Shown: positions 1 to 50,409 of the stretch, one piece after another
How the letters are laid out: each line of letters opens with the position of its first letter
How positions within the stretch are numbered: the stretch's first letter is position 1
From: Patescibacteria group bacterium
GTDB taxonomy: Bacteria > Patescibacteriota > Patescibacteriia > 2-12-FULL-60-25
Assembly: GCA_028715505.1 (NCBI GenBank)
Contig: JAQURS010000003.1
Location: 1 to 50,409, forward strand
Reading direction: 5' to 3'
Length of the DNA stretch: 50,409 bases
Translations under genes and position numbers: made by a program
The notes under the pieces: model-generated
Database searches by the model: none
Told to the model about the DNA's origin: nothing
Seen by the model: only the letters and a program-made list of their open reading frames with translations

Positions 1-1
1 C

Positions 2-295
2 ATCAACCTCGTGACGAGCACGGCCGGCGAATTGGTCTACGACCAAAATACCAGGCGCGTGGCCTGGCAGCTCAACCGTTTGCCGGAAGACGTGGGGAGC
101 GTGGCCATGCAGTTCGAAATCGAGCTGACCCCCGTCGCTTCCGATGACGGCAAATACGTCGAGCTGGTCGGCGAATCGCGTTTCCAGGCCATCGACGAAA
201 ACATCAATCAAACCATTTTACAAACGGCTAAGGCTTTGAATACTGATTTGCAAAACGACGAAAACGCCAAAGGCAAAGGCGTCGTTCGCAAGTGA
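2..295 (+). CDS. C-terminal fragment of a probable cell-surface (DUF11-like) protein
   Basis: The reading frame is open from the first full codon of the window, so this is the end of a longer gene whose start lies outside. The visible ~98 residues are beta-rich (VAWQLNRLPEDVGS, then FEIELTPVASDDG, then ESRFQAIDENINQT) and end in a polar tail, GKGVVRK. This pattern of a tryptophan strand, a V-x-F-x-I-x-L-x-P strand and a terminal D-rich segment resembles the last repeat of DUF11-like extracellular proteins that are frequent in CPR genomes; that assignment is by memory of the pattern only. The GTG at 11 is an internal codon rather than a convincing start, because no ribosome-binding site is visible. 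Confidence 0.55.
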   Translation: MNLVTSTAGELVYDQNTRRVAWQLNRLPEDVGSVAMQFEIELTPVASDDGKYVELVGESRFQAIDENINQTILQTAKALNTDLQNDENAKGKGVVRK

Positions 296-310
296 TCATC
301 GCAAGTCCGC

Positions 311-448
311 GGGTAAGCAAGAGCGCTCAAGAGGAGAGAAGCCCTGATTTGCATCAGGACGAGAGCGTTTCGGCTTGCCCGACGGGCTTGTAATGATCAT
401 TTTGTGCCAGGGGCGAGCAGAACGGTTTTTAAACCGGTCGCCCCTGGC
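311..448. terminator. Hairpin-rich convergent intergenic region, probable bidirectional terminator
   Basis: The 175 bases between the plus-strand gene and the minus-strand cluster contain nested inverted repeats. The best is GCCAGGGGCGA at 406-416 pairing with TCGCCCCTGGC at 438-448, with an inner CGGTTT/AAACCG. Upstream, CCTGAT-ttgc-ATCAGG (about 343-358) sits inside a larger GCAAG..CTTGC pairing. No good U-tract follows the main stem, so factor-independent termination is likely but not certain. Confidence 0.45.
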
Positions 449-470
449 AAGCTAGCATTTGAGTCTGGCG

Positions 471-659
471 CTAGAACCAGTCGGAAAAGTTGAGGTCGGA
501 GAGGAAATTGATGACCCAGATGACCGCGCCGCAGATTGGATTTACCACGTAGCAGTAGATCCATGAGCCCACGCTTTTGGTGGGTCCCCACAGCCCGGCG
601 TGGCACCAAGCCGCGAACAGAACTCCGATGCCTGCGAGGAAAGCGATCTTCTCCTTCAC
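471..659 (-). CDS. Small two-helix membrane protein, unknown
   Basis: A 62-residue protein with two hydrophobic segments (about residues 5-24 and 31-56) and a polar C-terminus. I chose the GTG start at 659 because GGAGG lies 6 bases upstream and the start overlaps the stop of the preceding gene as GTGA, a classic translational-coupling arrangement. A longer upstream frame reads through the preceding gene and is not needed. It is the last gene of the minus-strand unknown cluster and is followed by a strong hairpin. Three cysteines occur near the helix ends. Holin-like or small accessory membrane roles are possible; no family was recognised. Confidence 0.6.
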   Translation of the reverse strand: MKEKIAFLAGIGVLFAAWCHAGLWGPTKSVGSWIYCYVVNPICGAVIWVINFLSDLNFSDWF

Positions 660-1108
660 TTCGCACCTCCTGCGACTGCAGTCGCCGTCTCCTGGGGGGC
701 GTCGTCCTGGATTTTCGGAAGCAGGTTCTGCTTCACGAGGGCGACGAGCTGGGCGAGCGTGCATCTCGAACTCGAGTACGGGGGCGAGGTCAGAGTGCTA
801 TCCCTGAAAGAACGCCACGGCTCAATGGCCAACAGCGCCTTGCTCAGTCCACCGAGATCCAGTTTGGCCGGATCCTTGTAGATGATGGTGAATCCGTTCA
901 CGGAAGCCATTCTGTCCAAGCACGACAACCGGACTGGAGTTTGAGGGTTATGAATCAACAGAATGTCAGGATTCAGCTTCATGCCTTCCTTGAGGGAGGC
1001 TCCGTATTCTTCTGTCGAAACGACCGTGACGATCCGGATCTGGCGCCGCTCGTCGAGATCGAGTCCGAGCTGGAACTTCTTGGGTGCGGGTTTTGAAAAC
1101 AAACTCAT
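656..1108 (-). CDS. Unknown protein of the hairpin-leader cluster
   Basis: 150 residues, mostly soluble. It opens with MSLFSKPAPKKFQLGLDLDE and contains strands such as RIVTVVS and GFTIIYKD, ending in an Ala/Thr-rich tail. The first half might be a small alpha/beta fold (a strand followed by ILLIHNP), but no catalytic motif is visible. The start is supported by AAGGAGGAGG five to seven bases upstream of ATG. The gene is preceded by one copy of the repeated two-hairpin leader (1109-1225) and is translationally coupled to the small membrane protein after it. The membrane protein's start depends on an SD that lies inside this coding sequence, so the two probably act together. Function unknown. 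Confidence 0.6.
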   Translation of the reverse strand: MSLFSKPAPKKFQLGLDLDERRQIRIVTVVSTEEYGASLKEGMKLNPDILLIHNPQTPVRLSCLDRMASVNGFTIIYKDPAKLDLGGLSKALLAIEPWRSFRDSTLTSPPYSSSRCTLAQLVALVKQNLLPKIQDDAPQETATAVAGGAK

Positions 1109-1225
1109 GGGTGTACCTCCTCCTTATTCCCTTCAGAGCCTCCGTCCTTTTGAAAGGACGATGGCGATATTATCAGACAGAAGCTCAATTGGGGAGGGCG
1201 CGATCGGCAGAATGCCGGCGCCCAG
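1109..1225 (-). repeat. Hairpin-leader cassette, copy D
   Basis: Read on the minus strand: a GC-rich hairpin (GGGCGC-CGGCA-ttc-TGCCG-atc-GCGCCC), then TCCCCAA, an AT-rich stretch with GATAAT, a second hairpin GTCCTT-tcaa-AAGGAC, then GGAGGCTCTGAAGGGA and a strong SD. The order of parts matches three other copies upstream (2039-2166, 2536-2661, 2890-3011). The first hairpin's bases differ from those of the other copies while its shape and the TCCCCAA box are kept, which is covariation-like evidence for a functional RNA structure. Confidence 0.6.
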
Positions 1226-1600
1226 TTAGTTGGGGGGAGAGATGTTGATGGTGATCCTGGCTTCGTCGGCCGACTGCTGGACGGCCGCGAGGCGCGCCTT
1301 GGTCAGCTTCGCGAAGTCCTCGGGCAGGACCTGGTCGGCGATCTCGGCGAGTTCGCCGATGAGGACCTCGTAGGCCCAGGGCGGCATGCCGGAAAGCGCG
1401 ACCGACTGTTCCGATTTCTCCAGCGTTCCGCGAGCCAGCTCGTGGATCAGGAACAAGGCGCTGGTCACGAAAGCCTCAGGCGTGAGGATCGAAGGGATCC
1501 TCTCCGCCAGAAGCTGGGTGAACGCCGACCGAACGCAATCCTTGCATCCGTCGCAGACGTTCCGCAGCTTCTCTTTGACCTTGTCAGCCACGATGATCAT
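1226..1600 (-). CDS. Unknown helical protein, paralog of the gene upstream
   Basis: 124 residues, predicted almost entirely helical. It shares a pattern with the neighbouring 141-residue protein at 1613-2038: V-K-x-K-L-R near the N-terminus, F-T-x-L-L-A-[ED]-R-[IL], L-[ST]-P-E-[AD]-F-V-x-S-A, L-I-x-[ED]-L, and a late A-x-x-V-[LM]-P. Two CxxC-like cysteines (CDGCKDC) near residue 16 are absent from the paralog. Start: GGGAGG five bases before ATG; only 12 bases separate it from the previous stop, so the pair is co-transcribed. The SD segment TTGAAGGGAGG is the same box that ends the leader cassettes. No known family recognised. Confidence 0.6.
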   Translation of the reverse strand: MIIVADKVKEKLRNVCDGCKDCVRSAFTQLLAERIPSILTPEAFVTSALFLIHELARGTLEKSEQSVALSGMPPWAYEVLIGELAEIADQVLPEDFAKLTKARLAAVQQSADEARITINISPPN

Positions 1601-1612
1601 TGATTCCTCCCT

Positions 1613-2038
1613 TCAAGATGGCGGTGCCGAGAGGTACCAGCCGTTGATGGCCACGTTCAGAGTGGACAGTTGAGCTTCGGAAACATCATCAGCCTCGATG
1701 CCCTCGGTCGAGAGGACGAATAGCGTCAGTTCCTTGTCCAAGCGCCGGAGAGTCGCGCCAACCATTTCCGGTGGCATGACCCTTTTGGCCAGCGTTGGAA
1801 GCTGCTTGAAGAGGGCGTTGTAAACCCTCTCGTCCGCGCCTTCGAAATACACGCTCAGGGGATCTTTCTCGTTACCTTCCCGCAAGTCCCTGATCAGGGA
1901 CGTGGCCGAGGCGACAAAGTCTTCCGGCGACAGCTCGTGATCGAGCCTGTCTGCCAACAGGTTGGTGAAGACCCTGTAATACAGCGCGACGTATCTCGTG
2001 CCTCGCAGCTTGAGTTTGACTTCTTCGGATGTGACCAT
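1613..2038 (-). CDS. Unknown helical protein, tandem paralog
   Basis: 141 residues, helical, with the same core as the 124-residue product that follows it (FTNLLADRL, LSPEDFVASATSLIRDL, AKRVMPPE). It lacks the N-terminal cysteine cluster of its sister and has a longer acidic middle. The start ATG is preceded by AAAGGGAG, eight bases away, inside a full copy of the repeated leader cassette. Tandem paralogs of diverged sequence in one transcription unit point to duplication followed by specialisation, as in interacting subunit pairs; this is inference. No enzymatic motif is seen. Confidence 0.6.
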   Translation of the reverse strand: MVTSEEVKLKLRGTRYVALYYRVFTNLLADRLDHELSPEDFVASATSLIRDLREGNEKDPLSVYFEGADERVYNALFKQLPTLAKRVMPPEMVGATLRRLDKELTLFVLSTEGIEADDVSEAQLSTLNVAINGWYLSAPPS

Positions 2039-2166
2039 TTCTTTTTCTCCCTTTAGAATCTCCGTCCTGTCGAAAGGACTACGGTTGGAATCGACAGAGA
2101 TTCATTTGGGGAGGCGAGCAGCAGAACGCTGTCGCCGTGGTGGTGAATGTGCAGGGTTTGGAGGGA
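2039..2166 (-). repeat. Hairpin-leader cassette, copy C
   Basis: Minus-strand order: GCACATTCACCACC, bulged hairpin GGCGACAGC-gttct-GCTGCTCGCC, TCCCCAAATGAATC, a small GAATC/GATTC stem, second hairpin GTCCT-ttcgac-AGGAC, then GGAGATTCTAAAGGGAG and the start codon. Over roughly 100 bases it is nearly identical to copy B at 2536-2661, so it arose by recent duplication or is kept alike by selection or conversion. Confidence 0.65.
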
Positions 2167-2535
2167 TTAGACGGCTTTCAGGAGCCGGGTCAGGCGTTCG
2201 AATTCTTCTGTTTCCGCTGGCAGAGCCGCCTGGAAGGCCCGGACAAATCCGTTCCATAGGTTCTTATAGAACTCTTTGGGCTGTTCCACGAGATCGGCCA
2301 AATCTTCTCCGGTATAACTGGCGATGCGATTCACAGTGTTGGAATCGCGAACGCGCAGGCATCCGAGTGTGAGGAAGGCGGCTAGTGCGAAGGCGCCGCC
2401 GTTGAGCGGATCCGTGAACATGGAATGGGGTTCGTTCAAATCGCCCATTACCGCGACCACGAATTTCCGTAGCTGCTCATCGCCTTGCGCGGCAAGCAGG
2501 AGCTTCTCGCCGATTTCTTTTTTTGTAGCTTTCAT
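2167..2535 (-). CDS. Unknown small protein of the hairpin-leader cluster
   Basis: 122 residues, mainly helical, beginning MKATKKEIGEKLLLAAQGDE and carrying one modestly hydrophobic helix (GGAFALAAFLTLGCL, about residues 46-60), too short and polar-flanked to be a confident membrane span. The C-terminal half is charged and helical (EFERLTRLLKAV). Start: GGGAG seven bases upstream of ATG at the end of leader copy B. Leader copy C follows its stop, so the gene is bounded on both sides by near-identical cassettes, an arrangement that could make it a recombination unit. No family recognised. Confidence 0.55.
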   Translation of the reverse strand: MKATKKEIGEKLLLAAQGDEQLRKFVVAVMGDLNEPHSMFTDPLNGGAFALAAFLTLGCLRVRDSNTVNRIASYTGEDLADLVEQPKEFYKNLWNGFVRAFQAALPAETEEFERLTRLLKAV

Positions 2536-2661
2536 CTATCTTCTCCCTTCAGAATCTCCGTCCTTTGTAAGGAGCGGAGCATGGAATCGACAGAGATTCA
2601 TTTGGGGAGGCGAGCAGCAGAACGCTGTCGCCGTGGTGGTGAATGTGCGGGTTGATGTTTT
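2536..2661 (-). repeat. Hairpin-leader cassette, copy B
   Basis: Near-identical to copy C. Minus-strand parts are CCGCACATTCACCACC, bulged hairpin GGCGA(c)AGC/GCTG(c)TCGCC, TCCCCAAATGAATC, then a second hairpin extended to CTCCG-c-TCCTT-aca-AAGGA-CGGAG, and ATTCTGAAGGGAG before ATG. Where copy C has GTCCT/AGGAC the second stem here uses TCCTT/AAGGA plus an outer CTCCG/CGGAG, so pairing is kept by different bases. Confidence 0.65.
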
Positions 2662-2889
2662 CTAGGCCGCGAGGGGGACCGCGCCGTCGGCGTCGAGCTC
2701 CTCGAAGAGCGGGGCGATGATACCGCAGACTTCGAAGCCGATGTCGACCGTGGACTCGGAAGGCAGGACCGGCAAGGTCAAGCGCACGTCGCAGTCCTGG
2801 GCGATGTCGTCCATCGAGACCGTGCTGCCGGGAACGAAACCTGCGGAAAAGATCTTGTTCAGGTCCTTCTGGGTCTTCTCGCTGATCAT
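2662..2889 (-). CDS. Unknown 75-residue acidic protein
   Basis: Start chosen at the ATG at 2889 (MISEKTQKDLNKIF) because GGAGG sits five bases upstream; a longer frame starting at 2901 would cover that SD. The product is acidic, with a short N-terminal helix and a beta-rich middle (VRLTLPVLPSESTVDIGFEV), ending LDADGAVPLAA. It lies between leader copies A and B and directly follows the zinc-ribbon protein gene. No recognisable domain. Its small size and acidity would fit an adaptor, inhibitor or antitoxin-like role, which is speculation. Confidence 0.5.
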   Translation of the reverse strand: MISEKTQKDLNKIFSAGFVPGSTVSMDDIAQDCDVRLTLPVLPSESTVDIGFEVCGIIAPLFEELDADGAVPLAA

Positions 2890-3011
2890 GGAATCCTCCA
2901 ATGGGTCCTTTGGTTGATGAAACTGGACCCCAAGTGCAAACTCATCATTTGATAAGTTGGCGCTTGGGGAGGGCGCAACTGGTTGCTGCGCCCGAGGTGG
3001 GAATGTGCGAA
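2890..3011 (-). repeat. Hairpin-leader cassette, copy A (diverged)
   Basis: Minus-strand order: CGCACATTCCCACC, hairpin GGGCGCA-loop-TGCGCCC, TCCCCAAG, then GGGTCC-16 nt-GGACCC in the place of the second hairpin, and GGAGG before ATG. The CCCCAAG of the box can also pair with CTTGGGG further down, so two mutually exclusive folds are possible, as in attenuators and riboswitch-like leaders. Confidence 0.55.
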
Positions 3012-4019
3012 CTACTTCTTGTTCTTGCCCTTGTTGTCCTTGCCGGACTTGCCGTTCTTGCCGCCCTTGCCCTTGCCGCCGTCGCCACCCGACTTGCCCG
3101 GCTTGGGCTCGTCCTTCTTGGGGGCGTGCTTGGCGCGACGAGCCGCGGCTTCCGCCTCGCGACGGGCCTTGGCTGCTTCGCGCTGCCGATCCGAGAAATC
3201 ACGACGGGCTTTCTTGAGTGTTTCCTCAGCTTCCTTGTCGTTGAACTCGAACTCCCGGCAGCCATGGATGCTCAGCTGATCCTTCACTCGAACCGTGAAG
3301 TGTGGATTGACGTACTTCTTGCCGTCCACGTCGACTGGCGTGTACTCGGTGATTACGGTATCCACCGCAAAACTGAGCAGCCCATATTTCCCACGGGCGA
3401 GATAGGCGTCGTAGAGCTCCTTGCGAAGTTTGGCCACGTGAGCCTTCTCGGCCTCAAGAGCTTTCGCCTCCTGAACCTTCATGGCCGCGGCGGCCTTCTT
3501 CTGGAGCTCGCGCTCTTCCTCTTCCTCGATCTCGGCCAGGACGAGGCGGACGACGACCAGCTCGTTGCCAGTCGCCTCGCGGTACTCGATGGTCGCGTCC
3601 TCGGTCTCGACGGTCGTCACGACCGGCTCGATCGACTTGGAAGACTTCTCTTCCGGCTTGGGGCTGGCTGAGCTGACCTTGGAAGAGCTCGGGGGAGCGT
3701 CCTCGGTGGCCGGCGCGTTGCGCTTGTGGAAGCGCGGATCGTCCGAGTGGTTGGTCCTGAAGGCGCGGTAGGCGGTCCGGCGAGCTTCCTCGCCCAGGCT
3801 CTTGTGGCAGCGGATGCAGAAGTTCATCTGCGTCTTGGCGTTGCAGCCATCGTTCATGCAGGGAAGCAGCTCGTTCGGAGCCACGCCTGCGTTCATGAAG
3901 CACTGGTAGCAGGTCGGGTGGTCGCCTCTGATCTCGTTGCCGCAGGCGCAGGTCGATTTCACGACCCTGAGAGGGGACTTCATGCTGGAATCAGATGCGA
4001 TCGGGTTGGTCTGAGCCAT
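3012..4019 (-). CDS. Double zinc-ribbon, coiled-coil protein with Lys/Gly-rich tail
   Basis: 335 residues from the ATG at 4019, which has GGAGG five bases upstream (the longer frame to 4082 lacks an SD). Layout: two putative four-cysteine zinc sites (C24, C26, C37, C40 and C54, C59, C68, C71); a Pro/Ser-rich linker around residues 105-130; an acidic, then Lys/Ala/Glu-rich coiled coil around 160-210; a beta segment (DTVITEYTPVDVDGKKYV); a second charged helix around 260-300; and a low-complexity Lys/Gly tail to the C-terminus. Zinc ribbons plus a basic tail suggest nucleic-acid or ribosome binding. It is the first gene of the minus-strand unknown cluster. No family recognised. Confidence 0.6.
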   Translation of the reverse strand: MAQTNPIASDSSMKSPLRVVKSTCACGNEIRGDHPTCYQCFMNAGVAPNELLPCMNDGCNAKTQMNFCIRCHKSLGEEARRTAYRAFRTNHSDDPRFHKRNAPATEDAPPSSSKVSSASPKPEEKSSKSIEPVVTTVETEDATIEYREATGNELVVVRLVLAEIEEEEERELQKKAAAAMKVQEAKALEAEKAHVAKLRKELYDAYLARGKYGLLSFAVDTVITEYTPVDVDGKKYVNPHFTVRVKDQLSIHGCREFEFNDKEAEETLKKARRDFSDRQREAAKARREAEAAARRAKHAPKKDEPKPGKSGGDGGKGKGGKNGKSGKDNKGKNKK

Positions 4020-4414
4020 GGCATCCTCCGTATGTGTTAGCGCGGAACGTATCTGTTTCGCGCTTTGAATCCTAGGGGTCAATGAGCGAGAATTATGCAG
4101 AAGTTGGCATCGACACGCGTGACAAGCTACGTGTGAAGTTCCTCCTCTGCATAATTCCGGCTCCTTAACGAAAAAACGACAATTTCCGTAAAACCCTGGG
4201 AGAGTCGCACGAAAATTGCCGCCAAAAACACATTAATATAACTAAATACGCTATTCGCGTGATTTAGCCAAAATTCTCTCCTCAGAATTTTGCTAACCTA
4301 GCGGAATTGCTAGATTTTATGCTGATTTTAAAGGTTTTTTCCAAATCGCCATTCGATTTAGAACTAGCTAATATAGCACAAAAAAGTGGTTTTGTCAAGG
4401 GTGCCAAGTAATCT
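4020..4414. promoter_or_regulatory. AT-rich gene-free region with multiple inverted repeats
   Basis: No convincing gene lies between the two minus-strand units. The region is markedly richer in A+T than its neighbours and holds several dyads: GAATTATGCAGA (4090-4101) with TCTGCATAATTC (4146-4157); CTAAAT-ACGC-tattc-GCGT-g-ATTTAG (about 4243-4267); CAAAATTC-8nt-GAATTTTG (about 4269-4292); and AGCGCG/CGCGCT in the leader of the zinc-ribbon gene. It must contain the promoter of the 3012-4019 gene and may bind a regulator. An integration or replication role cannot be excluded, but no iteron array is visible. Confidence 0.45.
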
Positions 4415-4439
4415 AAAAACCCGTCGGAGACGGGTTTTT
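4415..4439. terminator. Rho-independent terminator (bidirectional)
   Basis: AAAAACCCGTC-gga-GACGGGTTTTT. Symmetrical A and T tracts allow use in both directions; on the minus strand it closes the 4497-4760 gene. A second hairpin (CCGGGGAAAAGC/GCTTTTCCCGG, 4444-4477) and a CCCCAAATGGGG palindrome lie between the stop codon and this terminator. Confidence 0.8.
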
Positions 4440-4496
4440 GGAACCGGGGAAAAGCATTTAGAAACAGCTTTTCCCGGAGGAGATCCCCATTTGGGG

Positions 4497-4760
4497 CTAG
4501 TTCTTGGCAGGATCATCGGTAGTCCTCTTGGTGGTCACCACGCATGGGGTGAGCTTGAGTTTGGCCCAGGTTATGAACCCGGCTTGAAGCAAAATCTCTT
4601 GGTTGATGCTCAGCGCCAGTTCTCGGCTGGCTTCGATATTGCTTTGGCCTGGCTTTGCGCCGGGCCCTCGATGACTTGATCTGAACATCATCCGGTGTTT
4701 GGGTGGATCTTCCGGAACGGGGAACTGCGTTATGAGTAATGAAATAAATTTGGCGCGCAT
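4497..4760 (-). CDS. Unknown 87-residue basic protein
   Basis: The ATG at 4760 (MRAKFISLLITQF) is chosen because GGAGG lies six bases upstream and a TATAAT box is at 4798-4803; earlier in-frame starts would precede the SD. The product is basic, with a short hydrophobic N-terminus (residues 4-12) too short for a membrane span, a Pro/His/Arg-rich middle and a helical segment ending in WAKLKLTPCVVTTKRTTDD. No family recognised. It is transcribed alone: its own promoter, a terminator before it (4815-4838) and one after it (4415-4439). Confidence 0.45.
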   Translation of the reverse strand: MRAKFISLLITQFPVPEDPPKHRMMFRSSHRGPGAKPGQSNIEASRELALSINQEILLQAGFITWAKLKLTPCVVTTKRTTDDPAKN

Positions 4761-4797
4761 GGCAACCTCCTGCCGTGAATAGGAAGGAACTAAATTC

Positions 4798-4803
4798 ATT
4801 ATA
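4798..4803 (-). promoter_or_regulatory. -10 box for the 87-residue gene
   Basis: Minus strand reads TTGTATAATG, a perfect TATAAT with a TG just before it. The predicted 5' UTR is about 30 bases and carries the AGGAGG site. No good -35 is seen at 17 bases. Confidence 0.6.
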
Positions 4804-4814
4804 CAACGTTTAAT

Positions 4815-4838
4815 AAAAATGACACGCAAGTGCGTGCC
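4815..4838 (-). terminator. Terminator after the PRTase-like gene
   Basis: Minus strand GGCACGC-actt-GCGTGTC followed by ATTTTTATT. The stem is nearly the same sequence as the terminator behind pyrE at 5649-5672. Confidence 0.75.
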
Positions 4839-4850
4839 GCGACCTTTCGG

Positions 4851-5576
4851 TCAAGTGGTGCCGGTCAACATGTGCCAGCGGTGTTTCGGCTCGTGGATGG
4901 AGATCGAGCCTTTCTGATGCAACGGACAAGCGGTCCTTTCCCACGTCTTCATCTCGTAGTGGCGGAGTGAGATGATGGGATAGATCTCGTCGATAACGTG
5001 GAGGTTGGAGCGGTTAGCCAAGGCCAGGACGGCTGGGAAGAAGTTGATCGGGTGGGGATTGCCGGTCCGCAAAGCGTGACGGACCGCCTTGACGGTTGAT
5101 CCGGTCGCAATCAGCGCTTCGGCCTGGAGTACGATTTCGTGCGGGCCGATGATATCCCTCCTCCAGAGCTGGGTTCCGTCCGGTCCGCGTTCGGTGAACT
5201 CGTGCCGAGCCCCGAGCAACTTAGCCACTTCGTAGGAAAACGTAGCGGAAGTGTGATCCGAACCGATGACCCAATCCACGTGCAACGTACGGAATTCCGG
5301 CCTGCGCGTGAGATGGTGGACCGAGACCGTGGCCATGATCCCGCACAGTTTTGGATCGCGGAGAACGTTGTGCATGTTCAGATAGCCGTCGCTGCACAGC
5401 CCGCCGCTTATCTCGACGTGCGGATTTTTGGGATCCCCGGAATGCGTCCAAAGTGCTCCACATAATCGGAAGACGTGGTCCAGCGCTTCGGAATTAAATT
5501 CTTCAAGATCTACAGTTTCTTGACTGAGTTCTGAAAGTTCTTTCCTCGTCTTGATTTCCAATATGCGATTGCCCAT
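4851..5576 (-). CDS. Orotate phosphoribosyltransferase-like paralog with altered PRPP loop
   Basis: 241 residues from the ATG at 5576, with GGAGG four bases upstream. It aligns by eye along its length with the PyrE encoded next door: an SGGLCSDGYLN loop (PyrE SGQHGTAYVN), a VDWVIGSDHTSATFS segment (VDVVLAPAVGGVILS), the PRPP-loop region VLQAEALIATGST at residues 149-161 (PyrE VLVVDDVCTTGGS), and a late W-x4-C-P-L tail typical of this PRTase group. The two adjacent aspartates of the canonical type I PRPP motif are replaced by Glu153-Ala154. It may therefore use another substrate, have low activity, or be regulatory. It has its own terminator and a TTGACA at 5638-5643 that could be its -35. Confidence 0.7.
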   Translation of the reverse strand: MGNRILEIKTRKELSELSQETVDLEEFNSEALDHVFRLCGALWTHSGDPKNPHVEISGGLCSDGYLNMHNVLRDPKLCGIMATVSVHHLTRRPEFRTLHVDWVIGSDHTSATFSYEVAKLLGARHEFTERGPDGTQLWRRDIIGPHEIVLQAEALIATGSTVKAVRHALRTGNPHPINFFPAVLALANRSNLHVIDEIYPIISLRHYEMKTWERTACPLHQKGSISIHEPKHRWHMLTGTT

Positions 5577-5648
5577 GGCGCCTCCTTCTCCTTTGCCGTG
5601 ACAACTCGGGCCATAGTTTGTGACTGATGGGGCCATTTGTCAATTAAC

Positions 5649-5672
5649 AAAAAAGACACGCGAGTGCGTGTC
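5649..5672 (-). terminator. Terminator of the pyrF-pyrE unit
   Basis: Minus strand GACACGC-actc-GCGTGTC followed by TTTTTTGTT. The stem begins inside the last codons of pyrE, and the same stem sequence recurs after the next gene (4821-4838). Confidence 0.8.
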
Positions 5673-6453
5673 AGGAGCGGGGGAGAGAGCCTTTGCGGGC
5701 GAGGTAATCCTTGCCTTTGCCTACGGCCATGTTGATTGGCACGCCGCGGGAGCAGGGGCCGGTCTTGCTGCAGTCCTCTTCCTTCCAGGAGTCGAACTTG
5801 ATGTTGAGGAGCGCGTAAAGCTCGGGCGCGGAGACGTCTTCCGCTTTGACGTTGCCGCGGTTGCAGAGCAGGGCGGCGCCGATGACTTGCCCTCCGTAGG
5901 CGCGCACGGCCGCGATGCTTTTTCTGACCGAGCCGCCGGTGGTGCAGACGTCGTCGACGACCAGCACCCTCTTGCCCTTCACGAACTTATCGTAACCGCG
6001 CTTGATGATGAACTCAGGATGGCGGACGAAAACCTCGTCACCCTCTTTGAGGATGATGGTTTTTAGGTTTTCGTCGCGGTCTTCGCGTTCGGCAGCGAGC
6101 GCGATGATCTCGAGCCGCGGGCTGAGCAGCTGGCTGACTTTGATGACGGATTCGTCCTTGGGTTCGGCATAAACCGCCATCACGTCGCGATCAGTGATCT
6201 CCGAGAGGTGGAAAGCGGTCCATTGCGAGAGGATGACTCCGCCCACGGCCGGCGCCAAAACCACGTCCACGTTTGCGCCGGCAAAGCGTTCCGCGATCCC
6301 GCGACACAGCTTCGAGGTCTTACGGGTGTACGGATAAATGGCGTCTTTGTTGACGTAGGCTGTGCCGTGCTGACCAGAGGTGTACACGATGTGGCTGCCG
6401 GTGATGACGGCGTTGACTTCGCCCAGCATCTGCAGGACTTCTTGTTCGTTCAT
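5671..6453 (-). CDS. pyrE: Orotate phosphoribosyltransferase
   Basis: 260 residues. Converts orotate and PRPP to orotidine 5'-monophosphate, the fifth step of UMP synthesis, in the cytoplasm. The type I PRTase signature VLVVDDVCTTGGS is at about residues 163-175, with the PRPP-binding aspartates D167 and D168. The flexible catalytic loop appears enlarged (about residues 100-155), with an inserted KTIILKEGDEVFVRHPEF region, making it longer than the usual ~210 residues. The C-terminal W-K-x-E-x-C segment matches the paralog downstream. Start: AAGGAGG a few bases before ATG. It lies 17 bases after pyrF, so the two are one operon. Confidence 0.9.
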   Translation of the reverse strand: MNEQEVLQMLGEVNAVITGSHIVYTSGQHGTAYVNKDAIYPYTRKTSKLCRGIAERFAGANVDVVLAPAVGGVILSQWTAFHLSEITDRDVMAVYAEPKDESVIKVSQLLSPRLEIIALAAEREDRDENLKTIILKEGDEVFVRHPEFIIKRGYDKFVKGKRVLVVDDVCTTGGSVRKSIAAVRAYGGQVIGAALLCNRGNVKAEDVSAPELYALLNIKFDSWKEEDCSKTGPCSRGVPINMAVGKGKDYLARKGSLPRS

Positions 6454-6470
6454 GATGACCTCCTTTCGGA

Positions 6471-7430
6471 TCAGGCAGCCATCAGTTCCTTGCGGATCAC
6501 GGTGATCTGCTCGTGCAACTTGATGGTCTCGCGGCGCGCGGCTTCGGCGTAGTCCTCGCCCTTCGAGGCGAAGATGATTCCCGAACTCGAATTAATGATG
6601 AGTCCGGTGCCGCGGCTGTTCAGGCCGTTCTTGAGTGTGGCAACCAGGTCTCCGCCTTGCTTGCCAATGCCGGGAACGAGGATGTACATGTTGTCGCCCA
6701 CGATCTTGCGGACCCAACCCAACTGTTCGGGATAGGTCGCGCCGACGACGAGCAGGCAGTTGCCGTGCTTGTTCCACTTGCGTGAAACGCGCAGGGCAAT
6801 GTACTGGTAAAGCGGGATGAGATATCCGGGTTTTTGATTGTAGCTCGTGATATGGGCCGCCCACGTGTCCTCGATGCCCTTGGGCAGGGGATTGTCTTCC
6901 GTGAGCTCGGCCATCTCCTCATAGCTGACGTATACCGGCTTGTCCTGGAACTCGCCGCCGCCCTTGTTGGACGTCTTGCAGAGCACGATGATGCCCTTGT
7001 CGGCGCGATCGAGGAACGGCACGTTGGCCTCCTGGCCGAGGTAGGGATGGATGGTGATGGCGTCAGCGTTGAGCCGGCCGAGCAATCCTTTGGCATAGGC
7101 TTCGTTGGTCTTGCCAATGTCTCCACGTTTGGCGTCCAAGATCACCGGGAGCCCGGGGCAGATCTCGCGAATCGCGCAGAGCGTTGCTTCGAGGTCCGCT
7201 TGCCAGCGGACCGGGACAGCCTCGTAGAAAGCGGAGTTGGGCTTGTAGCAGCAGATCGTGTCGCCGGTCGCTTGGACGATGTTCTTGTTGAACCGGAGCG
7301 TCGCGTCACTGTCGTCATCATCGTCGATGACGCAATCGGGCAACTGGTCGAAGTCGCTGTCCAGCCCCACGCAAACCAACTTGCCCTCGGCCTGTTTGGC
7401 GTCGAGCATCTCAATAAACCTGCATGTCAT
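6471..7430 (-). CDS. pyrF: Orotidine 5'-phosphate decarboxylase (subfamily 2)
   Basis: 319 residues, a TIM-barrel enzyme converting OMP to UMP. The diagnostic LDAKRGDIGKT is at about residues 98-108 (catalytic Lys/Asp set D99, K101, D104), which together with the length identifies the longer archaeal/mycobacterial-type subfamily 2. CVGLDSDFDQLP near the N-terminus is the first substrate-side strand. An acidic DDDDD run (36-40) sits in a surface loop. Start: AAGGAG seven bases before ATG; a TTGTC-cat-GACAA hairpin abuts the SD and could hide it. Operon with pyrE. Confidence 0.92.
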   Translation of the reverse strand: MTCRFIEMLDAKQAEGKLVCVGLDSDFDQLPDCVIDDDDDSDATLRFNKNIVQATGDTICCYKPNSAFYEAVPVRWQADLEATLCAIREICPGLPVILDAKRGDIGKTNEAYAKGLLGRLNADAITIHPYLGQEANVPFLDRADKGIIVLCKTSNKGGGEFQDKPVYVSYEEMAELTEDNPLPKGIEDTWAAHITSYNQKPGYLIPLYQYIALRVSRKWNKHGNCLLVVGATYPEQLGWVRKIVGDNMYILVPGIGKQGGDLVATLKNGLNSRGTGLIINSSSGIIFASKGEDYAEAARRETIKLHEQITVIRKELMAA

Positions 7431-7506
7431 GGCGTTTCTCCTTGTCGATGGACAACATTCTCAGCCTGTACAACTTGGCGCCCAGTTTGGGGGTAAAAGC
7501 CGAAAA

Positions 7507-7540
7507 TGTCAACCCGCCTTCGCCTAGGCTCCGGCGGGTT
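7507..7540 (-). repeat. CCGCC-TTCGCC palindromic repeat with TTGACA at its edge
   Basis: AACCCGCC at 7511-7518 pairs with GGCGGGTT at 7533-7540 around TTCGCCTAGGCTCC. A sister copy with the same TTCGCC-AGGCT core lies at 8861-8886 beside the tRNA. The minus strand leaving this palindrome reads GGGTTGACA, so it may supply the -35 of the pyrF-pyrE promoter; no clear -10 follows at 17 bases. Confidence 0.5.
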
Positions 7541-7552
7541 ATTGCTCCGCAA

Positions 7553-7582
7553 TAAAAAAAGCCGCTCTGTGTCACAGATCGG
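7553..7582 (-). terminator. purM terminator
   Basis: Minus strand CCG-a-TCTGTG-a-CACAGA-g-CGG followed by CTTTTTTT, starting about 14 bases after the purM stop. An ATTGC/GCAAT stem follows. Confidence 0.8.
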
Positions 7583-7596
7583 CAGTAGTCGGAGTG

Positions 7597-8727
7597 TCAG
7601 CGCACGCCCAGGGTTTCGCCGTCGAAGACGATGTCCTTGGGAGCGATGATGACTTGCTTCTTGTCGCTCTCTTCGATGCAACCCGCTTCCAACGCGTCGA
7701 AACCGCACTTCGCGATGGTTTCCAGAGTCTTCGTGACATCCGTTTCCGGAACGTACAAGGCAAAGCCTGCGCCCATGTTGAAGTTTGCGTAGGCCTCCCG
7801 GTCATCAACCGGTCCGTGTTCCTGGATGAAGTCGAAGATGGGCAACTGGGGAGGGAGCACTTCCACGACGTACTTGAACGGTTTCACGGCCCGCATCAGT
7901 TTGCGCCAGCCGTGTCCGGTGATGTTCACGGCGTAGTGAATGTCCACCTTGGCTTTTTGGCATGCGTTGATGATCGGAGCGTAAATCAGGGTTGGAGAAA
8001 GCAGGCTCTCGCCGTAGGTGCGATCATCTGAGAGTTCCGTCAAATATCCCTGCGGCAATTTATCGGCAATCTTGCGGGCCATGGTTAGGCCATTGGCGTG
8101 AATGCCCGAGCTGCTGACGAGGATGATGGCGTCTCCGTGCTGGATATTCCGTTGGTCGATTAGGTTTCTCTTGTCGGCAATGAAGCCGAAGCAAGCGCCG
8201 GCAAGATCAGCCGCTCCTGGCACGATGATGTCTTTCAGGGTTGGAGTTTCTCCTCCTCCCCAAACACCACCGGCTTGGTCAACGGCCCGTTTTGTCCCGA
8301 CGATCAAGTCTTGGCAGCGCCGCGAATGTTCGAACCATTCCGATTCGCCTACGGCCAAGTACTGTCCGTACACGACGGGCAACGCGCCGACCGTAATGAG
8401 GTCGTTGACGGCCATGGCCACGTTGCATATGGCGATATTGGCATAGTGGGTCTGACCGGTCTTGCTCTTGATGTCGGAGATCACGTCGTACCTGTCCGCC
8501 ACGAGCGACTTGGTGCCAAGTCCCTCGACGACGAAAGCCCAATATCCCCACGGAGTTTCGATGACATAGGCGCTTTCACCCCGGCTCTCTTTGACTTCGC
8601 TGAATCCGAAATCCTCAAGATTCTGAGCGGTTTCGAACCCGGAGATCTGCGCCCTACGTTTGTACGGATCCATGGCGTCGTAATCAACGCCCGTGCCTGC
8701 GTACGTCATTCCTTTTTCTTGCGTCAT
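7597..8727 (-). CDS. purM: Phosphoribosylformylglycinamidine cyclo-ligase (AIR synthetase)
   Basis: 376 residues. Closes the imidazole ring of AIR from FGAM with ATP in purine synthesis. Seen: N-terminal GTGVDYDAMDPYKRR, the conserved IAICNVAMAVNDLITVGALP segment (nucleotide/dimer face), GGGETP at about 157-162, SSSGIHANGLTMAR, and NITGHGWRKLMRAV near 270-285, in the order expected for the PurM/AIRS N and C domains. It is longer than E. coli PurM (about 345). No other purine gene is in the window, so it may act on a salvaged or shared intermediate. Start: AAGGAG seven to nine bases before ATG. Separate transcript from pyrFE. Confidence 0.88.
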   Translation of the reverse strand: MTQEKGMTYAGTGVDYDAMDPYKRRAQISGFETAQNLEDFGFSEVKESRGESAYVIETPWGYWAFVVEGLGTKSLVADRYDVISDIKSKTGQTHYANIAICNVAMAVNDLITVGALPVVYGQYLAVGESEWFEHSRRCQDLIVGTKRAVDQAGGVWGGGETPTLKDIIVPGAADLAGACFGFIADKRNLIDQRNIQHGDAIILVSSSGIHANGLTMARKIADKLPQGYLTELSDDRTYGESLLSPTLIYAPIINACQKAKVDIHYAVNITGHGWRKLMRAVKPFKYVVEVLPPQLPIFDFIQEHGPVDDREAYANFNMGAGFALYVPETDVTKTLETIAKCGFDALEAGCIEESDKKQVIIAPKDIVFDGETLGVR

Positions 8728-8849
8728 GACTCTTCTCCTTGTGAACGTGCGTCAACTTTTACGGCTGGCAGCAGCTTAATGGTTTTATCCTTTTGGCGCA
8801 AGCATATTGATCGGGGGCTCGTGGCCTGCTAAGATGCCGACGTCCTCGA

Positions 8850-8862
8850 GCGCCCTTAGCTC
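8850..8862 (+). repeat. Copy of the tRNA-Arg 5' end
   Basis: GCGCCCTTAGCTC is identical to the first 13 bases of the tRNA at 8897-8909. It runs directly into a palindrome of the CCGGCC-TTCGCC family (8861-8886), so it looks like the stump of a second tRNA copy. Confidence 0.6.
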
Positions 8863-8896
8863 CGGCCTTCGCCGAGGCTTCGGCCGGTTACCACAA

Positions 8897-8971
8897 GCGC
8901 CCTTAGCTCAACGGATAGAGCGCCGGTCTTCGGAACCGGTGATGGGGGTTCGATTCCCTCAGGGCGCACCA
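8897..8971 (+). tRNA. tRNA-Arg(UCG) with encoded CCA
   Basis: Cloverleaf: acceptor GCGCCCT/AGGGCGC, D stem GCTC/GAGC, anticodon stem CCGGT/ACCGG with loop CTTCGGA (anticodon TCG, reading CGA), T stem GGGGG/CCCTC around TTCGATT, discriminator A and CCA at 8969-8971. It is followed at once by a terminator (8975-9001). Copies of both ends lie nearby: the 5' 13 bases at 8850-8862 and the 3' end from the T-loop on at 9119-9141. Confidence 0.95.
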
Positions 8972-8974
8972 CGT

Positions 8975-9001
8975 AAAAAACTCGGCTTGACCGAGTTTTT
9001 T
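8975..9001 (+). terminator. tRNA-Arg terminator
   Basis: AAAAAACTCGG-cttga-CCGAGTTTTTT, four bases after the CCA end. Confidence 0.85.
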
Positions 9002-9027
9002 AAACAAACAACATAGTTAACTAAAGA

Positions 9028-9123
9028 GAATCGAACGTGAAGGGGTAGGGAAACGGGAGTTTCCCTTGGCGGAAGTATTGAAACCGAAGGGTTTCAAAAG
9101 GAACGGAGTGACGTGTGAGATTC
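9028..9123 (+). ncRNA. Branched structured element linked to the tRNA 3' end copy
   Basis: Outer stem GAATC-ga-ACGT (9028-9038) pairs with ACGT-gtga-GATTC (9111-9123). Inside are two clean hairpins: GGGAAAC-ggga-GTTTCCC (9048-9065) and GAAACC-gaag-GGTTTC (9080-9095). The right arm of the outer stem is the start of the copied tRNA 3' end. The unit therefore reads as a three-way-junction RNA or DNA structure ending in a tRNA 3' end, and is followed by its own terminator. No ORF. Could be a small mobile unit targeting tRNA genes, a structured RNA, or a recombination site; no known family recognised. Confidence 0.5.
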
Positions 9124-9148
9124 CCTCAGGGCGCACCACGTAAAAAAC
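9119..9148 (+). repeat. 30-bp direct repeat of the tRNA-Arg 3' end (att-like)
   Basis: GATTCCCTCAGGGCGCACCA plus ACGTAAAAAAC, identical to 8952-8981. Identity starts inside the T-loop and runs through CCA into the terminator A-tract. Repeats that begin in the T arm are what tyrosine-integrase elements leave at tRNA genes. The spacing of 167 bases is far too short for an autonomous element. Confidence 0.7.
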
Positions 9149-9172
9149 CGCTTTAGTTAATGGCGGTTTTTT
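9142..9172 (+). terminator. Terminator after the tRNA 3' end copy
   Basis: AAAAAACCGC-11nt-GCGGTTTTTT. A nested hairpin GCCCCGT/ACGGGGC with inner CCCGAC/GTCGGG follows at 9177-9211. Confidence 0.75.
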
Positions 9173-9265
9173 ACGTGCCCCGTGACCCGACTTTGTCGGG
9201 TTTTACGGGGCAAGTTGCTAGTAAGCGGTTTCACGTGGCGCCGCCAAGTTAAGATGGCGCCGCCA

Positions 9266-9292
9266 GCAAAAAAAAGAAACGGCGAGCGCCGT
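9266..9292 (-). terminator. Terminator of the HicB-like gene
   Basis: Minus strand ACGGCG-ct-CGCCGT followed by TTCTTTTTTTT, four bases after the stop. Confidence 0.85.
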
Positions 9293-9295
9293 TGT

Positions 9296-9826
9296 CTAGG
9301 AAGCGAGGATGTCGAAGTCCTCCTCTTGTCGGGCAAAGTCTGCCCTGAGTCTGGTTTGGCTGGATTGGCGCACGTGCCTGAGCATGACCCGGTCCCTGTG
9401 GTTCGCCTTGATCTGGCCTTCTTCCAGCCCGGCGAGGCGATCCAAATTGATCGCCATCATCCGCGCCATTTCTTCGCGCGTCTTCATTCGTTCTACGCGC
9501 GTCCAGTGGATCTCCAACCCTGCTGCAAGGTTCTCGGGAAGGGGATCGGCTTCGAGCTCGATCTCAGAATTGAGGAGCCTGAACTGGTAGGTTCCCGGTT
9601 GAGCGATGGTGTACCCGCCTCGCAATCGAGTCGGGATCCAGCCAGGGGCTTCAGGCGTGCCGACAAGCCAGGCCAAGGCCCGCGATCGGATAGCCGCCTG
9701 AAACTCTTCTTCCGTGGCCAGCTCTCCTTCCTTTGGTCTGAGGTTGAAGCAACAACCAGGAAAGTCAGGGAACGAAACCTTGCGTCCGCCTGGGATAACC
9801 CGAACTACGATGGGATAGCGTACCAT
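9296..9826 (-). CDS. HicB-like protein without a visible HicA partner
   Basis: 176 residues. Residues 4-27 (YPIVVRVIPGGRKVSFPDFP, then GC) match the opening strand-turn-strand of the HicB antitoxin partial RNase H fold, normally YPxxxxxxxGGxxVxFPDxPGC. The following region keeps helix-forming AAIRSRALAWL, but residues about 55-110 are longer than usual, and the C-terminal charged helices (TREEMARMMAINLDRLAGLE) could be the DNA-binding part. No HicA-sized gene (about 60-80 residues with a dsRBD-like fold) is adjacent on either strand. Start: GGAGGT five bases before ATG. An inverted repeat at 9843-9863 just upstream is a likely operator. Solo HicB-like proteins may be regulators or leftover antitoxins. 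Confidence 0.6.
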   Translation of the reverse strand: MVRYPIVVRVIPGGRKVSFPDFPGCCFNLRPKEGELATEEEFQAAIRSRALAWLVGTPEAPGWIPTRLRGGYTIAQPGTYQFRLLNSEIELEADPLPENLAAGLEIHWTRVERMKTREEMARMMAINLDRLAGLEEGQIKANHRDRVMLRHVRQSSQTRLRADFARQEEDFDILAS

Positions 9827-9842
9827 CGAGCACCTCCATGGT

Positions 9843-9863
9843 ATGGTAGGAATTTACTACCAT
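9843..9863 (-). promoter_or_regulatory. Operator-like dyad upstream of the HicB-like gene
   Basis: ATGGTAG (9843-9849) and CTACCAT (9857-9863), 7-base arms around 7 bases, about 17 bases upstream of the start. A further TACCAT/ATGGTA pair spans the start codon. Autoregulation would be expected for a HicB-type protein. Confidence 0.5.
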
Positions 9864-9878
9864 TTTGCCTGATTAGTG

Positions 9879-10595
9879 TCAAGCCGAAACGCCCCAGTTC
9901 TTAGCCTCTAAACCGGCTTGGGCTGCCGCGATTTGGGCTTCTTGTTTGGACGTGCCGCTGCCTAAGGCGATCAATTCCTTATCCAAAAACACGCCCACCG
10001 TGAACTCCTTGTTGTGGTCCGGGCCGGTTTCTTTAAGAACTTTGTAGGTGGGAGTGACGCCAAGCATTTCCTGGGCCGTCTCTTGGAATTTGCTCTTGGG
10101 ATCGATGTAAAGCTGGTTCTTCAGAATAAAAGGCAGATGCGAAAGTATGTGCTTATGGATGAAACCCTCGGCCGCTTTGGCTCCGCCGTCCAAATAAATC
10201 GCGCCGATGATGGCTTCGATGGCGTTGGCCAGAATGTACATGCGGGCTTTCGAATTCTTGTCTTTAGCCTCGCCTTTGGACATCAACAAATAGTCCTCAA
10301 ATTCCAGCTGGGTTGCGATGCCGGCCAAAGTTTTGGCGTTGACCAAGGCGGCGCGCCAGTTGGTGAGCTCGCCTTCGGGGTTGGCGTAATTTTTATAAAG
10401 ATGTTCGGTCACGATCAGTTCCAAAACCGCGTCGCCTAAAAATTCCAGGCGCTCGTTATGTTCGTATTCGTAATCCGAGTGCTCATTTAAATATGAACGG
10501 TGAGTCAGGGATTGGAGCAACATGCTCTTATCCTTGAATTTGTAACCAAGCCGTTCTTCAAGCGGCTTATAATCGGTCTGGGGTACTGTTGTCAT
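9879..10595 (-). CDS. rnc: Ribonuclease III
   Basis: 238 residues. Endonuclease cutting double-stranded RNA, for rRNA and mRNA processing. RNase III signature ERLEFLGDAVLEL at residues 48-60 (E51, D55), second catalytic stretch ILANAIEAIIGAIYLDGG at 121-138, and a C-terminal dsRNA-binding domain (SKFQETAQEMLG to SKQEAQIAAAQAGLEA). The residue aligned with E. coli D114 is Asn124, while the key Glu (E127, aligned with E117) is kept. No SD precedes the ATG. The 85 bases between nusB and rnc contain TTCGC/GCGAA and CTGACG/CGTCAG stems. Confidence 0.92.
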   Translation of the reverse strand: MTTVPQTDYKPLEERLGYKFKDKSMLLQSLTHRSYLNEHSDYEYEHNERLEFLGDAVLELIVTEHLYKNYANPEGELTNWRAALVNAKTLAGIATQLEFEDYLLMSKGEAKDKNSKARMYILANAIEAIIGAIYLDGGAKAAEGFIHKHILSHLPFILKNQLYIDPKSKFQETAQEMLGVTPTYKVLKETGPDHNKEFTVGVFLDKELIALGSGTSKQEAQIAAAQAGLEAKNWGVSA

Positions 10596-10680
10596 ACATT
10601 CGCTTTTTGCGAACGTTGCTCACGACGCTGACGGATTTGATCCGTGCGCTTCGTCAGTCTCGTTCGTCATAGGGGTTGAA

Positions 10681-11190
10681 TTAGTTGCCGTCCGCTTCTT
10701 CGGGCGGCTTTTCGTCACTTTTCTTTTCTTCGGGATTTTCTTCTTTGGGTTTGTCCGAACTCTTGGCCACGCCTTTGGCCGTTTGGTCTCGGAAGACCGC
10801 GCCCAGCACGCCGTTCACGAATTTTCCGGAAGATTCGCCGCCGAAAGTTTTGGCCAACTCGATCGCTTCATTGATGGCGACTTTGGAAGGGATCTCCTGG
10901 TCGTAAACCAATTCATAGATTCCCATTCGGAGCACGTTGCGGTCCACGGTCGTGATCCTTTCGATCGGCCAGTCCGGGGCAAAGTGCCCGATAGCCTCGT
11001 CGATCTCCTTTTGATTGCCTATGACGCCCTTAATCAAAGTCAAAGCGAAAGGCCGTTCGTCCATCTCAGGAGCGAACTCTTTCAGGTTGCGTTCAATTAT
11101 TTCGAGGGCCTGGTCCTTATCCAACGAATGGAAATCCCATTCGTAAAGGGATTGGAGGACCAAGGAGCGGGCGAGGTGGCGGTTGGACAT
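10681..11190 (-). CDS. nusB: Transcription antitermination factor NusB
   Basis: 169 residues. Binds boxA RNA with S10 (NusE) for rRNA antitermination. NusB fold: [19 protein letters not shown] at the N-terminus, [20 protein letters not shown] in the middle, and the signature [35 protein letters not shown] (about residues 90-125), then [10 protein letters not shown]. The last ~30 residues are a charged Lys/Glu/Pro tail beyond the normal fold. No SD. Transcribed with rnc after rpmF. Confidence 0.92.
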
Positions 11191-11227
11191 AGAAAAGGTG
11201 CGAGTTAAAGATCAAACCGATCCGGGG

Positions 11228-11458
11228 TTAGGCCGGCTCTGTCTTTTTAGTTTTTTTGAGGAGTTTCTCAAGTTTGCGTTCCTTGCCTTTCACGTGGATG
11301 GCATGGCCTCGGTAAGAGGTCGCGCCCGGAGCGGCCCGGTGCGAAAGATGAGTTTGTTGGCTCTGTTTGTCGACGGCCACGTTTTGTCCTTTTAAAGCAA
11401 AATGTGAGGCGCGACGGCGCTTGTGAGAGCTAGTTCTACGGTGTCCAGGAAGACCCAT
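11228..11458 (-). CDS. rpmF: 50S ribosomal protein bL32, zinc-free form
   Basis: 76 residues. Identified by the basic N-terminus MGLPGHRRTSSHKRRRASH followed by F-A-L-K, matching the bL32 opening. The zinc-binding cysteines normally following (C-x2-C ... C-x2-C) are absent; the region reads THLSHRAAPGATSYRGHAIH, so histidines at most remain. A Lys-rich helix closes the protein. No SD; a -10 TATCCT with TG ahead is at 11488-11493, right behind the ndk terminator. Confidence 0.75.
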   Translation of the reverse strand: MGLPGHRRTSSHKRRRASHFALKGQNVAVDKQSQQTHLSHRAAPGATSYRGHAIHVKGKERKLEKLLKKTKKTEPA

Positions 11459-11487
11459 AACTAAAATTACTGATGATTAATGCTTTA

Positions 11488-11493
11488 AGGATA
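11488..11493 (-). promoter_or_regulatory. Extended -10 of the rpmF-nusB-rnc unit
   Basis: Minus strand TGTTATCCT. The same TATCCT box precedes ndk (12066-12071) and aspS (43442-43447), so it seems to be a usual -10 form in this genome. Leader about 25-30 bases. Confidence 0.5.
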
Positions 11494-11495
11494 AC

Positions 11496-11521
11496 AAAAA
11501 AGCTCTTAAAAGGCAAGAGCT
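11496..11521 (-). terminator. ndk terminator
   Basis: Minus strand AGCTCTT-gcctttt-AAGAGCT-TTTTT, 20 bases after the ndk stop. Confidence 0.8.
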
Positions 11522-11541
11522 CGTTTGTGCCTTGTTTTGGC

Positions 11542-12054
11542 TTAAACTATGGTCTTTTGGGTGTAACCCGGGGCGAACTCGTGCAATTCTTCCGGATCAA
11601 ACCAAACTTCGATCTCTTGGATGGCTTCTTCCGGGGTGCCCGAGGCGTGGATCAGGTTGAAAATGCCGGTTTTTTTGGCATCGGCGTGCTTATAGGAAAC
11701 GTGGGCATAATCTCCGCGGATGGTGCCCGGCGCGGCCGATTTTGGCTCCGTGCCGCCCACCATTTTTCTGACCAGCTCGACGGCTTCGACGCCTTCCAGG
11801 GCTATGGCGACGACCGGTCCCGAAACCAGCATGTCTACCATTAGTTTGCGCACGTGTTCGCCGCGGCGGATGGCCAGGTCTTCGGTGTAATGCTTAAGGG
11901 CCGTTTCTTCGTCCGGCCAAACCATCTTCATGCCCACGATTTTTAAGCCTACCCGTTCGAACCGGCTGGTTATTTCGCCGATAACTCCGCGTTCCACGGC
12001 GTCCGGCTTGAGCAGCACCAAAGTGCGCTGGATCGTTTCGCAAGTGTTTGTCAT
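11542..12054 (-). CDS. ndk: Nucleoside diphosphate kinase
   Basis: 170 residues. Transfers the gamma phosphate between NTPs and NDPs through a phosphohistidine. RTLVLLKPDAVERG at 10-23 is the opening strand; the active-site histidine is H136 in FNLIHASGTPEEA. Between GDYAH and the active site the sequence carries VSYKHADAKKTGIF, longer than the E. coli enzyme, and the C-terminus has a further extension (FAPGYTQKTIV). No SD. The -10 TATCCT with a TG ahead (12066-12071) leaves a leader of only about four bases. Confidence 0.92.
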   Translation of the reverse strand: MTNTCETIQRTLVLLKPDAVERGVIGEITSRFERVGLKIVGMKMVWPDEETALKHYTEDLAIRRGEHVRKLMVDMLVSGPVVAIALEGVEAVELVRKMVGGTEPKSAAPGTIRGDYAHVSYKHADAKKTGIFNLIHASGTPEEAIQEIEVWFDPEELHEFAPGYTQKTIV

Positions 12055-12401
12055 ATTTCGACGGCAGGATAGCAGTTAAAACGCGACTTGAAAAGGGGAG
12101 TGATAATGATCGCTTGACGTCCGGTTTGCGGCGCGAGACGATCAAAACGGGACTGGTTGAGGTTTCGGGCTAATTCGGCTTTTTGAGGCCACCCCTCCAT
12201 TTTCCCGTGGGAAATTGGATTAGGCCTCTGCAGCGTTCAGTCATGGAAACTGCCCAGGTGGATTCTCCGCCGTCGCTAAAGCTATGGCGTATAAATTCTG
12301 CCGAATGCGGTTTGCATGGCCAGTGCCGAGCTAAGCTCGGCCATGCTCGATTGTTGCACTGCCGAAAGCCTCGCCGGTCCTCTTGTGTTATAATTGTCGG
12401 C
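12055..12401. other. 347-base divergent intergenic region
   Basis: It holds the ndk promoter (minus, 12066-12071) and the 12402 gene promoter (plus, 12386-12394). In between are two long dyads: GAGGCC (12185-12190) with GGCCTC (12223-12228) enclosing CCATTTTCCC/GGGAAAtTGG, and GCATGGCC/GGCCATGC around CGAGCT/AGCTCG near 12315-12349. Frames open through it on both strands lack start signals. No gene called. Confidence 0.45.
12386..12394 (+). promoter_or_regulatory. Extended -10 promoter giving a leaderless mRNA
   Basis: TGTTATAAT with only 7 bases between the TATAAT and the ATG at 12402. Normal initiation 7 bases after the -10 would place the transcript start on or beside the start codon. Confidence 0.65.
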
Positions 12402-12863
12402 ATGGAGGACGCGCACGAGATCAAAGCTGATTTCATGACCTTGGGAGGCGGATTGATTCTGGCCGTGACGATTGTCGCGACCCTTTTTTTAATCATGTCG
12501 CTTTTGGTGCCGGTGGTCGATCGACTGCAGCTGGCCATCATCGCCATGTTGGCCGGCGCTTGCTGGTTATACATGATCAATCGTTTTTCCGAGAAGCTGA
12601 AACTGGAAGAAGGCCATTTGGAATTTGACACGGCCTTGGGCAGGAAACAAATTTTTAATTTAGACGAAGTCATGGGTTTACGCTTGACCGATCTCGGTTG
12701 GAGTTTGAACGGCAATTTTTATCTTTTGGAGATTTCGGTTTACGACAAGCGCCGGCCTTTGCAGATCGGTTTGGGTCCCTGTTGGCGTCGCTCCGACCTA
12801 GCGGGCTTCGTGGGCGCCATCGGAAAAAAATTAGAGAATCAAAATCAGATTTATGCCGACTAA
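12402..12863 (+). CDS. Small membrane protein with two helices, unknown
   Basis: 153 residues from the ATG at 12402, chosen because a TGTTATAAT promoter ends 7 bases upstream; the open frame further up cannot be in the transcript. Two adjacent hydrophobic helices (about residues 14-36 and 42-59) precede a soluble domain of beta character (LKLEEGHLEFDTALG, NFYLLEISVYDKRRPLQIGL) that resembles a PH-like membrane-associated domain in layout only. It overlaps the LOG-family gene by 11 bases, so the two are co-translated. Confidence 0.65.
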   Translation: MEDAHEIKADFMTLGGGLILAVTIVATLFLIMSLLVPVVDRLQLAIIAMLAGACWLYMINRFSEKLKLEEGHLEFDTALGRKQIFNLDEVMGLRLTDLGWSLNGNFYLLEISVYDKRRPLQIGLGPCWRRSDLAGFVGAIGKKLENQNQIYAD

Positions 12864-13704
12864 ACATCCTCACGAACACGTCCTAAGCGCGTCCTCAAAA
12901 CGTACTAGAACGTCCTCGAAACCGAGAAGGCCCTTGCCGCAACGGCCTTTCTATAAAAGTTCGAACTACAGGACGAATGGCGTATTGCCAGCCGCGCCCA
13001 TCAAAAAACGGTTCATGCATTGGGTCTGCTCGCCGCAGAATCAATGCTATCCCGAAGAGAACGTGCCTTTTACCGAAAATCTTTATTGGAGGATTTTCAG
13101 GATCATCGCCGAATTCATCGAAGGTTTTGAATTCCTTTCCAAGTTGCAACGCGAAGTCACTTTTTTTGGAAGCGCGCGCACGCCTAAAGGCACGCATTAT
13201 TACAAAGTGGCTGAAGAGCTTGGCCGGATGTGCGCCAAAGCCGGTTTCACGGTCATCACCGGCGGCGGTCCCGGCATTATGGAAGCCGGCAACAAGGGCG
13301 CCTTCAACGGAGGAGGGGAATCGGTGGGTTTGGACATTGAGCTGCCGACCGAACAGCGCCGCAACGAATACGTGACGCGGGCCATCGGCTTCCATTATTT
13401 TTTCACCCGCAAAGTCATGCTCTCCGCTTCGGCCCAAGCTTATGTCTTTTTTCCTGGTGGCTTCGGCACTTTAGACGAGGCGACGGAAATGCTGGCCCTG
13501 ATTCAAACCAACAAGGCTCCGCGAGACGTTCCGTGCATCTTTATCGGCAAAAAGTTTTGGACGCCTTTCTACAATTGGGTTAAAGAAACGCTTTTGGAAG
13601 AAAATGCTTATTTGTCGGTAGAAGATCTCCGTTTGATTAGGATAGTCGACACGCCCAAGGAAGCTTTTGAGATCATCAAAAGGACCAAGGAAAGGGAGTT
13701 GTAA
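12853..13704 (+). CDS. LOG-family protein (TIGR00730-like nucleotide 5'-monophosphate phosphoribohydrolase)
   Basis: 283 residues. Rossmann-like fold with the family's two signatures: GGGPGIMEAGNKGA (about residues 137-150) and PGGFGTLDEATE (about 201-212). Family members release free bases from nucleoside 5'-monophosphates (cytokinin-activating LOG enzymes, E. coli PpnN), so a nucleotide-salvage role is likely. The N-terminal ~70 residues are basic and low-complexity, then a CSPQNQCYPEENVPFTEN lead-in seen in the longer subgroup. It overlaps the membrane protein gene and ends at a bidirectional terminator. Confidence 0.85.
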   Translation: MPTKHPHEHVLSASSKRTRTSSKPRRPLPQRPFYKSSNYRTNGVLPAAPIKKRFMHWVCSPQNQCYPEENVPFTENLYWRIFRIIAEFIEGFEFLSKLQREVTFFGSARTPKGTHYYKVAEELGRMCAKAGFTVITGGGPGIMEAGNKGAFNGGGESVGLDIELPTEQRRNEYVTRAIGFHYFFTRKVMLSASAQAYVFFPGGFGTLDEATEMLALIQTNKAPRDVPCIFIGKKFWTPFYNWVKETLLEENAYLSVEDLRLIRIVDTPKEAFEIIKRTKEREL

Positions 13705-13715
13705 AAAATACGATT

Positions 13716-13741
13716 AAAAAGACGCCCCGAAGGGCGTCTTT
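13716..13741. terminator. Bidirectional terminator
   Basis: AAAAAGACGCCC-cgaa-GGGCGTCTTT. Serves the plus-strand LOG gene and the minus-strand rpmB. Confidence 0.85.
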
Positions 13742-13748
13742 GATTTGT

Positions 13749-14003
13749 TTACTTCTTGGCTTCAGCCTTACGCGCGGCGGTTTTGGCCTTTTTCTTTTGT
13801 TTCTTGGTCAGGACCTCGCCTTTTTGGATGGCGTTCAGCTTTTTTAAGGTCTTCAAAGCCCGGGTCGACAAAACGACCTTGACTCCACCCATCCGGCGGG
13901 ACTGAAGATTGACGCCTTGCAGGCGTTTGGTGGCGCGGTTGGAATGGCTCCGGTTATTGGCTACGTTGGCCTTTTTGCCGGTTAAAACGCAAATACGTGA
14001 CAT
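13749..14003 (-). CDS. rpmB: 50S ribosomal protein bL28
   Basis: 84 residues. N-terminal [20 protein letters not shown], then SNRATKRLQ and NLQSRRM are the bL28 hallmarks (C5 with the GK pair); [15 protein letters not shown] is the second beta-helix element. The C-terminus is a Lys/Ala-rich tail. It faces the M50 protease gene, sharing a 57-base promoter region; no SD. Confidence 0.9.
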
Positions 14004-14043
14004 ATGGGTTCAATAGGATTGGCACAAGTATAGACGTTTACGG

Positions 14044-14049
14044 TATGAT
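14044..14049 (+). promoter_or_regulatory. -10 of the M50 protease gene
   Basis: TATGAT, 11 bases before the ATG at 14061, with TTGGCA 19 bases upstream. Implies a leader of only a few bases. Confidence 0.5.
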
Positions 14050-14060
14050 TGGCAAGAGCT

Positions 14061-14717
14061 ATGGGCATCAATACTCTTTTGAGCGATCCGCTATTGTTTA
14101 TACTATGGATCGTAGCCGTTTTGGTCGCTTTGACGGTCCATGAATTTTCGCATGCCTTGGTGGCTACCTGGCTAGGCGATAACACGGCCAAACGCTTGGG
14201 CCGGCTTTCGTTAAATCCCTTGGCGCACATCGACTGGTTCGGTTTGGCCGCCCTTGTCCTGGTCAGTTTTGGCTGGGGCAAACCGGTGCCTTTCAATCCT
14301 TATCAGCTTAAAGATCAAAAATGGGGGCCGCTGTACATCGGGATCGCCGGGCCGATCAGCAATTTTATCCTGGTCGTGATATCAGGCGTTTTGCTTAACC
14401 TCCTGGGGCCAGTTTTGGGCGGGGCCAATTTTTTAATCATCTTTTTGGGATTGTGTTTTTTAATCAACACGGCTTTAATGCTTTTCAATCTCATCCCGTT
14501 GCCTCCTTTGGACGGGTCGAAAATCGTTTTGGCCCTCATGCAGCAGCCGAAATGGTATAAGTATCGCGCGGCTTTGGAACAATACGGAGCTTGGATTTTG
14601 ATGGCTTTGGTTTTAATGGATATTCTTTTGGGAGTCGGCATTATTGGCGCGGTTCTTAGGGGGCCTTACCATTGGATTGCTAGTCTCTTCGGGTTAAACC
14701 AATTTTTTGGATTATGA
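14061..14717 (+). CDS. Site-2 protease (M50 family) intramembrane metalloprotease
   Basis: 218 residues from the ATG at 14061; an upstream TTG start would lie inside the -10 box. Zinc motif HEFSH (HExxH) falls in the first membrane helix at about residues 29-33, and the third ligand region NLIPLPPLDG lies near residue 150. Four to five helices. This is the minimal group of M50 proteases without PDZ domain, found widely in CPR and Firmicutes; substrates unknown. It overlaps the next membrane protein by 4 bases (ATGA), so the two are coupled. Confidence 0.9.
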   Translation: MGINTLLSDPLLFILWIVAVLVALTVHEFSHALVATWLGDNTAKRLGRLSLNPLAHIDWFGLAALVLVSFGWGKPVPFNPYQLKDQKWGPLYIGIAGPISNFILVVISGVLLNLLGPVLGGANFLIIFLGLCFLINTALMLFNLIPLPPLDGSKIVLALMQQPKWYKYRAALEQYGAWILMALVLMDILLGVGIIGAVLRGPYHWIASLFGLNQFFGL

Positions 14718-16237
14718 TCAAATCAAAAATCTGGTCGGGTGAATCGGCGCCTTCGGCCGAACCAAGCATAACCAAAAACAATCACGCCGTCTGGATAATG
14801 CTAGCGGCTATCATCCTGGTTAGCGTTTTGGTCGAGATCATCCGGCCGATCGGAATCCAGCCTTTGGATCTTTTTATTTGGCGTCCGGTTTTAATCATTT
14901 GCAGTTTGGCGCTTTCGGCTTTGTGGCTCAGATCATGGTTCAAAAAGACGCTCGAAGAAGTGATTGGAATCATTAAGTCGGCTTTGCCCTGGGCCATCGT
15001 GGGGGCTTTGGTTTTTGGAGTCATTAGTATATGGCCGCAGGATCTCGGGAGTTTACCTCTGACTTTGAGCAACCTGCCGGGATATTTTTTCTCGCTTGGT
15101 TTTTGGCCTTTAACTGCCGGGCCGGAATCCATCTTGCGCGGTTTTGCTTTTGGGCTGGGCGTGGCCGTCTTTTGGAACGAGTTCAAAGCCAGCCGGAACG
15201 ATCTCAGAGCCGCTTTGGGAGGAGTCGGAACTTGGTTAGTCTCATCGTTTGTCTTGGCTCTGCCGTCAATCGTATTAAACGTCACGGTGGCAGTCACCGG
15301 CGGCAAAGTTTGGGGCGTGGCCGCGTCCGATTTGGCCAACGCTTTTTCGAGATTGAATCTCAATACTTTTTGGGCGAACCTGCAGCTCACGCGATGGTTC
15401 ACCGGATTTGGCGGGCAACTGCCAAACTCCATGGCTCTTTATACTTTGTCGTGGGTTTTTGTCTTGAGTTTCGTTTTAATGCTGGCTTTATATTGGCGGC
15501 CGCGACATTTTTTGCAATCTCTGAAGTTGGAAAATTCTTATTGGCCGGTTTTATATTTCGCTTCGGCCGTGGTATCCGGCTTGTTGGCGGGTTGGGGCAA
15601 GATGGCCCACTCGGGTTTGGATCTGGTGGCGTGGCTCGTCTTCATCATCCTTTTGGCCGTCTGGTTCAGGCATCTCGAAAAATCGGATGAACCGGATGAA
15701 GGCATCAATGCCTGGCTCACTCCTCTGGTCTTGATCTCCGGCGGCTTGCTCGGTTGGCCAGTGCTTTTGCCAATTCTCGCGAGTTTGATCGTAGTCTGGA
15801 TTGAACGGAAACCTGTTTTCCAAGCTTGGCCGAGTTGGTTGCCCCAACTTTTTCTTTGGCTTTGCCTGGCCGCCGCTTCGCTCGGTTTCATGCGGGGATC
15901 GCAGTACGTGCAGGAAGGCATGGTTTGGATTGTGTTAGCTTTTGGCTGTTTGATAATCCCGGCTATCGCCTGGTTTCAGGTGAAAGATAAGCCAAAAGGC
16001 GCGCTGGGCGTGATGATTGCCTGGCTAGCTGTGAGCTTAGTTTCATCTTTATTGCTAAAAACCTATTTGGTGTGCGCTTTAGCCGCTTTAGGCATAGTCG
16101 CTTATTACCTCTGGTCCAAATACAAGGCTCAAGTTAGCCAAGCACTTCCTTACTTTGTCCTTATATATGTGGCAGCCGTTATGATTTTGGCTTTTTGGCT
16201 GCCCAGATTGCTAAATCCAAGGCTTCTTCCGCTCTAG
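14714..16237 (+). CDS. Polytopic membrane protein, unknown
   Basis: 507 residues with roughly 11-13 hydrophobic helices separated by short loops, and a polar N-terminus (MIKSKIWSGESAPSAEPSIT). Tryptophan is frequent at helix ends. There is a longer amphipathic stretch around residues 215-245 and a charged break (RHLEKSDEPDEGINAW) around residue 325. No transport, O-antigen ligase or glycosyltransferase motif could be pinned down. Start ATG overlaps the protease stop, so it is probably expressed with it and may be its membrane partner. Confidence 0.65.
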   Translation: MIKSKIWSGESAPSAEPSITKNNHAVWIMLAAIILVSVLVEIIRPIGIQPLDLFIWRPVLIICSLALSALWLRSWFKKTLEEVIGIIKSALPWAIVGALVFGVISIWPQDLGSLPLTLSNLPGYFFSLGFWPLTAGPESILRGFAFGLGVAVFWNEFKASRNDLRAALGGVGTWLVSSFVLALPSIVLNVTVAVTGGKVWGVAASDLANAFSRLNLNTFWANLQLTRWFTGFGGQLPNSMALYTLSWVFVLSFVLMLALYWRPRHFLQSLKLENSYWPVLYFASAVVSGLLAGWGKMAHSGLDLVAWLVFIILLAVWFRHLEKSDEPDEGINAWLTPLVLISGGLLGWPVLLPILASLIVVWIERKPVFQAWPSWLPQLFLWLCLAAASLGFMRGSQYVQEGMVWIVLAFGCLIIPAIAWFQVKDKPKGALGVMIAWLAVSLVSSLLLKTYLVCALAALGIVAYYLWSKYKAQVSQALPYFVLIYVAAVMILAFWLPRLLNPRLLPL

Positions 16238-16248
16238 ATTAGGCCTTC

Positions 16249-16277
16249 TTGACGGTGAGCGGGACGTTTGGTATATT
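16249..16277 (+). promoter_or_regulatory. Promoter of the str operon
   Basis: TTGACG (16249-16254), 17-base spacer, TATATT (16272-16277). Predicted leader of about 40 bases before rpsL. Confidence 0.7.
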
Positions 16278-16323
16278 TCGCCCACGTTATTGCCATACTT
16301 TTTGGCGATTCCATAACCGAAAC

Positions 16324-16749
16324 ATGCCTACTTTTAACCAACTTGTCCGGCATTCACGCCGCACAGCCAAGGTAAAATCCAAGAGTCCGGCGCTCCAGTT
16401 TACGCGCGACACTCTGCACCGCGTCCGCACCGAACTTCCGAAGGGGAGCCCGTTTAAGCGTGGCGTCTGCACCAAAGTCACGACCATGACGCCCAAAAAG
16501 CCTAACTCGGCTTTGCGCAAGATCGCCCGCGTCCGCCTTTCGAACGGCCAGGAAGTCACGGCCTACATCCCGGGTGAGGGACACAACCTCCAGGAACACT
16601 CGATCGTCATGATCCGCGGAGGCCGCGTCAAGGACTTGCCTGGCGTGCGCTACCACATCGTGCGCGGCGTTTATGATACTCAGGGCGTGGCCAACCGCCG
16701 TCGCGGACGCTCGGTTTACGGCAATAAGAAACCTAAGGCAGCCAAATAA
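16324..16749 (+). CDS. rpsL: 30S ribosomal protein uS12
   Basis: 141 residues from the ATG at 16324. Decoding-centre protein. [20 protein letters not shown] at the N-terminus; the [17 protein letters not shown] block carries the lysine and loop where streptomycin-resistance changes occur, and is wild type. [18 protein letters not shown] is the second conserved loop. Start set by homology; the reading frame extends upstream into the leader without support. First gene of rpsL-rpsG-fusA. Confidence 0.97.
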
Positions 16750-16754
16750 AGTTT

Positions 16755-17222
16755 ATGCGTGGAAAGCAAGCCCCCCGTAGGTCAGTCCTACCCGATCCTA
16801 AATTCACCTCGCCGGTCGTGGCCAAGTTCATCAATTACGTGATGGAATGCGGCAAGAAATCGACCGCCCAGAAGATCGTTTATGATGCTCTGGAAAAAAT
16901 CGAAGCCAAAGCCAAGAAGCCGGCCATGGAAGTTTTTGACGAGGCTTTGAAGAACGTTTCGCCTTTGCTCGAAGTCAAATCCCGCCGCGTGGGCGGCGCC
17001 AACTACCAGATTCCTCTCCAAGTGCGCGCCGACCGCCGTCAGCAATTGGCTTTCCGTTGGATCATCACCTCGGCCCGCGCCAAGAAAGGCAGGCCCATGG
17101 CCGAAAAGTTGGCCGCCGAACTTCTGGCCGCCGCCGAAAACCAGGGTGACGCCGTGAAGAAGAAGCAGGACGTGCAGCGCATGGCCGAAGCCAACCGCGC
17201 TTTCGCGCACTTTGCCCGCTAA
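16755..17222 (+). CDS. rpsG: 30S ribosomal protein uS7
   Basis: 155 residues. Nucleates the 30S head by binding 16S rRNA. Opening RGKQAPRRSVLPDPKFTSPV and the conserved KSRRVGGANYQIPLQV loop at about residues 76-91 are clear. Start 5 bases after rpsL, without SD (AATAAAGTTTATG). Length is normal for the family. Confidence 0.97.
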   Translation: MRGKQAPRRSVLPDPKFTSPVVAKFINYVMECGKKSTAQKIVYDALEKIEAKAKKPAMEVFDEALKNVSPLLEVKSRRVGGANYQIPLQVRADRRQQLAFRWIITSARAKKGRPMAEKLAAELLAAAENQGDAVKKKQDVQRMAEANRAFAHFAR

Positions 17223-17231
17223 GGTTGCTAT

Positions 17232-17300
17232 GGACGACGGCACTGACATCGCGGGAAATTAACGTAAGGTCAAAGGCCGGCGGTTTCGTCGTCCTTTTTT
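17232..17300 (+). terminator. Terminator-like hairpin between rpsG and fusA
   Basis: GGACGAC (17232-17238) pairs with GTCGTCC (17288-17294) followed directly by TTTTTT. The 49-base loop is unusually long, so it may be an attenuator that lowers fusA relative to rpsL-rpsG rather than a full stop. Confidence 0.45.
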
Positions 17301-17320
17301 GTCTCCACTGAATAAAAAAT

Positions 17321-19402
17321 ATGCCTCGAGAATATACCCTCAAAGATACCCGGAACTTCGGGATCATCGCCCACATCGACGCGGGCAAAACGACCGTTTC
17401 CGAACGCGTGCTTTTCTATACTGGCCGCAAGCATAAGATCGGTGAAGTGCACGAAGGCGAAGCCACCATGGACTGGATGGCGCAAGAGCAAGAACGCGGC
17501 ATCACCATCACCTCGGCCGCCACGACTTGTTTTTGGAAAGGCTGCCGTTTGAATTTGATTGATACTCCGGGACACATCGACTTCACCATCGAGGTGCAGC
17601 GTTCGTTGCGCGTGCTTGATGGCGCCGTCACCGTGTTCGACGGCGTGGCCGGCGTGGAAGCGCAGTCCGAAACAGTCTGGCGCCAAGCCGATAAGTATCG
17701 CGTGCCCCGCATGTGCTTCGTGAACAAACTCGACCGCACGGGCGCGGATTTCTTTAAGGATATCGTTTCCATCCGCACCCGTTTGAACAAGCGCGCTTAT
17801 CCCATCCAACTCCCGATCGGCGCCGAAGCCAATTTCAAAGGCATCATCGACCTCATTACCATGAAGACCGAGATGTACATGGATGAAATGGGCAAGGAGA
17901 TCGTCGAAGGGGAAGTGCCGGCCGATATGATGGAAGAAGCCAAGAAGTGGCGTAATGAATTTTTGGATGCCTTGTCCGAAACGGACGAAGCGTTGATGAA
18001 CAAATACCTGGCGGGCGAGGAGCTGACCGTGGAAGAAATCCGCGCAGCTTTGCGCAAGGCCGTCATTAACATGGATCTTTTTCCGATCATGTGCGGTTCG
18101 GCTCTGAAGAACAAGGGCGTGCAGTTCATGTTGGACGCCGTCAATTATTACCTGCCTTCGCCATTGGACGTTCCGCCGGTCAAAGGCGTGGACCCGAATG
18201 ACTCCGAGAAAACTATCGAATGCAAACCGGACGACAACGCGCCTTTCGCGGCTTTGGCCTTTAAAGTCATGAGTGACCCTTACGTGGGCAAGCTTATTTT
18301 CTTCCGCGTTTACTCGGGCCATCTTTCCGCCGGTTCTTACGTTTACAACGCCACCAACGGCAAAAAGGAACGCGTCGGCCGCATCGTGCGCATGCACGCC
18401 AACAGCCGCGAGGAAGTGCAGGAAGTTTATTCCGGCGAAATCGCCGCCGCCGTGGGCTTGAAGGACACCTTCACCGGCCACACGCTTTGCGACGAAGAGC
18501 ATCCGGTCATCCTCGAGACCATCACCATTCCCGAACCGGTCATTGATTTGGCCGTTGAACCCAAAACCAAGGCCGACCAGGAAAAGATGGGCGTGGCCCT
18601 CCAGAAACTGGCTGAAGAGGATCCTTCGTTCCACGTCCGCACCGACGAGGAAACTCTCCAAACAATTTTGTCCGGCATGGGCGAACTCCACCTTGAAATC
18701 ATCGTGGACCGCATGAAGCGCGAATTCAACGTCGAAGCCAACGTCGGCAAACCGCAAGTCGCCTACAAGGAAGCCGTTAAAGGCACGGCTGAAGGCGAGG
18801 GTAAATTCATCCGCCAGTCGGGCGGCCGCGGCCAATACGGGCACTGCTTGCTTCGCATTGAACCGAATGAACGCGGCAAGGGTTATGAATTCGTGAACGA
18901 CATCAAAGGCGGCGTGATTCCCAAAGAATACATCCAACCGATCAACAAAGGCATCCAGGAAGCCATGCAACGCGGCGTGGCCGCCGGTTATCCGATATTG
19001 GACATCAAAGCCACCGTGTATGATGGCTCATACCATGAAGTCGACTCGTCCGAAGCCGCCTTTAAGATCGCCGCTTCCATGGCTTTCCGCGCGGCTTGTG
19101 AAAAAGCCGGCGTGGCCATTCTGGAACCAATTGAACGCGTAGAAGTCGTCGTGCCGGAACTTTACATGGGCGACGTCATCGGTGATTTGAACTCAAAGCG
19201 CGGCCAGATCAATTCCATGGAAGACAGGAGCGACGTCAAAGTTATCCAAGCTGAGGTGCCGCTGGCCGAAATGTTCGGTTACGCCACCTCGCTCCGTTCC
19301 ATGACCCAGGGCCGCGGCGCGTACTCGATGGAATTCGACCATTACTCGCCGGTGCCATCCGTCGTCCAACAGCAGATCATCGAAGGCAAATCGAAAAAGT
19401 AA
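17321..19402 (+). CDS. fusA: Elongation factor G
   Basis: 693 residues, full length. GTPase driving translocation. G1 AHIDAGKTT (about residues 17-25), G2 region [13 protein letters not shown]3 DTPGHIDF, G4 NKLDRTGAD; domain II from [14 protein letters not shown]; domains III-V with [12 protein letters not shown] and the GRGQYGH motif of domain IV. Starts at AAAAAATATG, no SD. A terminator follows at 19421-19448. Confidence 0.98.
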
Positions 19403-19420
19403 ACATCCATTCAAAAAAAT

Positions 19421-19448
19421 AAAGAACCGGCGCAAGCCGGTTCTTTTT
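19421..19448 (+). terminator. Terminator of the str operon
   Basis: AAAGAACCGGC-gcaa-GCCGGTTCTTTTT. Confidence 0.9.
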
Positions 19449-19463
19449 ACAGAGTCAGAAATT

Positions 19464-19472
19464 TAAGATAAT
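19464..19472 (+). promoter_or_regulatory. Leaderless-type -10 box
   Basis: TAAGATAAT ends 8 bases before the ATG at 19481. No SD. Confidence 0.45.
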
Positions 19473-19480
19473 ATCCCCAT

Positions 19481-20242
19481 ATGAGTTTTGAGGGACATCA
19501 GCCTTATTTGAACAAAGAAGGTTATCCGGTGGACTTTGAAAAAAAGAGGTTTGAGTTTTGGACGCAGAAAGTTCCATATCAAATTAGGCGTTGGGAGTAT
19601 GATTTATGGAGATGTTACAAGACTCTCTCCATGATTGATTATAGGGATTATACTCATTTGAATGACAGGGGAAGGCCAGTTCCGGTTCCAGGATACTCTG
19701 ATGATATTAAAGAGAAAGATTGGCAAGAATTCAGAGACTCGTTTTTGACTGGTGAAAATAGAAAAAAACGTTTTTTGGAACTTATATCCCAAATTAAATC
19801 TGACTGGAATAATGTCTTGCATGTTAACGAAATCGAGATACCGGAAAATGAAATAGGGATCGTTGCCCTTGAGGGGTCGGGATTTTATGGGCCGAGAAAA
19901 TCCGAAGCCTTTATGTCCGATATAGACATAAAAATTTTATTAGATAGATCTGATAATGGAACCAACTTCGAAATAATGCCAAGCATTAAAAATTTAGGGA
20001 AGCCTTTCTATCACGTAATAGGCACGGGCAACACTGATGGGGCGCGGTTTCATAGAGAGGAGATACATTGGCTGCTTTATCCACATTTTCCGGTAGTAAA
20101 CAAATACAGTATTGAGCAATTGGATGCAATCATCGAAGCCATTGTCAAAGATACGTTTGCGCGCCAAAGCCAAATTGAGCAAAAGATTGCCGCTCTGAAA
20201 ACTGTAATCGAAAAAAGAAAAGAAGATATAATATTAAAATGA
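19481..20242 (+). CDS. Nucleotidyltransferase-fold protein
   Basis: 253 residues. The segment VALEGSGFYGPRKSEA then FMSDIDIKILLD (about residues 128-155) fits the Pol-beta superfamily pattern G[GS]...D-x-D, with D147 and D149 as the metal pair. The N-terminal ~110 residues are helical and Trp/Tyr-rich; the C-terminus is a charged helix (SQIEQKIAALKTVIEKRKED). Substrate unknown. Base composition is clearly more AT-rich than the flanking str genes (AAAA runs, ATA/AGA codons), as is the following ddl, suggesting joint acquisition. One base separates it from ddl. Confidence 0.6.
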   Translation: MSFEGHQPYLNKEGYPVDFEKKRFEFWTQKVPYQIRRWEYDLWRCYKTLSMIDYRDYTHLNDRGRPVPVPGYSDDIKEKDWQEFRDSFLTGENRKKRFLELISQIKSDWNNVLHVNEIEIPENEIGIVALEGSGFYGPRKSEAFMSDIDIKILLDRSDNGTNFEIMPSIKNLGKPFYHVIGTGNTDGARFHREEIHWLLYPHFPVVNKYSIEQLDAIIEAIVKDTFARQSQIEQKIAALKTVIEKRKEDIILK

Positions 20243-20243
20243 A

Positions 20244-21224
20244 ATGACCTACCAACTTCCTAAAATTCTCGTTTTGAGTGGTGGAATCGGAGGCGAAAGA
20301 GAGGTTTCACTCGAAAGCGGCCGCATGGTGGCCGAACTTTTGGATCGGAAGAAATTTCGCGTTATCGAAGCGGAATTGACGGAGCGATTGGAGTTTATTT
20401 TTAGCCCAGGTCAAAAGAAGATTAAATTTTTGGACGGATTAAAAAAGATAAAAAAGATGGGGATCGATTGTGTCTTTCCTGCATTGCATGGACAGTTCGG
20501 AGAAGATGGCCAATTGCAAACGGTTTTGGAAATTTTGGAGATATCTTTTGTAGGTTCTGGGTCTGTTGCCTCCATGAAAGCCATGGACAAAGACTTAGCC
20601 CAGAATTTGTTGGAAAAAGCTGGCTTTATTGTGCCGGAATCAATAGTGGTTCAGTCATCAGATGATTGGCCCTCCATAAATAAATTTTTAAAAAGTAAAA
20701 AGAGTTACGTGATAAAACCCCTAACTGGGGGATCGAGCGTTGGGGTGACAATCACTAATTCGCGTGCAGAAATAAAAAAGCGAATCAATGATTCTTTAAA
20801 AAACAAAGTAAAGTCAATTTTACAAGAATTCCTAAAAGGAGGAGAGTTTACTTGCGGAGTGATAGAGAAGGACGGTGCGGCACTCCCTCTTATGCCTACA
20901 GAGATAAGGCCAAAAAAATCTAAATTTTTTGATTACCATGCTAAATATGCACCTGGAGGTTCGGACGAGATAACCCCTCCGGATTTGCCAAAGCCAAAAA
21001 TTAAGAAATTGCAGCTAATGGCGTTATGTGCCCATAAGCTTTTCGGCTGTCGCTCGATGTCAAGATCGGATTTTATAATTTCTAGGGGGAGAATATATAT
21101 TCTAGAAATAAATACTCTGCCCGGCATGACCAAAACCTCCCTTTTGCCCCAAGGGGCACAGGCGATAGGAATAGGGTTCAAGGAACTTCTAACATTGTTG
21201 GTTGATAGCTCAATAAAAAAATAA
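20244..21224 (+). CDS. ddl: D-alanine--D-alanine ligase
   Basis: 326 residues. ATP-grasp ligase making the D-Ala-D-Ala dipeptide of peptidoglycan. Opening ILVLSGGIGGEREVSLESG (HSGGxSxExxVS variant), FPALHGQFGEDGQLQ, ATP-grasp loop IKPLTGGSSVGVTI, and the late SRSDFI ... ILEINTLPGMTKTSLLPQ metal-binding and omega-loop region. AT-rich codon use shared with the upstream gene. The usual H in HG(x)GE is kept as ALHGQFGEDG. Part of a four-gene insertion between fusA and tuf. Confidence 0.92.
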   Translation: MTYQLPKILVLSGGIGGEREVSLESGRMVAELLDRKKFRVIEAELTERLEFIFSPGQKKIKFLDGLKKIKKMGIDCVFPALHGQFGEDGQLQTVLEILEISFVGSGSVASMKAMDKDLAQNLLEKAGFIVPESIVVQSSDDWPSINKFLKSKKSYVIKPLTGGSSVGVTITNSRAEIKKRINDSLKNKVKSILQEFLKGGEFTCGVIEKDGAALPLMPTEIRPKKSKFFDYHAKYAPGGSDEITPPDLPKPKIKKLQLMALCAHKLFGCRSMSRSDFIISRGRIYILEINTLPGMTKTSLLPQGAQAIGIGFKELLTLLVDSSIKK

Positions 21225-21227
21225 TTT

Positions 21228-22628
21228 ATGCCGTGTCGAAGATTGATTCCGCTCATTGTGCTTGCCGCGGTTTTGGGTTGGCTGCCCATGTCTTTGGCGC
21301 GGGCCGAGGAAAATTGCGGTAGTTATGCGCATTGTGGTGGAAACACGGCCAACGTGGGCAAATACGCGGACCAAACTTGCTGCCTGCCTAAATCAGGCAC
21401 GTACACTTTAAGCGGCCAGAACTACACCGCGGCCGACGCGTGCCCAGGTGATTGGTACAAAACCGTTGGCGTTTGCAAACCAGACGGACAATTCGTTTGT
21501 TGCGCCAAGACTCTGCCTAAAGAGACGGCGGCTGCCGAAAAGACGGCTAAGCCCACCCAAGTCACCAACCAATTGGTCGTCCCCAAGCTTTCCGTCCCCA
21601 TACCCGGCTTGGTTTTTACCAAAGATTTTTATGAAGAGTCGGGAAATTTATACGTGCCGCTTCTCGGACAATATATCTCCGCTTTTTTCAAATATATTTT
21701 GGGCGTCGGTTTGGTGGCGGCCGCCGTCATGTTGGTTTGGAGCGGTTTCCTTTACGTCTACGGGTCAACCGGTTTGCAAGTTTCGGACGCTAAAAAGAAA
21801 ATAGTCGACGCGTTGATCGGTTTGGTCATCATCCTTGGCGCTTACGTCATCCTTTCGAATTTGAATCCCAATCTCGTGACTCCATCCGGCTTGAAGGTTG
21901 GCGTCATTAAAGCCAAGCCGTTCGTGCTCATGCCGGCTAAGGACTACGCCCGGGCGGTCAAGGAAGCCAGATCGGAATTCAAAAGCGATATGGATAAGGT
22001 GCCGCCGGACGAAAACGCGATTTACGCTTATGTCGAAACTCGAGCCAAAGAGTTAGGCGTCAACGTTTGCATTGCTAAAGGCATTGTGCAGACCGAGTCA
22101 GGCGGCAATCCAAACGCCGTCAACCACAACGAGAACTTTAAATCCTTGGCCGCGCAAGAAAGGATCGATTTTTTGCGTGGAGGAGTGAAATTTTCCGGAG
22201 CTGGTTTTGATAAAAAAATGCCGGCTGATTGTTCCGCCGGATCTCCAGATAGAAAAACTTGCGAAACTATCGCGTTAACCGGTCCGATCAACGATGACCC
22301 TGAATTTGGAGATCCATCCAAAGTCGACGGCGGGTTTGATTGGAATTGGTCGCATGATTTCGGATTGGGCATGATCAATGTCGGAACGAAACGAGGCAAC
22401 AACTGGTGCAATCCGGCCACGCCCAGCCGCAAGATCGGCAATGAGTGCTATACCTGGTTTGATCTTTTGACCGCCAAAGGCGCCATCGACGCCATGCTCC
22501 ATCATCCAGCTCTTAAAGGATCGAACCCCGATTCTATGGCCCGGGGATACGTCGGGCAAAATTGTGGGACTGGTTGCGCGCCTTATGACCTTAAATTCAA
22601 GATTTTTTCGGATTGCTTGGGCAAGTGA
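21228..22628 (+). CDS. Secreted Cys-rich / VirB2-like two-helix / lytic transglycosylase fusion
   Basis: 466 residues. Signal peptide (about 1-26); Cys-rich extracellular segment (about 30-92, with paired CC at 51-52 and 91-92); two hydrophobic helices (about 153-176 and 189-211) separated by a short loop, the TrbC/VirB2 pilin-like layout common in CPR type IV systems; then an SLT/lysozyme-like domain with GIVQTESGGNPNAVN (putative catalytic E290) and GLGMINVGT. The C-terminal part has further Cys pairs. Family knowledge: VirB1-type transglycosylases open the wall for pili or secretion. A pilin-like and a wall-cleaving module in one chain is unusual. GC content is back to that of the core, unlike ddl. 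Start: SD-less AATAATTTATG. Confidence 0.7.
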   Translation: MPCRRLIPLIVLAAVLGWLPMSLARAEENCGSYAHCGGNTANVGKYADQTCCLPKSGTYTLSGQNYTAADACPGDWYKTVGVCKPDGQFVCCAKTLPKETAAAEKTAKPTQVTNQLVVPKLSVPIPGLVFTKDFYEESGNLYVPLLGQYISAFFKYILGVGLVAAAVMLVWSGFLYVYGSTGLQVSDAKKKIVDALIGLVIILGAYVILSNLNPNLVTPSGLKVGVIKAKPFVLMPAKDYARAVKEARSEFKSDMDKVPPDENAIYAYVETRAKELGVNVCIAKGIVQTESGGNPNAVNHNENFKSLAAQERIDFLRGGVKFSGAGFDKKMPADCSAGSPDRKTCETIALTGPINDDPEFGDPSKVDGGFDWNWSHDFGLGMINVGTKRGNNWCNPATPSRKIGNECYTWFDLLTAKGAIDAMLHHPALKGSNPDSMARGYVGQNCGTGCAPYDLKFKIFSDCLGK

Positions 22629-22668
22629 TTTGCTTTTCATCTGAGCGTGTGGTGAATTATCCGTCGTT

Positions 22669-23034
22669 ATGTCATGGCCAAAAATTTTGAAAACAGCACG
22701 GCGCCTGGGAGCGCCGGTTATCGTAACCGACCAAGCGGGTTTGGACCCGATGATCATCCTGCCGCTCGAGGCTTACGAGGGGTTGATCGGAGAAGACGAG
22801 GGTGCTAAACGCCCGTCCCGATCCAAAAGGGGAGAAATCGACGAAAGTATCTTCGAGATTCCATCCGAAGAGGGGATGCCCATTATGAATTTGGATGAAA
22901 TGCCTCAACCCAGCCAAAAAGACGAAAAATTAGAGGCTCTTAAAGGGCAGGAATCCGAAGAAGGAGAAAACCCCGAAATTTCGCTAGAAGAGCGGTTTTA
23001 TTTCGAGCCATTGGAGGATGAAATCAAAAAATAG
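22669..23034 (+). CDS. Small acidic protein with Phd-like N-terminus
   Basis: 121 residues. Residues 10-40 (RRLGAPVIVTDQAGLDPMII, then LPLEAYEGLIG) resemble the second half of the Phd/YefM antitoxin fold (P-V-x-V-T-x-x-G-x-P, L-x-L-x-x-Y-E-x-L). The remainder is a long acidic, probably disordered tail with several Glu-rich stretches. No toxin-sized gene is next to it. It could be a regulatory protein of the tuf region or a degenerate antitoxin. Low-level similarity only. Confidence 0.5.
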   Translation: MSWPKILKTARRLGAPVIVTDQAGLDPMIILPLEAYEGLIGEDEGAKRPSRSKRGEIDESIFEIPSEEGMPIMNLDEMPQPSQKDEKLEALKGQESEEGENPEISLEERFYFEPLEDEIKK

Positions 23035-23042
23035 GCCGCCTC

Positions 23043-23071
23043 TTGCGTTATTTTAAAAGGGGTGCTATATT
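23043..23071 (+). promoter_or_regulatory. Promoter of tuf and the S10 cluster
   Basis: TTGCGT, 17-base spacer, TATATT. Predicted leader of about 47 bases. Confidence 0.65.
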
Positions 23072-23124
23072 TTCCCTGCTTTGTAATTATTTAATACGCA
23101 TCTTTTTGCGACCTAATCAATAAT

Positions 23125-24315
23125 ATGGCTGGAGTATTCGAACGGAACAAGCCTCACGTGAACGTGGGCACCATTGGCCATGTGGACCATGGCAAGACGA
23201 CCTTGACGGCCGCCATTTTGTCAGTTTTGAACGCCCAAGGCGGCAAGGCTGATAAGGCTGACGTCGGCAAACTGGACAAGGCCCCCGAGTCCAAGTCACG
23301 CGGCATTACCATTGCCACGGCACACGTGGAGTATGAAACCGACAAGCGCCACTACGCGCACGTTGACTGTCCGGGACACGCCGATTACATCAAAAACATG
23401 ATCACCGGCGCGGCTCAGATGGACGGCGCGATTTTGGTCGTGGCCGCCACTGACGGTCCGATGCCCCAGACCCGCGAGCACATCCTTTTGGCCCACCAGG
23501 TCGGCGTGCCGAATATCGTCGTTTTTTTGAACAAGTGCGACATGGTCGACGATCCTGAACTGATTGATTTGGTCGAAGAGGAAATCCGCGAATTGCTCAA
23601 GAAATACGAATTCGACGGCGCCAACGCCCCGATCATCCGCGGCTCGGCTTTGAAAGCTTTAGAGAACCCGACCGATCCGGAAGCCAACAAATGCATTCTC
23701 GAGCTCTTGAATAAGCTGGATGAATACATCCCGGAACCTGTCCGCGACACCGAGAAGCCGCTTCTCATGCCCATCGAAGACGTGTTCTCGATCGAAGGCC
23801 GCGGCACGGTCGTTACCGGCCGTATCGAACGCGGCATGGTCAAGATAAACGAAGAAGTTGAAATCGTCGGCATCAAAGATACTCGTAAGACGGTCGTGAC
23901 CGGTATCGAAATGTTCAACAAATCCTTGTCCGAGGGTCGCGCTGGCGACAATGCTGGTTTGCTCCTCCGCGGCATCAAGAAAGAGGAAGTCGAACGCGGC
24001 ATGGTTTTGGCCAAGCCGGGTTCCATCACCCCGCACTCGGATTTCGAAGCCCAGATTTACGCTTTGACCAAGGATGAAGGCGGCCGCCATAAGCCGTTCG
24101 TCTCAGGCTACAAACCCCAGTTCTACGTTCGCACCACGGACGTGACGGGCGACGTGACCCTGCCGGAAGGCGTGGCCATGGTTCAGCCTGGCGACACGGT
24201 TAAGATCAACGTCAAACTCATCACCCCGGTCGCCATGGAAGAGAACATGCGCTTTGCCATCCGCGAGGGCGGCAAGACGGTGGGCGCCGGTGTTGTCACT
24301 AAGATTAACAAGTAA
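23125..24315 (+). CDS. tuf: Elongation factor Tu
   Basis: 396 residues, full length. Carries aminoacyl-tRNA to the ribosome. [10 protein letters not shown] (19-28), [16 protein letters not shown], and GSALKALE; domain II from [20 protein letters not shown], domain III from HSDFEAQIY. The start context CAATAATATG lacks SD. It opens the S10 cluster. Confidence 0.98.
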
Positions 24316-24398
24316 ATAATTTTGAACTTTGAAACGTCTGCCTCAGCCTCGGCCGGATCCGCCAGGATCGGTCGGGGCTCGGGGGGACGGGAACGACC

Positions 24399-24749
24399 AT
24401 GGCCGAATCAGCAAGCGCCAAAAAGGCTGCCAACAAAGAATCATCCACCCGCATCCGCATAAAGATCCGGGCGTATGATCATAAGATCATCGATCAGGCG
24501 ACCCGAACGATTATCGAGACGGCCCAAAGGACTGGAGCGCGCGTGGTTGGTCCCATCCCCCTGCCGACGGAGAAGAAGAAGTGGACGGTCAATCGCTCGA
24601 CCTTCGTGCACAAAAACGCGCGCGAACAGTTCGAGATGAGAGTCCATAAGCGCATCGTGGACATCATGGATGCCACGGCTAAAACCATCGATGCCTTGAC
24701 CAGCCTCAATCTTCCTTCGGGCGTGGACGTGGAAATCAAAATGTCGTAA
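24399..24749 (+). CDS. rpsJ: 30S ribosomal protein uS10 (NusE)
   Basis: 116 residues. [20 protein letters not shown], then [20 protein letters not shown] and [20 protein letters not shown] are the uS10 signature. Also the partner of NusB, encoded at 10681. An Ala/Lys/Ser-rich N-terminal extension of about 16 residues precedes the fold. The 83 bases after tuf are GC-rich (GGCCGGATCCGCC region) with overlapping hairpins. Confidence 0.96.
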
Positions 24750-25096
24750 AAGTCCGTAAAACAAAAGTCCGTTCAAACGTAAAACTGTTTCTCTTCCCAA
24801 GGAGAAAGTTGTCCGCCTCAAACTGAGCTGAGAGGCAAGGATCAAGCAGCGATTTTGATCCCCGTGGACATAACCTCCCTGTAGCGACGTTAAACAGACC
24901 TTGCCCGTACCAGCGGGCTATTCCATCAGCCAATTACACAACTGCACGCCTTTGATCGCTCAGAGGCCGGAAATTCAGATATCACTTCAAAAAGTGGTGA
25001 ATGGGTTTCTGGCTTTTGCGTTTTAAAACGACGCGGCACATCCTTAAGGATCAATGTCGCGGCCAGGTCTAGCCCTTAGCTAAATAGGCAGACAAT
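24750..25096 (+). ncRNA. 347-nt structured leader between rpsJ and rplC
   Basis: No coding frame. In order: TTTCTC/GAGAAA, GCCTC/GAGGC, GGATCAA-loop-TTGATCC (24839-24861), an alternative GGCAAGG (24834-24840) with CCTTGCC (24899-24905) that competes with the previous stem, GCCCG/CGGGC, then a long terminator-like hairpin (24966-25013) followed by TTTTGCGTTTT, and finally a CGCGGCACA...TGTCGCG stem. Competing stems upstream of a terminator fit an attenuation leader, for example autogenous control by a ribosomal protein. No match to RNase P, SRP or tmRNA signatures. Confidence 0.55.
24966..25024 (+). terminator. Attenuator-type terminator upstream of rplC
   Basis: GCCGGAAA/TTTCTGGC outer stem, TTCA/TGAA and CACTT-caaa-AAGTG inner stem, followed by TTTTGCGTTTT. 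It lies in the middle of a ribosomal operon, so it must be read through or regulated. Confidence 0.6.
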
Positions 25097-25699
25097 ATGA
25101 AATTCATTCTTGCCAAGAAATTGGAAATGTCGCAGGTCTTCCTGCCCAACGGCACGGTCATCCCCGTGACTTTGGTGCAGGCCGGACCTTGCGTGGTCAC
25201 TCAAGTTAAGACGGAGGAAAAAGACGGCTATCAGGCCGTCCAGGTTGGTTTTCTTAATGCCAAGCGCTTGCCGCAGCCTCTGGCCGGTCATTTAAAAGAC
25301 TTGCCTAAGGCTAAGATCCTGCAAGAGTTCCGTTTGGATGGTTCGATCGAGTTAAAGAGGGGTGACGTCATCGATGCCACCACTTTCGCTCCCGGGGACC
25401 AAATCGAAGTTTCCGGCACTTCCAAAGGAAAGGGTTTCCAGGGCGTGGTCAAGCGCCATCATTTTCATGGCCATCCTTCCACGCACGGCCATAAGGACCA
25501 ATTGCGCATGCCTGGTTCCATCGGAGCCGGCGGCGTGCAACGCGTGTTCAAGGGTCGCCGCATGGCCGGCCGCATGGGCGGAGAAACCGTTACGGTCAAA
25601 AATTTGAACGTCGTTGAAGTGCGCGATGGCGGCATCCTGGCAATCAAGGGAGCCGTGCCCGGCGCGCGCAACGCTATTCTTTCAATCCAAACTTCCTAA
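25097..25699 (+). CDS. rplC: 50S ribosomal protein uL3
   Basis: 200 residues. MKFILAKKLEMSQVF opening, then KGKGFQGVVKRHHFHGHPST, HKDQLRMPGSIG and RRMAGRMGGETVTVKNL form the uL3 core, the loop reaching the peptidyl-transferase centre. Follows a structured leader; start CAGACAATATG without SD. Confidence 0.97.
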   Translation: MKFILAKKLEMSQVFLPNGTVIPVTLVQAGPCVVTQVKTEEKDGYQAVQVGFLNAKRLPQPLAGHLKDLPKAKILQEFRLDGSIELKRGDVIDATTFAPGDQIEVSGTSKGKGFQGVVKRHHFHGHPSTHGHKDQLRMPGSIGAGGVQRVFKGRRMAGRMGGETVTVKNLNVVEVRDGGILAIKGAVPGARNAILSIQTS

Positions 25700-25702
25700 G
25701 GT

Positions 25703-26335
25703 ATGCCCAGCGTTAAAGTCTACAACATCAAAGGTGAAGTCGTGAGTCAGGCGGATTTGTCCGACTCGCATTTTGGCGTCAAGCCTTCCACTTCACTCAT
25801 CCATAGCGTGGTCATGGCTCAGGAAGCCAATAAGAGGACGAACAAAGCCAGCACTAAAACCCGCGGAGAAATCGCCGGCGGCGGCAAAAAGCCATGGAAG
25901 CAAAAGGGAACGGGCCGCGCCCGCCAGGGCTCCATTCGTTCACCGCAATGGGTGGGCGGCGGCATTGTTTTTGGTCCCCGCAAGGAACGCGATTATTCCG
26001 TTAAGATCAACCGCAAGGCCAAGCGCAGCGCTTTGTTCATGGTGCTTTCCGACCGCGTCGCGCACGACAAGTTGGTCATCGTCGACAAATTCCCCACGGA
26101 AGAGCCGAAGACCAAAGTCTTCGCCGGCTGGACCAAGAAGCTTCCGTTCGGCCGCAAATCGCTGGTCGTCATCCCTTCTTCGAATCCGACCTTGCTCCGC
26201 ATGGTCCGCAACCTCCAAAACATCCAACTGGTCACCGTCAATACTCTGCACCTGGCCGATTTGGTAAAATATCCGACTGTCGTCTTTGAGCAGCCGAGCT
26301 TGGCCGCTTTCGAAGCGCTGTATAAACAAGCCTAA
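25703..26335 (+). CDS. rplD: 50S ribosomal protein uL4
   Basis: 210 residues. The exit-tunnel loop [20 protein letters not shown] followed by [20 protein letters not shown] is diagnostic. In many bacteria uL4 represses its own operon; the leader upstream of rplC would be a natural target. Starts 3 bases after rplC (TAAGGTATG). Confidence 0.97.
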
Positions 26336-26336
26336 T

Positions 26337-26798
26337 ATGGGAATCTTTTCGAGCAACAACTCCAAAAAGGAGACCAAGAAGGAAGCCAAACCCAAAGACA
26401 AGCTGAGCTTGTCCAAAGCCCAAGCCAAAGCGGTTGAGGAGGTTTTGACGCCGGCTTCCCAGCAGGCAACGGCCGGCAAGGCCGACGTGGCCAAGGCCAG
26501 CAAAGGCCAGGCGGGCATGTCGTACCGCGTCTTGCATTCGCCGCACGTCAGCGAAAAAGCGGCTACTTTGTCGTCCCATAACGTTTACGTTTTGAACGTG
26601 CCGGTCGAAGCTAATAAATTGGAGATCGCCAAAGCCGTCAAGGATTTGTTCGGCGTCACCGTCGAAGGCGTGCGCACCGCCCGTGGCATCGGAAAAATAC
26701 TGAAGCGCGGTCGGACGGTTGGCCAAAGGAACCGTTGGAAGAAAGCCTACGTCACCATTAAGCAAGGTCAGAAGATCGACCTCTACGAAGGAGTCTAA
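26337..26798 (+). CDS. rplW: 50S ribosomal protein uL23 with N-terminal extension
   Basis: 153 residues from the ATG at 26337, one base after the rplD stop. The uL23 fold covers about residues 60-153 (VLHSPHVSEKAATL, VYVLNVPVEANKLEIAKAVK, then VRTARG and the C-terminal strand). The first ~58 residues are a Lys/Ala/Ser-rich, probably disordered extension absent from E. coli uL23. uL23 sits at the tunnel exit where SRP and trigger factor dock, so an added tail may contact them (inference). Confidence 0.92.
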   Translation: MGIFSSNNSKKETKKEAKPKDKLSLSKAQAKAVEEVLTPASQQATAGKADVAKASKGQAGMSYRVLHSPHVSEKAATLSSHNVYVLNVPVEANKLEIAKAVKDLFGVTVEGVRTARGIGKILKRGRTVGQRNRWKKAYVTIKQGQKIDLYEGV

Positions 26799-26802
26799 GC
26801 AT

Positions 26803-27645
26803 ATGCCTATCAAGCAATACCGTCCGGTCACCAAAGGACGCCGCATCTCATCGGTGCAGGACTTTTCGGACATCACGAGCAAGTCCCCCGAGAAGTCGCT
26901 CATCGTGCCGCGCAAGGAATTCGCGGGCAGGACGGGCGGCAAGATCACGGTCCGCCATAAGGGCGGCGGCCACAAGCAGTTTTACAGGCTGGTTGATTTT
27001 ACGCGCGAAAAATTCGACATTCCCGGTCGCGTCGCCACCATCGAATACGATCCGAACCGCGGAGCCCGCATCTCGCTCGTGGTTTATAAGGATGGCGAGA
27101 AGCGCTACATCATCGCCCCGGACGGCCTCCAGGTCGGCCAGTGGGTCATTTCGACTAAAAAGACAGAAATTGAAATCCAACCCGGCAACCGTTTGCCGCT
27201 TGAGCGCATCCCGCTTGGTTCCCTGGTCCATGCCGTGGAACTGCAGCCCGGCGAAGGCGCCAAGCTCGGCCGCGGAGCCGGCACCGTCATCCGCCTGATG
27301 GCCGTCGAGGGCCCGTACGCCACTTTGAAGTTGCCCTCGGGCGAACTGCGCAACGTGTCCAAGGCCTGCATGGCCACTTTGGGCACCGTTTCCAATCCTG
27401 ATTACCGCCTGGTCCGTTACGGAAAGGCCGGCCGCATGCGCCATCGCGGCATTAAACCGACCGTCCGCGGCAAGGTTATGAACCCGATTGATCACCCGCA
27501 TGGCGGCGGCGAAGGCAAACATCCTATCGGCATGAAATACGCCAAGACCAAGTGGGGCAAACATGCCATGGGCGTTAAGACCCGCCGTACCAACCTTGCT
27601 TCGGATAAGCTCATTATCGAGCGCCGCAAGGGTAAGAAACTGTAA
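26803..27645 (+). CDS. rplB: 50S ribosomal protein uL2
   Basis: 280 residues from the ATG at 26803 (GCATATG context). MPIKQYRPVTKGRRISSV, GGKITVRHKGGGHKQFYR, DPNRGARISLV, and the peptidyl-transferase-proximal VRGKVMNPIDHPHGGGEGK with the conserved histidine. Needed for subunit joining and catalysis. Normal length. Confidence 0.97.
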   Translation: MPIKQYRPVTKGRRISSVQDFSDITSKSPEKSLIVPRKEFAGRTGGKITVRHKGGGHKQFYRLVDFTREKFDIPGRVATIEYDPNRGARISLVVYKDGEKRYIIAPDGLQVGQWVISTKKTEIEIQPGNRLPLERIPLGSLVHAVELQPGEGAKLGRGAGTVIRLMAVEGPYATLKLPSGELRNVSKACMATLGTVSNPDYRLVRYGKAGRMRHRGIKPTVRGKVMNPIDHPHGGGEGKHPIGMKYAKTKWGKHAMGVKTRRTNLASDKLIIERRKGKKL

Positions 27646-27651
27646 AATTAT

Positions 27652-27978
27652 ATGTCGAGAAGCCTCAAAAAAGGACCGTTTACCGAACCCCGCCTCCTGG
27701 CCAAGATGGCCAAGTTAAAGCCGGGCGAAAAGACCGTGATCAAGACCTGGTCGCGGGCTTCAACCATCACTCCGGAGATGGTCGGTTTCACGTTTGGCGT
27801 GCACAACGGCAGACAGCATACCCCGGTTTTGGTCCAGGAAAACATGGTCGGCCATAAGCTCGGCGAATTTTCCCCGACCCGCAAGTTCGTCCGTCACGGC
27901 GGCAAGATCCAGAAGACGATCGAATCCGCCCCGGGCGCCGCGCCAGCCGCCGCTCCGGCTGCTCCGGCTAAGAAATAA
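27652..27978 (+). CDS. rpsS: 30S ribosomal protein uS19
   Basis: 108 residues. [20 protein letters not shown], then [40 protein letters not shown] and [16 protein letters not shown] Pro/Ala-rich tail ([16 protein letters not shown]) extends past the normal end. Confidence 0.97.
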
Positions 27979-27983
27979 AAAAT

Positions 27984-28427
27984 ATGGAAGTCATCGCTAA
28001 ACTTTTTTCACTCAGGATGGCCCCGCGCAAAGTGCGCTTGGTGGCCGACCTGGTCAGAAGGATGCCTGTCAAGGAAGCCGAAAAGCAGCTGCTCTTTTTG
28101 AACAAGGAAGCGGCCAAACCCATCCTCAAGTTGCTCCGTTCGGCCATGGCCAACGCCGAGCATAATTTCAAATTGGAAAAGGACACGCTTTGGATCAAGC
28201 ACATCTCGGTCGACGGCGGCATGACGATCAAACGTTTCCGTCCGCGCGCCCACGGTTCCGCGGCGCCCATCCGCAAGCGTACCTCGCACGTCCTGATCAA
28301 GCTTTCCGACGAAGCCCGTCCGGTCAAAGCCAAGAGGACTTACAAGCCCCGCGCCCGCAAGGCGGCCAAGCCGGCCGCGCCGAAAGTTGAGGCGCCTAAG
28401 GTTGAAGCGACCGTAACCAACGAATAA
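27984..28427 (+). CDS. rplV: 50S ribosomal protein uL22
   Basis: 147 residues. SLRMAPRKVRLVADLVRRMP, LLRSAMANAEHNFKLEKDTL, then the tunnel-loop region MTIKRFRPRAHGSAAPIRKR. C-terminal Lys/Pro/Ala extension of about 35 residues (AKPAAPKVEAPKVEATVTNE), similar in composition to the uS19 tail. Confidence 0.96.
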   Translation: MEVIAKLFSLRMAPRKVRLVADLVRRMPVKEAEKQLLFLNKEAAKPILKLLRSAMANAEHNFKLEKDTLWIKHISVDGGMTIKRFRPRAHGSAAPIRKRTSHVLIKLSDEARPVKAKRTYKPRARKAAKPAAPKVEAPKVEATVTNE

Positions 28428-28431
28428 TCAT

Positions 28432-29178
28432 ATGGGACATAAAGTAAATCCAAAAGCTTTTAGACTCGGGATGACCACCACGTGGCCCTCACGTTGGTTT
28501 GCCCGCCGCAAGAACTACCGCGACAACATTGAGCAGGACCATGAGATCCGCGCCTTTTTCAAGCGCGAACTCAAGGACGCGGCCATTAACGCCATCCTGA
28601 TCGACCGCTCGCGCGGCACCCTGAACGTGACTTTGACCACGGCCAAACCGGGCATGGTCATCGGCCATTCCGGCGCCGGGATCGAAGATCTTAAGAAGAA
28701 GTTTTTGAAAGAATTTTTCCGCGGCAAGAAAATCCAGTTCCAGTTGAACGTTTCCGAAGTGTCGAAGCCCAACCTCGAATCCAACTTAGTGGTCCAGCAG
28801 GTCATCGCCGAACTCGAAAAGCGCATGCCTTTCCGCCGCGTGCTCAAGCAATCCATCGAAAGGGTTAAGAAAGCCGGCGCTTTGGGCATCAAGATCGCGG
28901 TTTCGGGTCGCTTAAACGGCGCCGAAATTGCCCGCCGCGAGCAATTGGCTTGGGGCAAGATCCCGCTCGCCAACCTGCGCGCCGACGTGGATTACGCCCA
29001 GGATTTCGCGCACACCATGATGGGCGCCATCGGCGTCAAAGTCTGGATCTACCGCGGCGACGTGTTTGCCAAAGACAGATTGCAGCAGTACCAGCCCACC
29101 ACGCCTCGCACTCCGGGCAGTCCCGAAGGGCATCGCCCTCCGCGCCGCGAAAGGCCTCCTATGAGGACGCGCTCATAA
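28432..29178 (+). CDS. rpsC: 30S ribosomal protein uS3
   Basis: 248 residues. MGHKVNPKAFRLGMTTTWPS; KH domain with GMVIGHSGAGIEDLKKK (GxxG loop); C-terminal domain KIAVSGRLNGAEIARREQLA and YGxx-type VWIYRGDVF. Acts at the mRNA entry channel. Ends in an Arg/Pro-rich tail. Confidence 0.96.
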   Translation: MGHKVNPKAFRLGMTTTWPSRWFARRKNYRDNIEQDHEIRAFFKRELKDAAINAILIDRSRGTLNVTLTTAKPGMVIGHSGAGIEDLKKKFLKEFFRGKKIQFQLNVSEVSKPNLESNLVVQQVIAELEKRMPFRRVLKQSIERVKKAGALGIKIAVSGRLNGAEIARREQLAWGKIPLANLRADVDYAQDFAHTMMGAIGVKVWIYRGDVFAKDRLQQYQPTTPRTPGSPEGHRPPRRERPPMRTRS

Positions 29179-29191
29179 ATGAAAAACGCTT

Positions 29192-29602
29192 ATGCTTATT
29201 CCGAGAAAAGTTAAACATAGAAAGTGGCAAAAAGGCCGCGGACGCAACGTCCGCATCGCGACGGACAAGGTTTTCCTTGCCTTCGGCACTTTTGGATTGA
29301 AGGCCACCACCCCAGCCTGGCTGACTTCCCGCCAGATTGAAGCTTGCCGTCGCGTTCTGACGCGTTACACGCGCCGCGGCGGACGCATTTGGATCCGCGT
29401 TTTCCCAGACAAGCCCATCACCAAAGGCGGCAACGAAAAGCGCATGGGCGGCGGCAAGGGAGCTGTCGACCATTACGTGGCGCCGGTCCGTCCGGGCACG
29501 GTTATCTTTGAGATGGACGGCATCCCGGAGAAGCAGGCCAAGGAAGCCCTGGAATTGGCGGCTTATAAATTGCCGTGCAGAACCCTGTATTTAACCCGCT
29601 AA
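29192..29602 (+). CDS. rplP: 50S ribosomal protein uL16
   Basis: 136 residues. MLIPRKVKHRKWQKGRGRNV, FGTFGLKATTPAWLTSRQIE, and RMGGGKGAVDHYVAPVRPG. The loop carrying the arginine hydroxylated in some bacteria is present. Start ATG at 29192 overlaps nothing; 13 bases after rpsC. Confidence 0.97.
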   Translation: MLIPRKVKHRKWQKGRGRNVRIATDKVFLAFGTFGLKATTPAWLTSRQIEACRRVLTRYTRRGGRIWIRVFPDKPITKGGNEKRMGGGKGAVDHYVAPVRPGTVIFEMDGIPEKQAKEALELAAYKLPCRTLYLTR

Positions 29603-29603
29603 T

Positions 29604-29792
29604 ATGAAAGCCAAGGATCTCAAACAATTGACGACTGTCGAGTTGAACTCGAAGGCGGCCGAACTCCGCGGATTGGTCCGCGACCTTAGGTTTAAGGTTA
29701 CGACCCGCCAAAACTCGAAAGTCCGCGATTTGCGCAAGGCCCGTCGCGAACTGGCGCAAATCCTGTCAGCGCTTTCCGCCAACAAGCAGTAA
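29604..29792 (+). CDS. rpmC: 50S ribosomal protein uL29
   Basis: 62 residues, two helices. MKAKDLKQLTTVELNSKAAE, LRFKVTTRQNSKVRDLRKAR. One base after the rplP stop (TAATATG). Confidence 0.93.
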   Translation: MKAKDLKQLTTVELNSKAAELRGLVRDLRFKVTTRQNSKVRDLRKARRELAQILSALSANKQ

Positions 29793-29796
29793 ACAT

Positions 29797-30063
29797 ATGA
29801 CCAACGAAAAGACCAAAAAAGCGCGCCGCCATTTGATGGGCACCGTAGTCTCGGCCAAGATGGCCAAAACCGTGGTGGTCCGCATCGAACGCACGGTCCA
29901 GCACCCCAAGTACGGAAAGACCTACGCCGTTTCGAAGAAGTACAAGGTCCACGATCCCGAAGGCCGCGCCAAAGTGGGCGACTTGGTTGAGATCGAAGAA
30001 GTGCGCCCCATGTCGTCCGAAAAGCGCTGGCGCTATTTCAGCACCATAACCCCCGCCGTCTAA
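29797..30063 (+). CDS. rpsQ: 30S ribosomal protein uS17
   Basis: 88 residues, OB fold. [60 protein letters not shown]. Start context TAAACATATG, the form repeated at several genes in this operon. Confidence 0.96.
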
Positions 30064-30067
30064 ACAT

Positions 30068-30439
30068 ATGGTTCAACACAGAACAATGCTCGTCGTGGCC
30101 GACAACACTGGCGCCAAAAAGCTCCAGTGCATCCGCTTGCACGGCGGCTACCAAAAGCGCACGGCCGGAGTGGGGGACATGATCACCTGCGTGGTTAAGG
30201 AAGCCGCTCCGCACGGTACGGTCAAAAAGTCAGACGTAGTGCACGCCGTGATTGTCCGTACCCACAAGGAAACCAGGCGCAACGACGGAACTTATATCCG
30301 TTTCGACGACAACGCCGCCGTCATCATTGATCAGAAGAGTCATGAGCCAAAAGGCACGCGCATCTTCGGCCCGGTGGCCCGCGAATTGCGCGTCCGCGGC
30401 TACATGAAGATCATTTCATTGGCCCCCGAAGTCTTGTAA
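30068..30439 (+). CDS. rplN: 50S ribosomal protein uL14
   Basis: 123 residues. [36 protein letters not shown], then [20 protein letters not shown] and [13 protein letters not shown]. Full length; start context TAAACATATG. Confidence 0.97.
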
Positions 30440-30443
30440 ACAT

Positions 30444-30713
30444 ATGGTTAAACTGCTTATCAAAAAAGGCGACATGGTCGCCGTCATCGCCGGCAAGGAC
30501 AAAGGCAAGACAGGCAAGGTCCTGCAGACTTTTCCGAAGTTGAACCGCGTCGTCGTCGAGGGCGTCAATTCGAGCAAGCGCCACCTGCGCGCCCGCAGGA
30601 GCGGGGAGAAGGGCCAAGTCGTGGAATTTTCCATGCCCATCCACGCTTCCAACGTCATGCTTTTGGACGCTTCCGGCAAGAAGATCAGGCACGACGACCG
30701 CCCCAAGGCCTAA
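30444..30713 (+). CDS. rplX: 50S ribosomal protein uL24
   Basis: 89 residues. KOW motif KKGDMVAVIAGKDKGKTGKV, then VNSSKRHLRARRSG and PIHASNVMLLD. Slightly shorter than E. coli uL24. Start context TAAACATATG. Confidence 0.95.
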   Translation: MVKLLIKKGDMVAVIAGKDKGKTGKVLQTFPKLNRVVVEGVNSSKRHLRARRSGEKGQVVEFSMPIHASNVMLLDASGKKIRHDDRPKA

Positions 30714-30723
30714 CTGAAAACAT

Positions 30724-31260
30724 ATGACTCTTAAAGAACGCTACGTCAAAGAAATCGCCCCGAACCTGATGAAGACCTTGGGCGAGAAGAACCGCATGGC
30801 CATCCCGGGCGTCAAGCAGGTGACCGTGTCGGTGGGCATCCAGTCCACCCAGAAGGACGCCAAGTTCATCGAAACGATTGAACAGACTTTGAAGCGCATC
30901 ACCGGCCAAAAACCGGTCGACACCAAGGCCAAGAAATCCATTTCAGGCTTCAAGGTCCGCGAAGGCATGGTGGTCGGCAAAAAAGTCACGTTGCGCGGCG
31001 AGCGCATGTGGTCCTTCTTGACCCGCCTCCTGTTTTTCACCTTCCCGCGCATCACGGACTTCCGCGGCATCTCGTCCAAAAACGTGGACGCCACCGGCAA
31101 CTTGACAGTGGGCTTCCGCGAATACCTGCCTTTCCCGGAAATCAGGCCGGACGAAGTCGAACGCGTGCACGGTTTGCAGGTGGTGGTTACGACCAACGCC
31201 GGATCCCGCGAACGCGGCATGGCACTCTTTAAGGAAATGGGTTTTCCCTTCCATTCATAA
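30724..31260 (+). CDS. rplE: 50S ribosomal protein uL5
   Basis: 178 residues. LKERYVKEIAPNLMKTLGEK, then ITGQKPVDTKAKKSISGFKV, RITDFRGISSKNVDATGNLT and a C-terminal VVTTNAGSRERGMALFKEMG FPF ending. Binds 5S rRNA with uL18. Start context GAAAACATATG. Confidence 0.97.
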   Translation: MTLKERYVKEIAPNLMKTLGEKNRMAIPGVKQVTVSVGIQSTQKDAKFIETIEQTLKRITGQKPVDTKAKKSISGFKVREGMVVGKKVTLRGERMWSFLTRLLFFTFPRITDFRGISSKNVDATGNLTVGFREYLPFPEIRPDEVERVHGLQVVVTTNAGSRERGMALFKEMGFPFHS

Positions 31261-31269
31261 AAATGACTT

Positions 31270-31455
31270 ATGGCAACCGAGAATCAAATCGCCAAATCGA
31301 GGCGTAAACCCAAGTTCAGCACGCGCCACGTCAACCGTTGTTGGCGCTGCGGCCGCCGCCATGGCTACCTCCGTGACTTTGCGCTTTGCCGCATCTGCTT
31401 CCGCGAGATGGCCAACCGCGGAGAACTGCCGGGCATTAAGAAATCCAGCTGGTAA
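31270..31455 (+). CDS. rpsN: 30S ribosomal protein uS14, zinc form
   Basis: 61 residues, the short C+ type. Zinc ligands C24, C27, C40 and C43 in [20 protein letters not shown] followed by [14 protein letters not shown]. The presence of zinc here contrasts with the zinc-free bL32 at 11228. Confidence 0.97.
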
Positions 31456-31464
31456 AAACGAAGT

Positions 31465-31857
31465 ATGATAACTGATCCAATTAGTGATTTCCTGACGAGA
31501 ATCAGGAACGCCCAAGCCGCCGGACACGAGTCCCTGACTTTGCCGTCCTCGAAGATCAAATACGCTTTGGCCAAAATTCTGGAAGAAGAGGGTTATTTGG
31601 CCGGCGCCGAGGTCGCCCAAGACGGAGCCAAGGCCAACCTGTCGGTGCGCCTGAAGTACAACGGCAAGCAACCGGCCATCCGGAACATTAAGCGCGTTTC
31701 GACCCCGGGTCGCCGCGTTTATCGCGCCCACGACTCTTTGCCGCGCGTGCTTTCGGACATGGGCATCGCCGTGATTTCCACTTCGGCCGGCCTCATGACC
31801 AACAAGCAAGCCCGCAAGCGCCATCTGGGCGGCGAAATTATTTGCGAAGTTTTCTAA
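31465..31857 (+). CDS. rpsH: 30S ribosomal protein uS8
   Basis: 130 residues. MITDPISDFLTRIRNAQAAG, then KRVSTPGRRVYRAHDSLPRV and GIAVISTSAGLMTNKQARKR with GGEIICEVF end. Binds 16S helix 21. Full length. Confidence 0.97.
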   Translation: MITDPISDFLTRIRNAQAAGHESLTLPSSKIKYALAKILEEEGYLAGAEVAQDGAKANLSVRLKYNGKQPAIRNIKRVSTPGRRVYRAHDSLPRVLSDMGIAVISTSAGLMTNKQARKRHLGGEIICEVF

Positions 31858-31861
31858 ACCT

Positions 31862-32410
31862 ATGTCACGCATCGGAAAAAAATTATTGGTCATCCCGGCG
31901 GGCGTGGAGCTCACCCTCCAAGACCGCGAGGTCACCGTCAAGGGACCCAAGGGAACCATCAAGATCCCGCTGCCCGCGCACGTGGCAGTCGAGTTTTCGG
32001 CTGATAAAAAGGAAGCCAGCGTCAAAGTCGAAAAAGAAGACGACATCAAGCAGAGGGCTTTGTGGGGCTTGGTCCGCCAATTGGTGGCCAACGCCGTCGA
32101 AGGCGTCCAAAAACCTTTTTCAAAATCCCTGGAATTCGTGGGCGTCGGTTTTCGCGTGGCTGTGGAAGGTAAAAAGATCAATATCGAAGTCGGCTTTTCC
32201 CATCCCGTTAAGGTTGACCTGCCGGAAGGCATACAGGCCGCGGTCGACAAACAGATCTTGACCATTACCGGCATCGACAAACAGGCAGTCGGCGAATTCG
32301 CGGCCCGCATCCGCCGCATCAAACCACCCGAGCCTTACAAGGGCAAAGGCATCAAATACACGACCGAAACCATCCGCCGCAAAGCCGGCAAAGCGGCCGC
32401 TAAAGCCTAA
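31862..32410 (+). CDS. rplF: 50S ribosomal protein uL6
   Basis: 182 residues. MSRIGKKLLVIPAGVELTLQ, VKGPKGTIKIPLP, then VGVGFRVAVEGKKINIEVGF SHPV and C-terminal PPEPYKGKGIKYTTETIRRK. Two repeated alpha/beta domains. Confidence 0.97.
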   Translation: MSRIGKKLLVIPAGVELTLQDREVTVKGPKGTIKIPLPAHVAVEFSADKKEASVKVEKEDDIKQRALWGLVRQLVANAVEGVQKPFSKSLEFVGVGFRVAVEGKKINIEVGFSHPVKVDLPEGIQAAVDKQILTITGIDKQAVGEFAARIRRIKPPEPYKGKGIKYTTETIRRKAGKAAAKA

Positions 32411-32415
32411 ACATT

Positions 32416-32772
32416 ATGAATAAAGCTAAAGCCAAACAAGCCAAGAGCATCCGCCGCGTCAAACGCGTGCGTTCCGTCATCAAGGGCACGGCCGAACGCC
32501 CCCGCCTTTGCGTCAAACGCTCGCTTAAGCACATCTACGTGCAGGTTATTGATGACGCCAAGGGCAAGACTCTGGCTTACGTTTCGGACCGCGATATTAA
32601 AGACGCCAAGCTGGCCAGGTTGGAAAAAGCCTCGGCCCTGGGTCAGGCTATCGCCGAAAAAGCCAAGGCTAAAGGCGTGGCCAAAGTGGTCTTCGACCGC
32701 CGCGACAAGCGTTATCATGGTTTGATCAAGGCCGTGGCCGAAGCCGCTCGCCAAGGCGGATTGGAATTTTAA
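32416..32772 (+). CDS. rplR: 50S ribosomal protein uL18
   Basis: 118 residues. VRSVIKGTAERPRLCVKRSL KHIYVQVIDD, FDRRDKRYHGLIKAVAEAAR and QGGLEF terminus. Binds 5S rRNA. Lys/Arg/Ala-rich N-terminus. Confidence 0.96.
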   Translation: MNKAKAKQAKSIRRVKRVRSVIKGTAERPRLCVKRSLKHIYVQVIDDAKGKTLAYVSDRDIKDAKLARLEKASALGQAIAEKAKAKGVAKVVFDRRDKRYHGLIKAVAEAARQGGLEF

Positions 32773-32780
32773 ACAAGCAT

Positions 32781-33467
32781 ATGACTGAAGAGATCCAAAA
32801 AAACGTTGAAGAGGCAGCCGTCGTTCCCCCGGTCGCGGAGGCCGTGGCCGCGCCTGCGCCCGGAGAGATGGAAACCCCCAGGAAGAGGTTTGTTAAAGGC
32901 GGTCGTCCCCAGCGGGGCGGTCGTGGAGGCCGTGGCGGCAGGCGCCCAGGATCCGACGTGCCGGCTGAATCGGATTACGAAGAAAAGAATATCGAAGTGG
33001 CCCGCGTTACCCGCGTGACCAAAGGCGGCAAGCGCATGCGTTTCCGCGTTTTGTCCGTGATCGGCAACCATAAGGGCCGCGTGGGATTCGGTTTGGCCAA
33101 GGGTTTGGACGTGGCAGCCGCCACTTCCAAGGCTACGACCAAGGCCCGCAAATCTTTGATCACCGTCCCTCTCATCAACGAGACGATCCCGCACCCGATC
33201 GACGCCAAATTCGCGGCGGCCCGCATCCTTTTAAAACCGGCCCCTAAAGGTACTGGAGTCAAAGCCGGCGGCCCTGTCCGCTCGGTTCTGGAATTGGCCG
33301 GCGTGCCTAACATTACGGCTAAGATTTTGGGTTCAAAAAACAAGATCAATAACGTCAAAGCCGTTTTCGTGGCGCTTAAGAACCTGGCCGCTTTCAACAA
33401 GCTTCCGGTCGCGCCCGAAGCCGCCCAGTCCACGGTCCGCGAAGGCGACAAGCCGACGGCCGTCTAA
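32781..33467 (+). CDS. rpsE: 30S ribosomal protein uS5
   Basis: 228 residues. The dsRBD-like fold starts near residue 70 (NIEVARVTRVTKGGKRMRFR), followed by GVGxG-type KGRVGFGLAKGLDV and the C-terminal LLKPAPKGTGVKAGGPVRSV LELAG. The first ~65 residues are an acidic then Arg/Gly-rich (RGGRGGRGGRR) extension not in E. coli. No rpmD (uL30) follows: rplO starts 11 bases later. Confidence 0.95.
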   Translation: MTEEIQKNVEEAAVVPPVAEAVAAPAPGEMETPRKRFVKGGRPQRGGRGGRGGRRPGSDVPAESDYEEKNIEVARVTRVTKGGKRMRFRVLSVIGNHKGRVGFGLAKGLDVAAATSKATTKARKSLITVPLINETIPHPIDAKFAAARILLKPAPKGTGVKAGGPVRSVLELAGVPNITAKILGSKNKINNVKAVFVALKNLAAFNKLPVAPEAAQSTVREGDKPTAV

Positions 33468-33478
33468 ACTAAACGAGT

Positions 33479-33919
33479 ATGTCTATTGGAATGCATAACT
33501 TAAAACCCGCCAAAGGATCTCACGTCCGCAAGCTTAGGATTGGTCGGGGAAACAGCTCGGGCCACGGCACGACCGCCGGCAAGGGCACTAAAGGCCAAAG
33601 GGCCAGATCGGGCGGCCGCAACAAGCTGAAGCTCAAGGGCATCAAGCAGATGTTGCTTTCGTTCCCCAAGAACCGCGGTTTCAAATCGCTCTACGTCAAA
33701 CCAGAGACGGTCAGCCTTGAAAAGTTGGCTAAGGTTTTCACTCATCCCGGAATCGTCAGCCTCACAACCTTGAAGAAGACTGGATTGGTCAGTAATCAGG
33801 CTTTGAGCGCCAAAATAATCGGCAAGGGTGAAGTTAAAGTCGCCCTGAAACTTGAAGGCGTCGCAACCACCAAGTCGGCGGCTGAGGCCATCGAAAAGGC
33901 CGGAGGCAAACTTAACTAA
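33479..33919 (+). CDS. rplO: 50S ribosomal protein uL15
   Basis: 146 residues. HNLKPAKGSHVRKLRIGRGN, SSGHGTTAGKGTKGQRARSG and a C-terminal domain with GKGEVKVALKLEGVATTKSA. Directly after rpsE, confirming the missing rpmD. A GGCGAT-ggaaa-ATCGCC hairpin (33937-33953) separates it from secY. Confidence 0.96.
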   Translation: MSIGMHNLKPAKGSHVRKLRIGRGNSSGHGTTAGKGTKGQRARSGGRNKLKLKGIKQMLLSFPKNRGFKSLYVKPETVSLEKLAKVFTHPGIVSLTTLKKTGLVSNQALSAKIIGKGEVKVALKLEGVATTKSAAEAIEKAGGKLN

Positions 33920-33981
33920 GTTTGGTCGGATTGGGAGGCGATGGAAAATCGCCAGTTGGTGTGATAACTTATTGAACAATT

Positions 33982-35259
33982 ATGTGGGAAAAAATCGTAA
34001 GTGCCTGGAAGGTCAAGGAAGTGCGCAACGGCTTGCTGTTCGTGCTGGCCGTCATGGTGTTGTTCCGGATCACGGCCCATATCCCTCTGCCGGGCATTGA
34101 CCTGGTCGCTTTGCGCCGTTTCTTTGAATCGAACCAAGTCCTGGGTATGCTCAGCTTGTTTTCGGGCGGCACCATCAGTACGTTTTCGGTGGTGGCCTTG
34201 GGCGTGGCGCCTTACATTACGGCCAGCATTATCTTCCAGCTCCTCGGCATGATCGTGCCGCGGATCGAGGAGATCCAAAAAGATGGCGAACAGGGCCAGC
34301 GCAGGATCAACCAGTGGACTAGGCTTTTGACTGTTCCACTCTCGATTCTCCAGGCTTTTAGTTTGATTTCCATGTTGCGCCAATCGCAGATGCAGATTTT
34401 GACCCGCACCGACATGTTCCATATCGTGGCATTAATCTGCACGGTCACGGCCGGTACGATGTTCCTCATGTGGCTGGGCGAATTGATTTCCGAAAAGAAG
34501 GTTGGCAACGGCATGTCGCTTTTGATTTTCGCTGGCATTTTGGCCAGCTTGCCGCAATCAGCCTCGCGTTTTTTGGCGACTTACGACCAATCGCAATGGC
34601 TGTACGTGGTCATTTACGTCGCAATTGCTTTAATCACTATCGTGGGCGTGGTCTTCGTTAACGAAGCCGTGCGCAATATTCCGGTGCAGTACGCGCGCCA
34701 AGTCCGCGGCCAGGGAACGCTTTCGGGCGGCGTGGCCACTCATTTACCTTTGAAGCTCATCATGGCTGGCGTCATCCCAATCATCTTTGCCATCTCCATG
34801 TTGCTCATCCCGTCGCTCGTGGCGCAATTCTTCGTCCAGGCCCGCACGGTGTGGTTGCAACAGGCCGCCCAATGGGTTTTAGTCATCCTCCAAAATCAAT
34901 GGGTATACGGACTTCTGTACTTCTTCCTGGTTTTCGCTTTCACTTATTTCTACACGGCCGTCATTTTTCACCCGGATAAGATCGCGGAGAATTTGCAGAA
35001 GCAGGGGGGTTTCATTCCCGGCATTCGTCCCGGCAAGCCGACCAGCGAATACCTTGGCATTGTCATCAACCGCTTGAACCTGTTTGGCGCGGCCTTCCTG
35101 GGTGCCATCGCCGTTCTGCCACAGCTTGTTCAAGGGGCTGGCGGCTCTCAGCTACTGGCCATCGGCGGCACCTCTCTCTTGATCGTCGTCTCAGTCGTCA
35201 TCGAATCGGTCAAGCAAATCGAAGCGCAGGTCACGATGAGACAGTACGACGCGTACTAA
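33982..35259 (+). CDS. secY: Preprotein translocase subunit SecY
   Basis: 425 residues, ten membrane helices. Channel of the Sec translocon. FRITAHIPLPGIDLVALRRF, then GGTISTFSVVALGVAPYITA SIIFQL, GNGMSLLIFAGI, VRNIPVQYARQ, THLPLKLIMAGVIPIIFAIS, and the C-terminal QKQGGFIPGIRPGKPTSEYL. The stop codon TAA is the first base triplet of an inverted repeat (35257-35307). Start ATTATG, no SD. Confidence 0.97.
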   Translation: MWEKIVSAWKVKEVRNGLLFVLAVMVLFRITAHIPLPGIDLVALRRFFESNQVLGMLSLFSGGTISTFSVVALGVAPYITASIIFQLLGMIVPRIEEIQKDGEQGQRRINQWTRLLTVPLSILQAFSLISMLRQSQMQILTRTDMFHIVALICTVTAGTMFLMWLGELISEKKVGNGMSLLIFAGILASLPQSASRFLATYDQSQWLYVVIYVAIALITIVGVVFVNEAVRNIPVQYARQVRGQGTLSGGVATHLPLKLIMAGVIPIIFAISMLLIPSLVAQFFVQARTVWLQQAAQWVLVILQNQWVYGLLYFFLVFAFTYFYTAVIFHPDKIAENLQKQGGFIPGIRPGKPTSEYLGIVINRLNLFGAAFLGAIAVLPQLVQGAGGSQLLAIGGTSLLIVVSVVIESVKQIEAQVTMRQYDAY

Positions 35260-35307
35260 CCCCCTCCTGTCCTCCCCCTTACGCTAAGGGGGAGTTAGAG
35301 GGGGTTA
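35257..35307. repeat. C/T-rich palindromic repeat (REP-like), copy 1
   Basis: TAACCCCCTC (35257-35266) with GAGGGGGTTA (35298-35307), inner CTCCCCCTTA-cgc-TAAGGGGGAG. Related in composition and layout to 43336-43418 and 49235-49271. Confidence 0.65.
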
Positions 35308-35311
35308 AAAG

Positions 35312-35334
35312 CAGCTCAACCGAGCTGTTTTTTT
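35312..35334 (+). terminator. Terminator of the ribosomal cluster
   Basis: CAGCTC-aacc-GAGCTG followed by TTTTTTT. Confidence 0.85.
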
Positions 35335-35347
35335 GGTGGGGAATAGC

Positions 35348-35376
35348 TTGACATTTTACTCAAAATGAGCAATATT
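35348..35376 (+). promoter_or_regulatory. Promoter of the 296-residue unknown gene
   Basis: TTGACA (35348-35353), 17 bases, AATATT (35371-35376). Leader of about 32 bases with AGGAGGG before the ATG. Consensus -35 plus strong SD contrasts with the core genes. Confidence 0.6.
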
Positions 35377-35415
35377 CGTATTGCACTTCGAGAATAGAAC
35401 CAGGAGGGTAGAGCG

Positions 35416-36306
35416 ATGACGAGGAACTCTAAGCCCGCGACTAGTGGGCAGAAAGAGCAAATCATTCAGCTGGTTTCTTCAGCTAGTCAGCAGGTCATTG
35501 ACAAGCTCGCTTTGGACTACGCCTCGGCTCAGAAGCTGATCGAAAACGGCGGTGAACTGAAAAGCCTCTTAGACGAAACTATGAGGTCAGCCGCGCGGGA
35601 CCTCTCGACCAGTAAGCGATACGCCTCTGAGAGGGTGAGATCGACCAGGATATATTCAACGGGCTACAACCCTCGGAAGATTAGCCTTGCGGAACGTATC
35701 CAGCGGCTCAGGAAAATAGTGCCAGACATCGGTTCAGTGAAGCCAGATTTACTAACTGAAAAACCACTCCCTAAGGGCGCCGAGACGTGGTTTGTAATTC
35801 CGAGGTGGGAAACGCTCGGTCGGACATATGTTCAAGCATTTGTGAATCTTCTAAAGATCAGCTCTCATTACTACCGTGGAGGTTTCGCTAATTGCGTTGG
35901 CGGGCTTGAAGAGGAAGAGTGTCTCCATCAGCACCCTCGTTCTATTGAGATGTGGGCCAAACTCTACGATCAGCAAAAATCTGACCTTCTCTTGGTTCCC
36001 GCACAATTCGGTTTGCGCCATCGTGGCCGTTCGGTCCGCCGGGTCCGCGAGATCTACTTAGCTAATGAGTTCGGCCTGGGCATCTTCGCTACTTGCATCA
36101 TGCTTCTTACGGATCCCGAGCGTCTGGAGAAGTATAACGATCTCTGGATCAATTGCGCTGGCGATGAATACAAGCCCTGGGGTCGGCGCGTTTGGTGCCA
36201 TGCGCCTGGTTGGCGCTACTATAGCGGGTGCATCCAGTGCTGTACTGGCTTGGACCACGAACCTCGACCGTTCTACGGTTCTGCCACGGCCTTCCTCCCG
36301 GAATGA
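35416..36306 (+). CDS. Unknown protein, SD-type accessory gene
   Basis: 296 residues, soluble. N-terminal ~50 residues are helical (QIIQLVSSASQQVIDKLALD YASAQKLI), then a Ser/Arg-rich stretch, then a mixed domain with WFVIPRWETLGRTYVQAFVN, an EEEECLHQHPRS turn, and a C-terminal part rich in Trp, Cys and His (NCAGDEYKPWGRRVWCHAPG, then CIQCC). Cysteines in CIQCC and nearby could bind metal. Start: AGGAGGG seven bases before ATG, own promoter and terminator. Not part of the secY operon. No family recognised; the codon use and SD match the other orphan genes here. Confidence 0.6.
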   Translation: MTRNSKPATSGQKEQIIQLVSSASQQVIDKLALDYASAQKLIENGGELKSLLDETMRSAARDLSTSKRYASERVRSTRIYSTGYNPRKISLAERIQRLRKIVPDIGSVKPDLLTEKPLPKGAETWFVIPRWETLGRTYVQAFVNLLKISSHYYRGGFANCVGGLEEEECLHQHPRSIEMWAKLYDQQKSDLLLVPAQFGLRHRGRSVRRVREIYLANEFGLGIFATCIMLLTDPERLEKYNDLWINCAGDEYKPWGRRVWCHAPGWRYYSGCIQCCTGLDHEPRPFYGSATAFLPE

Positions 36307-36316
36307 TTAAATCGTG

Positions 36317-36349
36317 CCTCGTTTTCCAAACTGGTTAGCGAGGTTTTTT
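36317..36349 (+). terminator. Terminator after the 296-residue gene
   Basis: CCTCG-17nt-CGAGG followed by TTTTTT; the loop holds CCA/TGG. Confidence 0.65.
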
Positions 36350-36371
36350 GTTTTATCTCACGACGGGTATT

Positions 36372-36401
36372 AAAAAAACCGCCGCGATTCGATCGTGACG
36401 G
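36372..36401 (-). terminator. Terminator of the minus-strand orphan gene
   Basis: Minus strand CCGTCACGAT-cga-ATCGCGGCGG (one mismatch, one GU pair) followed by TTTTTTT. Confidence 0.75.
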
Positions 36402-36412
36402 CCAGTAGATCC

Positions 36413-37036
36413 TCAGGATTCTTCGTCCGCCGTTTGCACAAAGAAATGCTTACCTGGAGTCAGCTTACCTTCGTCGGGTTGGTATTTTATCCAACCTCGT
36501 TCTTTGTCGAACTTCAAGAAGACTAGATAGTGTTCATTGCGAAAGACCAGGATGAACCCCCGTAACTCATTCGGAGGGCCATATTTGAGTACGTGATCGC
36601 ATTCTTCCTCGGATGCGCCCCTACACATCTCGAGTTGTCGATCGGGGAAGTGGCCTTCCTCTTCTTTATAGGGGTAGTGCCTTTTATCGCCGGTACGACG
36701 CACATGAAAACGAACTGTTGACCACATACCGGTGAGCCGGTAAGTCTTATTCCCGACAGTGAAATGTTCTATTGGAGACGCCGCGTGCTCTTGTTGCTTC
36801 TCCAAGGCGGAAGCGAGGGCTTCCACAAAGGTGGTAACCGCTTGATACGCTGGGCTTGCAATCGGCATGCGTTCCTCGTGGTAGTCATCGCTCACATGGC
36901 CGCTCGGTTTCCAAAGCGTTATCAAGGTGGTCAAGGCCTTGAGTGTTTGGACTATCGGTACTTTCTGGCCGTCAACGATTACTGCGTCACCGTCGATAAT
37001 CACTTCGGTTTCTTCGTTCGAAGGTTCGTCTTCCAT
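36413..37036 (-). CDS. Unknown protein, SD-type accessory gene
   Basis: 207 residues from the ATG at 37036 (MEDEPSNEETEVIIDGDAVI), chosen because AGGAGGG lies about nine bases upstream; the longer frame begins before the promoter. An acidic N-terminus, a helical middle (AVTTFVEALASALEKQQEHA), then a beta-rich domain (FTVGNKTYRLTGMWSTVRFH, GFILVFRNEHYLVFLKFDKE) that ends close to the C-terminus. A single-gene unit with its own TATAAT (37083-37088). Convergent with the previous orphan gene, the two forming a separate block between secY and the adk operon. No family recognised. Confidence 0.6.
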   Translation of the reverse strand: MEDEPSNEETEVIIDGDAVIVDGQKVPIVQTLKALTTLITLWKPSGHVSDDYHEERMPIASPAYQAVTTFVEALASALEKQQEHAASPIEHFTVGNKTYRLTGMWSTVRFHVRRTGDKRHYPYKEEEGHFPDRQLEMCRGASEEECDHVLKYGPPNELRGFILVFRNEHYLVFLKFDKERGWIKYQPDEGKLTPGKHFFVQTADEES

Positions 37037-37082
37037 TTTATGATCCCTCCTGGTAGGCGTGTTGGACAGCAAAAGCATTATC

Positions 37083-37088
37083 ATTATA
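37083..37088 (-). promoter_or_regulatory. -10 of the 207-residue gene
   Basis: Minus strand CTTATAATG; leader about 40 bases with SD. Confidence 0.6.
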
Positions 37089-37120
37089 AGTCGGATTAGT
37101 CAAGCGGACGCGCTTTGATG

Positions 37121-37126
37121 TATCAT
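37121..37126 (+). promoter_or_regulatory. Leaderless-type -10 of the adk operon
   Basis: TATCAT with 7 bases to the ATG at 37134 and no SD. Confidence 0.5.
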
Positions 37127-37133
37127 GCTCGCG

Positions 37134-37955
37134 ATGAGCGAGATAAATCTCAAGAAAAGAAACGGTAAACCAGGTTGGAAATGGTCGTATTTGGTTTATT
37201 TTGTTTTGCAGACGGGTTTGGTCGCCGTGGTTTATTACCTTTTCGCAGCCAAAGGCTTTTTGGTCCCGTCCGTCGTCTATTGGTTGGTGATCGCCATGGT
37301 AACTTTGGCCATCATCTTGATGGCGCTCGGGATTTTTAAAAAGAACATTTCATACATCTGGTGGGAGGCTTTGCTTTTGCTCTTTGCCTTTTGTGGCGTC
37401 TGGATTTTGTGTCTGGCCGTGCTGCCGCTTTGGGCGGCCGTGATGGTCGCCGCCTTGTTAACCGTTTTGCCTTACCTTTGGCCCCTAACTTTTTGGCATG
37501 ACTTTTCCTTTCTCATGGGCACGCTTGGCGTGGGTCTTTTTGCGGCCATCCAATTTCCATTTCCGGTTCTATTGCTCGTCGCGGCCGGCATTGCCATCTA
37601 CGAATACCTTCGGCTAAACCAAACTCAACTCGCTACTTTGTACTCCGAAGCTTTTCGCGCGGGTTTGCCTCCGGGCATACTTTTGCCGGTTTCGCCTAGT
37701 GGTTGGTTTAGATCGATCGAGAGGACTTGGCAGGCAGGCGAGGGGATTATCTTAGGCTTGCTGCCGGCCATCATCCTGGCGGCCGTGGGCTTGCGCGTTC
37801 TTCGTCACGGGCCGCTTTGGCTGATGCTATTTGGACTTCTGGAATGCCTGGTCATCGTCGTCTTTGGGCAAGATAAACAGAACCGCCTTCGGAGTTGGAT
37901 TTTTCTGGCAATTGCGGTAGCATTCTATGCCTTCACAGGCTGGTTGCCATTATGA
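37134..37955 (+). CDS. Presenilin-like polytopic membrane protein, catalytic Asp positions occupied by Glu
   Basis: 273 residues from the ATG at 37134 (seven bases behind a TATCAT box). About eight to nine hydrophobic helices. Around residue 157 it reads AIYEYLRLNQTQLATLYSEA FRAGLP and around 203 QAGEGIILGLLPAIIL. Family knowledge: archaeal and CPR A22-type intramembrane proteases have IYD..xVYKTKHM..L and a GxGD motif followed by a P-x-[IL] helix. The spacing and neighbours fit, with YD read as YE157 and GxGD as AGE203. No PAL motif seen. It could be an inactive homolog or an unrelated look-alike. Overlaps adk by ATGA. Confidence 0.5.
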   Translation: MSEINLKKRNGKPGWKWSYLVYFVLQTGLVAVVYYLFAAKGFLVPSVVYWLVIAMVTLAIILMALGIFKKNISYIWWEALLLLFAFCGVWILCLAVLPLWAAVMVAALLTVLPYLWPLTFWHDFSFLMGTLGVGLFAAIQFPFPVLLLVAAGIAIYEYLRLNQTQLATLYSEAFRAGLPPGILLPVSPSGWFRSIERTWQAGEGIILGLLPAIILAAVGLRVLRHGPLWLMLFGLLECLVIVVFGQDKQNRLRSWIFLAIAVAFYAFTGWLPL

Positions 37956-38614
37956 GAACTAAACATTTACAAGCGGTAATTTTCGGACCTCAGGGGAGCG
38001 GCAAAGGGACCCAAGGGTCTTTGTTGTCCGAAAGGTTGAACATCCCTTTAATCGGGGCGGGCGACCTCTTTCGGGCTGAAATGGCCGACAAAAAATCTAC
38101 CCTCGGTCAGTTGGTAGGGCAATACGTCAATCAAGGCCTGCTCGTGCCCGACGAGCTTGTGAACGCCGTAATGGCGCGTCACCTGAAGCGGATGGATTTG
38201 GCGCACGGTTTTATCTTGGATGGCTATCCCCGCAACGTGGAACAGGCCACGACTTTGGATCGCATCCTCCAAATTAATCTCGCCATCCATATTAAGATCG
38301 ATGATGAGGACGTCATCAGGCGCTTGAACGGGCGCTGGCAATGCCCGGAGTGCAAAAGTGTTTACCACGAAACCGAAGCGCCGCCGGCCAAGAAGGGAAT
38401 CTGCTCATTGTGTGGCGAAAAACTTTTCCGCCGGGAAGATGATAAGGAAGAGGTTATCAAGCAGCGACTTAAGGCCTATCATTACATGACGGCGCCCCTG
38501 GCCAATTATTACCGACAAAGGGGAGTGCTCTTGGCCATTAACGGCGCCCAACCCATCCATTACGTGTTTGAGGATATCGTGAAGAAAATTTCGAAACTTG
38601 GATTTGTAACATGA
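37952..38614 (+). CDS. adk: Adenylate kinase with zinc lid
   Basis: 220 residues from the ATG at 37952. Converts AMP and ATP to two ADP. P-loop GPQGSGKGTQ at about residues 12-21, AMP site DLFRAEMADK, ILDGYPRNVEQA, and a lid with CPECKSVYHETEAPPAKKGI CSLC, a four-cysteine zinc site as in Gram-positive enzymes. Overlaps its neighbours by four bases on each side. Confidence 0.95.
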   Translation: MRTKHLQAVIFGPQGSGKGTQGSLLSERLNIPLIGAGDLFRAEMADKKSTLGQLVGQYVNQGLLVPDELVNAVMARHLKRMDLAHGFILDGYPRNVEQATTLDRILQINLAIHIKIDDEDVIRRLNGRWQCPECKSVYHETEAPPAKKGICSLCGEKLFRREDDKEEVIKQRLKAYHYMTAPLANYYRQRGVLLAINGAQPIHYVFEDIVKKISKLGFVT

Positions 38615-39393
38615 TTACCATCAAAACAGCCGAAGAGATCGAAAAGATGAAAGCGGGCGGAAAATTCCTCTCCGCGATTTTGGCGCGCTTGATGGAAGCG
38701 TGCGTGCCTGGCGCGCATACCGAAGAGCTTGATCGGCTGGCCCGGGAAGAGATGGCCAAGGTCGGAGGTAAGCCGTCGTTTTTGCATTATCAAATTTCTG
38801 ACGAGGACCCGCCTTATCCTTCGGCGGTTTGCATTTCGGTCAACGAAGAAATTGTACATGGGTTGGCCACACCGAACCGCGTGATTAAAGAAGGTGATCT
38901 GGTTGGTTTGGATATCGGCATGTGGTATGAGGGGATGGCGACCGATATGGCGGCCACGGTCTGCGCGGGTAACGTCGCGTCAGAAGCGCGCAAGTTGTCC
39001 GAAGACACGCGTGAATCCCTTAAGCGAGGGCTTTCGGTCATTAAAGAAGGCGCGTGGCTGCACGAGATTAGCCAAGCTATCGAAAATTATCTTAAACCAA
39101 ACCGCTACGGCATCATCCGCGATTTGTGCGGCCACGGAGTCGGCTATTCGGTTCACGAAGATCCGCAAATACCGAATTATCACGAGCGCCGCGCCAAGCC
39201 CGTTAAACTCAAAGCCGGCATGTGCCTGGCCATCGAACCGATGGTCACTTTAGGCGACTGGCGGATCAGGCAAAAAGATGACGGTTGGACTTACGTTACG
39301 GCCGACCGGTCTTTGGCCGCGCATTGGGAAGTTACCATCGTGGTCACGGGGAGCGGTTTTGAATTCGTCACTCCTTTTCCGGATAAAGTATGA
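38611..39393 (+). CDS. map: Methionine aminopeptidase type I
   Basis: 260 residues. Removes initiator Met from nascent chains. Metal ligands visible in LDIGMWYEGMATDMAATVCA (two Asp), GHGVGYSVHEDPQIPNY (His), IEPMVTLG (Glu) and HWEVTIVVTGSGFEFVT (Glu). No zinc-finger N-extension. Translationally coupled to adk and ruvX by ATGA overlaps. Confidence 0.95.
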   Translation: MITIKTAEEIEKMKAGGKFLSAILARLMEACVPGAHTEELDRLAREEMAKVGGKPSFLHYQISDEDPPYPSAVCISVNEEIVHGLATPNRVIKEGDLVGLDIGMWYEGMATDMAATVCAGNVASEARKLSEDTRESLKRGLSVIKEGAWLHEISQAIENYLKPNRYGIIRDLCGHGVGYSVHEDPQIPNYHERRAKPVKLKAGMCLAIEPMVTLGDWRIRQKDDGWTYVTADRSLAAHWEVTIVVTGSGFEFVTPFPDKV

Positions 39394-39788
39394 GGCTGCT
39401 CGGCATTGACTACGGCGAAAGGAAGATTGGCGTGGCTTTGGGTGACACGGAAACGCGCGTGGCCAGCCCTTGGGTCATTATCGAAAACCAAGGCCACGGC
39501 GAAGTCATCAAACAGATCAAATTAATTTGCGAACGCGAAGGTGTTGACCGCGTGGTCCTGGGCATCCCCAAGATGATGCGCGACTCTTCAGGCGAAAACG
39601 AACAAATTAGATTCATTCGACGTTTCGCGGACGATTTGCGCAAGGAAAATATTCCGGTGGACGAGGAAAACGAAGTGCTGTCGACCGCCCAAGCCCAACA
39701 GTACATGCGTGAAACCGGTTACAAGGGAGAGGATGATGACGTGGCGGCTTCGATCATGCTCCAAACCTACCTCGACCGATGTATTTAA
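39390..39788 (+). CDS. ruvX: Putative pre-16S rRNA nuclease / Holliday junction resolvase-like YqgF
   Basis: 132 residues, RNase H fold. RLLGIDYGERKIGVALGD (first catalytic Asp), RVVLGIPKMMRDSSGE, and a final DDDVAASIMLQTYLD (last Asp). The YqgF/RuvX family matures the 16S 5' end. Length about normal. Overlaps map by 4 and recO by 10 bases. Confidence 0.9.
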   Translation: MRLLGIDYGERKIGVALGDTETRVASPWVIIENQGHGEVIKQIKLICEREGVDRVVLGIPKMMRDSSGENEQIRFIRRFADDLRKENIPVDEENEVLSTAQAQQYMRETGYKGEDDDVAASIMLQTYLDRCI

Positions 39789-40552
39789 GAGATCAGGTCA
39801 TTATTTTAAAAAAAATTCCCTACCGTGAACACGACCGGCAGTACGTGATGTACGGGCGAATCCACGGACTGCTTTTGGCAGCCGCGCGGGGCACTATGAA
39901 ACCCAGGGCCAAGCAGGCCGGCCAGTTGGAACCGTTTTCGATCGCGGACGTCATGATTGCCAAGGGCAGGAATTTTGATCAAATAGCCGTGGCTGTAAAG
40001 AGTCACGGCACTAAGTTACAATCAGTTAAAACATTGGGAAGTTTAGCAATCGCCGGAGCTTTTGCCGATTTATGCCTCAGGCTTATCCGTCCAGGAGTGG
40101 CGGACGAAAGGCTTTTTAAGCTTTGGGAAGAGTTGATCGGCTGCTTGGCCAGTTTGCCTGAAGAGCCATCCGCTTTGCGGGCCAAGCTGCTATTTGGGGC
40201 AGCCAGCCTCAAGCTTATGGACACCTTGGGTTATGGCCCTGCGCTTTCCGTTTGCGGGGTTTGCCGCCGACCGCCTGGCCCGACCGATGCCTGGTTTTCG
40301 CCCAATTTAAACGGCTTAATTTGCGTTGATTGCGTCAAAACCCTGTCCGAGCCCGTTATGCCCGCCAGAGCCCATTCCGTGGCCTTTTTAAGGTTTATGC
40401 GGGCTTCCACCCTGGATGACGTGCTCCGGGTCGGTTTGGCCGTGGATGTGGCGCATAACGCCCTTCGCCTGATCCAGGAAGTATGGAAACAGGCCCCGCT
40501 CGACCGCGAACCGCACGGCATGGACACGATCGAACGGATCATGGCAGTTTGA
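39779..40552 (+). CDS. recO: DNA repair protein RecO
   Basis: 257 residues. RecFOR recombination mediator. N-terminal OB fold (MYLRDQVIILKKIPYREHDR, GRIHGLLLAAARGTMKPRAK, LEPFSIADVMIAKG), helical middle, and a zinc finger CGVCRRPPG ... CVDC at about 162-185. The start lies inside the end of ruvX. Confidence 0.85.
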   Translation: MYLRDQVIILKKIPYREHDRQYVMYGRIHGLLLAAARGTMKPRAKQAGQLEPFSIADVMIAKGRNFDQIAVAVKSHGTKLQSVKTLGSLAIAGAFADLCLRLIRPGVADERLFKLWEELIGCLASLPEEPSALRAKLLFGAASLKLMDTLGYGPALSVCGVCRRPPGPTDAWFSPNLNGLICVDCVKTLSEPVMPARAHSVAFLRFMRASTLDDVLRVGLAVDVAHNALRLIQEVWKQAPLDREPHGMDTIERIMAV

Positions 40553-40590
40553 CGCCATGGCTTTTTTAAGCAAAAATAAACCAGCTTTTT

Positions 40591-41883
40591 ATGCAACAAT
40601 TCATTTCTCAATTTCCGTCGTTAGTCGGCCAGACGGCCACCGTCAAAGGCTGGGCTTATAACGTCCGGTCATCCGGCAAAATCGCTTTCCTGCAGATCCG
40701 CGACGGGTCTGGTTTCGTGCAGGCCGTGGTCGTCCAAAACCAAGTGGACGAGCTGACGTGGAACAAGGCGCTCGAAGTCACTTTGGAATCATCGGTAAGC
40801 GTGACCGGCATCGTCACCAAACATCCCAAGCACGACGACGTTTACGAGCTGCAAGTCACCGGTTTGGAGATCATCCAAAAAGCGGAGGAGTATCCGATCG
40901 GCAAAAAAGAACACGGTCCGGACTTTTTGCTCGACAACCGCCACCTTTGGCTGCGCGCGCCTTCACAATGGGCCATTCAACGCGTGCGTAACCAAATCAT
41001 CCTCGCGACTTACGACTGGTTCCGTGACAATAATTTCATAAAAATCGACTCGCCGATTCTCACGCCCAACGCCTGCGAAGGCACGACCGAACTTTTTGAA
41101 ATCAATTATTTCGAGGAACGCAAAGCTTACCTTTCGCAATCAGGCCAGCTTTACATCGAGGCTGCCATCGCGTCCGTCGGCCGCTGTTTCGACTTTGGAC
41201 CGGTCTTTCGCGCCGAAAAATCCAAGACGCGCCGCCATCTCACTGAATTTTGGATGATGGATGCCGAAGCGGCTTTCGTGGAGCACGAAGACAACATGAA
41301 GATCCAGGAGCAACTGATCAGCTTTATCGTCAAACGCGTACTCGAGAACTGCCAAACAGAACTCAAAATCCTGGAGAGAGATCAGGAGCCGCTCAAAAAA
41401 GTCGTTGCGCCTTTTTACAGGATGACCCACGCCGAAGCCATTAAGCTCTTGCGCGAAAAGGGGAGCGATATCGGTGATATGGACGATCTCGGAGCGGATG
41501 ACGAGACGATTTTGACGCAAATGTACGACAAGCCGATCTTCATTGAAAAATATCCGACCGAGGTCAAGGCTTTTTACATGAAGCGCGATCCGAACGACCC
41601 GCGTTACGTCTTAAACTCGGATCTGTTGGCGCCCGAAGGCTATGGCGAAATCATCGGCGGATCGCAACGCGAGGACAATTACGAGGAGTTGGTCAAACGC
41701 GTCCGTGAACATCATCTGCCTGAAAAAGAATTCCAGTGGTATTTGGATCTGCGCAAGTACGGATCGGTCCCGCACTCGGGATTTGGCTACGGCCTAGAGC
41801 GCATCGTGGGCTGGGTTTGCGGCTTGCACCACGTGCGTGAAACCATCCCGTTCCCAAGGTTGATTAATAGGCTGGAGCCGTAA
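40591..41883 (+). CDS. asnS: Asparagine--tRNA ligase
   Basis: 430 residues. Class IIb synthetase. OB anticodon-binding domain (TVKGWAYNVRSSGKIAFLQI RDGSGFVQAVV), then motif 2 around FGPVFRAEKSKTRRHLTEFW MMDAE and motif 3 GFGYGLERIVGWVCGLHHVR. SQSGQLYIEAA and the GG-S-QRED segment separate AsnRS from AspRS. Its presence with AspRS means Asn-tRNA is charged directly. Confidence 0.93.
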   Translation: MQQFISQFPSLVGQTATVKGWAYNVRSSGKIAFLQIRDGSGFVQAVVVQNQVDELTWNKALEVTLESSVSVTGIVTKHPKHDDVYELQVTGLEIIQKAEEYPIGKKEHGPDFLLDNRHLWLRAPSQWAIQRVRNQIILATYDWFRDNNFIKIDSPILTPNACEGTTELFEINYFEERKAYLSQSGQLYIEAAIASVGRCFDFGPVFRAEKSKTRRHLTEFWMMDAEAAFVEHEDNMKIQEQLISFIVKRVLENCQTELKILERDQEPLKKVVAPFYRMTHAEAIKLLREKGSDIGDMDDLGADDETILTQMYDKPIFIEKYPTEVKAFYMKRDPNDPRYVLNSDLLAPEGYGEIIGGSQREDNYEELVKRVREHHLPEKEFQWYLDLRKYGSVPHSGFGYGLERIVGWVCGLHHVRETIPFPRLINRLEP

Positions 41884-41904
41884 TCTAAAGGCCTGTCGAT
41901 TGAC

Positions 41905-41944
41905 GAGCCGGCGCTTTTTTGGTGAAATGGCGCCGGCTCTTTCT
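41905..41944 (+). terminator. asnS terminator
   Basis: GAGCCGGCGC (41905-41914) with GCGCCGGCTC (41930-41939), then TTTCT. A TTGACG (41900-41905), 17 bases, TGAAAT overlaps it and may be the promoter of the next gene. Confidence 0.8.
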
Positions 41945-41979
41945 AATTTACCGCACGGAAAGGGCGAGGGAGTTTACAC

Positions 41980-42996
41980 ATGCCAGAACAAGGTTCACGG
42001 GATGATGAGGCTGCTCAAGTCGGACAACAGCCGCGAGCGAAATTCAAATCCAGCGCCAGGAAACTGGCGAGGAAGGCTCACGCGCTAGAGGGGTTGGGGG
42101 CTGTCTTTGCCAAGGCCAAGGCCAAGAAAAAGAAGGCTCGGTCTGCCAGGAAAAGGGTGGAGCGCGTCCCGAAGAAGGATAGGCCGTTCGTCCCTCCTGA
42201 TGGAAGCATTCTCAGCGACATAGCGCGGCGGGCCGTGTCCGACTGGCTGCAAGGCGATTGTCTTGCGGCCGACGAGAAGAGTCGTTCCCCGCGTTTGGTT
42301 CCGCACACGGAGCCTCCCGAGGAATTCGAGCAGAGGCTCGCGAGCAAGATCCGGAGTGGGCTTTGCGACCGAGTTCATGACCTGGAAGGCGGACCCTTCG
42401 TCAAGAAGACCGCTATGCGCCGGCAGCTCGAGTCTTTGGCCCAACAGCTTCTGGTGCGTTTCGCTTCGCTCGAACCCTTCCGTCCGCCCAAGGATCCTGT
42501 CCTTCGTCGGGCCGCGGCCGAAGCCGCCAGGGAGGATCGGGAGGCGGAGCGGATTACGAACTTCAAGCGCCTCTGCGCCCAATACTGCGCCGCCTTCCTG
42601 CGCTACCACGGCAACCAGCTCGAGGAATACCTCTACCTGGCCCTGCAGCGCGAGATGGAACGCCTGAAGAGCGGGCCTCTCAGGTCGAATCGCGAGATCA
42701 ATTCCAGGATCAAGTCGGCTATCGATCTGGCTTACGTCCAGATCGCGGCCAATCTCCGCACCTATGCCGAGATGGGCCAGTTCTATGGCTCTATCTCGGA
42801 GGGGACTTTCACCGTCCGATATACAATGCCCACGGTGGATGGCCGGCAGGAAGTTTTTCTGACGGCTCAAATGGTAGACGGTCGACGCGACCATTCCATT
42901 GTCTTGAGCCTTTCACCCTCGGCGCAATTCCATGCGACTCATGCCCGGCACGAACGCCCGGCCTACTGCAACTGCCCCCCAGGTTTGAGGCAATGA
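41980..42996 (+). CDS. Unknown SD-type accessory protein with basic N-terminus
   Basis: 338 residues. The first ~75 are strongly basic and helical (KAKAKKKKARSARKRVERVP). Then a helical region with many Arg and Glu (RQLESLAQQLLVRFASLEPF, EAAREDREAERITNFKRL, QLEEYLYLALQREMERLKSG), and a C-terminal beta segment (TFTVRYTMPTVDGRQEVFLT AQMVDG) ending in CNCPPGLRQ. No family recognised. Start preceded by GGGCGAGGGAG about 10 bases upstream. GC-rich codon use. A nucleic-acid-binding N-terminus is likely from charge alone. Confidence 0.55.
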   Translation: MPEQGSRDDEAAQVGQQPRAKFKSSARKLARKAHALEGLGAVFAKAKAKKKKARSARKRVERVPKKDRPFVPPDGSILSDIARRAVSDWLQGDCLAADEKSRSPRLVPHTEPPEEFEQRLASKIRSGLCDRVHDLEGGPFVKKTAMRRQLESLAQQLLVRFASLEPFRPPKDPVLRRAAAEAAREDREAERITNFKRLCAQYCAAFLRYHGNQLEEYLYLALQREMERLKSGPLRSNREINSRIKSAIDLAYVQIAANLRTYAEMGQFYGSISEGTFTVRYTMPTVDGRQEVFLTAQMVDGRRDHSIVLSLSPSAQFHATHARHERPAYCNCPPGLRQ

Positions 42997-42999
42997 CCC

Positions 43000-43023
43000 A
43001 AGCCTTTCGGGCTTCTTTTTTTT
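43000..43023 (+). terminator. Terminator of the 338-residue gene
   Basis: AAGCC-tttcg-GGCTT followed by CTTTTTTTT. Confidence 0.75.
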
Positions 43024-43035
43024 GACCTAATCCAG

Positions 43036-43041
43036 TAGAAT
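43036..43041 (+). promoter_or_regulatory. Leaderless-type -10 box
   Basis: TAGAAT, 6 bases before the ATG at 43048; no SD. Confidence 0.45.
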
Positions 43042-43047
43042 ACAGCC

Positions 43048-43335
43048 ATGTTTAAAACCTACAAAACATTTTGGATAATCCTCGCGATTATTGTCCTCGC
43101 TGCAATTATCGTCTTGGCTTACGGGCTTAGCCTCAAAAATAATCAGGCCCAAACTCCCGTTACTCAAGATCAGAAGTCGATTGGTTTAGGCGAACTCGGA
43201 GCCGAATGCGGGGGAGAGAAAAGGTTGCCGTGCAAGCCAGGTTTGAATTGCGTTCTGTCCTCGCCCCAAAGCACCCAAGGCACTTGCCAAAAAATCAATA
43301 ATCAAACGCCAGGAAAAACGGAGCCTTTGAAGTAA
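43048..43335 (+). CDS. Membrane-anchored small Cys-rich exported protein
   Basis: 95 residues. One N-terminal membrane helix (about residues 9-29), then a Gln/Thr-rich linker and a compact segment with four cysteines (ECGGEKRLPCKPGLNCVLSS and GTCQK) that could form two disulfides outside the cell. This Cys pattern (G-x-x-C ... C-x-x-G-L-x-C ... C) is common in exported CPR proteins. Start supported by a TAGAAT box 6 bases upstream. Confidence 0.65.
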   Translation: MFKTYKTFWIILAIIVLAAIIVLAYGLSLKNNQAQTPVTQDQKSIGLGELGAECGGEKRLPCKPGLNCVLSSPQSTQGTCQKINNQTPGKTEPLK

Positions 43336-43418
43336 CCTAACTCCACCTGCCTCCTCTTAAAACAAGAGGAGGTTCTGGCACTCCCTCTTGAAATAAGAGG
43401 GAGATGGAGGGAGTTAGG
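43336..43418. repeat. C/T-rich palindromic repeat (REP-like), copy 2
   Basis: Outer CCTAACTCC (43336-43344) with GGAGTTAGG (43410-43418), enclosing two hairpins CTCCTCTT-aaaac-AAGAGGAG and CTCCCTCTT-gaaat-AAGAGGGAG. It begins one base after a stop codon, as does copy 1 after secY. Confidence 0.65.
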
Positions 43419-43441
43419 TGGACTTTTTACGGTTTTTTCGT

Positions 43442-43447
43442 TATCCT
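43442..43447 (+). promoter_or_regulatory. -10 of the aspS operon
   Basis: TATCCT, 11 bases before the ATG at 43459. Confidence 0.4.
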
Positions 43448-43458
43448 GCTGGCCATAT

Positions 43459-44850
43459 ATGCCTCGTATCATGAACCTGGAGACGGTCGATTTAGTCGGC
43501 CAGACAGTTAACGTTTGTGGTTGGATCAATGCCCGTCGCAACATGGGCAAAATCGCTTTTTTGGACATGCGCGACCGATCGGCTATCGTCCAAGTCGTGC
43601 TCGTGCCAGCGGAACTTTCCGAAGAATCAAAATACCAGTTGGATAATTTAAGGCCAGAGGATTGCCTCTCGATAATTGGCATTGTCCAAAAAAGGGGACC
43701 GAAGCAGGTCAATCCAGAAATGCCGACCGGCACGATCGAAATCCTGGCTAAAGAAATCGAAGTCTACAACCACGCCAAGACGCCGCCTTTTGAAGTCGAT
43801 AAAAATACGTCAAACGTAAACGAGGAACTGCGTTTGAAATACCGTTATCTTGATTTGCGGACCGACAGGATGAAGAAAAATTTGGAATTGCGCGCCAAGA
43901 TGACCCAATCCCTGCGCAAGTACCTGATCGACAAGGGATTTTTGGAGATTGAGACGCCGACCATGGTCAAAGGCACGCCCGAAGGCTCACGAGAATACCT
44001 GGTTCCGTCGCGTTTGCACCCCGGAAAATTTTACGTTCTACCCCAGTCTCCCCAGCAATTCAAGCAGTTGCTCATGGTTGCCGGTGTCGAGAAGTATTTT
44101 CAGGTCGCTCGTTGCTATCGCGACGAGGACGCGCGCGGCGACCGTCAAATGGAATTCACGCAACTCGATCTCGAAATGTCGTTCGTCGAGCAGGAAGATG
44201 TTTTGAAGCTGGTCGAGGACATGATGCTTAAAATGGTGAAGGAAGTGGCGCCGGAAAAGAAGCTGACTGCCAAAAAATTCCCCCGCATCTCTTACCAGGA
44301 CGCAGTTAACCAATACGGTTCGGATAAGCCGGACTTGCGCAAGGACAAGAACAATCCGGATGAACTGGCTTTTTGTTGGGTGGTTAATTTTCCGATGTTC
44401 GAAGTTGGATCGGACGGCCGAATGGCCGCGGCCCATCATCCGTTCTGTATGATTAATCCGGAAGATGAGGAATTGCTTGATAAAGAACCGCTCAAGGTCC
44501 GCGCTTGGAGCTATGATTTGGTTCTGAACGGTTATGAAATCTCCTCCGGCTCGATCCGCATTCACAAACCCGAGATGCAGAAGAAGATTTTCGATATCCT
44601 CGGTTTGAGCGATGAACAGATCCAACAAAAATTCGGCCATATGCTCGAAGCTTTCCAGTTCGGCGCGCCCCCGCACGGAGGTGCGGCGCCGGGCTTGGAC
44701 CGTTTGGCCATGATTCTTTGCAATGAACCGAGCATCCGCGAGGTGATCGCCTTCCCCAAGACCGGCGATGCGCGGGATCCGCTCATGGGCGCGCCGTCCG
44801 AGCTGCCTCCGGAACAGGTGGCCGAAGCTCACATCAAGATAACGAAATGA
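43459..44850 (+). CDS. aspS: Aspartate--tRNA ligase, short form without full GAD domain
   Basis: 463 residues. Class IIb: OB domain (VCGWINARRNMGKIAFLDMR DRS), VNEELRLKYRYLDLR, motif 1 around GFLEIETPTMVKGTPEGSRE, motif 2 QVARCYRDEDARGDRQMEFT QLDLEMSF, and motif 3 HGGAAPGLDRLAMILC. Bacterial AspRS (about 590 residues) carries a ~130-residue GAD insertion between motifs 2 and 3; here that region is only a short bridge (YQDAVNQYGSDKPDLRKDKN). Bacterial-type features (GTPEGSREYLVPSR) show it is a trimmed bacterial enzyme rather than an archaeal one. Followed by pyrD with a 4-base overlap. Confidence 0.92.
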   Translation: MPRIMNLETVDLVGQTVNVCGWINARRNMGKIAFLDMRDRSAIVQVVLVPAELSEESKYQLDNLRPEDCLSIIGIVQKRGPKQVNPEMPTGTIEILAKEIEVYNHAKTPPFEVDKNTSNVNEELRLKYRYLDLRTDRMKKNLELRAKMTQSLRKYLIDKGFLEIETPTMVKGTPEGSREYLVPSRLHPGKFYVLPQSPQQFKQLLMVAGVEKYFQVARCYRDEDARGDRQMEFTQLDLEMSFVEQEDVLKLVEDMMLKMVKEVAPEKKLTAKKFPRISYQDAVNQYGSDKPDLRKDKNNPDELAFCWVVNFPMFEVGSDGRMAAAHHPFCMINPEDEELLDKEPLKVRAWSYDLVLNGYEISSGSIRIHKPEMQKKIFDILGLSDEQIQQKFGHMLEAFQFGAPPHGGAAPGLDRLAMILCNEPSIREVIAFPKTGDARDPLMGAPSELPPEQVAEAHIKITK

Positions 44851-45947
44851 TTTACGAAAAAATCCTAAAGCCTGTCTTTTTCGCTTTTGACGCGGAAGAC
44901 ATGCACCGCCTTTTTACGTGGGTAGGTGAGAATTTGGGGCGGACGTCATTGACCAGGTGGGCGACCGCCGTAGCTTGTCGTCCGGTACACGATCCGATCC
45001 TGGCCACGGAACTAGCCGGCGTAAAACTCGAGCATCCTTTGGGTGTGGCGGCTGGCTTTGATAAGGAAGGCCGCATGGTGCCGATTCTAAAAGAGGTCGG
45101 TTTCTCTTTCGTCGAAGTCGGATCAATCACGGGCAGGCCAAGCCCGGGCAACCAGCGCCCGCGCTTGTGGCGGCTTCCGGAAGACAGGGCACTTGTCATC
45201 AACTTTGGTTTGCTTTCTTCTGGCGCGGAAGCCGCAGCCAACCGCTTTAAGGCTTATCGCGATCGCGGGCGCTGGCCAATGCCGGTCGGCATTTCGGTGG
45301 CCAAGGCCAACGTGCCCGGGCTTGGCGGCGAATCCGGTTTGGAAGATCTATTGGAGGCTTTTCAAAAACTTGAACCGTTTTCGGATTACATGACGGTTAA
45401 CGTCTCGTGCCCCAACACGGCCGACGGGGTCCAATACTGCAAAGATCCGGCCATGTATCGCGAGTGTCTCTCTCGCCTGGATGATCTTCATCTCACGAAG
45501 CCGGTTTTTTTCAAGATTTCTCCGGATCTAACCGAACAGCGCCTGATTGAACTCATGGCCGACACGGATCGATATGCTTGGGCTAAGGGTTTTATCATGA
45601 CCAATCTGACGCATGATAGGTCTGGCTTGACTTCAAAAAATCTAGCTATTGCGAAAAGCGGGGGAGTATCCGGTCCCCATCTCAAAACGGTCGCCGATCA
45701 ATCGCTTAAGACGGCTTACAAGAACAGTCGCGGGCGTTATCAATTCATCGGCGTCGGCGGCATTGATTCCGTCGATGACGCTTATCGAAAAATCAGGTTG
45801 GGAGCCAGCGCTTTGCAGCTTGTGACCTCGTTGATCTACAACGGCCCGCTCTGGCCGTCTCAGTTGATGAGGAGCTTGGCAAAACGCCTTAGGCAGGATG
45901 GTTTTAAGAGCTTAAAAGAGGCCGTAGGGGTAGACAATCAGGCCTAG
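44847..45947 (+). CDS. pyrD: Dihydroorotate dehydrogenase, class 2 (quinone type)
   Basis: 366 residues. Oxidises dihydroorotate to orotate, supplying PyrE at 5671. N-terminal membrane-associating helices (FFAFDAEDMHRLFTWVGENL), PLGVAAGFDKEGRMV, NFGLLSSGAEA, the catalytic-Ser NVSCPNT, and FMN-phosphate loop GVGGIDSVDDAYRKIRLGAS ALQ. Ser in NVSCPNT plus the N-terminal extension mark class 2, which normally passes electrons to quinone. SD-less start overlapping aspS, unlike SD-bearing pyrE/pyrF. Confidence 0.92.
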   Translation: MIYEKILKPVFFAFDAEDMHRLFTWVGENLGRTSLTRWATAVACRPVHDPILATELAGVKLEHPLGVAAGFDKEGRMVPILKEVGFSFVEVGSITGRPSPGNQRPRLWRLPEDRALVINFGLLSSGAEAAANRFKAYRDRGRWPMPVGISVAKANVPGLGGESGLEDLLEAFQKLEPFSDYMTVNVSCPNTADGVQYCKDPAMYRECLSRLDDLHLTKPVFFKISPDLTEQRLIELMADTDRYAWAKGFIMTNLTHDRSGLTSKNLAIAKSGGVSGPHLKTVADQSLKTAYKNSRGRYQFIGVGGIDSVDDAYRKIRLGASALQLVTSLIYNGPLWPSQLMRSLAKRLRQDGFKSLKEAVGVDNQA

Positions 45948-45980
45948 TCTAGTTAAAACATTTTTGATAGGATTATTGCC

Positions 45981-46721
45981 GTGGGATACCAGGTGAGTAT
46001 TGAGCATTTTGAGGGTCCTTTGGATCTGCTTTTACAGTTAGTTGAGCAAAATGAGCTCGAAATCAGCAAGATTTCCCTGGCCTCGGTGGCCGATCAATTT
46101 GTTAAGTACATGCAGGCCCAGTCCGTTCCGCCCGAAGAGCTGGCGGATTTTTTAGTTATTGCGTCAAAATTGGTTTACCTTAAATCTCAATTATTGCTGC
46201 CTGATTTTAAAGATCAAACCATGGAAGAAGGTCCGGATTTGGAAGCCCAACTTCGCCAATACCAACTTTTCGTGGCCGCCGCCCGGCAAATCGATCTTAT
46301 TTGGAAAAAAGGCAAACGAGCTTACGCCCATGGCATCGCGCCCGCCCGTCGCAGGGAAACAAAATTCGTTCCGCCGACCAACGTCGATGCGAAGTTGTTG
46401 CTGGATTTGATGAAAAGGGTCATTGCCCGCATCGAACCGATAGTCAGGTTGCCCAAGGCGGCCATTAAACGCGCCATTTCGATCCACGAAAGAATCCGCG
46501 ATCTGTTCGGCAAAATTCGAGATCATGCCACGGTGTCGTTCAGGGCTTTCTTGAAAGGCGCCAAACACAAGGAAGAGGCGATTGTTTCGTTTTTAGCCTT
46601 GCTGGAATTGATCAAACAGCGGTTCGTTATGGTCGACCAAAAGGATTTATTCAACGATATCGATATCAGCTTGCACCCGGAAGCGCCGGAGCGCGACCCA
46701 TTAGCCGAATCATTCATCTAA
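45981..46721 (+). CDS. scpA: Segregation and condensation protein A
   Basis: 246 residues, GTG start. Kleisin bridging the SMC heads. FEGPLDLLLQLVEQNELEIS and ASKLVYLKSQLLLP are the N-terminal signature; the C-terminal winged helix holds SFLALLELIKQRFVMVDQKD. A GATAGGATTAT box lies 5-10 bases upstream of the start. Confidence 0.92.
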   Translation: MGYQVSIEHFEGPLDLLLQLVEQNELEISKISLASVADQFVKYMQAQSVPPEELADFLVIASKLVYLKSQLLLPDFKDQTMEEGPDLEAQLRQYQLFVAAARQIDLIWKKGKRAYAHGIAPARRRETKFVPPTNVDAKLLLDLMKRVIARIEPIVRLPKAAIKRAISIHERIRDLFGKIRDHATVSFRAFLKGAKHKEEAIVSFLALLELIKQRFVMVDQKDLFNDIDISLHPEAPERDPLAESFI

Positions 46722-46722
46722 T

Positions 46723-47301
46723 ATGCAACTCGATCAAACTATCGAAGCGATTTTGTTTGCGGCCGGCAAGCCGCTTACGGTTCGTAAACTGGCGGAGCTC
46801 GTGGAAGCGAAGACCGAACAGGTTGAAGACGCCCTGGAAGCCTTGAAGGAGCGCTTGCAGGAGGGGAGCGGACTGATGCTTCAGGAATACGGCAAGGAAT
46901 GCGAACTGGTTACCCGGCCCGAAGCAGCCGAGGCCGTGAAGAAAGTTGTCAAAGAAGAGGAACAAGGTGAATTGACACGAGCTTCGCTTGAGGCTTTGAC
47001 TATTTTGGCTTATCGCGGCCCCATGACGCGTCCCGAACTCGAACAGATCCGCGGCATACAATCCGCTTTGATATTGCGCAACCTCATGATCAGGGGATTG
47101 GTGGAACAAAAAGATGATGAGCGCCTGGGTCAGCCGACTTATGCCGTCACTTTTGATTTCCTCAAGCATCTTGGATTGGCCTCGGTTAATGATTTGCCTG
47201 ATTACGAATCATTGCGCGGCAACGCGGCCATATCGGACATGCTTGACCGTCTAAATCCAAAACCTGAAACCGAAGAAGAATCAAAATCAATTGAAGTTTA
47301 A
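46723..47301 (+). CDS. scpB: Segregation and condensation protein B
   Basis: 192 residues. Winged-helix partner of ScpA. IEAILFAAGKPLTVRKLAEL, then LTRASLEALTILAYRGPMTR PELEQIRG and a C-terminal FDFLKHLGLASVNDLPD. One base after scpA (CTAATATG). Confidence 0.93.
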   Translation: MQLDQTIEAILFAAGKPLTVRKLAELVEAKTEQVEDALEALKERLQEGSGLMLQEYGKECELVTRPEAAEAVKKVVKEEEQGELTRASLEALTILAYRGPMTRPELEQIRGIQSALILRNLMIRGLVEQKDDERLGQPTYAVTFDFLKHLGLASVNDLPDYESLRGNAAISDMLDRLNPKPETEEESKSIEV

Positions 47302-47302
47302 T

Positions 47303-48253
47303 ATGTTGCAAAACCTTCTCAGCGTGATGGCCGTGATGTCTTTGGCACCGGCACCCTCGCCTAAACTTGATCCCGTCTACATTTACGGGCAAAGCATGCC
47401 GATTCAGCCAGCCTTGGTCGCTCAGGCGCCTTCGCATGAGCTGGAAGTCCGGCCGATCTTGCCTCCCAAAAAGAAAAACCCCAAGAATTTAGGCGTGGCC
47501 ACTTCCGGCAAGAGTGTTTTCGTGGCCGATGTGGCCAGCGGAGGCATTATGTACGCGAAAGCGCCGCACGACGTTCATCCGATCGCGAGCATTACCAAGC
47601 TCATGACGGCTTTGGTGCTGATGGAAAGCGAGAAGAAACTCACAGGCGACCTGACTTTCATCGAGAGCGATTTTGACCACGAAAGCAAACCGATTTTTGA
47701 AGCGGGTGATACGATCTCCCGGAACGACGCCATGCGCGCTTTGCTCGTCGGTTCCGTCAACGCGGCCGGCAACGCGTTGGCGCGTACGAGCGGGCTTTCG
47801 CGAGAGGAATTCATCGCGCGGATGAACCAAAAAGCCGAAGAGCTTAACCTGAATTCAATGAATTTCGTTGAGCCGACCGGCTTGAAATCGGGCAATTGCG
47901 GCGACGCGGCCGATGTGGCGGCTTTGATTACCATTGCCCTTCGCGATTCCGTTATTCGCGGCATTTTGGACGAACCGGAAGTTAGCCTTAAAACTAAAGC
48001 CGGAAAGGATTACAAAGTCGAATCGACCAATTTATTGCTGACATCCTATTTAAATAAATCCCCCTATAAAATCGTGGGCGCCAAAACCGGATCGCTGCCA
48101 GAGGCCGGATACTGCATGGCCCAGGTGACTAAAGATGATAAGGGCCATGAAGTGGTGGCTGTATTATTGGGAAGCGACAATCATTTTTCGCGTTATCGCG
48201 ACATCAAATCTTTGACCGGATGGGCTTTTAACTCGTTCGATTGGTCTAATTAA
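47303..48253 (+). CDS. D-alanyl-D-alanine carboxypeptidase-like (S11) enzyme
   Basis: 316 residues from the ATG at 47303. Penicillin-binding fold with all three motifs: SITK (S96, K99), SVN (S151, N153) and KTG (261-263). Acts on the D-Ala-D-Ala ends made by Ddl. The N-terminus is hydrophobic (LLSVMAVMSLAPAP) but not a textbook signal peptide. No C-terminal amphipathic anchor as in E. coli DacA. Runs with scpAB. Confidence 0.88.
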   Translation: MLQNLLSVMAVMSLAPAPSPKLDPVYIYGQSMPIQPALVAQAPSHELEVRPILPPKKKNPKNLGVATSGKSVFVADVASGGIMYAKAPHDVHPIASITKLMTALVLMESEKKLTGDLTFIESDFDHESKPIFEAGDTISRNDAMRALLVGSVNAAGNALARTSGLSREEFIARMNQKAEELNLNSMNFVEPTGLKSGNCGDAADVAALITIALRDSVIRGILDEPEVSLKTKAGKDYKVESTNLLLTSYLNKSPYKIVGAKTGSLPEAGYCMAQVTKDDKGHEVVAVLLGSDNHFSRYRDIKSLTGWAFNSFDWSN

Positions 48254-48257
48254 ACTT

Positions 48258-49364
48258 ATGGTGGTCGGCATAGACCTCCGCTGTTTACCGATCGACGGGT
48301 CGGAGGGGGCCGGAGTGGCGCATGCCGCTCGGGCTTTGTGTTCCCGTTTAGTAGAAGATAGAACGATTGAATGGATCGCTTACGTTCCCAAAGGCGCTTC
48401 GTTCCCTGTCATTTCGACCGGAACGAAGTGGAGTGGAGAAATCGTCGAGCTTGTTGACGCATCGAGCAAAGCTTTGCGGCGGGCTATCAAATCAAATCCG
48501 TGCGACGTGCTTTTCGTTCCTTCGGGAGCCGTGAGCTTAGGCATCAATGTGCCGGCCGTGCCCTGGGTACATGATTTGATCATTTTCGATCATCCGGAGT
48601 GGTTTAACCAAAAATGGCTGCAAAGAATGTTGACTACAAAATTGTTCCTTCGCGGCATTAGACGCGCGCCTTTCGTTTTTGCCGTTTCGGAATATACGAA
48701 GAAGGCAATCATCAAACACGCGAAAATTTCGGCGGGAAAAGTGATGATCACTTATGAAGGAGGAGATGAAAATTTGAGTGATCCAAATTCAGCTAAAAAA
48801 TATTGTCAGAATAAATTTGGAATTCAACGTCCTTTTGTTTTAGCTTTGGGAACCATTGAGCCAAGGAAAAATTTGGCCATGTTGATCAGGGCATGGAAGG
48901 CTTCCAGTCTCGATCTTGTTATCGCCGGACAGGATGGATGGAAGATGCAAGACGTAGAAAAAGAAATTTTAAAATTGAATCAAGAGCAAAAAACAAGATT
49001 CCATCGATTGCCGGAAATCACGGATGAAGATAAGCGTCAGCTTTTGGCCGCGGCAGAAATCGTTGCAGTTCCGTCTTTGGATGAGGGCTTTGGTTTAGTC
49101 GCGCTCGAGGCCCTGCAATCGGGCACGAACGTCGTCGCCTCCAATCGAGGCGCTTTGCCCGAAGTCGTCGGAAACGCGGGAGTATTGCTTGATCCCTTGG
49201 ATGAGAAGGCTTGGGCACAAGCCCTCACCCCCGGCCCCTCTCCCATCGAGCTCAGCTCGACAGGAGAGGGGAATCATATCGATCAAAAGTTCAGTTGGGA
49301 AAAGACGGCTGAAGTTGTTTTGAATGGGTTGAGGAGTCTTGACAAAAAGTCTAAAAGAAGCTAG
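48258..49364 (+). CDS. Glycosyltransferase family 4 with in-frame palindromic repeat
   Basis: 368 residues, GT-B fold. N-terminal domain (VVGIDLRCLPIDGSEGAGVA), C-terminal domain with LALGTIEPRKNLAMLIRAWK, VPSLDEGFGLVALEALQSGT (EGFG-x4-E, sugar-nucleotide binding) and SWEKTAEVVLNGL. No membrane helix. Between the last two helices the sequence ALTPGPSPIELSSTGEGNHI is encoded by a palindromic repeat (49235-49271) that has replaced normal family sequence. Likely a mannosyl/glucosyl transferase; acceptor unknown. Confidence 0.88.
   Translation: MVVGIDLRCLPIDGSEGAGVAHAARALCSRLVEDRTIEWIAYVPKGASFPVISTGTKWSGEIVELVDASSKALRRAIKSNPCDVLFVPSGAVSLGINVPAVPWVHDLIIFDHPEWFNQKWLQRMLTTKLFLRGIRRAPFVFAVSEYTKKAIIKHAKISAGKVMITYEGGDENLSDPNSAKKYCQNKFGIQRPFVLALGTIEPRKNLAMLIRAWKASSLDLVIAGQDGWKMQDVEKEILKLNQEQKTRFHRLPEITDEDKRQLLAAAEIVAVPSLDEGFGLVALEALQSGTNVVASNRGALPEVVGNAGVLLDPLDEKAWAQALTPGPSPIELSSTGEGNHIDQKFSWEKTAEVVLNGLRSLDKKSKRS
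49235..49271. repeat. C/T-rich palindromic repeat (REP-like), copy 3, inside a gene
   Basis: CCCCTCTCC (49235-49243) with GGAGAGGGG (49263-49271) around TCGAGCT-c-AGCTCGA. Encodes PSPIELSSTGEG in frame; LTPGPSP...GEG is the typical protein footprint of such repeats. Confidence 0.75.
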
Positions 49365-49608
49365 TTTTAGGCAAATTAAGCCCTTCGAACTCAAAGCCAG
49401 ACTAAAGCTTAACCATGAGGTTTTAGCCTGGTTTCGAGACGTCGAACAAGGCTGTGGTCTTTGGACAACAGATTCCCAATCCGATGCGTCGAATTGGGCC
49501 GCCATTTCTCTCAAGGTTCCCCAATCTTGAGAGCCGCCACGGAGAATGTTTCTTCGTGGAGTTACGGCGCGGACGCGCGCTTGTCTGTAAACTGCGACGG
49601 GGTGTGTC
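49365..49608 (+). other. Hairpin-rich leader of the last gene
   Basis: CTCTCAAG (49508-49515) with CTTGAGAG (49526-49533), whose loop contains TCCCCAA, then CCACGGAGAA/TTCTTCGTGG (49537-49559, one mismatch-like GU pair). Box and order (hairpin, TCCCCAA, second hairpin) recall the leaders at 1109-3011. A short frame (49339-49530) crosses it without start signals. Confidence 0.4.
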
Positions 49609-50409
49609 ATGAGAAAAGCGAAAGGCAAGAAGGGTTTGACAACGGAAGTGGTGGTTGACTCAAAGGGCCAGCCGTTCGACAAGCACGTTCAGCTCAGGGA
49701 GATGCATGCCGGCGATGCCGCCATCCAAGTCTTTACCTGGCTGACGGGAGAGATTACTCCTTCGCAACGGGCGACTCTGGTCCGAGAGTTCGGAATGATG
49801 ATTGCCGAGCACGGGAAGTTCCTGGGCGACTATCCTAATCCCGGAACTCCGTACAAACCCGGAACAGTGATCTGGTGGGGCTCGGAAAAGAATCTCGGGA
49901 TAGTTGAGGAGTTCCATGAGAACGCGATCCAGGTTCGCCGGGTCAATGAACGGGGTAGGGCGTATACCACCGTCATCGACATGATCGGGACGAGCGAAGT
50001 CGAGGGTCGAGTCGGTATCGAGGGCTTAATTCTCGAAACGGCCGTTCGCAACCCTCTCGCTATCAGTCCTGCCATGGCAGGACTGCTTAAAAACCCCGGA
50101 GCGATCTCCGAGCTCTTTCTTCTCAAGGATGTTATGACAAGTGTTAAGGGGACCATCCTTGATAAATTGAGCTGTACGGCAGATGAATATCTGGCCGTTA
50201 TCCGGGCGAACAAGCGAAGTGATAGAGGATTTGTGACAAAACTTGCCCAAAAAGCCAAGGACGACCGGGCGACCGTATTGGTGGCAATATATTCTCTCCA
50301 GCCCGACCTGTTGGATGGAGTCACTGACCAAGAGCTGTTGGCCGCCATAGTCGGGCTCGATATGAAATCCCTGACTTCCAAGTTGGGAGAGTACGGCCAC
50401 GTTCGAGAG
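49609..50409 (+). CDS. Unknown protein, 5' part (runs off the window)
   Basis: 267 residues visible with no stop before the window edge. Basic N-terminus (MRKAKGKKGLTTEVVVD), then QLREMHAGDAAIQVFTWLTG EITPSQRATLVREFG, a small beta segment PGTVIWWGSEKNLGIVEEFH ENAIQVRRVNERG that looks like an SH3/KOW-type barrel, and a helical C-terminal part with charged repeats (LLDGVTDQELLAAIVGLDMK). Weak SD (GACGGGGTG). No family recognised. Related in style to the SD-type orphan genes. Confidence 0.55.
   Translation, partial: MRKAKGKKGLTTEVVVDSKGQPFDKHVQLREMHAGDAAIQVFTWLTGEITPSQRATLVREFGMMIAEHGKFLGDYPNPGTPYKPGTVIWWGSEKNLGIVEEFHENAIQVRRVNERGRAYTTVIDMIGTSEVEGRVGIEGLILETAVRNPLAISPAMAGLLKNPGAISELFLLKDVMTSVKGTILDKLSCTADEYLAVIRANKRSDRGFVTKLAQKAKDDRATVLVAIYSLQPDLLDGVTDQELLAAIVGLDMKSLTSKLGEYGHVRE

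Follow-up and report, generated by a model that had tools for sequence, protein, structure and literature searches.

What lies between the tRNA-Arg(TCG) gene of the window (the whole 50,409-nt stretch of DNA analysed here, from genome G000, 1.07 Mb in 28 contigs) and a second, exact copy of its own 3' end? The intervening unit spans about 170 bp and carries no gene. A duplicated tRNA end of this sort might be left by a decayed tandem tRNA, belong to a host RNA, or mark an insertion, and the structure of the unit, its relatives and the loci that lack it were used to decide between these readings.

A duplicated tRNA end around a folded core

All window features are on the + strand. The host gene, tRNA-Arg(TCG), lies at 8897..8971 (ARAGORN; Rfam tRNA, 71 bits), and nt 53-66 of its T-arm (8948-8961) are the source copied in both arms of the unit. 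A 30-bp direct repeat covering tRNA nt 57-76, with the CCA, and the start of the terminator occurs at 8952..8981 and again at 9119..9148; the copies are 100% identical and 167 bases apart, far beyond chance. The tRNA is followed by a terminator hairpin (8974..9002, an inverted repeat), which belongs to the regenerated tRNA and is brought by the inserted unit. The left arm (9025..9036) is an inverted copy of the host T-arm, recognised as an inverted repeat and by the family-wide profile: AGAGAATCGAAC corresponds in inverted orientation to GTTCGATTCCCT (8948-8959), with 11 of 12 positions matching. Then comes the core (9037..9114; covariance-model match of 79.5 bits, supported by covariation) with three hairpins. 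Hairpin 1 (9048..9065) has a GNNA-type loop, GGGA, and hairpin 2 (9078..9097) reads TTGAAACC-GAAG-GGTTTCAA, both identified by the fold and by the loops of the family. Hairpin 3 (9103..9109) is a GNA triloop, AC-GGA-GT, read directly and supported by compensatory change in the family; it is GC-GNA-GC in many relatives. The right arm (9115..9142) consists of GTGA, the copy of tRNA nt 57-76 and the next bases, and represents the displaced original 3' end. The original tRNA terminator, a perfect 15-bp hairpin (9137..9177, inverted repeat), follows. As a single strand, the window element folds better than shuffled sequences (z -3.7).

A sequence-only reading of this locus had reported the exact 30-bp repeat and a terminator belonging to the copy, and both claims held. 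Its outer stem held in part, being weak in the window copy and strong in relatives, and so did its two internal hairpins, since the third mini-hairpin was overlooked. The inverted, host-matched left arm was absent from that reading and was found only in the follow-up. It had also noted that the 13 bases at the start of the tRNA recur upstream. They do (8850-8862), but they belong to another, small insertion bordering the tRNA on its 5' side (8850..8896), in which these bases are repeated together with a GC-rich hairpin. This 47-bp insertion is probably not part of the element. It was not seen upstream of tRNA-Arg in congeners, and a 22-bp probe taken from it matched the genome, weakly, at just one other place. 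A second repeat family, CACGTAAAAAACCGC...GTTTTTTACGTGCCCCGTG...ACGGGGCAAG...GCGGTTTCACGTGGC, was observed after the element (9137-9265), and its homologues lie 3' of tRNA-Arg in congener G008 and in G001.

A structured family with host-matched arms

The window unit is one member of a widespread structured family, of which 112 distinct copies were examined. Generally, the element comprises about 110-150 bases, is gene-free and rich in hairpins, and lies just 3' of tRNA genes in many Patescibacteria, which are tiny and uncultured. The sequence-only reading had treated a single locus, whereas G000 contains three further copies, located behind tRNA-Ser(GGA) by sequence search and behind tRNA-Tyr by the covariance model. 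With the covariance model, copies were found in 15 of the 41 genomes of the same family, 17 of them in G037 alone. A model rebuilt from 49 copies detected the element in at least 63 of the 381 genomes searched in the class and, in the phylum search, in at least 28 of 380 genomes, 16 of the 28 being outside the class; with no more than nine candidates scored per genome, these class and phylum counts are lower bounds. Named records with close copies are chiefly Candidatus Magasanikbacteria and other Patescibacteria. One close variant, used to query viral contigs and phage genomes, gave no match.

At the gathering score, Rfam recognised only the tRNA in the window and gave no match for the element, and at permissive E-values nothing rose above the cut-off within the element (window copy, L169 and five further loci). 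A known structured RNA family was rejected on this ground. A Group II intron domain above the Rfam cut-off was observed in G095 (L163:351-456), about 1 kb upstream of an element-bearing tRNA-Ile.

The fold of the family is shown by covariation. Among 49 copies, standard pairs fill 94.3% of the paired cells, and 31 of the 32 pairs vary on both sides; in 65 further class-level copies, a few of which are shared with the first set, the values are 92.5% and 30 of 32. None of 500 shuffles reached the observed covariation score in either set. Fitting the alignments to the model biases them towards pairing; still, slid controls reached only 38-58%. The loop of hairpin 1 is usually GNNA, and hairpin 3 is often a GC stem capped by a GNA triloop. 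G-U pairs outnumber A-C pairs 58:11 in the inner hairpins, and therefore it is the tRNA-sense strand that folds. This bias fits a single-stranded form; it does not demonstrate recombination, and a single-stranded substrate remains an inference. Meanwhile, G-U makes up 2.8% of the standard pairs of the element as against 5.7% in the acceptor stems of the tRNAs at these loci (Fisher p = 9e-6), which could be taken as a modest sign for DNA over RNA.

A folded core of about 75-125 nt stands between two arms that resemble the host, whose match to the host tRNA was profiled in 84 copies aligned on host tRNA numbering. The right arm is a direct copy of the host: it begins at nt 53 and reaches the CCA, often extending beyond, and on average matches from about nt 59/60 to 76 and further. 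At nt 55-56, hosts carry TC and most right arms carry GA. The left arm is inverted and matches host nt 53-66, with an abrupt edge at 53 and a taper past 66. When the left arms were anchored without reference to the host, they agreed with their own host at 566 of 840 variable positions, compared with 354 +/- 12 when the hosts are permuted (maximum 393 in 2000 permutations). The left arm might be regarded as merely the pairing partner of the right arm, but where host and right arm disagree it sides with the host (22:1 at nt 57, 25:3 at nt 59 and 10:0 at nt 60), and this possibility was rejected.

The match to the host is thus shown, with some reservations. The model selects for pairing between left and right arms and not for a match to the host, indels near nt 57-59 blur individual positions, and copies from related genomes are not independent. 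Individual left arms also match poorly past nt 62, as behind tRNA-Glu in G076 (where the copies follow tRNA-His and tRNA-Glu) and tRNA-Pro in G144. In G006, cores 95% identical follow tRNA-Ala and tRNA-Arg while their arms differ, each matching the T-stem of its own host, although the Arg arm deviates at nt 57-58. Since near-identical cores behind different tRNAs have different left arms, the arms appear to be re-made at each site.

Targets, empty sites and rival explanations

A tRNA ends no more than 150 nt upstream in 91 of the 112 copies, with 19 amino-acid kinds represented, and a tRNA-Asn case was also seen; most copies without a nearby upstream tRNA follow tRNA fragments. The upstream tRNA is complete, usually with a terminator before the left arm. 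No genes were found between terminator and left arm in the copies read, and no autonomous version carrying genes there was seen. Three copies follow the 3' end of tmRNA (L168, L177 and L188, by sequence reading), and three lie in the 5' part of a gene, on its antisense strand (L057, L171 and L178), which we take to be lepA from reading the L099 protein and the DNA. The lepA target, GGTCAATATGGGC, is T-arm-like. In two of the lepA copies (L171 and L178), the right arm has GA where the target has TC (GGTC to GGGA and GATC to GAGA); this equals the change at tRNA nt 55-56, and GA is the reverse complement of TC. Because copies occur at tmRNA and lepA, a function confined to tRNA biology is unlikely.

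The same tRNA occurs with and without the unit within the genus. In congener G008, tRNA-Arg(TCG) is directly followed by a homologue of the right flank of the window unit, including the terminator at 9137-9177, and appears to be an empty site. The unit is also missing at tRNA-Arg(TCG) in congeners G002, G003 and G004, while G007 has a different copy there. Near-identical units stand in tandem in G216 and G292, and in 17 of 81 copies a stretch of 20-90 nt that directly follows the tRNA has a similar counterpart beyond the element. In the tRNA-Ser array of G000, the order is unit, 2-kb insert, unit and original terminator, all joined at one point of the T-arm; read in this order, the array might record successive insertions at the tRNA, the newest being nearest to it. 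On this evidence, which is only comparative, the element appears to be mobile; movement itself was not observed.

Other inserts occupy the same places. The 2-kb insert between the element copies of the G000 array (contig 2, L101:6700-8900) has one gene, oriented opposite to the tRNA, whose 490-aa product has no Pfam or NCBIfam match; carrying this gene of an unknown family, the insert was rejected as a form of the element. In G037 (contig 1, ~1040.9-1079.5 kb; L220, L221 and L097), a 38-kb prophage lies between tRNA-Ser(TGA) and a copy of the element. It has its own integrase, which we take to be serine-type from our reading of its sequence, and it too was rejected as a form of the element.

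These observations bear on the two readings left by the sequence-only work. Its inference that a minimal non-coding unit inserted at a tRNA 3' end and regenerates it is supported: the search it proposed, for a three-stem element with a matching 3'-end copy behind other tRNAs, was positive in dozens of genomes, and compensatory change is present throughout the stems. An ordinary decayed tandem tRNA at homologous loci, which would have refuted it, was not borne out; this explanation is rejected, as the cores show nothing of a tRNA body, the unit is missing in congeners, and lepA and tmRNA also harbour copies. Its alternative, an RNA bearing a tRNA tail, is less likely, yet not excluded.

In a related explanation, the element would be a fixed host RNA, a structured 3' tail that regulates or protects tRNA ends and whose arms co-evolve with the tRNA. 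The strong structure, the preference for tRNA loci and the complementarity to the T-arm speak for it. However, presence and absence at one tRNA within a genus largely refutes it, and the sporadic occurrence among genomes, the lepA antisense and tandem copies, and the terminator upstream of the element also count against it. We consider it very unlikely.

A second rival is a miniature satellite of a tRNA-targeting tyrosine integrase, in which a small circle with a tRNA 3' end recombines at the T-arm to give attL and attR. In its favour, the target is the T-arm, the 3' end is regenerated and the original fragment displaced, tmRNA is also hit, and unrelated inserts, a prophage included, use the same tRNA ends. 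Against it, the right junction usually has a T-loop reading GTGARA and not GTTCRA, so that attL and attR would have no shared overlap sequence. In addition, a fixed circle cannot give near-identical cores with re-matched inverted arms at different tRNAs; a left arm re-matched after a jump would tell against this rival, and this is what is seen at 95% core identity. Finally, no integrase is linked to the element. The satellite explanation is therefore unlikely.

No mobilising enzyme was found. Tyrosine recombinases number one each in G233, G230, G291 and G092, and the three PF00589 matches of G000 are a Xer-like protein, a 402-aa phage type and a fragment. The gene of the 402-aa phage-type integrase adjoins tRNA-Met just outside the window (contig 3, 53.3-54.6 kb; L218), and in this bacterial family tRNA-Arg(TCT) regularly comes after the gene of a Xer-like recombinase (L105, L106, L108, L111 and L117). 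No integron integrase was found in G000, and the 270-aa proteins tested in other genomes fell below the TIGR02249 cut-off; a dedicated 270-aa recombinase was set aside, showing no clear correlation with the copies. Y1 transposase had no match in G000, G010, G144, G185 and G274, although a helper elsewhere is not excluded. Reverse transcriptase (RT) was not detected in the copy-rich genomes G000, G144, G274, G233 and G185, which have up to nine copies. The presence of RT and Y1 transposase in the same genome is thus not required, both being undetected in copy-rich genomes.

The third rival, a SINE-like retroelement, depends on such an RT: the core would be transcribed, a nick in the T-arm would prime reverse transcription, and end joining with snap-back would yield the inverted arm and a duplication of variable length. 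The fixed edge at nt 53, the variable-length target duplication and the single functional strand agree with it, and RT is commoner in carriers (27 of 42) than in genomes without a match (11 of 33), a difference confounded by phylogeny, which was not controlled. However, RT is undetected in the copy-rich genomes named above, where a lost helper or one from another cell is possible; a terminator lies between tRNA and core and leaves little space for a promoter; and G-U pairs are rarer than in tRNA stems. We consider the SINE-like explanation unlikely.

Proposed mechanism and known systems

We favour a non-coding, non-autonomous mobile element that acts as a folded single strand, probably of DNA, and is moved in trans, and we put this reading at a probability of roughly 0.6. 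The functional form would be the self-folded tRNA-sense strand, single-stranded DNA being more likely than RNA; this form is inferred. Insertion would take place at the T-arm with its edge at nt 52|53 and would duplicate the downstream target, and within this proposal the tRNA therefore always retains a complete 3' end. The inverted left arm, whose derivation from the target is likewise an inference, would be made during insertion. As one untested example, the folded core strand may prime synthesis with its free 3' end and copy the neighbouring target strand from nt 53; this would explain why there is a common edge at nt 53 whereas the far edge is ragged. The left arm is unlikely to have arisen by snap-back at the terminator palindrome, because the inverted copy contains neither the acceptor end nor the CCA and tapers past nt 66. 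The trans-acting enzyme is also only inferred, and may be a host Xer-type recombinase or an enzyme of a helper element.

A bolder reading, which we hold as readily doubted as believed, is that of a new class of mobile element in which each insertion copies target nt 53-66 in inverted orientation, the copy forming half of the element's terminal stem. If so, one core could use the T-arms of all kinds of tRNA, tmRNA and T-arm-like sites while leaving the tRNA unharmed. This would be a route of transposition in which the target supplies the sequence for an end of the element, whereas att sites and terminal repeats are fixed, and the tRNA T-arm would be a general landing pad across Patescibacteria, with their ~1-Mb genomes. 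It raises the question of which enzyme joins both hairpin ends to one nucleotide of a tRNA gene. The open-access literature searched holds no published description of the element; one may exist outside it, and subject to this reservation the element is likely to be of an undescribed kind.

Among known systems, the tRNA and tmRNA islands of the Islander type (PMC4383910) likewise insert at these genes, regenerate the 3' end and displace the original fragment. In contrast to such tyrosine-integrase islands, the element has neither an integrase nor any other gene, carries an inverted host-matched arm, shares no overlap between its junctions, and uses many kinds of tRNA within one genome. Y1 (IS200-like) transposases move REP/REPIN, PATE and further palindromic repeats in trans, and these repeats are short, non-coding and defined by hairpins. 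The element is also short, non-coding and hairpin-defined; however, it is specific for the T-arm, and Y1 transposase is undetected in several copy-rich genomes. With SINEs, which are not known in bacteria, it shares a structured non-coding unit, a fixed nick site and a variable-length target duplication, but it has no A-tail, and RT is undetected in several copy-rich genomes. The integron attC site resembles it as a folded recombination-site-like hairpin with an imperfect outer stem and a variable tip, and units of the element, like integron cassettes, may stand in tandem behind a fixed site. However, the arms of the element read ..TTYGAAC and GTGARAT or GTTCRAN, not RYYYAAC...GTTRRRY with a G|TT crossover; and unlike an integron cassette, the element has no gene, takes the T-arm of many tRNAs as its target, and has a left arm re-matched to each of them.
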